From Desulfovibrio sp. (lineage in GTDB: Bacteria > Desulfobacterota > Desulfovibrionia > Desulfovibrionales > Desulfovibrionaceae): a DNA stretch of 32,877 bases. Shown here one piece after another: positions 1 to 32,877 of the stretch. The DNA lies in NCBI GenBank assembly GCA_014804965.1, contig JAAUYU010000023.1, forward strand, positions 34,196 to 67,072, given 5' to 3'. The notes below the pieces were generated by a model. It worked only from the letters and a program-made list of their open reading frames with translations. It was not told the origin of the DNA and searched no databases. Position 1 is the first letter of the stretch. The number at the start of each line of letters is the position of its first letter. Position numbers and translations under genes: made by a program.

Positions 1-376
1 CCTGGTGGAGCACTTCCTCGCCAAGTTCAACGAGCAGTACGGCAAGCACATCCGCGGCGTGTCGCCCCTCGTCATGGAGACCTTCATCCGCTACCGCTGG
101 ACAGGCAATGTGCGCGAACTGGGCCACGTTATCGAGAGGGCCTTCGTGCTCTGCAAGGGTTCTCAGATCCAGCCCGAGCACATCCTGCTGCGGGAACCCT
201 GGGGACTGGAGAAAAAAGAGGGCGCGCTGGAGGATGAGCGCCAGCGCCTGTGCCTTGTACTGGAGCAGACAGCCTGGAACATCAGCCGGGCTGCGCGGCA
301 ACTCGGCATCAGCCGCTGGACCCTTTACCGGCGTATGCTCCGTTTCGGGCTTGAGCGCCGCAGCCAGGGAATGTAG
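1..376 (+). CDS. Sigma-54-dependent transcriptional activator, C-terminal part only
   Basis: The gene runs in from the left edge, and only about 124 C-terminal residues are present. They contain the end of the AAA+ sigma-54 interaction domain, with the family's WTGNVREL motif (equivalent to WPGNVREL in NtrC). A Fis-type helix-turn-helix follows (WNISRAARQLGISRWTLYRRM), ending 13 residues before the stop. Such proteins bind upstream of -24/-12 promoters and use ATP to open sigma-54 RNA polymerase complexes. A near-consensus sigma-54 promoter lies about 130 bases beyond the stop codon, with an inverted repeat between them. The simplest reading is that this protein activates the sulfotransferase/ABC operon downstream. 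The sensory N-terminal domain is outside the window, so the signal is unknown. Confidence 0.93.
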   Translation, partial: LVEHFLAKFNEQYGKHIRGVSPLVMETFIRYRWTGNVRELGHVIERAFVLCKGSQIQPEHILLREPWGLEKKEGALEDERQRLCLVLEQTAWNISRAARQLGISRWTLYRRMLRFGLERRSQGM

Positions 377-420
377 CAAGCGCACACTTCTGTTGCACCA
401 CACTTGTGCGGGTTGCTACA
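372..420. promoter_or_regulatory. Inverted-repeat cluster, likely activator binding site (UAS)
   Basis: TGTAGCAA-G-CGCACA (372-386) is mirrored by TGTGCG-GG-TTGCTACA (405-420). A third related copy, TGTTGCACCACA, lies between them at 391-402. The cluster overlaps the stop codon of the activator gene and sits about 90-140 bases upstream of the -24 element at 511. That is the normal place for an enhancer bound by a Fis-type HTH activator. It could instead be a weak terminator for the activator gene, but no clear T-run follows. Confidence 0.5.
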
Positions 421-508
421 CTTTTCGGCAACTCAACCTTGGGAGTGGCGAGAGAGAGATATAAGTACTTGAAATAAAAAATATTATTTTTAAAAAAATC
501 CTCACCTG

Positions 509-525
509 CTGGCATGGCTCTTGCT
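509..525 (+). promoter_or_regulatory. Sigma-54 (-24/-12) promoter of the sulfotransferase/ABC operon
   Basis: CTGGCATGGCTCTTGCT has GG at 511-512, exactly ten bases, then GC at 523-524. It differs from the consensus YTGGCACGNNNNTTGCW at one -24 position (C to T). Transcription should start near 536, leaving a leader of about 57 bases. The AT-rich stretch at about 455-500 between promoter and upstream repeats could help DNA bending. No convincing IHF site was found. Confidence 0.85.
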
Positions 526-592
526 CTGGGGCGCACATACACCACGTGTCGTTCCTTGCGGGAACCGGGGCCACAATCATCAGGGAGAAGCC

Positions 593-1441
593 ATGAACAG
601 AATCATCGTCAACTGGATGTACCCACGCTCGCTTACCACGGTCTTCATGCGGGCCATCACCAACCGGGGGGATTTTCACACCATCTTCGAGCCCACCCTC
701 CCCATCTACTGGCGTGACAGGCATGAGCCGGGCGTGCAGTCCCATCAGGATTACGAGGGATGGCCCGTGGTCTACGAGGACGTCATCCGCAAGATTTACG
801 GCATCGCGGAGCAGTCGCCCACCTTCATCAAGGAGTGCCCCTACCACGCCATCGAGAACTACCTGAGGGACGAGGAATACCTGCGCCGCTGCACCCATAT
901 GTTCCAGATCCGCAATCCCAAGTATGTGGTGCTTTCCTTCTGGAAGGTCATCGGCTCGCAGCGTTCCATGCGCATTGAGGACATCGGGCCCGTGGCCTCC
1001 GACCGCATATTCAACCGCATCACCGAGCTCGGCCTGCACGCGCTGGACAACGGGAGAACCCCGCTCGTCATCGACGGCGACGACTTCCAGAACGATCCCG
1101 AAGGCATCATGGCGGCCTGGTGCGACGCCGTTGGCCTGGAATTCAAGCCGGAAAGCCTGCACTGGAAACCCGAATGGCGCCCCGAATACGACCACTGCAA
1201 GGATTTCTACTGGGATGTGGGCGGCAGCACCGGCATCCAGAAGAACATGGAGGCCTTCCTTTACGATGACAAGCTCGTGGACGCCATCTTCGAGGACCTG
1301 CCCATGCTCAGGATGCTCTACGAGCACACGCTGCCCTACTATGAGAAGCTCTACCAGTACCGGCTGAAGCCCAAGAAGATCGAAAAGGCCGACACCAGGG
1401 CAAAGGCCGACGCCGAAGCCAAGACCGAAGCCGCGAAATAA
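593..1441 (+). CDS. Sulfotransferase-fold protein
   Basis: This 282-residue protein resembles the bacterial sulfotransferase-like P-loop family. The N-terminal YPRSLTT (residues 10-16) matches the 5'-phosphosulfate-binding loop. The segment around IRNP (residues 106-109) with S115 fits the RxxPxxxxxS 3'-phosphate-binding pattern. Family members move sulfate from PAPS to an alcohol or amine, but the acceptor cannot be read from sequence. The start at 593 is preferred because GGGAGAA lies just upstream. The longer in-frame start at 521 lies inside the sigma-54 promoter and before the expected transcript start. The C-terminus is a charged Lys/Ala/Glu tail. It is the first gene of an operon with a taurine-type ABC importer, so it probably acts on the imported compound or its product. 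That role is inference. Confidence 0.75.
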   Translation: MNRIIVNWMYPRSLTTVFMRAITNRGDFHTIFEPTLPIYWRDRHEPGVQSHQDYEGWPVVYEDVIRKIYGIAEQSPTFIKECPYHAIENYLRDEEYLRRCTHMFQIRNPKYVVLSFWKVIGSQRSMRIEDIGPVASDRIFNRITELGLHALDNGRTPLVIDGDDFQNDPEGIMAAWCDAVGLEFKPESLHWKPEWRPEYDHCKDFYWDVGGSTGIQKNMEAFLYDDKLVDAIFEDLPMLRMLYEHTLPYYEKLYQYRLKPKKIEKADTRAKADAEAKTEAAK

Positions 1442-1471
1442 TCCGTTTCACGCAGCAATCAGCAGAGGTGC

Positions 1472-1510
1472 GCCCGGGAGCCGGCCAGCGGGGATGGTGG
1501 GCTCCCGGGC
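1472..1510 (+). other. Intra-operon hairpin before the first ABC ATPase gene
   Basis: GCCCGGGAGCC (1472-1482) and GGCTCCCGGGC (1500-1510) are perfectly complementary over 11 bases with a 17-base loop. There is no T-run, so it is unlikely to terminate transcription. It ends four bases before the AAGGGGG ribosome-binding sequence of the next gene. It may be an mRNA processing or stability element that uncouples the sulfotransferase from the transporter genes. Confidence 0.5.
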
Positions 1511-1525
1511 CCCAAGGGGGAAAGC

Positions 1526-2353
1526 GTGGAAACCAGTGAAGGACGTTTGGACATCGTCGGCGTGAGCAAGCGCTATGACCCGGAGGGCGCTGACGTGCTC
1601 GCTGTGGACAATTGCAGCTTCACCATCGGGGCCGGTTCCTTCGTGGCCATCGTGGGGCCATCAGGCTGCGGCAAGTCCACCCTCCTCAACATGATCGCGG
1701 GCTTCGAGGACGTGACGAGCGGCGAGATCCTCATGGACGGGCAGGTCATTGCCGCCCCGTCCATGCCCCCCCGGCCCGGCGCGGACAGGGTGGTGGTATT
1801 CCAGGCGGGCGCGCTGTTCGACTGGATGACCGTGCGCCAGAACATTATGTTCGGCCCGCTGACCACCGGCAGTATGCCCGTGGAGGAGGCCCGCAAGCGC
1901 GCGGACGAGCTGGTGCGCATGGCGGGCCTGAGGGGCTACGAGGACGCCTATCCCATCCGCATCAGCTCGGGAATGCGCCGGCGTGTGGAGATCCTGCGCG
2001 CGCTCATCAACGAGCCGAGGAGCCTGCTCCTTGACGAGCCTTATCGCGCCATGGACGCCATCACCAAGTCCGTCATGCACCAGTTCCTGCTGGATATGTT
2101 CGACCGCACGCACAAAACCATCCTGTTCATCACCCATGACCTGGACGAGGCCATCTACCTTTCGGACCGGGTGGGCATCATGACCACCCGGCCGGGCCGA
2201 TTCAAGAAGTGGATCGAGGTCGACCTGCCGCGCCCACGCAATTTCAGCGTCAAGAAACATCCCCGCTTTCTCGAGTACAAGCGTGAGACCATCGAGGCCG
2301 TGCGCGAGGAAGCGCGAAAATCCTTTGAACGCGGCGAGCGGGAAGGCGGCTAG
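1526..2353 (+). CDS. ABC importer ATPase 1, taurine/nitrate/sulfonate type, degenerate signature motif
   Basis: This 275-residue protein of the TauB/SsuB/NrtD group should energise import through the permease at 3254. Visible motifs are Walker A GPSGCGKST (residues 44-52), Q-loop Q93, Walker B LLLDEP with D170 and E171, and the H-loop histidine H204 in FITHDLDEA. The ABC signature is ISSGM (146-150) instead of the usual LSGGM, and the D-loop reads YRAMD instead of FGALD. A GTG start is chosen because AAGGGGGAA precedes it. The second ATPase gene starts 17 bases after this stop. Together the two probably form a heterodimer in which this subunit supplies the intact Walker/H-loop side. Confidence 0.92.
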   Translation: METSEGRLDIVGVSKRYDPEGADVLAVDNCSFTIGAGSFVAIVGPSGCGKSTLLNMIAGFEDVTSGEILMDGQVIAAPSMPPRPGADRVVVFQAGALFDWMTVRQNIMFGPLTTGSMPVEEARKRADELVRMAGLRGYEDAYPIRISSGMRRRVEILRALINEPRSLLLDEPYRAMDAITKSVMHQFLLDMFDRTHKTILFITHDLDEAIYLSDRVGIMTTRPGRFKKWIEVDLPRPRNFSVKKHPRFLEYKRETIEAVREEARKSFERGEREGG

Positions 2354-2370
2354 ACCCAAGGGGGAACATC

Positions 2371-3186
2371 ATGGGCAATGTTGAAGCCACGCCCGCCACG
2401 ACGCTCATGGCGTGCGAGCATCTGGACGTCAGCTTTGACGGCAGGCAGATTCTCTCCGACCTGAACTTCACGCTGGAAAAGGGCAAGTTCACCTGCATCT
2501 GCGGCCCGTCGGGCTGCGGCAAGACCACCATCATGTCGGTCATGGCGGGCTATCTCCAGCCTGACCGGGGACAGTGCCTCTACAAGGGCAGGCCCGTCAC
2601 CGGACCGAGCCCGGACAGGCTTGTGGTGTTTCAGGAAAACACGCTCTTCCAGTGGATGACCCTTTGGGACAACACGCTCTTCGGCCCCCGCATCCGCGGC
2701 AAGGACATGGAGGCAGCCGAAAAAAAGGCCAGGGAGCTCATCGAGCTTACCGGCCTCACCGGCTTTGAGCACAAGTTTCCCGGCCAGCTCTCCGGCGGTA
2801 TGCAGCGCCGGGCGGAACTCATCCGCGCACTCATCAACGAGCCTGAGATCCTCCTCATGGACGAGCCCTTCCGGGGGCTGGACGCCATGACGCGCGGCAT
2901 GATGCAGGAATATTTCCTCAATGTCTTCGAAACCACCGGCATCTCCATGCTGCTCATCACCTCGGAACTGGACGAGGCCGTATTCATGGGCGACGTGGTC
3001 TATCTGCTTTCCATCATGCCCACTACCATCAAGCAGACCATGCAGGTGGACCTGCCGAGGCCGAGGACCCTCGAAACCATGACGAGCGAGGCGTTCGCCG
3101 AGATCCAGGCCACGGCCTTCACCGCCTTGGAAAGCGAGGCCCTCAAGTCCTTTGAGCACATCCCCACGGCCGAGGCGCGGGAATAG
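2371..3186 (+). CDS. ABC importer ATPase 2, taurine/nitrate/sulfonate type, H-loop His replaced by Ser
   Basis: This is a 271-residue ATPase of the same family as its upstream neighbour, but clearly diverged from it. It has Walker A GPSGCGKTT (45-53), Q-loop Q88, a canonical signature LSGGM (140-144), and Walker B LLMDEP with D164 and E165. At the H-loop the family's ITHD is ITSE, so the switch histidine is Ser198 (codon TCG). AAGGGGGAA precedes the ATG. ABC importers of this family normally have a single ATPase gene that homodimerises. Two adjacent ATPases with complementary changes suggest an obligate heterodimer. Confidence 0.92.
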   Translation: MGNVEATPATTLMACEHLDVSFDGRQILSDLNFTLEKGKFTCICGPSGCGKTTIMSVMAGYLQPDRGQCLYKGRPVTGPSPDRLVVFQENTLFQWMTLWDNTLFGPRIRGKDMEAAEKKARELIELTGLTGFEHKFPGQLSGGMQRRAELIRALINEPEILLMDEPFRGLDAMTRGMMQEYFLNVFETTGISMLLITSELDEAVFMGDVVYLLSIMPTTIKQTMQVDLPRPRTLETMTSEAFAEIQATAFTALESEALKSFEHIPTAEARE

Positions 3187-3253
3187 CGGCCGCCCCTTCG
3201 CTGGCAGGTACCGGCACAACGGCAATCTCACCCCTGATCCCGAGGAGGCAGGA

Positions 3254-4033
3254 ATGAGCACCACGCGGTTCAAGTTCAAGGTGGAGACCCTCATCACCAT
3301 CGTCACCCTGCTCATCATCTTTTTCGTCTGGTTTGAGGTAACGCGGCGGGGCGTGGTGCCCAAGATCTTCATTCCCTCGCCGGGCGATGTCTGGAACGGC
3401 TTCCAGGAGACCATACTGCGGGGCTATCACGGCAAGAGCCTCGTCTATCACTGCCTGGTCAGCCTAGCGCGGGTGCTCCTCGGATGGGTGGCCGCCTGCA
3501 TAGTGGCCATCCCCCTGGGCCTCGCCATGGGCCTTTCGAGCAAGATTCGGGCGGTTTTTGACTACATCATCGAATTTTACCGCCCGCTCCCACCCCTCGC
3601 GTATTACACGCTCCTCGTGCTCTGGTTCGGCATCGGGGAATTCTCCAAGGTGCTCCTGCTTTTCCTGGCCGCCATCCCGCCCCTGACCATCGGCGCCGTG
3701 GAAGGCGTGAAGGACGTACCCACGTCCGTCATCCAGGCTGCTCGATCGCTCGGGGCCAACAGCCGCCAGGTGTTCTTCAAGATCATCCTGCCGGCCACCA
3801 CGCCCGCCATCATCACCTCCATGCGCATCAGCTTGGGCTTTACCTATACCGTGCTCGTGGCCGCCGAGATCGTGGCCGCCACCGAGGGCATCGGCTGGAT
3901 GGTCTGGGACGCCAGCAAGTTCATGCGCAGCGACATCATCTTCGTGGGCATCATCACCATGGGCGTCACCGGCATCGCCCTCGACGCCTGCCTGCGCTTC
4001 CTCGCCCGTCACCTTCTGCGCTGGAAGCGGTGA
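3254..4033 (+). CDS. ABC importer permease, TauC/SsuC type
   Basis: This 259-residue inner-membrane protein belongs to the binding-protein-dependent transport permease family. It begins with a hydrophobic helix (residues about 10-30), followed by IPSPGDVW, typical of TauC/SsuC, and several further membrane helices. The coupling (EAA) loop reads AARSLGANSRQVFFKIILPA, as in this family. AGGAGG lies immediately upstream of the ATG at 3254. An in-frame start at 3152 would overlap the ATPase gene and is not supported. Only one permease gene is present, so the channel is probably a homodimer held by two different ATPases. Confidence 0.92.
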   Translation: MSTTRFKFKVETLITIVTLLIIFFVWFEVTRRGVVPKIFIPSPGDVWNGFQETILRGYHGKSLVYHCLVSLARVLLGWVAACIVAIPLGLAMGLSSKIRAVFDYIIEFYRPLPPLAYYTLLVLWFGIGEFSKVLLLFLAAIPPLTIGAVEGVKDVPTSVIQAARSLGANSRQVFFKIILPATTPAIITSMRISLGFTYTVLVAAEIVAATEGIGWMVWDASKFMRSDIIFVGIITMGVTGIALDACLRFLARHLLRWKR

Positions 4034-4084
4034 CAGGAGGAATCCGGCTTCATCACCTGCAACCCGGTCAACAAGGAGGATCAC

Positions 4085-5107
4085 ATGAAACCGTTGATCA
4101 GTCTCTTGCTTGCGGCCTTCCTTCTGGCCCTGTCCCCGGGGATGCCCCAGGCGGCCGACACTGCCAAGCCCGAAAAGGTCCGCATCGGCTACCTTTCCCT
4201 CGTCAACGGGCAACTGCTCTCGAAGTATCTCAAGCTGCACGAAAAAGAGATGGGCGTGCCCGTGGAATGGTTTCGCTTCAATTCCGGCCGCGACGTGAAC
4301 ACGGCCATGGCTTCGGACAGCATTGATTTCGGCAACGTGGGCCTGCCCCCGGCCACTATCGGCCTCGCGGGGGGCATGGACTACTGGGGCATCATGAACG
4401 CCAATGTGCTGGGCGCCGTTGAATCCCTCGTGGTGAAGCCCGAAATCAATTCGCTCAAGGATCTCGAGGGCAAGACCGTGGTGACCCCCTTCGGCTCCAC
4501 CTCGCACTACCTGCTTATCAAGGCGCTGCGCGACGCGGGCGTAGACCTCTCCAAGGTCAAGATCATGGACATGGCTCCCGGCGAGGCGCTGGCCCCCTTC
4601 ATCCGGGGCGACATCGACGCCGCCTATATATGGGAGCCGAGCCTCGGCCTCGTGGTGCAAAACGGCGGCAAGATCCTGCTCACGAGCCAGGATATGGCAG
4701 ACAAGGGCGACGTCACCTGGGACATGATCAGCGTCAAGCCCGAATTCGCCAAGAAGTACCCGGACATCGTGAACAAGTTCATCATCAGCGAGCTCAAGGC
4801 CATGGACTACTGGCGCGAGCACCCTGAAGAGGCGGCCAAGATCATCGCCGAGGAACTGGGCGGCATTTCCGAGGAGGATGCCAAGCGCATGATGGGCGGT
4901 ACGCGCCTTCTCGGGCTGGAGGAGCAGTTGAGCCCGGCCTTTATGGGCACAAGCGCCAAGAAGGGCCAGTCCGCGCAGGACATCGTCAACGTGGCCGGCT
5001 TCCTGCTGGAGCAGGGCCGGATCAAGAACGATGTCCCCAAGGCCAAGGCAGAGGAATTCATCCACCCCGAATTTCTTGAGCAGGTCCGCGCCGCAGCCAA
5101 GCCGTAG
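4085..5107 (+). CDS. TauA-like periplasmic substrate-binding protein
   Basis: This 340-residue protein starts with a signal peptide (residues 1 to about 24: Lys, then a Leu/Ala core, ending PQAA). A NMT1/TauA-type binding fold follows. Segments such as PFGSTSHYLLIKAL and GDIDAAYIWEPSLG closely resemble the corresponding parts of E. coli TauA (PFISTTHYSLLAAL, GDIDGAYVWAPAVN). This favours taurine or a related sulfonate as ligand over nitrate, though an aliphatic sulfonate or another sulfur compound remains possible. AAGGAGG precedes the ATG. It is the last transport gene of the operon, 51 bases after the permease. The inverted repeat after its stop could stabilise this part of the message. Confidence 0.88.
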   Translation: MKPLISLLLAAFLLALSPGMPQAADTAKPEKVRIGYLSLVNGQLLSKYLKLHEKEMGVPVEWFRFNSGRDVNTAMASDSIDFGNVGLPPATIGLAGGMDYWGIMNANVLGAVESLVVKPEINSLKDLEGKTVVTPFGSTSHYLLIKALRDAGVDLSKVKIMDMAPGEALAPFIRGDIDAAYIWEPSLGLVVQNGGKILLTSQDMADKGDVTWDMISVKPEFAKKYPDIVNKFIISELKAMDYWREHPEEAAKIIAEELGGISEEDAKRMMGGTRLLGLEEQLSPAFMGTSAKKGQSAQDIVNVAGFLLEQGRIKNDVPKAKAEEFIHPEFLEQVRAAAKP

Positions 5108-5137
5108 GGGCGGCAAAAACGCAAACGTCAACCAGCA

Positions 5138-5170
5138 CCGGGGCCGGCGCAGGCCGTCGGCCCCGGGGAG
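5138..5170 (+). promoter_or_regulatory. Hairpin overlapping the ribosome-binding site of the small membrane protein gene
   Basis: CCGGGGCCG (5138-5146) pairs perfectly with CGGCCCCGG (5158-5166). The 3' arm runs into the Shine-Dalgarno GGGGAG (5165-5170) of the gene starting at 5178. Folded, it would partly hide the ribosome-binding site and also cap the 3' end of the binding-protein message. No T-run follows. The effect on expression is inferred. Confidence 0.4.
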
Positions 5171-5177
5171 ACCCTCG

Positions 5178-5432
5178 ATGCAGTACGCCCTGCATGATTT
5201 CATCGGCAATATCGGCCTTGTCCTGCTTCTCGGAACCTATCTTCTCCTCCAGATGGGCAGGATCGAGAGCGCGAGCCTCGCCTATTCCCTGCTCAATGCG
5301 GCGGCCTCGCTCTGCATCGGCGTCTCGCTCCTTTTCGCGTTCAATATGTCCGCCTTCCTTGTGGAAGTTTTCTGGCTGCTCATCAGCCTCTACGGCATCT
5401 GCAAGTTCTTCCTCAGGCGAAGGCGTCCGTGA
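5178..5432 (+). CDS. Small membrane protein, CBU_0592-like family
   Basis: An 84-residue, very hydrophobic protein with three probable membrane helices: about residues 8-25, 34-52 and 58-76. The order GNIGLVLLLGTYLLLQMGRI, then SYxLLNAAAS, then a Phe/Val/Trp-rich helix ending in an Arg-rich tail, is the pattern of the CBU_0592 family. That family has no established function. GGGGAG lies at the right distance from the ATG at 5178. It is 70 bases after the binding-protein gene, with a strong terminator just after it, so it is likely the last member of the transport operon. A role in transport is not shown by the sequence. Confidence 0.75.
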   Translation: MQYALHDFIGNIGLVLLLGTYLLLQMGRIESASLAYSLLNAAASLCIGVSLLFAFNMSAFLVEVFWLLISLYGICKFFLRRRRP

Positions 5433-5473
5433 ACGCGGGCGGGGAGGCGCAGCCCCGGGCCCGCGGCTTGCGG

Positions 5474-5502
5474 CCGGGCGCCCCTGTGGGCGCCCGGTTT
5501 TT
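5474..5502 (+). terminator. Rho-independent terminator of the sulfotransferase/ABC operon
   Basis: CCGGGCGCCC (5474-5483), loop CTGT, GGGCGCCCGG (5488-5497), then TTTTT (5498-5502). The ten-base stem is perfect. Confidence 0.92.
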
Positions 5503-5572
5503 CCTGTCAGTTTTTTGAATGCCGCAGGCGCAGAATACCTCCTAACAACGATAAATCCTTGATGAAAACTCT

Positions 5573-5589
5573 CTGGCACGAGCTTTGCT
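5573..5589 (+). promoter_or_regulatory. Sigma-54 (-24/-12) promoter of the fliF operon
   Basis: CTGGCACGAGCTTTGCT matches the sigma-54 consensus YTGGCACGRNNNTTGCW at every defined position, with GG at 5575-5576 and GC at 5587-5588. The expected transcript start is near 5600, about 47 bases before the preferred fliF start. Middle flagellar genes in many polar-flagellated bacteria use sigma-54 promoters. The activator for this one is not in the window. Confidence 0.93.
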
Positions 5590-5646
5590 AATCCCCTCGC
5601 ATCATACGATTGCGCCAGAGGGGCGCAAGGAATGAGGGGAATCGCC

Positions 5647-7293
5647 ATGCCGACGTTCATCACCAATCTCGTTGACAATCTCAAGGGCCTCTGGGCCCGC
5701 CTGAACATGATCCAGCGCATCGCCGTCGCGGGCGGCGCCGTGGCCCTGGTGGCCTGCGCCATCGGCCTCTCGCTCTGGGCCGGGCGGGTGGAGTACAAGG
5801 TGCTCTATTCCAACCTCGGCCCCGAGGACGCGAATGCCGTGGTCAAGGCGCTGCAGGCCGACAAGACGCCCTACCAGCTCGCCGACAACGGCACCACCAT
5901 TCTCGTGCCGCAGGACGTGGTCTATGACCAGCGCATCAAGATCGCCGGTGAAGGCGGTCTCGTGGGCCAGGGCATCGGCTTTGAGATCTTCGACAAGGTC
6001 AAGGTCGGCCAGACGGATTTCGTGCAGAAAATCAACTACACCCGCGCTCTTCAGGGCGAGCTTTCGCGCACCATCAGCGAGTTCCCCAGCGTGGAGAGCG
6101 CGCGCGTGCACCTTGTCATCCCCAAGCGCAGCCTCTTTGTGGAGGAGCGGCAGGACCCGTCCGCCTCGGTGGTGCTCAAGCTCAACAAGCCCAGCGTAAA
6201 GCCGGACCAGAAAGAGATCCAGGCCATCCTCAACATGGTGGTCATGGCGGTGGAAGGCCTTGACAAGAACCATGTCTCCATCACCGACAACGGCGGCAAG
6301 GTGCTCTACGAGCCCGAAGAGGACACGCTCGCGGGCATCAGCACCACCCAGATGGAGCACCGCCTTTCCGTGCAGCGCAACCTTGAGCGCCGCATCGAGG
6401 AACTCCTCCAGCCCATCTTCGGCCCCGGCCGCGTCATCGCCAAGGTCAACGCGGACATGGACTTCAGCCAGAAGACCATCCGCCGCGAGATCTACGACCC
6501 GGAAAAAACCGTGGTCCGCAGCGAGCAGCGCAGCGAGGAGAGCCAGCAGGGGCAGGCCAACCTCGAGGCGGGCGCGCCCGACGCCAACTTCCGCGGCGAC
6601 GGCATCACGGGCTCCGTCTCCAACCAGAACGGCACCCGCGAGACCCGCACCACCAACTACGAAATCAACAAGGAAGAGCACCAGATCATCGCCAATGTGG
6701 GAGATTTGCGCCGCCTGACGGTTGCGGTTATCATTGATGGGTCGTATGAAAAGGCGGAGGGCGCGTGGAACTTCGTGCCCCGCAAGCCTGAGGAACTGGA
6801 CCGGGTGCGCCAGCTCGTGTCCAACGCGGTGGGCCTGAACACCGGCCGCGGCGACTCTCTGGAAGTGAGCTCGGCCCCGTTCAACGATTCCGAGCCGCCC
6901 CACGAGCCCAACTTCGCCGAGGTGCTGGCCGACTACGCCGAGCGGCTGGGCAAGCCCCTGCTCAACGCGCTCCTGGCCTTCCTCTTCCTCATGCTGGTGG
7001 TGCGCCCCGTGGTGCTCGCCCTCATCCGGCCCAAGGTCGAGGCGGGCGAGATGGTCGAAGGCCTTGAGGGCCTGCCCTCCGCCGAGGAGCAGCTCGCGCT
7101 CTACGAAGCCCTCGAGGAAGCCGCCAAGGCCGACGAGGAAGAGCCGGAAGCCATCGACGAGGAAGAAGAGGAGCTTATCTTCAAGGACATCGAAGCTCTC
7201 AAGGCGCACATCTTCACCCTCTCCGACAACCACATGGAGCAGGTGGTGAGCCTGGTGCGCGGCTGGATGCAGAAAGATGAAGCAAGAGCCTAA
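5647..7293 (+). CDS. fliF: Flagellar MS-ring protein FliF
   Basis: FliF forms the MS-ring in the inner membrane, on which rotor and export gate are built. This copy has about 548 residues, a normal length. It shows an N-terminal membrane helix (residues about 22-42), YscJ/FliF ring-building domains with FliF segments such as VLYSNLGPEDA and ARVHLVIPKRSLF, and a second membrane helix (about 440-462). An acidic stretch follows, then the cytoplasmic FliG-binding helix HMEQVVSLVRGWM at the end. The start at 5647 is preferred because GAGGGGA sits six bases upstream; a start at 5632 would add only five residues. The gene heads the operon behind a sigma-54 promoter. Its last 17 bases overlap a small ORF that repeats its C-terminal motif. 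Confidence 0.96.
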   Translation: MPTFITNLVDNLKGLWARLNMIQRIAVAGGAVALVACAIGLSLWAGRVEYKVLYSNLGPEDANAVVKALQADKTPYQLADNGTTILVPQDVVYDQRIKIAGEGGLVGQGIGFEIFDKVKVGQTDFVQKINYTRALQGELSRTISEFPSVESARVHLVIPKRSLFVEERQDPSASVVLKLNKPSVKPDQKEIQAILNMVVMAVEGLDKNHVSITDNGGKVLYEPEEDTLAGISTTQMEHRLSVQRNLERRIEELLQPIFGPGRVIAKVNADMDFSQKTIRREIYDPEKTVVRSEQRSEESQQGQANLEAGAPDANFRGDGITGSVSNQNGTRETRTTNYEINKEEHQIIANVGDLRRLTVAVIIDGSYEKAEGAWNFVPRKPEELDRVRQLVSNAVGLNTGRGDSLEVSSAPFNDSEPPHEPNFAEVLADYAERLGKPLLNALLAFLFLMLVVRPVVLALIRPKVEAGEMVEGLEGLPSAEEQLALYEALEEAAKADEEEPEAIDEEEEELIFKDIEALKAHIFTLSDNHMEQVVSLVRGWMQKDEARA

Positions 7294-7486
7294 AGCAAGG
7301 GCGTTGTCTCAAGGCAAGAGCGGGAGCAGTCCCGCTCTTGCCGACATCCGGGCCATACGCCTGGCACAGAAAGCCACCAACCAGCGGGTGGAGGAGCTCA
7401 AGCTCCGCCTGTTCCGCATGACGGAGCAGCACATGGATCAGGCCGTGAGCCTGATCCGTCGCTGGCTTAAGGACCCGGAGCGCTAG
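7277..7486 (+). CDS. Small protein repeating the FliG-binding C-terminus of FliF
   Basis: This 69-residue ORF starts inside the end of fliF in the +1 frame, overlapping by 17 bases. Its C-terminal half aligns without gaps with the last helix region of FliF: LKLRLFRMTEQHMDQAVSLI against LKAHIFTLSDNHMEQVVSLV. Over 29 positions 12 are identical, and most of the rest are conservative. That region of FliF binds the N-terminal domain of FliG. The ORF has no membrane segment and no good ribosome-binding site, so it may rely on translational coupling to fliF. It could be a free FliG-binding peptide, a tail added to FliF by frameshifting, or the remnant of a partial fliF duplication. The homology is visible in the sequence; expression is not. 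Confidence 0.6.
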   Translation: MKQEPKARALSQGKSGSSPALADIRAIRLAQKATNQRVEELKLRLFRMTEQHMDQAVSLIRRWLKDPER

Positions 7487-7505
7487 ACCGCCCCCGGGAT
7501 CAATG

Positions 7506-7666
7506 ACAAACTCCGCTGCGCGGAGTTTGTGCCGTCCACGCCGCGGAGCGGCTGGACGGAAAGACACGAAAATCGCTCGATTAACGGCGCGGCAAAGCCG
7601 CGACCTTCTCGCAATTTTCGGGGCTGCTGACTTTGTCAGCAGCCAAGGGAGCGCAGGCGCTCCCTT
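7506..7666. repeat. Array of five back-to-back hairpins between the FliF-tail ORF and fliG
   Basis: Five unrelated inverted repeats follow one another almost without gaps. H1: 7506-7516/7520-7530, 11 perfect base pairs, loop TGC. H2: 7532-7559, 12 pairs with one bulge, loop GGA. H3: 7567-7576/7611-7620, one mismatch, enclosing 7588-7593/7597-7602 with loop AAA. H4: 7622-7631/7635-7644, 10 perfect pairs, loop TTT. H5: 7645-7654/7657-7666, 10 perfect pairs. None is followed by a T-run. The array fills nearly the whole gap before fliG. It may be a structured RNA that sets relative expression of fliF and fliG, a REP-like intergenic element, or a protein-binding array. Confidence 0.8.
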
Positions 7667-7709
7667 TCGCCACAGAGAAAGCGGCATCGGGAAAGGAGTC
7701 ACGAAGATC

Positions 7710-8705
7710 ATGGAACTGACCGGCCAGCAGCGCATCGCGGTCCTCCTGCTCGCCATGGGCGACAAGTTCACCGCCGACGTTTTCAAGCGCATGGAGCGCC
7801 AGGAAATCGCCGACGTCTCCAAGGCCATCGTTGAGCTCGGCCCCGTGCCGCGCGAGACCGTGGAGGAAGTGCTGCGCGACTTCCATGAATCCCTGGTGGA
7901 AGGCGTGGACATGATCTCCGGCGGCACGGATACAGCCAAGCGCCTCCTTTCCCGCAACCTGGACCCCGAAACCGCCAAGTATGTCATGGATACGCTGGCG
8001 CTGGACACCGGGCCCGCGCCCTTCCGTGACCTCGAGCAGGTGAGCCCGCGCCTGCTCTCGCAGATTTTGCGCAACGAGCATCCGCAGACGCTGGCCCTCA
8101 TCATGGGCCACCTCCACCCGGACCAGGCCGCCAATCTCCTGACGAGCCTGCCCGCGGGCGTGCGCGCCGAGGTGCTCACCCGCCTCGCCAAGCTCGAGTC
8201 CGTGCCGGAAGAAATGCTCATGGAGGTGGACAAGGTGCTCACGAGCCAGCTCATCGCCATGGGCGGCAAGGAGGGCAAGAAGGTGGGCGGCGTGCAGTCC
8301 GTGGCCGAGATCCTCAACGCCGTGGACCGCGCCACCGAGGAGGAGGTCCTCTCGGAAATCGAGGAGGAATCCGCCCAGATGGCCGAGGACATCCGCAACC
8401 TCATGTTCGTTTTCGAGGACTGCAAGAATATCGACGACAAGGGCGTGCGCGAGCTGCTCAAGGAAGTCTCCAACGAGGTGCTCACCCTGGCCCTGCGCGG
8501 CGCCAGCGAGGATTTGCGCGAAAAGTTCTTCAAGAACATGTCCGAGCGCGCGGGCAACATGATCCGCGAGGAGCTGGAATTCATGGGCCCCACCAAGATT
8601 TCGGACGTGGAGGCCGCCCAGCAGAACATCGTCAAGGTGGTGCGCCGCCTGGAGGCGGAAAACAAGGTGGTGGTCAGCCGGGGCGGCGGCGATGTGTTCG
8701 TCTAG
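7710..8705 (+). CDS. fliG: Flagellar motor switch protein FliG
   Basis: FliG links the MS-ring to the C-ring and carries the helix that meets the stator, generating torque. This 331-residue copy has the usual length. The N-terminal FliF-binding domain starts MELTGQQRIAVLLLAMG. The middle domain holds the EHPQTLALIMGHL motif (EHPQ contacts FliM). The C-terminal torque domain has the charged helix near NLMFVFEDCKNIDDKGVREL. The ATG at 7710 is chosen because AAAGGAG lies upstream and the protein start matches the family. The frame stays open back to 7503 through the hairpin array, but that extension does not look like protein. Confidence 0.97.
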   Translation: MELTGQQRIAVLLLAMGDKFTADVFKRMERQEIADVSKAIVELGPVPRETVEEVLRDFHESLVEGVDMISGGTDTAKRLLSRNLDPETAKYVMDTLALDTGPAPFRDLEQVSPRLLSQILRNEHPQTLALIMGHLHPDQAANLLTSLPAGVRAEVLTRLAKLESVPEEMLMEVDKVLTSQLIAMGGKEGKKVGGVQSVAEILNAVDRATEEEVLSEIEEESAQMAEDIRNLMFVFEDCKNIDDKGVRELLKEVSNEVLTLALRGASEDLREKFFKNMSERAGNMIREELEFMGPTKISDVEAAQQNIVKVVRRLEAENKVVVSRGGGDVFV

Positions 8706-8746
8706 GTCCCGAGCATTCAAGGGCGCTTCCCGTCTGCGCCCGGAAC

Positions 8747-8809
8747 AAAAAGCCTTTTTGCCCCTGCCGGGCGCGGAACCGCTCCGCGCCTGCGGCAAAA
8801 AGGCTTTTT
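8747..8809. terminator. Long inverted repeat, terminator-like, between fliG and fliH
   Basis: AAAAAGCCTTTTTGCC (8747-8762) is perfectly complementary to GGCAAAAAGGCTTTTT (8794-8809). The 31-base centre folds further through GGCGCGG/CCGCGCC. Six Ts end at 8810, so it could act as a terminator or attenuator, in both directions because the arms are symmetric. A smaller hairpin (GGGCGC 8721-8726 / GCGCCC 8736-8741) precedes it. It lies inside what should be one flagellar operon and could reduce transcription into fliH and fliI. Confidence 0.6.
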
Positions 8810-8880
8810 TGCGTGCGGAAAACCACGGCGCCGGGCGTACCGGCCTTCTTGCGGCATAAACTTCGGCACAGGTCAAGGGC

Positions 8881-10482
8881 ATGGCTTCCGAGCAGTTGCG
8901 GAAAAAATGGGGCACCATCTTCATGGGCGAGCGCGAAGCCACGGTGGAGCAGCTCGACGCCATGCAGGAGCCCATGCGCCGCGAAAAGCTCAAGCAGGAT
9001 CAGGAAGTCGACTACATGGAGCGCGTGCGCGCCCGCGCCGCGGAACGTGCCAAGGAAATCCTGGGCGCGGCCTACGCCGAGCGCCTCAAGGTGCTGGAGG
9101 AGGCCAAGGCCGAGGCCCTGGCCCAGCGCAAGGAAGCCGCCGCCCAGTGCGCGGCCCTGAAGGCCGAGGCCGAGGCGGCGCGCAAGGAGGCGGCCGCCGA
9201 GCTCGCCCGTGCCCAGGCCGAGCGCGAGGCCGCGGTGCGCGTGCGCGAGGCCGCCCACGGCGAGGGATACCAGGCGGGCATGGATGAGGCCGGGCAGGAG
9301 TTGCGCGAATTTAGGGCCGAGCTCGGGCAGTCCCTGGGCGCGCTGTTGCGGGCCATAGCGGGCCAGCGCGCCGACCTTGCTGCCGCCTGGCGCGAGGAGC
9401 TCGTGGAGCTCACGCAGGAGGCCGTGGCCGCGGGCACGGGCCATGTGCTCAGCGCGGACCACGCGGAACTGTTGCGGGCGCTGGTGCTCAAGGCCGTGGG
9501 CCTTCTGGAGGACCGCTCCACCATCGTGGTGCGCGTCAATCCGCAGGACGAGGCCGCGGTGGGCGACATGTTCGCGGCCGCGCGCGAGCGCGCCCCGGAG
9601 CTCGCGCAGTGGATCGTCAACGGCGACGAGCGCATGGAGCCCGGCGGCCTCGTGGCCGAGAGCGGCAGCGGCAGCGTGGACTGCCGCCGCGAGCATTACC
9701 GCGAAATGGTGGATTCCATCCTCGCGCACCTGACGCTCCCGGAGCGCGAAGGCGAGGCCGAGGCCGACGAGGCCATCGACGCACTGGTGGAACACGAGAC
9801 CGCGCGCATGGCCGAGCTGGCGCCGCCGCCGGAACCGGCCATCGAACCCGCCCCGGCGGAGACTGTGGCTGCCGTGCCCGCGACGGAGGAAGCGCCGCCT
9901 GACGCGGCGCCCGCAGAAGCCCCGGAAGCGCCAGCCGCCCCGCAGGCCCCTGCCGGGCAGCCTGTCCCGCCGCAGGCGGCTCAGGCTCCGGCTCCACCTC
10001 CTGCCCCCCCCGCGCCGGAGCCTGACCTGCCGGCGCCGGAATTTTTCGAGGACGAGGAGATCGACCTCTCCAATTTGCCGCCGGACGACATCGACATGGA
10101 GCCGGAGCCGCAAGCCGCCCCGGAGCCAGTCCCGCAGGCTCCCCAGCAGCCCTCCGGCAGAGCCGCCGCCCCTCCGGCGTCGCCGCAGGCTCCCCCGGCC
10201 GCCCCTGACACGACGCCGGACGAGGCCGCAGCCGCCGGGGACGATGGCCTTGCCTGGCTGCCCCCCTTGGGCGACGGCGCGGACGCCGACGATCTGGCCG
10301 CCGCCAAGGCCAACCCGAGCCTTGCGGAGCTGGAAGAAGAGCTTTTTCCGGTTGACGCGCCGGAAGGCGCGCCCGACGACCTGTTCCCGCCGGAGGAGGC
10401 CCTGCCGCCCGCCGGCGAAACCCTGCCGGATGACAACCGGGACGAAGTGCTGGCCCACGGGGGCTTCCTCCCCGGCAACTAG
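8881..10482 (+). CDS. fliH: Flagellar export-apparatus regulator FliH with long Pro/Ala-rich acidic C-terminal extension
   Basis: FliH dimers bind the ATPase FliI and tether it to the export gate. This copy has 533 residues, about twice the usual 230-250. Residues 1 to about 170 are Ala/Glu/Lys-rich with heptad character, as expected for the coiled-coil stalk. Residues about 175-285 form the conserved FliH C-terminal domain (ELVELTQEAVAAGTGHVL and the part ending at DSILAHLTLPE). About 245 further residues are low-complexity Pro/Ala/Glu/Asp sequence ending in HGGFLPGN. Neighbours fliG and fliI support the assignment. The spacer before the start carries a terminator-like inverted repeat, and AAGGGC is the only ribosome-binding sequence close by. 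Confidence 0.88.
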   Translation: MASEQLRKKWGTIFMGEREATVEQLDAMQEPMRREKLKQDQEVDYMERVRARAAERAKEILGAAYAERLKVLEEAKAEALAQRKEAAAQCAALKAEAEAARKEAAAELARAQAEREAAVRVREAAHGEGYQAGMDEAGQELREFRAELGQSLGALLRAIAGQRADLAAAWREELVELTQEAVAAGTGHVLSADHAELLRALVLKAVGLLEDRSTIVVRVNPQDEAAVGDMFAAARERAPELAQWIVNGDERMEPGGLVAESGSGSVDCRREHYREMVDSILAHLTLPEREGEAEADEAIDALVEHETARMAELAPPPEPAIEPAPAETVAAVPATEEAPPDAAPAEAPEAPAAPQAPAGQPVPPQAAQAPAPPPAPPAPEPDLPAPEFFEDEEIDLSNLPPDDIDMEPEPQAAPEPVPQAPQQPSGRAAAPPASPQAPPAAPDTTPDEAAAAGDDGLAWLPPLGDGADADDLAAAKANPSLAELEEELFPVDAPEGAPDDLFPPEEALPPAGETLPDDNRDEVLAHGGFLPGN

Positions 10483-10545
10483 GCCCGGGCTTCGCGGCCG
10501 CCCCTCCCTCCGGCGCACACCACCACTCCCCTCACGGATGCCGCC

Positions 10546-12057
10546 ATGAAACTCGATCCCCGCGCCTGCCGCCGCCTGCTCCATGAGGCCAATCCCGTCC
10601 GGCTCTTCGGCAAGGTCAACAAGGTCGTGGGCCTCGTGGCCGAGGGCAGCGGCCTGCGCGCGCCGCTGGGGGCCGTCTGCCATATGCTCCCCGAGGGCGA
10701 CGCCGAGGGCGTGGCCGCCGAGGTGGTGGGCTTCCGCGACGGCAATCTCCTTTTCATGCCCTATGGCGACATGCGCGGCATCCGCCCCGGCAGCCTCATC
10801 CGCAATACGAGTATGCCCCCGGTCTTTCCCGTGGGGCCGGACCTTCTGGGCCGCGCCTTTGACGCCTTCGGTACGCCCCTGGACGCCGGGCCGCCCGTGA
10901 GCGCCGAGCTCTCCACCTCGCCGCTCCCTCCGGGCGAACAGGACAAGGCGGATTACGAACGCCAGATGGAGCTCCAGGCCCCGCACGCGCCCGAGTGGGC
11001 GGTGAAGGCCCGCCAGCTCTGGCAGCCGGAGCTCGCGCCGCTCTACACCGACCCGCCGAGCCCGCTCCAGCGCCCGCGCATCACGGACATGCTCGATGTG
11101 GGCGTGCGCTCCATCAACAGCCTCATCACCCTCGGCAAGGGCCAGCGCGTGGGCATCATGGCCGGTTCGGGCGTGGGCAAGTCCACCCTCATGGGCATGA
11201 TGGCCCGCTACACCAAGGCGGATGTCAACGTCATCGCCCTCATCGGCGAGCGCGGCCGCGAGGTGGTGGAATTCATGGAGCGCGACCTCGGGCCCTCGGG
11301 CATGGCGCGCTCGGTGCTCGTCATCGCCACGTCCGACCAGTCGCCGCTCGTGCGGATGCGCGCCGCCTACGCGGCCACGGCCGTGGCCGAATATTTCCGC
11401 GACAAGGGCATGGACGTGCTCCTCATGATGGACTCGGTGACGCGCTTCGCCATGGCCGCGCGCGAGGTGGGCCTCGCCGTGGGCGAACCGCCCACCACCA
11501 AGGGCTACACCCCCTCGGTGTTCGCGCAGCTCCCCAAGCTGCTCGAGCGCGCCGGGCGCTCGGCCACGGGCACCATCACCGGCATCTATACCGTGCTCGT
11601 GGACGGCGACGACTTCAACGAGCCCATCGCCGACGCCGTGCGCTCCATCCTCGACGGCCACATCGTGCTCACCCGCGACCTTGCGGACCAGGGCCACTTC
11701 CCGGCCATCGACGTGCTCCGCTCCATCAGCCGACTGCGGTCCGACATCTGCCCGCGCGAGGATGTGCTGGCGGGCCGGGTGGTGACGCGGCGCATGAGCA
11801 CCTTCCGCCGCGTGGAGGACATGGTCAATATCGGCGCCTACGCCAAGGGCAGCAACCCGGAGATCGACGAGGCCATCTCGGCCATGCCCGCCATCAACGC
11901 CTTTTTGTGCCAGGAGGTCGGCGACCCGCAAAACCTCGAGCAATCCATGGCCCAGCTCCGCGAGCTCGCCGGCATGGACGCGGCGCCGCAACAGGCACCC
12001 CCGCGGCCAGCCCCCCCTGGGGCTCCGCGCGGCGCTCCGCAGGTGGCGCGCCGTTGA
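10546..12057 (+). CDS. fliI: Flagellum-specific export ATPase FliI
   Basis: FliI is the hexameric ATPase that helps feed flagellar subunits into the export gate. The 503-residue protein has the F1-beta-like core: Walker A GSGVGKST (207-214), the GERGREV loop, a Walker B region LLMMDSVTRFAMAAREVG, and the conserved GSITGIYTVLVDGDD-like segment (here GTITGIYTVLVDGDD). Usual length is near 440-460. Part of the excess is an insertion of about 40 residues before LYTDPPSPLQRPRI (roughly residues 118-165). The rest is a Pro/Ala-rich tail of about 28 residues. No fliJ follows; the next gene is an unrelated broken acyltransferase. The gap to fliH is 63 bases. Confidence 0.96.
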   Translation: MKLDPRACRRLLHEANPVRLFGKVNKVVGLVAEGSGLRAPLGAVCHMLPEGDAEGVAAEVVGFRDGNLLFMPYGDMRGIRPGSLIRNTSMPPVFPVGPDLLGRAFDAFGTPLDAGPPVSAELSTSPLPPGEQDKADYERQMELQAPHAPEWAVKARQLWQPELAPLYTDPPSPLQRPRITDMLDVGVRSINSLITLGKGQRVGIMAGSGVGKSTLMGMMARYTKADVNVIALIGERGREVVEFMERDLGPSGMARSVLVIATSDQSPLVRMRAAYAATAVAEYFRDKGMDVLLMMDSVTRFAMAAREVGLAVGEPPTTKGYTPSVFAQLPKLLERAGRSATGTITGIYTVLVDGDDFNEPIADAVRSILDGHIVLTRDLADQGHFPAIDVLRSISRLRSDICPREDVLAGRVVTRRMSTFRRVEDMVNIGAYAKGSNPEIDEAISAMPAINAFLCQEVGDPQNLEQSMAQLRELAGMDAAPQQAPPRPAPPGAPRGAPQVARR

Positions 12058-12068
12058 CGGCTGGAGTG

Positions 12069-12097
12069 TTGACAAAGCCCGTTACAGGCACAATATT
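12069..12097 (+). promoter_or_regulatory. Sigma-70-type promoter before the MBOAT locus
   Basis: TTGACA (12069-12074) is a perfect -35 box, followed by a 17-base spacer and AATATT (12092-12097), four of six at -10. It starts right after the fliI stop and could drive the acyltransferase pair independently of the flagellar promoter. Confidence 0.6.
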
Positions 12098-12199
12098 CGT
12101 TGCGCTCCCGCGCCCTGTCACCCAAATGCCGCCGCGCACCGCCATGAGCCACAAGCGAGAAAGAGGGACTGGACAGCGCCGCGCCCCACGGGACGGCAG

Positions 12200-13623
12200 A
12201 TGATTTTCAGCTCCCCGGAATTCGTCCTCCTCTTCCTGCCCTGTACGGTGCTCCTCTATTATGCGCTTCTGCGGGCGGGTTATGCGCGCTTCATCGGCTT
12301 CTTCCTCTTTTCCGCGTCGCTCGTCTATTATGCCTGGTGGCGGCCGGAAAACCTGCTCGTTATCTCAGCCTCCATCCTCGGCAACTTTGCCTTCGGCAAG
12401 GCCATCGCCCGTGCGGGGAAGTGGCGCAAGGCCGTCTTTATCCTCGGGGTAGCCGCCAACCTCGCAACGCTGGGCCTCTACAAGTACACCGATTTCGCCC
12501 TGCGCACGCTGAACGCCCTCCTCGCCACGGATCTCCCCATGCAGGGCATCATCCTGCCGCTGGGCATCAGTTTCTTCACCTTCCAGCAGATTGCGTATCT
12601 TTCCGACATCTTCATGCGCAGGCATGACCCGGCGGCCGAGCGCTTTCTCGACTATTGCTGTTTCGTCTGCTTCTTTCCGCAACTGGTGGCCGGCCCCATC
12701 TTGCATCACCAGGAAATGATACCGCAGTTCCATGACGCGAAAAACACGTCGTCAACTGGGAAAATATCTTCAACGGCATCGTGCTCTTCAGCATCGGCCT
12801 TGCCAAAAAAGTCCTCATCGCCGACAATCTCTCGCCGCTCGTCAAATACTGCTTCGAGACCAGCACCTCGCTCACTTTTCTCGAAGCCTGCCTTGGCTGT
12901 GTGAGCTACACGCTCCAGCTCTATTTCGATTTTTCCGCCTACAGCGACATGGCCGTGGGCGCGGCGCTGCTCTTCAACATCCGCCTGCCGTGGAATTTCG
13001 ATTCTCCGTACAAGGCGCTGGACATCCAGGATTTCTGGCGACGCTGGCACATCACGCTCTCGCGCTGGCTCAGGGACTATCTCTATATCCCTCTCGGCGG
13101 CAACAGGAAGGGCAAGGGCCGCACCCTGGGCAACCTCGCCATGACCTTCCTCCTGGGCGGCCTCTGGCACGGCGCTGCCTGGACCTTCGTCATCTGGGGC
13201 GGGCTGCACGGCGTGGCGCTGGCGGCCCACCGCCTTTGGCGGAGCGCGGGCCTGCGCCTGCCAAGACTTTTGGGCTGGCTCGTCACCTTTGTTTTCGTGA
13301 GCCTCGCCTGGGTGGTCTTTCGCGCGCCCGACATGGCGAGCCTCAAGCGCTTTGCCCACGGCTTCCTGGGCTCGAACGGCCTTGCGCTCAGGGATACCTT
13401 CCGGACGCGGGTGCTGGACCTCTTTCCCGGCCTTTCCTTCTCCGTCCTCATGCTCCTTGTGCTGGGCGCACTGGCGATGGCTCTGCTGCTCCCCAACAGC
13501 GCGGCCCTTTTGCGCTGGGGGCCGCAAAAAAAGCTCTGTCTGGCCGTGGCGCTTTCCTTTGTTGCCATCATAGGTATGTTTTTGCCGGAATCCACACCGG
13601 AATTTATCTACAGCAACTTTTAA
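12200..13623 (+). pseudogene. MBOAT-family O-acyltransferase (AlgI-like), disrupted by a one-base frameshift
   Basis: Two overlapping frames together encode one AlgI/DltB-type membrane O-acyltransferase of about 475 residues. These enzymes move acyl groups across the membrane onto a sugar polymer or cell-wall acceptor. The first frame (12200 to about 12740) begins MIFSSPEFVLLFLP, typical of the family, and includes LPLGISFFTFQQIAYLSD. The second frame (about 12742-13623) continues with VNWENIFNGIVLFSIGLAKK, DFWRRWHITLSRWLRDYLY and the catalytic-region GGLWHGAAW. The break is at a run of five As (12740-12744). One more A would read AKKHVVNW and restore the gene. It is either a real loss, a sequencing error in the A-run, or -1 slippage at AAAAAC. 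The disrupted neighbour downstream favours real decay. Confidence 0.82.
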
Positions 13624-13634
13624 GACTCAGTCCG

Positions 13635-14795
13635 ATGAGCGCCGCGGCATACAAAAATCTGGTCAAAAAATACTTTTTGTGGACCGCCTGTCTCTGCTTC
13701 CTTGTGGCAACCCTGTTCAGTGCGACCTTCTTTATCCTGGACCCCATGCAGTTCTTCCACCGGGCCGCAAAAACCGACGGCCCCATCTCCGGGGATATGC
13801 GCGCCCAGGCCGCGGGTATCCTCAATACCTTTGACATCGACTCCATCATCCTCGGCACTTCCATGCTGGAAAACACCTCGGCTGCGGAAGCCTCGGCAAA
13901 GCTCGGGGGAAAGTTTTTCAATATTTCGCTCTCTGGGGGCACCCATGCCGAGCGGGCGCCCATATTACGAAAAGCGCTGCAAAAGGGCATGAAGCATGTG
14001 GTTTACTCCCTGGATCACTACTATATCCAATGCCCCGCACGCGACAGCCGGATGCCCGCCTATCTTTATGACAACTCGTCTTTCAATGACCTGAAGTATT
14101 ACGCCTCCCTGCGCAACATCAAAAAACTGTTTCAGCCCCAAAGAGGCCTTACCCGGCGCGACCACGACCGCCACAATGCCTGGTTCAGCGACCCGGGCCA
14201 TGCGGACCGCTTCGGGGGCGTCGCGCAATGGGTGAAGCACAAAGACAACTGGTAGGTGCGCGACTTTCTGAAGGGGGGCCTGCAAAAGGCGGCTGACTCC
14301 TTCGCGCGGGCACGCCGCGTGGCGGTCCACGACAGTGAAAAGGAAGAACGGGCAAAGCTCTATATGGAGAAGCACCTGCTTGAAATCATCCGGGACGCAC
14401 CGGACACAAACTTTTATCTTCTTTTTCCGCCCTATTCACGTTTTTTCTATGCGGATATGCGCCGGAATACGCCTGAGGACTTTTTCCTGCATCAGGAGGT
14501 CATCCGCCACCTGGTCGAGCGGACGAGGGACAGGGAAAATATCCACATCTTCGGCTTCGAGGACATGGATTTTCCCGATGACATCGCCAACTACAAGGAC
14601 ATCACGCACTATCACCCAAGATTCAACAGCATGTTCCTCGACGCCATTGCCGCCGGGACGCACAAACTGACCCCGGAAAATGTGGAGGACTACCTGAAAC
14701 GTTGCGAGCAAAAGGCCTGGGACTTTGACATCCCGGCCCTCAATGACGAGGTGCAGCGTCTGCTCAAGGCGGCGGAAGCCAAGAAGAAGGGCTAG
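13635..14795 (+). pseudogene. SGNH-like partner of the MBOAT enzyme, interrupted by an in-frame TAG
   Basis: The reading frame encodes 386 codons but has TAG at 14253-14255 (codon 207). The same frame continues open after it to 14795. The first part has an N-terminal membrane anchor (about residues 13-34) and a segment with IILGTSMLENT, resembling the serine-containing block of SGNH/AlgX/DltD-like proteins. The second part has FYLLFPPYSRFFY and DITHYHP, where the family's Asp and His usually sit. A single CAG-to-TAG change would explain the stop. Proteins of this kind commonly accompany an MBOAT acyltransferase, as here, 11 bases downstream of it. Two separate short proteins are possible, but the GTG after the stop lacks a clear ribosome-binding site. 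Confidence 0.72.
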
Positions 14796-15604
14796 GACGC
14801 CACGGCCCGGAAATTGCGGTTGAGCCACTCGGCAATGGCGGGCACGCCGTCCACGTCGGCCCTGAACCAGGTGTTGGGATGCCGGGTGACGACCTTGCGC
14901 CAGGCGAGGAAGTGGCAGCCGTAGCTCACCACGCCCTCGGCGTCAGGCTTGGCCATGCTGCGCACGATGACGCCGCGCACAAAGAGCGGATTGGGCTCTC
15001 CCTGCCTGCCGAAGTCACCCTTGAGCAGGATGGGGTCATGCAGGCAGGAATAGGCGAGCGGGCAGGATTCCAGCGCGTCCAGGCGCATCCCCGAGGCCGA
15101 GAGCTCGCCAAGTTCGCATTCCGCGTTTTCCAGCGGCGTCCAGGCCAGCTCCGGCAGGACCTCGGGGCCGCCGTTCACCAGACGCCCGTACCAGATGCCG
15201 AAGCCCCCGGCGCTCTCCGGCTCCATGTTGACGCGCTTGCTGAAGCGGCGCTGGTTGTGGTCCAGCGACTCGGGCACGGGAAACACGAGATAGACCGAAT
15301 TGAGCGGCCCGTTGTAGATGCGCACGAGCTTCGTCAGGAAGTGGCAGGTCAGGGGCTTGCCGTCCTGCATGATGACGAAGTAGCCGCTGACCTCCGAACC
15401 CCAGATGATGGGATGCGCCGCCAGCTGGTCGAGTTCCGCCCGGATGACGAAATGCCCGTTCTTGATCATGACGCAGGGCGCGGCGAAACGCGAGACCACG
15501 CACTTGTCCAGCAGGAAGACAAGGTTGATGGGCACGCCCTGCGCGCGCGCAAGAGTGAAGCAGCGCACGGACTGTTCGAGCGCTTCCTGTCTGGGGTCGG
15601 CCAT
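14792..15604 (-). CDS. PilZ-domain-like protein (candidate c-di-GMP effector)
   Basis: This 270-residue protein has no signal peptide or membrane helix. Residues about 20-115 look like a YcgR-type N-terminal beta domain. A PilZ-like region follows: RFSKR (120-124) gives the RxxxR motif, and ELSASG (167-172) takes the place of (D/N)xSxxG, with Glu at the first position. PilZ proteins bind c-di-GMP and adjust flagellar motion, adhesion or polysaccharide production, which fits nearby flagellar genes. GAGGAAG precedes the ATG at 15604; the frame extends further upstream but has low-complexity translation. Its stop overlaps the stop of the convergent SGNH-like pseudogene at a shared CTAG (14792-14795). 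The PilZ call rests on motifs only. Confidence 0.65.
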   Translation of the reverse strand: MADPRQEALEQSVRCFTLARAQGVPINLVFLLDKCVVSRFAAPCVMIKNGHFVIRAELDQLAAHPIIWGSEVSGYFVIMQDGKPLTCHFLTKLVRIYNGPLNSVYLVFPVPESLDHNQRRFSKRVNMEPESAGGFGIWYGRLVNGGPEVLPELAWTPLENAECELGELSASGMRLDALESCPLAYSCLHDPILLKGDFGRQGEPNPLFVRGVIVRSMAKPDAEGVVSYGCHFLAWRKVVTRHPNTWFRADVDGVPAIAEWLNRNFRAVAS

Positions 15605-15632
15605 GGACTTCCTCGCTCCCGATTGGCCCACA

Positions 15633-15661
15633 AGCATAGCCGATGCCGCTCCGCAAGGCAA
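15633..15661 (-). promoter_or_regulatory. Candidate sigma-70 promoter for the PilZ-like gene
   Basis: Read on the minus strand: TTGCCT (15661-15656), 17 bases, TATGCT (15638-15633). Each box matches four of six. The distance to the ATG at 15604 is suitable. Confidence 0.4.
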
Positions 15662-15676
15662 TCGGCCCGGTTTTCC

Positions 15677-15705
15677 TTGTGTATTTGCGCGGCGGCTGGT
15701 AGAGT
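15677..15705 (+). promoter_or_regulatory. Weak candidate sigma-70 promoter for the glcD operon
   Basis: TTGTGT (15677-15682), a 17-base spacer, and TAGAGT (15700-15705) give partial matches to -35 and -10. No better promoter and no clear sigma-54 site was found on the plus strand between 15605 and 15873. It would give a leader of about 160 bases containing the structures at 15749-15829. Confidence 0.25.
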
Positions 15706-15748
15706 GCCAAGGATAGTACAGGCAGAGACGGCCGGCGCGGGCAGTGCC

Positions 15749-15829
15749 GCCCGGTCGCCGGGCCCTTTTCGGAACACCCCGGATGCGTGCGCGGCCGCCC
15801 CGCGCACACGGCATCCGCGCGTCGGATGC
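15749..15829 (+). promoter_or_regulatory. Structured leader of the lactate-oxidation operon with alternative hairpins
   Basis: A terminator-like hairpin GCCCGG-TCG-CCGGGC (15749-15763) is followed by TTTT at 15766. Then CGGATGC (15780-15786) can pair with GCATCCG (15811-15817), enclosing GTGCGCGG/CCGCGCAC. The same GCATCCG can instead pair with a second CGGATGC at 15823-15829. The two folds exclude each other, as in attenuators or riboregulators. No known riboswitch class was recognised. Confidence 0.45.
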
Positions 15830-15873
15830 GCACTGCGCGCATTGGCGTCACCCGCGAACAGCGAGGAGGTTCT

Positions 15874-17259
15874 ATGGCAAGCCAGGCACTGATCAAGGAC
15901 TTTGAAGAGCTGCTCGGCAAGGAAAATGTCTTCACTTCCGAGGCCGACAGGCAGAGCTATTCCTTTGACTCGGCCGTGCTCCCCTCGGTGACGCCCGCCA
16001 TGGTGCTCCGCCCCACCACCACGGAGCAGCTCGGCGAGTGCGTGAAAAAGCTCTACGAGGCCGGGGTGCCCATGACCGTGCGCGGCGCGGGCACCAACCT
16101 CTCCGGCGGCACCATCCCGGACAGCGTGGACTCGGCCGTCATCCTCACCACGGCGCTCAACCGCATCCTCGAGATCAATTCCAACGACCTCTACGCCGTG
16201 GTGGAGCCCGGCGTCATCACGGCCCAGTTCGCCGCCGAAGTGGCGAAAAAGGGCCTGTTCTACCCGCCGGACCCGGGCTCCCAGTCCGTCTCCACCATCG
16301 GCGGCAACATCGCCGAGAACGCGGGCGGCCTGCGCGGCCTGAAATACGGCGTCACCAAGGACTACCTCATGGGCATCGAGTTCTACGATTCCACGGGGGC
16401 GCTGGTGCGCTCGGGCTCGCGCACGGTGAAATGCGTGACCGGCTACAACCTGCCCGGCCTCATGATTCAGTCCGAGGGCACGCTCGGCATCATCTCCCAG
16501 GCTGTGATGAAGCTCATTCCGCCGCCGCAGGCCTCGCAGGCGCTGATGGCCGTGTTCGCCGACATGCAGGACGCGGCCGAGGCCGTGGCCGGCATCATCG
16601 CCGCGCATATCCTGCCCTGCACACTGGAATTTCTCGACAACAACACCATCATCCGCGTGGATGACTTCACCCATGCCGGGCTTCCGCGCGAGGCCGGGGC
16701 CATCCTGCTCATCGAGGTGGACGGCCATCCCGCCCAGGTGGCCGACGACGCCGCCGCGGTGGAAAAGGTCCTCAAGGCCAACCGCGCCACGGCCGTGCAT
16801 GTGCCCAAGGACGCCGAGGAAAAGAACCGCCTCTGGGAGGCCCGCCGCCAGGCCCTGCCCGTGCTCGCCCGCTGCCGGCCCACCACCGTGCTCGAGGACG
16901 CCACGGTGCCGCGCTCGCAGATTCCGGCCATGATGAAGGCCGTCAACGAGATCGCGGCCAAGCACAAGGTGGAGGTGGGCACCTTCGGCCATGCCGGCGA
17001 CGGCAACCTGCACCCCACCTTCCTCTGCGACAAGCGCGACAAGGAAGAGTTCTCCCGCGTGGAGGCGGCCGTGGACGAAATGTTCGATGTGGCCATCAAG
17101 CTCCAGGGCACGCTCTCGGGCGAGCACGGCATCGGCACGGCCAAGGCCAAGTGGCTGGAAAAGGAGACCGGGCGCGGCGCCATCGAGTATTCGCGCAGGC
17201 TCAGGCACGCCCTTGACCCCAAGGGCCTGCTCAATCCCACGAAAATGGTGGAGATCTAG
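15874..17259 (+). CDS. glcD: FAD-linked D-lactate/glycolate dehydrogenase subunit (GlcD family)
   Basis: This 461-residue enzyme oxidises a 2-hydroxyacid, most likely D-lactate, to pyruvate and passes electrons to its Fe-S partner. The FAD-binding type 4 domain is clear: RGAGTNLSGGTIP (about residues 70-82) and GGNIAENAGGLRGLKYGVT. The C-terminal cap has GTFGHAGDGNLHP and SGEHGIGTAKAKW, hallmarks of GlcD/Dld enzymes. AGGAGG sits just before the ATG at 15874. An Fe-S CCG subunit follows after three bases, and lutC and lutB lie further down. In Desulfovibrio the equivalent genes sit in the organic-acid oxidation region. A lactate permease gene nearby supports lactate over glycolate. Confidence 0.93.
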   Translation: MASQALIKDFEELLGKENVFTSEADRQSYSFDSAVLPSVTPAMVLRPTTTEQLGECVKKLYEAGVPMTVRGAGTNLSGGTIPDSVDSAVILTTALNRILEINSNDLYAVVEPGVITAQFAAEVAKKGLFYPPDPGSQSVSTIGGNIAENAGGLRGLKYGVTKDYLMGIEFYDSTGALVRSGSRTVKCVTGYNLPGLMIQSEGTLGIISQAVMKLIPPPQASQALMAVFADMQDAAEAVAGIIAAHILPCTLEFLDNNTIIRVDDFTHAGLPREAGAILLIEVDGHPAQVADDAAAVEKVLKANRATAVHVPKDAEEKNRLWEARRQALPVLARCRPTTVLEDATVPRSQIPAMMKAVNEIAAKHKVEVGTFGHAGDGNLHPTFLCDKRDKEEFSRVEAAVDEMFDVAIKLQGTLSGEHGIGTAKAKWLEKETGRGAIEYSRRLRHALDPKGLLNPTKMVEI

Positions 17260-17262
17260 CCC

Positions 17263-18561
17263 ATGGAAAACAATCTGCAGAAGTTGGCCCAGCGCCTCAT
17301 GGCGCTGGACGACAAAATCACCGCCTGTATGCGCTGCGGCATGTGTCAGGCGGTCTGTCCCATGTTCGGCGCTTCCGGGCAGGAGGCCGACGTGGCCCGG
17401 GGCAAGCTCTTCCTCATCAACAACCTCGCGCACATGCTGCTCGACGACCCCGAGGCCCTGGCCGACAAGCTCGGGCGCTGCCTGCTCTGCGGCTCCTGCC
17501 AGGCCGCCTGCCCGCCCGGCGTTGAGATCATGGCCATCTTCCGGGAGGCGCGCGAGGTCGTCTATACCTATCTCGGCCTGAACCCCATCAAGAAGCTCGT
17601 GTTCCGCACCCTGCTCGCCAAGCCGGGCCTCTTCAACTTCGCCATGCGGGTGGGCGCGCCCATGCAGGGGCTGCTCTTCCACAAGACGGGCGACGTGCAG
17701 GGCACGGTGTGCGCGCCCATGTTCAACTTCATCCTGGGCGACCGCCACATCCGGCCGCTGGCGAAAAAGCCGCTGCACGCCATTTACGGCGCGCTGGACG
17801 AGCCCCGGCCCGCCGGCGGCATCAAGGTGGCCTTCTTCCCCGGCTGCCTCGGCGACAAGATGTATGTGGAAATGGGCGAGGCCTGCCTCAAGGTGCTGAA
17901 GCACCACAAGGTGGCGGTCTATATGCCCGCGGAATTCGCCTGCTGCGGCATCCCGGCGGTCTCCTCCGGCGATGCCAAGGGCATGGAGAAGGAGCTCAAG
18001 GCCAATCTCGCCATCCTTGCCAAGGGCGATTTCGACTATATCCTTACTCCGTGCGCCTCCTGCACCTCCACCATCAAGGAGCTCTGGCCCGAATACGCCA
18101 AGCGTCTCGGCCCCTCGGAAGCGAAGCTCGCGGAGGACTTGGCGCAGAAGGCCATGGACATCAACGTGTTCATCGTGGATGTGCTCGGCGTGACCCCGGC
18201 GGCCCAGCCCAAGGGGGGCGCCACGGAGGTGACGTATCACGATTCCTGCCACCTCAAGAAGTCGCTCGGCGTGAGCCGCGAGCCGCGCATGGTGGTGGAG
18301 GCCAACCCGGCCTATAAAATGAAGGAGATGAACGAGGCCGACCGCTGCTGCGGCTGCGGCGGCTCCTTCAACCTCTTCCACTACGACTATTCGCGCCAGA
18401 TCGGCCAGCGCAAGCGCGACAACGTGGTGGCCTCGGGCGCCAAGATTGTCAGCGCCGGCTGCCCGGCCTGCATGATGCAGCTTGAGGATGTGCTCTCCCA
18501 GAACAAGGACGACATCAAGGTCAAGCACACGGTGGAGCTCTACGCCGAAAGCCTCGACTGA
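17263..18561 (+). CDS. Fe-S / CCG-domain electron-transfer subunit of the lactate dehydrogenase
   Basis: This 432-residue protein should carry electrons from the FAD subunit encoded three bases upstream. The N-terminus has two [4Fe-4S] ferredoxin motifs, CMRCGMCQAVCP (C22, C25, C28, C32) and CLLCGSCQAACP (C73, C76, C79, C83). Two CCG (heterodisulfide-reductase-like) modules follow: FFPGCLGDKMY with EFACCGIP and TPCASCTST, then YHDSCHLKKSLG with DRCCGCGGSFNLF and GCPACMMQ. This is the GlcF-type layout, and the same gene follows glcD in lactate-oxidising Desulfovibrio. The likely electron acceptor is a quinone or menaquinone route, which the sequence does not show. No membrane segment is present. 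Confidence 0.93.
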   Translation: MENNLQKLAQRLMALDDKITACMRCGMCQAVCPMFGASGQEADVARGKLFLINNLAHMLLDDPEALADKLGRCLLCGSCQAACPPGVEIMAIFREAREVVYTYLGLNPIKKLVFRTLLAKPGLFNFAMRVGAPMQGLLFHKTGDVQGTVCAPMFNFILGDRHIRPLAKKPLHAIYGALDEPRPAGGIKVAFFPGCLGDKMYVEMGEACLKVLKHHKVAVYMPAEFACCGIPAVSSGDAKGMEKELKANLAILAKGDFDYILTPCASCTSTIKELWPEYAKRLGPSEAKLAEDLAQKAMDINVFIVDVLGVTPAAQPKGGATEVTYHDSCHLKKSLGVSREPRMVVEANPAYKMKEMNEADRCCGCGGSFNLFHYDYSRQIGQRKRDNVVASGAKIVSAGCPACMMQLEDVLSQNKDDIKVKHTVELYAESLD

Positions 18562-18590
18562 GGCCCTGCGCCCGCAACGCACTCAAGGAC

Positions 18591-18620
18591 GGCGCGGCCC
18601 TTTCAGGGGCCGCGCCTCTT
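18591..18620 (+). other. Intra-operon hairpin upstream of lutC
   Basis: GGCGCGGCCC (18591-18600) pairs perfectly with GGGCCGCGCC (18607-18616), loop TTTCAG, followed by TCTTTCC. It is a strong stem with a poor T-run. It may weaken transcription into lutC/lutB or mark an RNA processing point between the glcD pair and the lut pair. Confidence 0.5.
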
Positions 18621-18645
18621 TCCAAACCCCGCAAAGGAGCAAGAT

Positions 18646-19296
18646 ATGCCCCCTGTGAACCCGGAACTGGTCGAGGCCTTCAGTGCCAAGGCCGCCTTGG
18701 TCAACGCCGTGGTGCAGGAGCTGCCCACCATGGCCGCGGCCCTGCAATATGTGGTGGATGTCTGCGAGAGCAAGGCCCCGGCTGAGCTGCTCGCCGACGA
18801 GCCGGGCACGGAAAAGGGTCCGCTCGGCCCCAACAAGTGCCCCACCCGCGTCCAGCGCGTGGTGGCGGCGCCCGGCCTTGACGAGGCGGACTTCGCCGAG
18901 CTTCAAAAAGCCTGCCGGGAAAAGGGCTTCCTCTGCCTGCGTGACGGCCTGCGCGGCTACCTCGCCGGCATCGACGTGGGCCTGTCCCAGGCCGTGCTCG
19001 GCGTGGCCGCGAGCGGCACCTGTATGCTCGACACGGACAACGAGGACGTGCGCCTCGCGGGCATGATTTCCGAAATCAATGTGGTCATCCTGCGCAAGGA
19101 CGAGATCTATCCCGATCTCCCCTCCATCGCGGGCCAGTTGCGCGAGCGCATGAACGACCACAAGGACGGCGCGGGCACCTTCACCACCTTTGTCACGGGC
19201 CCCAGCCGCACCGCCGACATCGAGCGCGTGGCCGCGGTGGGCGTGCACGGCCCGCTGGAACTGCACATCATCCTGCTGGAGGAAGGCCATGCATAA
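18646..19296 (+). CDS. lutC: LutC/YkgG-family (LUD domain) lactate-utilisation protein
   Basis: This 216-residue LUD-domain protein is the LutC-type partner of the LutB-like protein that follows. LutABC complexes oxidise L-lactate to pyruvate in many bacteria. Family features include the C-terminal part with SGTCMLDTDNEDVRLAGM, VVILRKDEIYPDL and FTTFVTGPSRTADIE, and the ending GPLELHIILLEE. AAGGAG lies upstream of the ATG. Its last eight bases overlap the start of lutB, so the two are translationally coupled. It lies 84 bases after the Fe-S subunit gene, with a hairpin in between. Confidence 0.92.
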   Translation: MPPVNPELVEAFSAKAALVNAVVQELPTMAAALQYVVDVCESKAPAELLADEPGTEKGPLGPNKCPTRVQRVVAAPGLDEADFAELQKACREKGFLCLRDGLRGYLAGIDVGLSQAVLGVAASGTCMLDTDNEDVRLAGMISEINVVILRKDEIYPDLPSIAGQLRERMNDHKDGAGTFTTFVTGPSRTADIERVAAVGVHGPLELHIILLEEGHA

Positions 19297-21445
19297 AGCG
19301 CCGTCTACCCTTTCCGACTACCGCAAGCAGATCGACGAAGCCCTGGGCGACGAGTTCCTGCGCCGCACCCTCGACACCTTTGCCGTGGCCTACAAGGCCA
19401 ACCGCGAGGCCGTGTTCAAGGACGTGGACGAGCGCAAACTCATCGAGGAGATAGCCGCCGCCAAGGACGATGCCTGCCAGCACATGGAGGAACTCTACGA
19501 GGAGTTCAAAAAGAACGCCGAAAAGCTTGGCGTGCATGTGCACCGCGCGGCCGACGCCGAGGACGCCAACCGCATCATCGTGGGCATCGCCAAGAAGAAC
19601 AACGTCAAGCGCGTGGTCAAGTCCAAGTCCATGACCGCCGAGGAGATCCAGCTCAATCCCGCGCTGGAGAAAGAAGGCATCATCGTGGACGAGACGGACC
19701 TCGGCGAGTGGATCATCCAGCTCCGCCACGAGGGCCCCTCGCACATGGTCATGCCCGCCATTCACCTCTCCCGCTACCAGGTGGCCGACAACTTCGAGAA
19801 GGAGACGGGCGAGAAGCAGGAGGCCGAGGACGTTCAGAAGCTCGTCAAGGTGGCGCGCGTGCAGCTTCGCCGCAAGTTCATCGCCGCGGACATGGGCGTG
19901 TCCGGCTGCAACTTCGCCATTGCCGAGAACGCGGCCATCTCCACGGTCACCAACGAGGGCAATGCCCGCATGGTGGAGACGCTCGCGCCCATCCATGTGG
20001 CCGTGGCCGGCCTCGACAAGCTCGTGCCCACGCTGGACGTGGCCCTCACCGCCCTGCAGGTGCTGCCGCGCAATGCCACGGCCCAGCGCCTCACGGCCTA
20101 TGTGAGCCTCATCTCCGGCTGCGTGCCCTGTGCCACGGGCCCGGACGGCCGCAAGGAACTCCATGTGGTGTTCCTCGACAACGGCCGCACGGAAATCGCC
20201 AAGGACCCGCTCTTCTCGCAGATATTCCGCTGCGTGCGCTGCGGCGCCTGCGCCAACGTGTGCCCGGTGTTCCGCCTCGTGGGCGGCCACAAGATGGGCT
20301 ACATCTATATCGGCGCCATCGGCCTTATCCTCACCTACTTCTTCCACGGCAAGGACAAGGCCAAGGTGCTCTGCCAGAACTGCGTGGGCTGCGAATCCTG
20401 CGCCAATGTGTGCGCGGGCGGCATCGACCTGCCGCGCCTTATCCGCGACATCCGCGCCCGCTGCTCCGAGGAGCAGGGCAGCGGCGCCCAGGCCGCCCTG
20501 CTCGCCTCGGTGATGAAGAACCGCAAGCTCTTCCAGACCCTGCTGCGCTTCGCGAGCAAGGCCCAGAAGCCCTTCACCGGCGGCACGCAGTTCCAGCGGC
20601 ATCTGCCCAACATGTTCCTCGGCAAGCACGGCTTCAAGGCCCTGCCCGCACTGGCGCCCAAGGCCTTCCGCGATAAGTGGGAGTCCATCCGGCCGCGCGT
20701 GCAGAACCCGGTGATGAAGGTCGCCATCTTCGGCGGCTGTGCGCAGGACTTCATCTATCCCGAGCAGCTCGAGGCCGCGGTGAAGATCATGGGCGCCAAG
20801 AACGTGGCCGTGGACTTCCCCATGGAGCAGACCTGCTGCGGGCTCCCCGTGGAGATGATGGGCGAGCGCAAGACCTCCACCGAGATTGCGAAGCAGAACA
20901 TCGGCGCCTTCGACCCCAAGGACTATGACTATATCGTCACGCTCTGCGCGAGTTGCGCCTCGCACCTGAAGCATGTCTACCCCAAGCTGCTGGAGAACGA
21001 TCCCGAGCGCTACGAGGCCCAGGCCTTCGCGGACAAGATCATCGACTTCAGCTCCTTCGTGCGCGACAAGCTGGGCCTCAAGCCCGAGGACTTTGAGAAG
21101 AGCGGCGAAAAGGTCACCTACCACGCCTCGTGCCACCTCTGCCGCGGCCTCAAGGTCAAGGAGGCCCCGCGCGAGCTCATCGCGGACGCGGCCGAATATG
21201 TGCCCTGCGAGGAGGAAGAGGTCTGCTGCGGCTTCGGTGGCACCTATTCCATGAAGTTCCCGGAAATCTCGGGCCAGCTCATGGACAACAAGCTGAAGCA
21301 CATCGCGGACACAGGCGCCGAGCGCCTCGTGGTGGACTGCCCCGGCTGCGTCATGCAGATCAAGGGCGGCGCGGAAAAGAAGGGCCAGAAGATCAAGGTG
21401 CAGCACATCGCCGAGCTTTTGGCCGAAAACCTCAAGAAGGACTAA
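19289..21445 (+). CDS. lutB: LutB-type Fe-S lactate-utilisation protein fused to LutA-like CCG domains
   Basis: At 718 residues this is much longer than B. subtilis LutB (about 475). Residues 1 to about 300 are the LUD domain (SKSMTAEEIQLNPALEKEGI, TDLGEWIIQL, SGCNFAIAENAAISTVTNEG). Two [4Fe-4S] motifs follow, CVRCGACANVCP and CQNCVGCESCANVC. The C-terminal third carries CCG modules (GGCAQDFIYPEQ with TCCGLPVEMMG, LCASCASHLK, YHASCHLCRGL, CCGFGGTYSM, CPGCVMQIKGG). These are the LutA part in other bacteria, so LutA and LutB functions are joined in one chain. This architecture is known from Desulfovibrio lactate operons. The start at 19289 overlaps the lutC stop. Confidence 0.93.
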   Translation: MHKAPSTLSDYRKQIDEALGDEFLRRTLDTFAVAYKANREAVFKDVDERKLIEEIAAAKDDACQHMEELYEEFKKNAEKLGVHVHRAADAEDANRIIVGIAKKNNVKRVVKSKSMTAEEIQLNPALEKEGIIVDETDLGEWIIQLRHEGPSHMVMPAIHLSRYQVADNFEKETGEKQEAEDVQKLVKVARVQLRRKFIAADMGVSGCNFAIAENAAISTVTNEGNARMVETLAPIHVAVAGLDKLVPTLDVALTALQVLPRNATAQRLTAYVSLISGCVPCATGPDGRKELHVVFLDNGRTEIAKDPLFSQIFRCVRCGACANVCPVFRLVGGHKMGYIYIGAIGLILTYFFHGKDKAKVLCQNCVGCESCANVCAGGIDLPRLIRDIRARCSEEQGSGAQAALLASVMKNRKLFQTLLRFASKAQKPFTGGTQFQRHLPNMFLGKHGFKALPALAPKAFRDKWESIRPRVQNPVMKVAIFGGCAQDFIYPEQLEAAVKIMGAKNVAVDFPMEQTCCGLPVEMMGERKTSTEIAKQNIGAFDPKDYDYIVTLCASCASHLKHVYPKLLENDPERYEAQAFADKIIDFSSFVRDKLGLKPEDFEKSGEKVTYHASCHLCRGLKVKEAPRELIADAAEYVPCEEEEVCCGFGGTYSMKFPEISGQLMDNKLKHIADTGAERLVVDCPGCVMQIKGGAEKKGQKIKVQHIAELLAENLKKD

Positions 21446-21470
21446 AACCCGCAAGTGCCGCGGGCTCCAC

Positions 21471-21506
21471 GGGGCGCGCTTTCCGCAAGGGGGCGCGCCC
21501 CTTTTT
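21471..21506 (+). terminator. Rho-independent terminator after lutB
   Basis: GGGGCGCGC (21471-21479) pairs with GCGCGCCCC (21493-21501) across a 13-base loop, followed by TTTTT (21502-21506). Confidence 0.85.
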
Positions 21507-21560
21507 GATAAAAAAGTCTCCTTCTCCCCTGCATCTGCCACTCGGCAGGAGCTCACAACA

Positions 21561-22607
21561 ATGACACGCAGATATTTCGTGCTGGGCGGCCTCGCCGCCC
21601 TCGCCGCCGGGGGCGCCTATTCCCTGAAGCTCCGGCGCGAATTCGGGGCTCTCCCCGAGCAGCCCCCGCACTCCCCCCACTGGCGGGCGGGCGCCTTTCA
21701 CAACCTGCCCGATGCCTACAGCTATGCCGGGCTCGACAGCGAGCCTTCCGCCGGCGGGGGCTGGCTGAAATTTTTTCTCGCGCGTGATGACGACCGCTAC
21801 CCACCGGGGCCGGTTGCCGCCGCGCCACCCGATTTTCACAGCCTCAAGGACGGCGAGTTCGTCTGGCTCGGCCATTCCTCCTTCCTTGTCAGGCTCGCCG
21901 GCAAGACCATCTGCATCGACCCGGTCCTCTCCTCCCGCGCCTCGCCGGTGCCGTTCACCATTCCCGCCTGGCCGGGCGCCAACCCATACGGGCCCGGGGA
22001 TTTTCCCTTCATCGACCATCTCTGCATCACCCATGACCACTGGGACCATCTCGATTACCGGGCGGTGAAGTGCCTCGACTTCGGGCATGTCATCTGCGGC
22101 AAGGGCGTTGGCGCGCACTTTGCCGCCTGGGGCCTGGAAAATGTCACCGAGCTCGACTGGTGGGAGGACTGGCGCGAGGGGCCGCTGCGCGTCATTTTTA
22201 CCCCGTCGCACCATTTTTCCGGCAGGGGCCTGACCCGGAACCAGAGCCTCTGGGGCGGCTTTGCCCTGGATGCCGGGAGCGGCGGCAAGGTCTACAGCAC
22301 CGGCGACGGCGGCTATGGCGGCCACTTTGCGGAAATCGGCCGTAGATACGGCCCCTTCGACTGCATCTTCCCGGATACGGGCCAGTACAACCGCGCCTGG
22401 GACAGGGTGCACATGTTTCCCGAGCAGGCGGTCATGGCCGCGCGCGACAGCCGGAGCGCGCTCGGCTGCCCGGCGCATGTCGGCAAGTTCACCCTTGCCT
22501 GGCACCCGTGGGACGAGCCCGTGCGCCGTTTCGGCAAAAGGGCCGCGGAGACGGGGCAAAAATTCGTCACGCCCATCATCGGCGAAAGATGCCGCATCGG
22601 CGCCTGA
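21561..22607 (+). CDS. MBL-fold metal-dependent hydrolase (UlaG / NAPE-PLD-like)
   Basis: A 348-residue metallo-beta-lactamase-fold hydrolase. The metal-binding HxHxDH is seen as HDHWDH (158-163), preceded by a beta strand ending LCITHD. A later histidine sits in FTPSHHFSGRGL, and a further Asp in STGDGGYGGHF. The pattern TPSHHFSGRG resembles the UlaG/NAPE-PLD-like phosphodiesterase branch. The N-terminus MTRRYFVLGGLAALAAGG is a short Arg-led hydrophobic stretch, which could anchor or export the protein. AGGAG is well placed before the ATG. It stands alone after the lutB terminator, and its substrate is unknown. Confidence 0.85.
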   Translation: MTRRYFVLGGLAALAAGGAYSLKLRREFGALPEQPPHSPHWRAGAFHNLPDAYSYAGLDSEPSAGGGWLKFFLARDDDRYPPGPVAAAPPDFHSLKDGEFVWLGHSSFLVRLAGKTICIDPVLSSRASPVPFTIPAWPGANPYGPGDFPFIDHLCITHDHWDHLDYRAVKCLDFGHVICGKGVGAHFAAWGLENVTELDWWEDWREGPLRVIFTPSHHFSGRGLTRNQSLWGGFALDAGSGGKVYSTGDGGYGGHFAEIGRRYGPFDCIFPDTGQYNRAWDRVHMFPEQAVMAARDSRSALGCPAHVGKFTLAWHPWDEPVRRFGKRAAETGQKFVTPIIGERCRIGA

Positions 22608-22642
22608 CGCGGGCAGGCGCCGGCTTCGGGGAGGTGCCCGGC

Positions 22643-22671
22643 TTGACATGCCGGGCAGCCCGGCCGATACT
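22643..22671 (+). promoter_or_regulatory. Sigma-70-type promoter of crcB/fluC
   Basis: TTGACA (22643-22648), a 17-base spacer, and GATACT (22666-22671, four of six). The roughly 95-base leader contains a TTCCGGG/CCCGGAA hairpin (22681-22699). A fluoride riboswitch was looked for, and its conserved core was not found. Confidence 0.6.
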
Positions 22672-22774
22672 CGCCGGCGTTTCCGGGACAGGCCCGGAAC
22701 AAGAGTCTCACGGCTGGCAAAATGCCCGTCTGCTGGCCTCTCCGTAACCTTTTTCCTTGTGTACAGGGGGAATC

Positions 22775-23185
22775 ATGGGCGCTTCAGCAATTCATGTCGT
22801 CTACTCCATCATCGCCATCGGCATCGGCGCCACCTGCGGGGCCACTTGCCGCTGGCTGCTCGGCCTCGGGCTCAACGCCCTCTACCCCGCCATCCCGCCA
22901 GGAACGGTTGCCGCCAATTTCTTGGGCGCCTATATCATCGGCCTCGTCTCCAGCATTTTCGCGGCCATGAACATCACGTCCTCCAACTACCTGCACCTGA
23001 TGGTCATCACGGGCTTTCTGGGCGCGCTGACCACGTTTTCCACCTTCACGGACGAGATGGGCACGCTCATCCGCCATCATGACTACTGGACGGCCGTGGG
23101 CGGTATCGCGCTCCATGTCTGCGGCTCGCTCATCCTGTTCTTCCTCGGCATCGCCACCTTCATGCTGTTCCACCACGCGGACTAG
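22775..23185 (+). CDS. crcB: Fluoride channel FluC (CrcB)
   Basis: This 136-residue membrane protein with four helices matches CrcB/Fluc, dual-topology dimers that expel fluoride. Diagnostic segments are GATCGATCRWLLG (usual GGxxGAxxRxxL), GTVAANFLGAYIIG (the GTLxxNxxG motif with its Asn) and GFLGALTTFSTFTDE (the GFxGxxTTFSTF phenylalanine box). GGGGG precedes the ATG at 22775. An in-frame ATG 18 bases earlier is less well supported. A promoter lies just upstream. The 65-residue orphan follows after 95 bases. Confidence 0.95.
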   Translation: MGASAIHVVYSIIAIGIGATCGATCRWLLGLGLNALYPAIPPGTVAANFLGAYIIGLVSSIFAAMNITSSNYLHLMVITGFLGALTTFSTFTDEMGTLIRHHDYWTAVGGIALHVCGSLILFFLGIATFMLFHHAD

Positions 23186-23280
23186 CGCCGCGAAACGCCC
23201 CGGCGCCCGTGCACGCGGATGCCGGGGCCGGAAGCCTTGCTGCGCCGCTGCGACCCCAAATCTCCCCGAAGGAGGGAACC

Positions 23281-23478
23281 ATGGCCAAGTATAAAGTGAC
23301 CGGAAAAATCGCAAAGCCCGAACTGGGCACCGCCGGTACTGTGACCGCTTCCAAGATCGTTGACGCGGCTTCGGAAAATGACGCCGTTTCCAAGGCCAAG
23401 GCCAAATGGCAGGGCTCCTACGGCTACATCATCAAGGACGGCAATGACATCATGGAGATAAAGGTCACCGCCATCTAG
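23281..23478 (+). CDS. Small conserved-looking protein of unknown function
   Basis: This 65-residue protein has an excellent ribosome-binding site (AAGGAGG, seven bases before the ATG), so it is probably expressed. The sequence suggests a compact beta-alpha-beta-beta fold. A strand (AKYKVTGKI) is followed by [20 protein letters not shown], where the ENDA-type helix start is common in small DNA- or ligand-binding domains, and then strands around YGYIIKDG and IMEIKVTAI. It has no Cys, signal peptide or membrane segment. It lies between crcB and lctP and may share the crcB transcript. No function is recognised. Confidence 0.75.
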
Positions 23479-23521
23479 GGCGGCCAGGCCTGAACCCGGA
23501 CCTCACCGCAGCAAGGCTCGT

Positions 23522-23555
23522 GCCTCCGGCGCCGGCGAAAACCGACGCCGGAGGC
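23522..23555 (+). terminator. Strong hairpin after the 65-residue gene, possible terminator
   Basis: GCCTCCGGCG (23522-23531) pairs perfectly with CGCCGGAGGC (23546-23555), loop 14 bases. The following bases (GCTGTTGTCC) have no proper T-run, so termination would be weak or factor-dependent. Confidence 0.45.
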
Positions 23556-23661
23556 GCTGTTGTCCTGACGCCCCGGCACGACACCCCCCAGCGCTGACCC
23601 GGCGCACGCGCCGCACACAACTTTGTGAAAAAAATTGCCTGCCTGCGGGGCAGGAAAAGTG

Positions 23662-23677
23662 CGGAACGCCCCTTGCG
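23662..23677 (+). promoter_or_regulatory. Candidate sigma-54 promoter of lctP
   Basis: CGGAACGCCCCTTGCG has GG (23663-23664), ten bases, then GC (23675-23676). It keeps ACG in the -24 and TTGC in the -12 block, with mismatches at the first T, one C and the last base. Lactate-utilisation genes in Desulfovibrio are known to be under sigma-54 control, which adds plausibility. The distance to the ATG is about 178 bases. Confidence 0.45.
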
Positions 23678-23854
23678 CATTGCCGTGCCTTTACGCTATC
23701 CATAAAGGACTGGAGAGTTTTTCTGACATCGGCCCGCGAACCCACGCGGCGCACCCCCCCCTTCGCCGGCGCTGGCGCGAAGGGGCGGGGCCCGCAGCCT
23801 TCCAGCAGGTTCCGCGGGCTCGGTGCCGCAAACCGGGTCCCGAGGGAGGTTTTC

Positions 23855-25543
23855 ATGTCAATCGGATTTCTGGCGTTGCTCGCGATCATCCCCATTGTGG
23901 TCGCCCTCATCCTGATGGTGGGCATGCGCTGGCCCGCCACCCGGGCCATGCCCTTCGCGTGGGGCGCGTGCGTGGTCTGCGCCATCTTCGGCTGGGATAT
24001 TTCCATCCTCAGGCTCATGGCGCTGTCCATTCAGGGCGTGATCATCGCCATCGGCGTGCTCATCATCGTCTTCGGCGCCATCCTCATCCTGTACACGCTG
24101 GAGAAAAGCGGCGGCATGGAGACCATCCAGTACGGGATGCAGAACGTGAGCCGCGACCGCCGCGTGCAGGCCATCATCATCGGCTTCCTGTTCGCGGCCT
24201 TCATCGAAGGCGCGGCGGGCTTCGGCACGCCCGCGGCCCTGGCGGCCCCGCTGCTGCTCGGCCTGGGCTTCCCGGCCATGGCCGCCGCGGTGGTCTGTCT
24301 CGTGTTCAACAGCGTGCCGGTCTCCTTCGGCGCGGTGGGCACGCCCATCCTCGTGGGCTTCGGCCTGCTCAAGGACAAGATCGCGGCCCTCGTGGGCGCC
24401 GACCCGAACCTGCCCTTCACCGGCTTTGACGGCTTCGCCAAGCTGGTGGGCGAGTGGGCCACCCTCATGCACGGGCCCATGGCCATCATCCTCACCATCT
24501 TCATGCTCGGCTTCATGACCCGCTTCTGGGGCCCCGAGCGTTCCTGGGCCGCGGGCTTCCGCGCCTGGAAGTTCTGCGTGTTCGCGGCCATCTGCTTCCT
24601 CGTGCCCTACATGGCCTGCGCCTGGGCCCTCGGGCCGGAGTTCCCGGCCATGCTCGGCGGCCTCATCGGCCTCGCCGTGGTGGTGTGGGGCGCAAAGCAG
24701 GGCATCTGCGTGCCCAAGGACAGCTGGGGCTTCGGCGACCCCTCCAAGTGGGACGCCTCCTGGTCCGGCACGGCCAGCCAGAACACCAGCACCGAGTTCA
24801 AGGCCCACATGAGCCAGTTCCAGGCGTGGCTGCCCTATGTGATCATCTGCTTCCTGCTCGTCATCTCCCGCATCCCCGAACTGGGCATCAAGGGCTGGAT
24901 GACCGCGCAGAAGATCACCTTCAGCAACATCCTGGGTTTCAAGGACATCACGGAAAGCATCACCTATCTCTATCTCCCCGGCACCTTCTTCATCTTCGTG
25001 GCCCTGCTCACCATCTGGCTGCACAAGATGCCCGCCCCGGCCGTCAAGGCCGCGTGGAGCGAGAGCTTCCAGAAGATGAAGTCGCCCACCATCGCGCTGT
25101 GCTTCGCCGTGGCGCTCGTCGCCATCTTCCGCGGCTCGGCCGTGAACCCGCTGGGCGCGCCCTCCATGCCGCTGGCCCTCGCCGAGACGGTGGGCGCCGC
25201 CGCCGGCGCCATCTGGCCCCTACTCGCGGCCTTCGTGGGCGGCCTCGGCGCCTTCATCACCGGCTCGGCCACCATCTCGGACCTCATGTTCGGCGAGTTC
25301 CAGTGGGATATGGCCACCATGCTCACCCTGCCCCGCTCCATCATCGAAGCGGCGCAGACCGTGGGCGGCGCCATGGGCAACATGATCTGCATCCACAACA
25401 TCGTGGCTGCCTGCGCCGTTGTCGGCCTCTCCGGCCGCGAGGGCGAGGTCATGCGCAAGACCTTCTGGCCCTTCCTGCTCTACGGCTGCGTGGTCGGCAT
25501 CATCTGCTGGGTTCTGGTCGCGGCCAATCCCGGCGCGTTCTAG
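23855..25543 (+). CDS. lctP: L-lactate permease (LctP/LldP family)
   Basis: A 562-residue inner-membrane lactate-proton symporter of normal family length, with about twelve to fourteen hydrophobic helices. Family-specific segments include [52 protein letters not shown] and, near the end, [14 protein letters not shown] and [26 protein letters not shown] lies before the ATG. It is separated from the lactate-oxidising genes by three unrelated genes and has its own upstream region and terminator. It should supply the lactate oxidised by the GlcD/Fe-S and Lut proteins. Confidence 0.96.
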
Positions 25544-25578
25544 AAAAACGAGGGGCGCGACCCGCCCCTCTCAAATGC

Positions 25579-25613
25579 AAAGGCGCGCGGCTTCACGGCC
25601 GTGCGCCTTTTTT
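25579..25613 (+). terminator. Rho-independent terminator after lctP
   Basis: AAAGGCGCGCGGC (from 25579) pairs with GGCCGTGCGCCTTT (25597-25610), with one G-U pair and loop TTCAC, followed by TTT. It also lies at the 3' side of the convergent minus-strand gene at 25653. Confidence 0.85.
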
Positions 25614-25652
25614 ACAGAAAAAAAACGGAAAGAGGATCCCGGCTGCCCGGCC

Positions 25653-26060
25653 TCAGCCCCGCGCCACCGCCAGCGCGGGGATAAGCCGCCAGTACCAGTC
25701 GCAGACAAGGGTCTCGTCCTCGGGCTGCCATTCGCCGCAGTCCTCAAAATGGCGCAGCACGTCGCTCACCACCGGGCTCTCGTCGCCCTTGCCGGCGCAC
25801 TGGCGCAGGCGGAAAAAGATGACCACGCACTCGAAGAGGCTGAAGCAATCCTCTTCAGAGCTGAAGCCCGCGTTGAGCAGGTCCTCGAATTCCCGGTAAA
25901 AAAGATTGTTTTCCGGCACGCAGGCGTCAAACTCCTCCGCGTGGTCGATGAGGTAGCGCAGGCTGCGGCAGAAGAGCACCTGCCGGGCATCGGTCGACGC
26001 ATGGGCGATGCGGGCGGCGTAGAGCTTTTCCAGGGCCTTCCGGTATTGGGAGAGCGGCAT
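25653..26060 (-). CDS. Hypothetical acidic cytoplasmic protein
   Basis: No family is recognised. The 135-residue product is acidic, mostly helical in appearance, with aromatic-rich stretches (NNLFYREFEDLL, CVVIFFRLRQC, CDWYWRLIPAL) and six cysteines, and no signal or clear membrane segment. The ATG at 26060 is chosen because GAGG sits six bases upstream. The minus-strand promoter at 26102-26130 predicts a transcript start near 26095, which excludes the longer GTG start at 26099. A start at 26081 would add seven residues and remains possible. It stands alone between lctP (convergent) and the ABC genes (divergent). The AT-rich upstream stretch stands out from its surroundings. Confidence 0.7.
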   Translation of the reverse strand: MPLSQYRKALEKLYAARIAHASTDARQVLFCRSLRYLIDHAEEFDACVPENNLFYREFEDLLNAGFSSEEDCFSLFECVVIFFRLRQCAGKGDESPVVSDVLRHFEDCGEWQPEDETLVCDWYWRLIPALAVARG

Positions 26061-26101
26061 AGAGACCTCGGCAATATCCATAAAATAATATTTCTTCACA
26101 A

Positions 26102-26130
26102 ATAGTAGCGGAAACGATTTCTTTTATCAA
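26102..26130 (-). promoter_or_regulatory. Sigma-70-type promoter for the minus-strand hypothetical gene
   Basis: On the minus strand: TTGATA (26130-26125, five of six), 17 bases, TACTAT (26107-26102, four of six), in an AT-rich stretch. The predicted transcript start near 26095 leaves a short leader. Confidence 0.65.
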
Positions 26131-26190
26131 ATAATAAATATGCCGGGGCGCCCCAGTACCGCCAAGGGCGCCTCCGTGGCCCGTATTTTC

Positions 26191-26219
26191 TCGACCTTTG
26201 CCGCCCTCTTTGGCATACT
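26191..26219 (+). promoter_or_regulatory. Candidate promoter of the ABC/FtsX/FGE-fold operon
   Basis: TCGACC (26191-26196), a 17-base spacer, and CATACT (26214-26219); each box matches four of six. It lies 48 bases before the first ATG. Confidence 0.4.
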
Positions 26220-26267
26220 CGGCCCCGGCGCCGCGTTTTTGCCGCCCCACGCCTCCGGGAGCCGCCC

Positions 26268-27023
26268 ATGCTCTATGCCATAGAAAATCTCGTCAAACGC
26301 CGCCAGCGCGAACAGGGCTATCGCCTGCTCATCAAAAGCCTGCACATCCCGCGCGGTGCGAAGATCGCCATCACCGGCCCCAGCGGCTGCGGCAAGAGCA
26401 CCACGCTGGACCTGCTCGGCCTTGCGCTTCGGCCCGACAGCGCCACACGCTTCACCTTCGCCCCGGAGGCGGGGGCGCCGCCCCTCGACGTTTCCGCCCT
26501 CTGGGCGGCCGGGCGCCATGATGCCATGGCGGCCCTGCGCCTCGCGCACATGGGCTATGTGCTCCAGTCCGGCGAGCTTTTGCCCTTTCTCAGCGTGGGC
26601 GAAAACATGACCCTGACCGCGCGCCTCGCCGGCATGGCCGGTGCGGAGGCCCTTGACCGCGCCCGCGGCCTCGCCGGGGCCCTCGGCGTGGCGCAGCTCA
26701 TGGGGGCCATGCCCGCCACGCTTTCCGTAGGCGAGCGCCAGCGCGCCGCCATCGTGCGCGCGCTCACCCCCGGCCCGCAGCTCATCCTCGCGGACGAGCC
26801 CACAGCCGCCCTGGACCCTGTTCACGCCGCCCGTGTCATGGACGCCTTCCTCGCCGCGCTGGACCTGCACAAGGGGAGCCTCGTGCTCGTGACGCACAAT
26901 GCCGACTGGGCGCGCCGCGGCGGCCTCACGGAACTCACATTCCGCCTCGAGGAGGACGAAGGCGGCGTGACCGCCATCCTCGACGACGGGGGGGCGGCCT
27001 TGACCGCCGGGGAGGCCGCGTGA
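26268..27023 (+). CDS. ABC transporter ATPase, LolD/MacB type
   Basis: This 251-residue ATPase belongs to the group that works with FtsX-like permeases in lipoprotein release or mechanical transmission across the inner membrane. Walker A is GPSGCGKST (37-45) and Q-loop Gln is in YVLQSGELLPFL. The signature is LSVGE (152-156), with Val in place of the second Gly-site residue of LSGGE. Walker B is LILADEPTAALD, followed by H-loop THNADWA. The permease gene starts within the stop codon (TGATG), so the two are coupled. The substrate is unknown; it may be the exported FGE-fold protein's partner or ligand. Confidence 0.92.
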   Translation: MLYAIENLVKRRQREQGYRLLIKSLHIPRGAKIAITGPSGCGKSTTLDLLGLALRPDSATRFTFAPEAGAPPLDVSALWAAGRHDAMAALRLAHMGYVLQSGELLPFLSVGENMTLTARLAGMAGAEALDRARGLAGALGVAQLMGAMPATLSVGERQRAAIVRALTPGPQLILADEPTAALDPVHAARVMDAFLAALDLHKGSLVLVTHNADWARRGGLTELTFRLEEDEGGVTAILDDGGAALTAGEAA

Positions 27024-28246
27024 TGCTGAAAAAACTCTGGCTCGCCATCTGCCTCGCCGCCAGGGACTGGCGCTTCGAGCGCTCGCTCACCCTTTGCGCC
27101 ATCCTCGCGCTCGCCAGTATGCTCACGCCGCTGCTCGTATTGCAGGGCTTGAAAAACGGCGTCATCGAGGGGATGCGCGAGCGCCTGCTTAAGGACCCCA
27201 CGGTGCTCATCATCACGCCCAAAAGCGACGGCGGCAGGTTCAGCGCCGCGGATGTGGCGGCGCTCGGCGAGCTTCCGGGGGCGGCCTTCGCCATCGGCCG
27301 CACCCGCGAGACCGCCACGGATATCACCCTCGCCGCCGGAGCCGACGGCACGGGCAAGAGCGCCAGCATCTCGCTCGAGCCCTGCGCCCCCGGCGAGCCC
27401 GTGCTCGCGCACTACGGTATCCCGGCGCCCGCGGACGGCGCTGTGCCGGGCCTCGTGCTCTCGGCCCCGGCGGCGAAGGCCCTTGGCGTGGCGCCGGGCG
27501 ACGCCCTGCTCGCGCGCCTCGGCCGCCGCACCCCGGAGGGGCGCCTGGAATCGGCGCGCTTTGTCTTTCATGTGGACGCCGTGCTCCCCGAGGCCGCGGC
27601 CGACCGCCGCATGGCCTTCGCGCCGCTCGCCACCCTCCAGGACCTGGAGGACTACCGGGACTATATCGAGGTGCCGGGCCGGGGCTTCAGCGGCACGCCC
27701 CGCCAGGGCGAGCGGGAATACGCCTCCTTCCGGCTCTACGCGCAAGACCTCGACGCCGTGGAGGGCCTCGCCGCGGCGCTTGAGGCGCGCCATATCGAGA
27801 CGAGCACCCGCTCCCGCGAGATCGCGGCCATCAGGATGCTGGAATCGGCCATCAACCAGGTCATCCTCATCATTTCGCTGGCCGTGGGCGCGGGCTTTGC
27901 GGCCTTCACCGTGAGCTCCGTCCAGGGCGCGGTGGAGCGCAAGCGCCGGATGCTCGGGATGCTGCGCCTGCTCGGTTTTCCGCACGCGGCGCTCATGTGC
28001 TATCCCATGACGCAGAGCCTGCTCACCTCGCTCTGCGGCTTCGGGCTCTCCTGCCTGCTCTCGCTGGCCGTGAGCCTCGGCATCGCCCGCGCCTTTGCGG
28101 AGCAGGGCGGCATCGCCTGCCGCCTTTCCCTCGCGGACGTGGGCCTCGCCTGCGCCGCCGTGGTGGCGCTCTCGCTGCTTTCCACCGCGCGCGCGGCCCG
28201 GTCCGCCGCCGCCGTCGAACCCTCCATCGTCATCCGCGAGGTCTGA
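27023..28246 (+). CDS. FtsX/MacB-type ABC permease
   Basis: This 407-residue protein has the layout of FtsX-domain permeases. An N-terminal membrane helix (about residues 20-42) is followed by a large extracytoplasmic domain (about 45-270). A C-terminal block of three helices begins INQVILIISLAVGAGFAAFTV, followed by the cytoplasmic stretch VERKRRMLGMLRLLGFPHA, typical of the LolC/MacB/FtsX coupling region. It ends EPSIVIREV, a normal tail for the family. The ATG overlaps the stop of the ATPase gene, and the FGE-fold gene begins three bases after this stop. The three genes are therefore almost certainly one operon. Confidence 0.9.
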   Translation: MLKKLWLAICLAARDWRFERSLTLCAILALASMLTPLLVLQGLKNGVIEGMRERLLKDPTVLIITPKSDGGRFSAADVAALGELPGAAFAIGRTRETATDITLAAGADGTGKSASISLEPCAPGEPVLAHYGIPAPADGAVPGLVLSAPAAKALGVAPGDALLARLGRRTPEGRLESARFVFHVDAVLPEAAADRRMAFAPLATLQDLEDYRDYIEVPGRGFSGTPRQGEREYASFRLYAQDLDAVEGLAAALEARHIETSTRSREIAAIRMLESAINQVILIISLAVGAGFAAFTVSSVQGAVERKRRMLGMLRLLGFPHAALMCYPMTQSLLTSLCGFGLSCLLSLAVSLGIARAFAEQGGIACRLSLADVGLACAAVVALSLLSTARAARSAAAVEPSIVIREV

Positions 28247-28248
28247 CC

Positions 28249-29988
28249 ATGCCCGCGCCTTTCGTCCTCCCCCTGCTTCTCGTGCTCGCCTGCGCGCAGC
28301 CCTCGCTCGCAGCCTTCACCTCGGCCAATGACGGCGTTCCCGTGGAGAGCGCGTGGAACCCGGCCCCGGCCGGGGACGACATCGTGCTGCCCATGCCCTG
28401 CGGCCTTTCCATGAGCTTTCGCGCCGTGCGCGTGCCCGCGGGCGGCCTCATCAAGGACAGGACCTTCTCCATGGGCGTGGTCAACGCCGCCGACGGCGAG
28501 CGCCAGATATATGAACGCCAGTTCGACGGCCATATCGCCGCGCCCTTCACCCCGGCGGACCTGCCCGCGGAATGGCGCAACGCCGTGGCCGACGGCGGCA
28601 AAAACGCCTCCGGCGACACCTTCTATTTCATCGGCAAGTACGAGGTGAGCCGCCTCCAGTGGGAGGCGGTGATGCGCGCCGTTTCCGACGACGGAAGCGT
28701 GGACGAGGCCGCCTGCCCGGTGAAGAGCAAAACGGCCCCTGCTGCCGCCAACCTCCCGCAGGGCGGCGTTTCGTGGTTCGACGCGCAGCAGTTCCTCCAG
28801 AAATACAATGCCTGGCTCGTGCGCGCGCACCCGGAGAGCCTGCCGCACTTCGCGGGCACGAAAAACGTGGGCTTTTTCCGGCTGCCCACCGAGGAGGAAT
28901 GGGAATTCGCGGCCCGCGGCGGCGCGGACGTGGCCCCGGAATGGTGGGCGGACAAGGACGTGTTCCCGCTCGCCGAGGGCAAGGCGCTCAAGGATTACGG
29001 CGTCTATTCGGCGGACGGCGCGCTTTCGGGGCCTTCGCCCATCGGCTCGCGCAACGCCAATCCCCTCGGCCTGCACGACACGCTCGGCAATGTGCGCGAG
29101 ATGACGGACGGCTTTTTCCGCCTTTCCATTGCGGACATGCAGTCGGGCATGGTGCGCCACCGCCTGCACGGGGCCGCCGGGGGCGTGCTCGTCAAGGGCG
29201 GCAGCTTCCGCAGCGACGAGGCGGGCGTGGCTCCCGGGCGGCGCGACGAGGTGGCGCTCTACACCGCTCAGGGGCCGAGCCGCCCGGAGGACCTGGGCCT
29301 GCGCCTCGTGCTTTCGGGCATCAATATTCCCAACGCGGAAAGGCTCGAGACCCTGCGCAAGGAGGAGCGCGCGCCCGCGCAAGCGCCGGAGGCCGTGAAA
29401 GCGGGGCGCACCCCGCTGGAGGCCGTGGAGGCGCTCTCCGCCGCGGCCCCGGCCCTCAAGCCGCAGCTCGACCAGCTGCGCGCCATGCTCGAGGACCAGG
29501 AAAGCGCGGCCAGGCGCGAGCGCGCCACCACGCTGGAGCACGAATACCGCTCCCTGCTCTACCAGGCGGAGACCCTGCGCGCCTTCGCCTTCCGCTACAG
29601 CGCGGCGCACAGGCAGGAGGAAAAGATCCGCGAGATGCTGAAAAAGCCCGCGGACGCGGCCACCAAGAAGCAGCTCGAAAAGCTCAGGGCCGAGGTGGCG
29701 GGCGACCTCAAGGACTATCTCGAATCCCTGCGCATGGGCGCGGCCTATTACAAGACGAGCCTTGGCCTCGTGGGCGCGGCCCCCGCGGCGGAGACCGAGC
29801 GCCTCGCCGCGCAGGCCCGGCGCGAATACGGCGGCGCGGGCGTGTTCAACACGCACATGTCGCAAAACATCGACGTGCTGGAAAAATGGCTCGCCGAGGC
29901 CCGGCGCAAGGGGGCCTCGTCCCTGAGCGTCAAGGCCATCCTCAAGGGCATCCTGCCCGAACAGCATTACAAGGTGCTACCGCTCTAG
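28249..29988 (+). CDS. Exported formylglycine-generating-enzyme (SUMF1)-fold protein without catalytic cysteines
   Basis: A 579-residue protein. Residues 1 to about 22 form a hydrophobic signal peptide, either cut after SLA or lipid-modified at Cys15 in a weak lipobox (VLAC). The FGE-sulfatase domain covers about residues 45-365: IGKYEVSRLQWEAVM, GGVSWFDAQQFLQ, FFRLPTEEEWEFAARGG, LGLHDTLGNVREMTDG, VKGGSFRSDEAG, LGLRLVLSG. In true FGEs two cysteines lie just after the GGS motif, but here that stretch has none, so formylglycine formation is unlikely. Residues about 380-579 are charged and helical, probably coiled coil. It follows the FtsX-type permease by three bases and is probably its periplasmic partner. 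Confidence 0.85.
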   Translation: MPAPFVLPLLLVLACAQPSLAAFTSANDGVPVESAWNPAPAGDDIVLPMPCGLSMSFRAVRVPAGGLIKDRTFSMGVVNAADGERQIYERQFDGHIAAPFTPADLPAEWRNAVADGGKNASGDTFYFIGKYEVSRLQWEAVMRAVSDDGSVDEAACPVKSKTAPAAANLPQGGVSWFDAQQFLQKYNAWLVRAHPESLPHFAGTKNVGFFRLPTEEEWEFAARGGADVAPEWWADKDVFPLAEGKALKDYGVYSADGALSGPSPIGSRNANPLGLHDTLGNVREMTDGFFRLSIADMQSGMVRHRLHGAAGGVLVKGGSFRSDEAGVAPGRRDEVALYTAQGPSRPEDLGLRLVLSGINIPNAERLETLRKEERAPAQAPEAVKAGRTPLEAVEALSAAAPALKPQLDQLRAMLEDQESAARRERATTLEHEYRSLLYQAETLRAFAFRYSAAHRQEEKIREMLKKPADAATKKQLEKLRAEVAGDLKDYLESLRMGAAYYKTSLGLVGAAPAAETERLAAQARREYGGAGVFNTHMSQNIDVLEKWLAEARRKGASSLSVKAILKGILPEQHYKVLPL

Positions 29989-30018
29989 GGCAACGCAGCA
30001 CACACAGGTTCAGTGATC

Positions 30019-31239
30019 ATGTTTTACGGTTGGAAACTGGCGGCGCTCATCACGGGCGGCAACTTCATGCTTCAGGGAAGCGCCGTCTACTGCATGAACG
30101 CCTTTATGGAACCGCTCTGCGAGGTCAACGGCTGGACGCGCGCGGGCCTCAACCTGAGCATGGGCCTCGCCGTGCTGGCCGGGCAGCTCGCCATGCCGCT
30201 GGCCGCGGCCGTCTCCGCGCGGCGCTCCCTGCGGCTGCTCACCACGCTGGGCGCGCTGGCCGGGGGCGCGGCCACGCTCGGCATGGGACTGACCTCGAGC
30301 CTCGCGCTCTACACGCTCTGGTTCATCCTCGTCTGGGTGTGCGCCCAGTTTTGCGGCGGCGTGGTGGGCAACGCCCTCATCAGCCGCTGGTTCCGCCACT
30401 TTCAGGGCCGCGCCTTCGGCGTCGCCAATGCGGGAAGCTCCCTCGCCGGGGTCATCCTGCCCTTTTTCTGCATGGCGCTCATCCACGGCTTCGGGGTCAC
30501 GGCGGCCTATACGGTGCTCGGCGTGGTCACCTGCCTGCTCGCGCCGCTTGCCTGGTGGCTTGTGCGCGACGAGCCGCAGGCCCTGGGCCTCTTCCCGGAC
30601 GGGAGGCGCCATGCACCCCATGTGCCGAAGGCTGCGCCCGTCAACACGTCCTTCACGGCCCTCATCCATTCCCGGGCGGCGTGGTTCGTGGGCATAGCCT
30701 ACGGGCTCGCGCTCATGACCGCCTCCACCTTCATGAGCCAGCTGAAGCCGCGCTTCGCGGACCTCGGCCTCGAGGCCTGGCCGGCCATGCTCCTGACCTG
30801 CCTTGCCGCGCTCTTCGCGGCGCTCGCCAAGTATGCCTGGGGCTGGATGAGCGACCGCACATCGCCGCTCATCGCCTCACGGCTGATCATGGCCATGAGC
30901 GTGGTGAGCGTGGCCCTGCTCCTTCTGCCGCCGTCGCTGCCGCTGCTCGCGCTCTTCAGCGTGGCCTTCGGCGGCTGCATCGGCGGCCTGTGGACCGTGC
31001 TGCCCGCATTGGTTTCGTGGTATTTCGGCAGCCGGAACTTTCTTGCGGCCTACAAGTTCATCACCATCATCCTCATCCTGCGCTGCGCGGGCTTTCCCGT
31101 CATGGCGGCCTCGCACGGCCTTTTCGGGAGCTACGCGCTGGCCGACGCCTTTTTCGGCGCGAGCCTCTTCACGGCGCTGGTGCTCACCTTCTTCCTCCGG
31201 CCCGGCGACGCGGTGGAAAACACGCATCACCGGCGCTGA
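30019..31239 (+). CDS. MFS transporter, oxalate/formate- or monocarboxylate-transporter-like
   Basis: This 406-residue major facilitator has about twelve membrane helices and no signal peptide. The start FYGWKLAALITGGNFMLQGSAVY and the following PLCEVNGWTRAGLNLSMGL fit the OFA/MCT branch, where FYGW and GWxR are usual. That suggests an organic anion as substrate, but the branch is broad. The ATG at 30019 is preferred over a GTG two codons earlier. The ribosome-binding site is weak (AGG about ten bases upstream), and the gene starts 30 bases after the FGE-fold gene, so it may be read from the same transcript. The 3' end lies ten bases from the convergent MscS gene. Confidence 0.88.
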   Translation: MFYGWKLAALITGGNFMLQGSAVYCMNAFMEPLCEVNGWTRAGLNLSMGLAVLAGQLAMPLAAAVSARRSLRLLTTLGALAGGAATLGMGLTSSLALYTLWFILVWVCAQFCGGVVGNALISRWFRHFQGRAFGVANAGSSLAGVILPFFCMALIHGFGVTAAYTVLGVVTCLLAPLAWWLVRDEPQALGLFPDGRRHAPHVPKAAPVNTSFTALIHSRAAWFVGIAYGLALMTASTFMSQLKPRFADLGLEAWPAMLLTCLAALFAALAKYAWGWMSDRTSPLIASRLIMAMSVVSVALLLLPPSLPLLALFSVAFGGCIGGLWTVLPALVSWYFGSRNFLAAYKFITIILILRCAGFPVMAASHGLFGSYALADAFFGASLFTALVLTFFLRPGDAVENTHHRR

Positions 31240-31249
31240 GGAGAGCCCC

Positions 31250-32500
31250 CTAGTTCGCCGAACCCGAAGCGGAAGACGCCTGCCCGGACATGGCCTGGGC
31301 GGCCTGCTCGGCCTTGGCCGCGGCCACGGGCGTCGTCGTTTGCGGTGCGGGCGGCGTCGGGCCCAGAAGGCCGCCGGGCTGGTCGGTCATGAACATGTGG
31401 GTGGTGGGATAGGCGCCGAGGACGTGCTCGTCGTTGAGCTTCTGCTGGATGGCGAGATTGACGTCCGAGCGCGTTATCTGGAAGTTCCTGATGTCCGGCT
31501 CGTGCACGACATAGATGATCTGGAACATGTAGTTGGCGGAGCCGAACCTGAGCATACAGGCGCGGTCGAAACTGCACTTGGGGAAGGATTCCACCACCTC
31601 GCGCATCATGTCGGGCACGCGCTTCACCACGTCCAGCGGCATCTCGAAGGCCACGCCCAGCTCCAGCACCACCGGGCGCTCGCTCACACTGCCGAGATTG
31701 ACGATGGTGTTCGTCGTCATCTCCGAATTGGCGCAGACGATGAGGTCGCCCTCGAGGCTCCGGAGATGCGTGGTCTTGGGGCCCATGTATTCCACGTCGC
31801 CTGCCTTGCCGCTCTTGAGCTCCACATGATCGCCGATGCGGAAGGGCTTGTCGAGCAGGATGACGATATAGCTGAAAAAGTCCTCGAGGATGGCCTTGCC
31901 CGCCAGGCCCACGGCCACGCCCATGATGCCGAGGCCCGCCACGATGGAGGACACCTGAAAGCCCAGGTTGTCCAGCAGGAAGGTCAGGCCCATGGCCCAG
32001 ATGAGGCCCGTGATGAAGGGCATGAGCGAGCGCGTCTGCGAGGTCTTGAGCGTCTCGCCGTGGCGGCGCATGTAGAGGTCGAGGTTGAAGGGCACGAAAG
32101 CGGCCACCAGCGCGATGGCGATGACCGTGCACACGATGTTGAAGATGGTGGCGAGCGCGTTGGCATAGACCGGCGCCAGCACCAGCATCCGCGCGCCCCA
32201 GGAAACGATGCCCACATAAAAGAGCCGCTTGAGGTGCAGCATGACGCGCTCGTACATGCTGAAATCCATGGGCTCGACCGGGGCCTGCCCCGGCTTGCCG
32301 CCGGAACCGCCCGCCAGCTCGTACTTGCGCTCCATGAAGGCCTCGAACTTGCGCTGGCCCCAGGGCCACAGCACGCGCACGGCCGCAAGCGCGAGGCACA
32401 TGATGCCGAAGATGCACGCGAGCCTGAGCGGCGGGTTCTGGTGCAGGAACTGCCGGTAATTGAAATATTCGAGCAGTATCTTCCAGGTCTCGGGGTTCAT
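31250..32500 (-). CDS. MscS-family mechanosensitive ion channel
   Basis: A 416-residue inner-membrane channel that would open on membrane tension during osmotic downshock. The N-terminal part has several hydrophobic helices. The MscS core starts with the pore helix GIMGVAVGLAGKAILEDFFSYIVILLDKPF, followed by the beta domain RIGDHVELKSGKAGDVEYMG and a mixed alpha-beta C-terminal domain. About 30 residues of Pro/Ala/Gln-rich tail end the protein. GAGGAGG lies before the ATG at 32500. The gene is transcribed away from the CMD-family gene, with a 155-base gap between them. Confidence 0.93.
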   Translation of the reverse strand: MNPETWKILLEYFNYRQFLHQNPPLRLACIFGIMCLALAAVRVLWPWGQRKFEAFMERKYELAGGSGGKPGQAPVEPMDFSMYERVMLHLKRLFYVGIVSWGARMLVLAPVYANALATIFNIVCTVIAIALVAAFVPFNLDLYMRRHGETLKTSQTRSLMPFITGLIWAMGLTFLLDNLGFQVSSIVAGLGIMGVAVGLAGKAILEDFFSYIVILLDKPFRIGDHVELKSGKAGDVEYMGPKTTHLRSLEGDLIVCANSEMTTNTIVNLGSVSERPVVLELGVAFEMPLDVVKRVPDMMREVVESFPKCSFDRACMLRFGSANYMFQIIYVVHEPDIRNFQITRSDVNLAIQQKLNDEHVLGAYPTTHMFMTDQPGGLLGPTPPAPQTTTPVAAAKAEQAAQAMSGQASSASGSAN

Positions 32501-32655
32501 TCTTGGCCTCCTCGGGGTGGCGGGCGGCGCACGGAGCGCGCGGTGGCAGTATGCCGCATTTCAGGGCGGCGCGCCAGAGGCGGGGCGGGGCAGCGGACGG
32601 GGCGCGCCCGAGCGGACGCGCCCTTGCCGCATCAGGACGCTTCTGCTGCCTCCGT

Positions 32656-32877
32656 TTACGCCCCCTGTGCCGAAAGGACTTCCCGCGCCGCAAAGAGGCC
32701 GTTGAGCGCCGCAGGAAATCCCGCGTATACGGCCATCTGCATGCAGGTTTCCACCAGCTCCGCGCGGGTGCAGCCCACGCGCAAGGCCGCAGCAAGATGG
32801 ACCAGAAGCTGCGGTCGCGCGTTGCCGAGAGCCGTCAGCGCCGCCACGGTGATGAGTTCCCGGCTTTTGAGGTCAAG
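32656..32877 (-). CDS. Carboxymuconolactone decarboxylase (CMD/AhpD-like) family protein, C-terminal part
   Basis: The gene enters from the right edge; 73 C-terminal residues are visible. They begin [20 protein letters not shown] and continue with [21 protein letters not shown], then [16 protein letters not shown]. This helical order and wording are typical of the CMD family. The AhpD-type CxxC is not visible here; the single Cys in GCTRAEL is common in small CMD proteins. Function within this broad family cannot be set from this part. Confidence 0.88.

Follow-up and report, generated by a model that had tools for sequence, protein, structure and literature searches.

A second copy of FliF's FliG-binding tail between fliF and fliG

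Why should a flagellar locus carry, between the genes for FliF and FliG, a separate small reading frame that repeats the FliG-binding tail of FliF? The window in which the question arises is the whole stretch of 32,877 nucleotides that was analysed (G000:C23:34196-67072), taken from a Desulfovibrio genome of 2.54 Mb, and all of the features concerned lie on its forward strand. The gene for the MS-ring protein, fliF, occupies 5647..7293 (the frame is open from 5632; the start at 5647 is our own choice as the more likely one, based on an upstream GAGGGG) and its product matches Pfam YscJ_FliF and YscJ_FliF_C as well as TIGR00206. The FliG-binding tail, the first copy of the repeat, comprises 29 residues (7189..7275) and aligns to the end of the PDB FliF sequences. 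A small ORF of 69 amino acids follows at 7277..7486 in the +1 frame relative to fliF, sharing 17 nt with its end (7277..7293). It consists of a variable, basic N-terminal part (7277..7387) and the second 29-residue copy of the tail (7388..7474). The gene for FliG, with 331 residues and Pfam FliG_N, FliG_M and FliG_C, lies further on at 7710..8705.

The end of FliF reads IEALKAHIFTLSDNHMEQVVSLVRGWMQK... and that of the small ORF reads VEELKLRLFRMTEQHMDQAVSLIRRWLKD... The initial annotation had pointed out that the two align without gaps, with 12 of 29 residues identical, and that both contain the core HMxQxVSLxRxW; this repeat is borne out by shuffling and by BLASTP. When one segment is shuffled 200,000 times, 12 identities are never reached and the best result is 9, and a single BLASTP comparison of the ORF with FliF gives 13 of 31 identical residues (E 9e-9). 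With the ORF as query at E<=10, the host genome has two matching places, the ORF itself and the end of FliF. Within each of 57 genomes of the genus, the two tail copies have 8-15 of 27 residues in common (median 10). One small ORF (locus L012, genome G066) has Met in place of the otherwise shared core Trp.

By sequence, the small ORF has the C-terminal FliG-binding tail that marks a FliF, yet its product is not a FliF, since the defining ring-building domains YscJ_FliF and YscJ_FliF_C are absent. It matches no Pfam and no NCBIfam family at E<=1. Nor does it contain a stretch hydrophobic enough for a transmembrane helix, as judged by the Kyte-Doolittle mean over 19 residues rather than by a dedicated predictor: the highest value is 0.15 in the window's ORF and at most 0.51 in the 57 ORFs, against 2.78 in FliF. 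A profile of the ORF compared with the sequences of solved structures finds neither FliF nor FliG, and the five matches at E 0.3-0.75 look like chance. Rfam returned four matches in positions 7000-8000 of the window, each far under its gathering score.

The 223 nt between the ORF and fliG (7487-7709) contain three perfect hairpins, and parts recur at two other places in the genome with 87% and 83% identity. The four closest relatives have gaps of 53, 58, 335 and 337 nt at this place, and the segment is probably an inserted repeat element.

Distribution and origin

Searched at the protein level, 288 Desulfovibrionaceae genomes show the small ORF to be present through much of the genus Desulfovibrio. 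Canonical FliF is present in 58 of the 79 genus genomes (PF08345 at E 1.7e-22 or better); eight more have weak PF08345 matches, in other proteins. Fifty-seven of these 58 carry a complete ORF, and in the remaining one (G111, locus L066) the contig ends after the ORF's first codons, which read MKQEPKARALS. In the resulting set of 57 genus loci, which leaves out L066 and the remnant L059 and counts L060, L061 and L063 separately, the ORF lies behind fliF in the +1 frame, and in all but one fliG was found 27-337 nt beyond it. Canonical FliF is lacking in 21 genus genomes; the ORF profile matches nothing in 20 of them and a decayed piece in the other, G049. FliF itself retains its tail Trp at all 57 loci, and the idea that the ORF replaces a lost FliF tail was rejected on this ground. 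Taken together, the ORF is a separate, conserved and flagellum-linked gene for a FliF-type tail.

The decayed piece in G049 (L059, 2917-3954) lies in a decayed flagellar locus, where a frame of 345 amino acids joins the start of FliF, the ORF core and a shortened FliG. It was considered as a natural ORF-FliG fusion of the Rosetta stone kind and rejected: the frame is a remnant, in a genome of 1.6 Mb.

When a profile built from 23 ORFs is run on the 288 family genomes, separate small ORFs are found in four of 44 genera (g1, g6, g32 and g40). Among the matches listed, genomes of other genera have a single match each, and those shown lie in frames of FliF length or cut by a contig end (G275 is counted by its second match alone, and G176 is read at a contig start only). 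A search of 348 genomes of the order gave one match each in 37 genomes of other families, again among the matches listed, and these are taken to be FliF tails; a search of the class covered 348 genomes at a stricter cut-off. In a protein database, 102 of 103 candidates are relatives at E<=0.01. Four of the named relatives, from Desulfovibrio (P0009, P0054, P0055 and P0062) bear the label 'flagellar M-ring protein FliF' and are members of the ORF family. At 71-73 amino acids, the tail is their sole FliF part, and the name has been taken over from FliF.

Outside the genus, the arrangement varies. The ORF begins 3-9 nt after the fliF stop without overlap at L060, L114 and L115, which belong to two other genera, and L061 retains a +1 overlap of 29 nt. 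In the two g40 loci (L114 and L115) the ORF starts 8-9 nt past fliF and no fliG was found in the stretch. The FliF sequences of L063 (G178, g32) and L116 (G014, g6) are near-identical although filed under different genera, so that one may be mis-binned, in which case g6 rests on L061.

Fifteen loci without the ORF, from 15 of the 40 other genera, served for comparison. A motif filter missed two ORFs known otherwise, L012 with its Met for Trp and L056, and the absence from these 15 loci therefore rests also on the single-match result of the profile. In one of them (L129) the sequence continues for only 117 nt past fliF, not enough for an ORF, and neither this locus nor L132 shows fliG. A FliF tree built from 34 sequences, midpoint-rooted only and otherwise unrooted, splits ORF-bearing loci (13 of the 57 from the genus and six others) from all of the 15 with a support of 0.996. 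Judging from homology, adjacency and the FliF tree, the ORF probably arose once, as a copy of the FliG-binding tail of FliF, in an ancestor that Desulfovibrio shares with the three other bearing genera. Thirteen of the 15 comparison loci have fliG close to fliF: relative to the fliF end, its first possible start falls between 32 nt upstream and 112 nt downstream. In five, this start lies 8-32 nt inside fliF, an overlap similar to that of the ORF. The route of gain was perhaps a tandem duplication of the fliF-fliG junction that took over the overlapping start.

Start codon and proposed coupling to fliF

At all 57 loci an ATG of the small ORF lies within the end of fliF; its distance to the end of the stop codon of fliF is 14-32 nt, and 41 loci share the value of 20 nt. 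This ATG straddles two FliF codons, as in the GAT GAA for Asp-Glu of the window, and the first of the two ends in T without exception (41 GAT, 15 AAT and 1 TAT), against a background in which 38% of Asp codons and 39% of Asn codons in these FliFs are T-ending. A codon control that preserves how the sequences are related compares 34 Asp/Asn columns of the FliF alignment: all 49 Asp/Asn codons of the start column end in T, and the T-ending fraction in the other 33 columns ranges from 0.04 to 0.86. Besides these 49 codons the start column holds one TAT, one GGC and six GAA, and the loci concerned have their ATG at a neighbouring codon. A Shine-Dalgarno 4-mer precedes the ORF start in one of 57 loci, compared with 55 of 57 for the fliG start (56 genus loci and L061). 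Because the ORF so rarely comes with its own Shine-Dalgarno sequence, its translation would be coupled to that of fliF, and initiation at its own ATG under such coupling is the simplest reading.

The +1 frame raises a different possibility. A frameshift at the overlap, put forward in the initial annotation, would yield a FliF with two tails; if it were programmed, near the fliF end, the separate ORF would be a by-product. An overlap of 14-32 nt in the +1 frame at all 57 genus loci, and of 29 nt at L061, speaks for such a frameshift. It would need no ATG, however, and the ATG is held in the overlap against codon bias. Moreover, the fliF stop varies (TAA, TAG and TGA in 29, 16 and 12 loci), and at L060, L114 and L115 the ORF starts only after the stop. 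On ATG conservation, varied stops and non-overlapping loci the double tail was rejected as the main reading, and we regard it as very improbable.

Selection on the small ORF

The 27-codon core of the tail has a pooled dN/dS of 0.09 over 604 pairs from 56 sequences differing at 2-25% of bases, one sequence with an N being left out. The alternative frames of the same core give 1.55 and 3.69 in the forward direction and 1.60, 0.28 and 3.24 in antisense, the value of 0.28 belonging to the frame whose codon positions mirror the sense frame. For the whole ORF the median is 0.29 (523 pairs). By region, pooled over 553 pairs, the ratio falls from 0.76 in the N-terminal part to 0.26 in the next 15 codons and 0.15 in the core, a gradient from which it follows that the tail is kept and the preceding arm is loose. 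Judged by these substitution patterns, the small ORF is a real gene under purifying selection.

Nor is the ORF absent or decayed in close relatives, an outcome that the initial annotation had asked to be checked: it is kept in all 57 complete loci. A non-functional duplicate retained by chance is contradicted by the constraint on the core; with 57 loci intact and the ORF absent where canonical FliF is absent, such retention is hardly credible. The earlier interpretation is supported in so far as the product is a protein in its own right, under constraint and with the FliG-binding core of FliF retained; the frameshifted double tail is not supported.

Predicted fold with FliG

In the co-folded FliF-FliG_N domain, known from PDB 5TDY and 5WUJ and from cryo-EM of the C-ring (such as 8umd and 8vib), the tail of FliF resembles the small ORF in its homologous sequence core and its helix-hinge-helix form; the composite fold made with FliG_N may, by prediction, be common to both. 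The predicted model of a relative's ORF (L102) has two helices with a hinge, the break falling at residue 55 (residue 32 of the shorter construct). In a tethered model the ORF tail is predicted to co-fold with FliG_N, and the two together may form a composite fold like FliG_M. Structure matches of the first model are to FliG, with weak rows spanning the tail and FliG_N, and those of the shorter model are clearer; the 5TDY and 5WUJ rows align to the FliG part of the models only and thus do not probe the tail. An alignment mixing the short ORFs with FliG misplaced the ORFs and was left unused. If the co-fold prediction holds, the product would work like the FliF tail.

The known tail is part of FliF, whereas that of the ORF belongs to a separate small protein, untied to the MS ring and with a basic N-terminal part of its own, and the neighbouring FliF keeps its tail. 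Engineered FliF-FliG fusions, described in PMC10128058, and PDB 8z4d, in which one chain contains both, show that the tail and FliG can function as one unit. Those fusions are covalent and one-to-one, in contrast to the free and extra tail of the ORF.

Possible functions

The best explanation overall, to which we give about an even chance, is a small soluble FliF-tail protein, coupled to fliF, that escorts or caps FliG. Made together with FliF, the product would keep new or unpaired FliG folded and prevent it from polymerising until the tail of FliF takes over, the least certain step, and would so serve as an escort or cap in the assembly of the MS ring and C-ring. Competition for FliG or capping of it, as the initial annotation proposed, is plausible, and the findings suggest a so far undescribed protein of flagellar assembly. 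By title, the literature searched, a scope that takes in few subscription papers, contained no description of one.

The same predicted co-fold with FliG_N would equally suit a structural role, in which the free tail becomes part of the completed C-ring and completes the N-domain of a FliG that has no FliF partner, the FliG ring then being able to exceed the FliF ring. PMC11087270 proposes 33 FliF to 34 FliG and states that the ratio need not be 1:1, and PMC10128058 reports C-ring symmetries from 32 to 36; weak, coupled translation, if correctly deduced, befits a protein needed in few copies. Against this, a matched 34:34 is given in PMC11528121 and PMC10128058, and no Desulfovibrio motor structure was found by title in the literature search. 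We consider this role possible but unlikely.

Charge offers another partner. The ORF products have a pI of 9.6-11.7 and an N-terminal part of median charge +5, and the 25 residues before the tail of FliF have a median of -10 (57 genomes), which raises the prospect that the basic product binds FliF, at its acidic cytoplasmic linker, or another early assembly factor, and not FliG. The 40-residue linker carries -11 to -16 in 13 FliFs of the genus, compared with -4 to -9 at the 15 ORF-less loci, and the ORF stands behind fliF even at loci where fliG was not found next to it. The case is weakened by the six FliFs that come from the other ORF-bearing genera, whose linkers carry only -4 to -9, within the range of the loci that lack the ORF; in addition, constraint is strongest on the FliG-binding core and not on the basic arm. 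We consider such pairing, too, possible but unlikely. In the window this linker lies at 7069-7188.

Returning to escort or capping of FliG, a free tail bears on how FliG avoids polymerising before it meets FliF and on the disputed FliF:FliG ratio. Pairing of the FliF tail with FliG is said, in PMC7355467, to ensure matching subunit numbers of the MS ring and C-ring, and a clade with an extra free tail is a natural test of that rule. More speculatively, and with a low probability, the free tail might uncouple FliG from FliF: extra FliG could be completed by the small protein, leaving the C-ring number unbound from the MS ring, or FliG could be stored ready-folded, the ring being built or exchanged without new FliF. 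A family in which some members are now named FliF also gains a hypothesis of function.

Other FliF-FliG arrangements

Three loci from Desulfovibrio genomes without canonical FliF, L117 (2280-4324), L119 (1709-3747) and L118 (1339-3408) in genomes G052, G095 and G053, encode a short protein that by eye is like the end of FliF. These proteins have 349-352 amino acids and a tail ending in LLRHWL, and the one tested has no Pfam match. The gene overlaps a FliG-like gene (FliG_N, FliG_M and FliG_C in L117), and in G053 the FliF-end-like and FliG-like parts form one natural frame of 689 amino acids. By eye, each looks like a pared-down combination of FliF and FliG that is not part of a normal flagellum. 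Two further loci from genomes without canonical FliF, L123 (3555-4724, reverse strand) and L124 (2877-4202, forward strand), each encode a single protein in which FliG_M/FliG_N-like repeats come after a segment that weakly matches the end of the FliF C-domain, and weak FliF_C matches occur also in G048, G056, G065, G082, G094 and G104, all genomes without canonical FliF.
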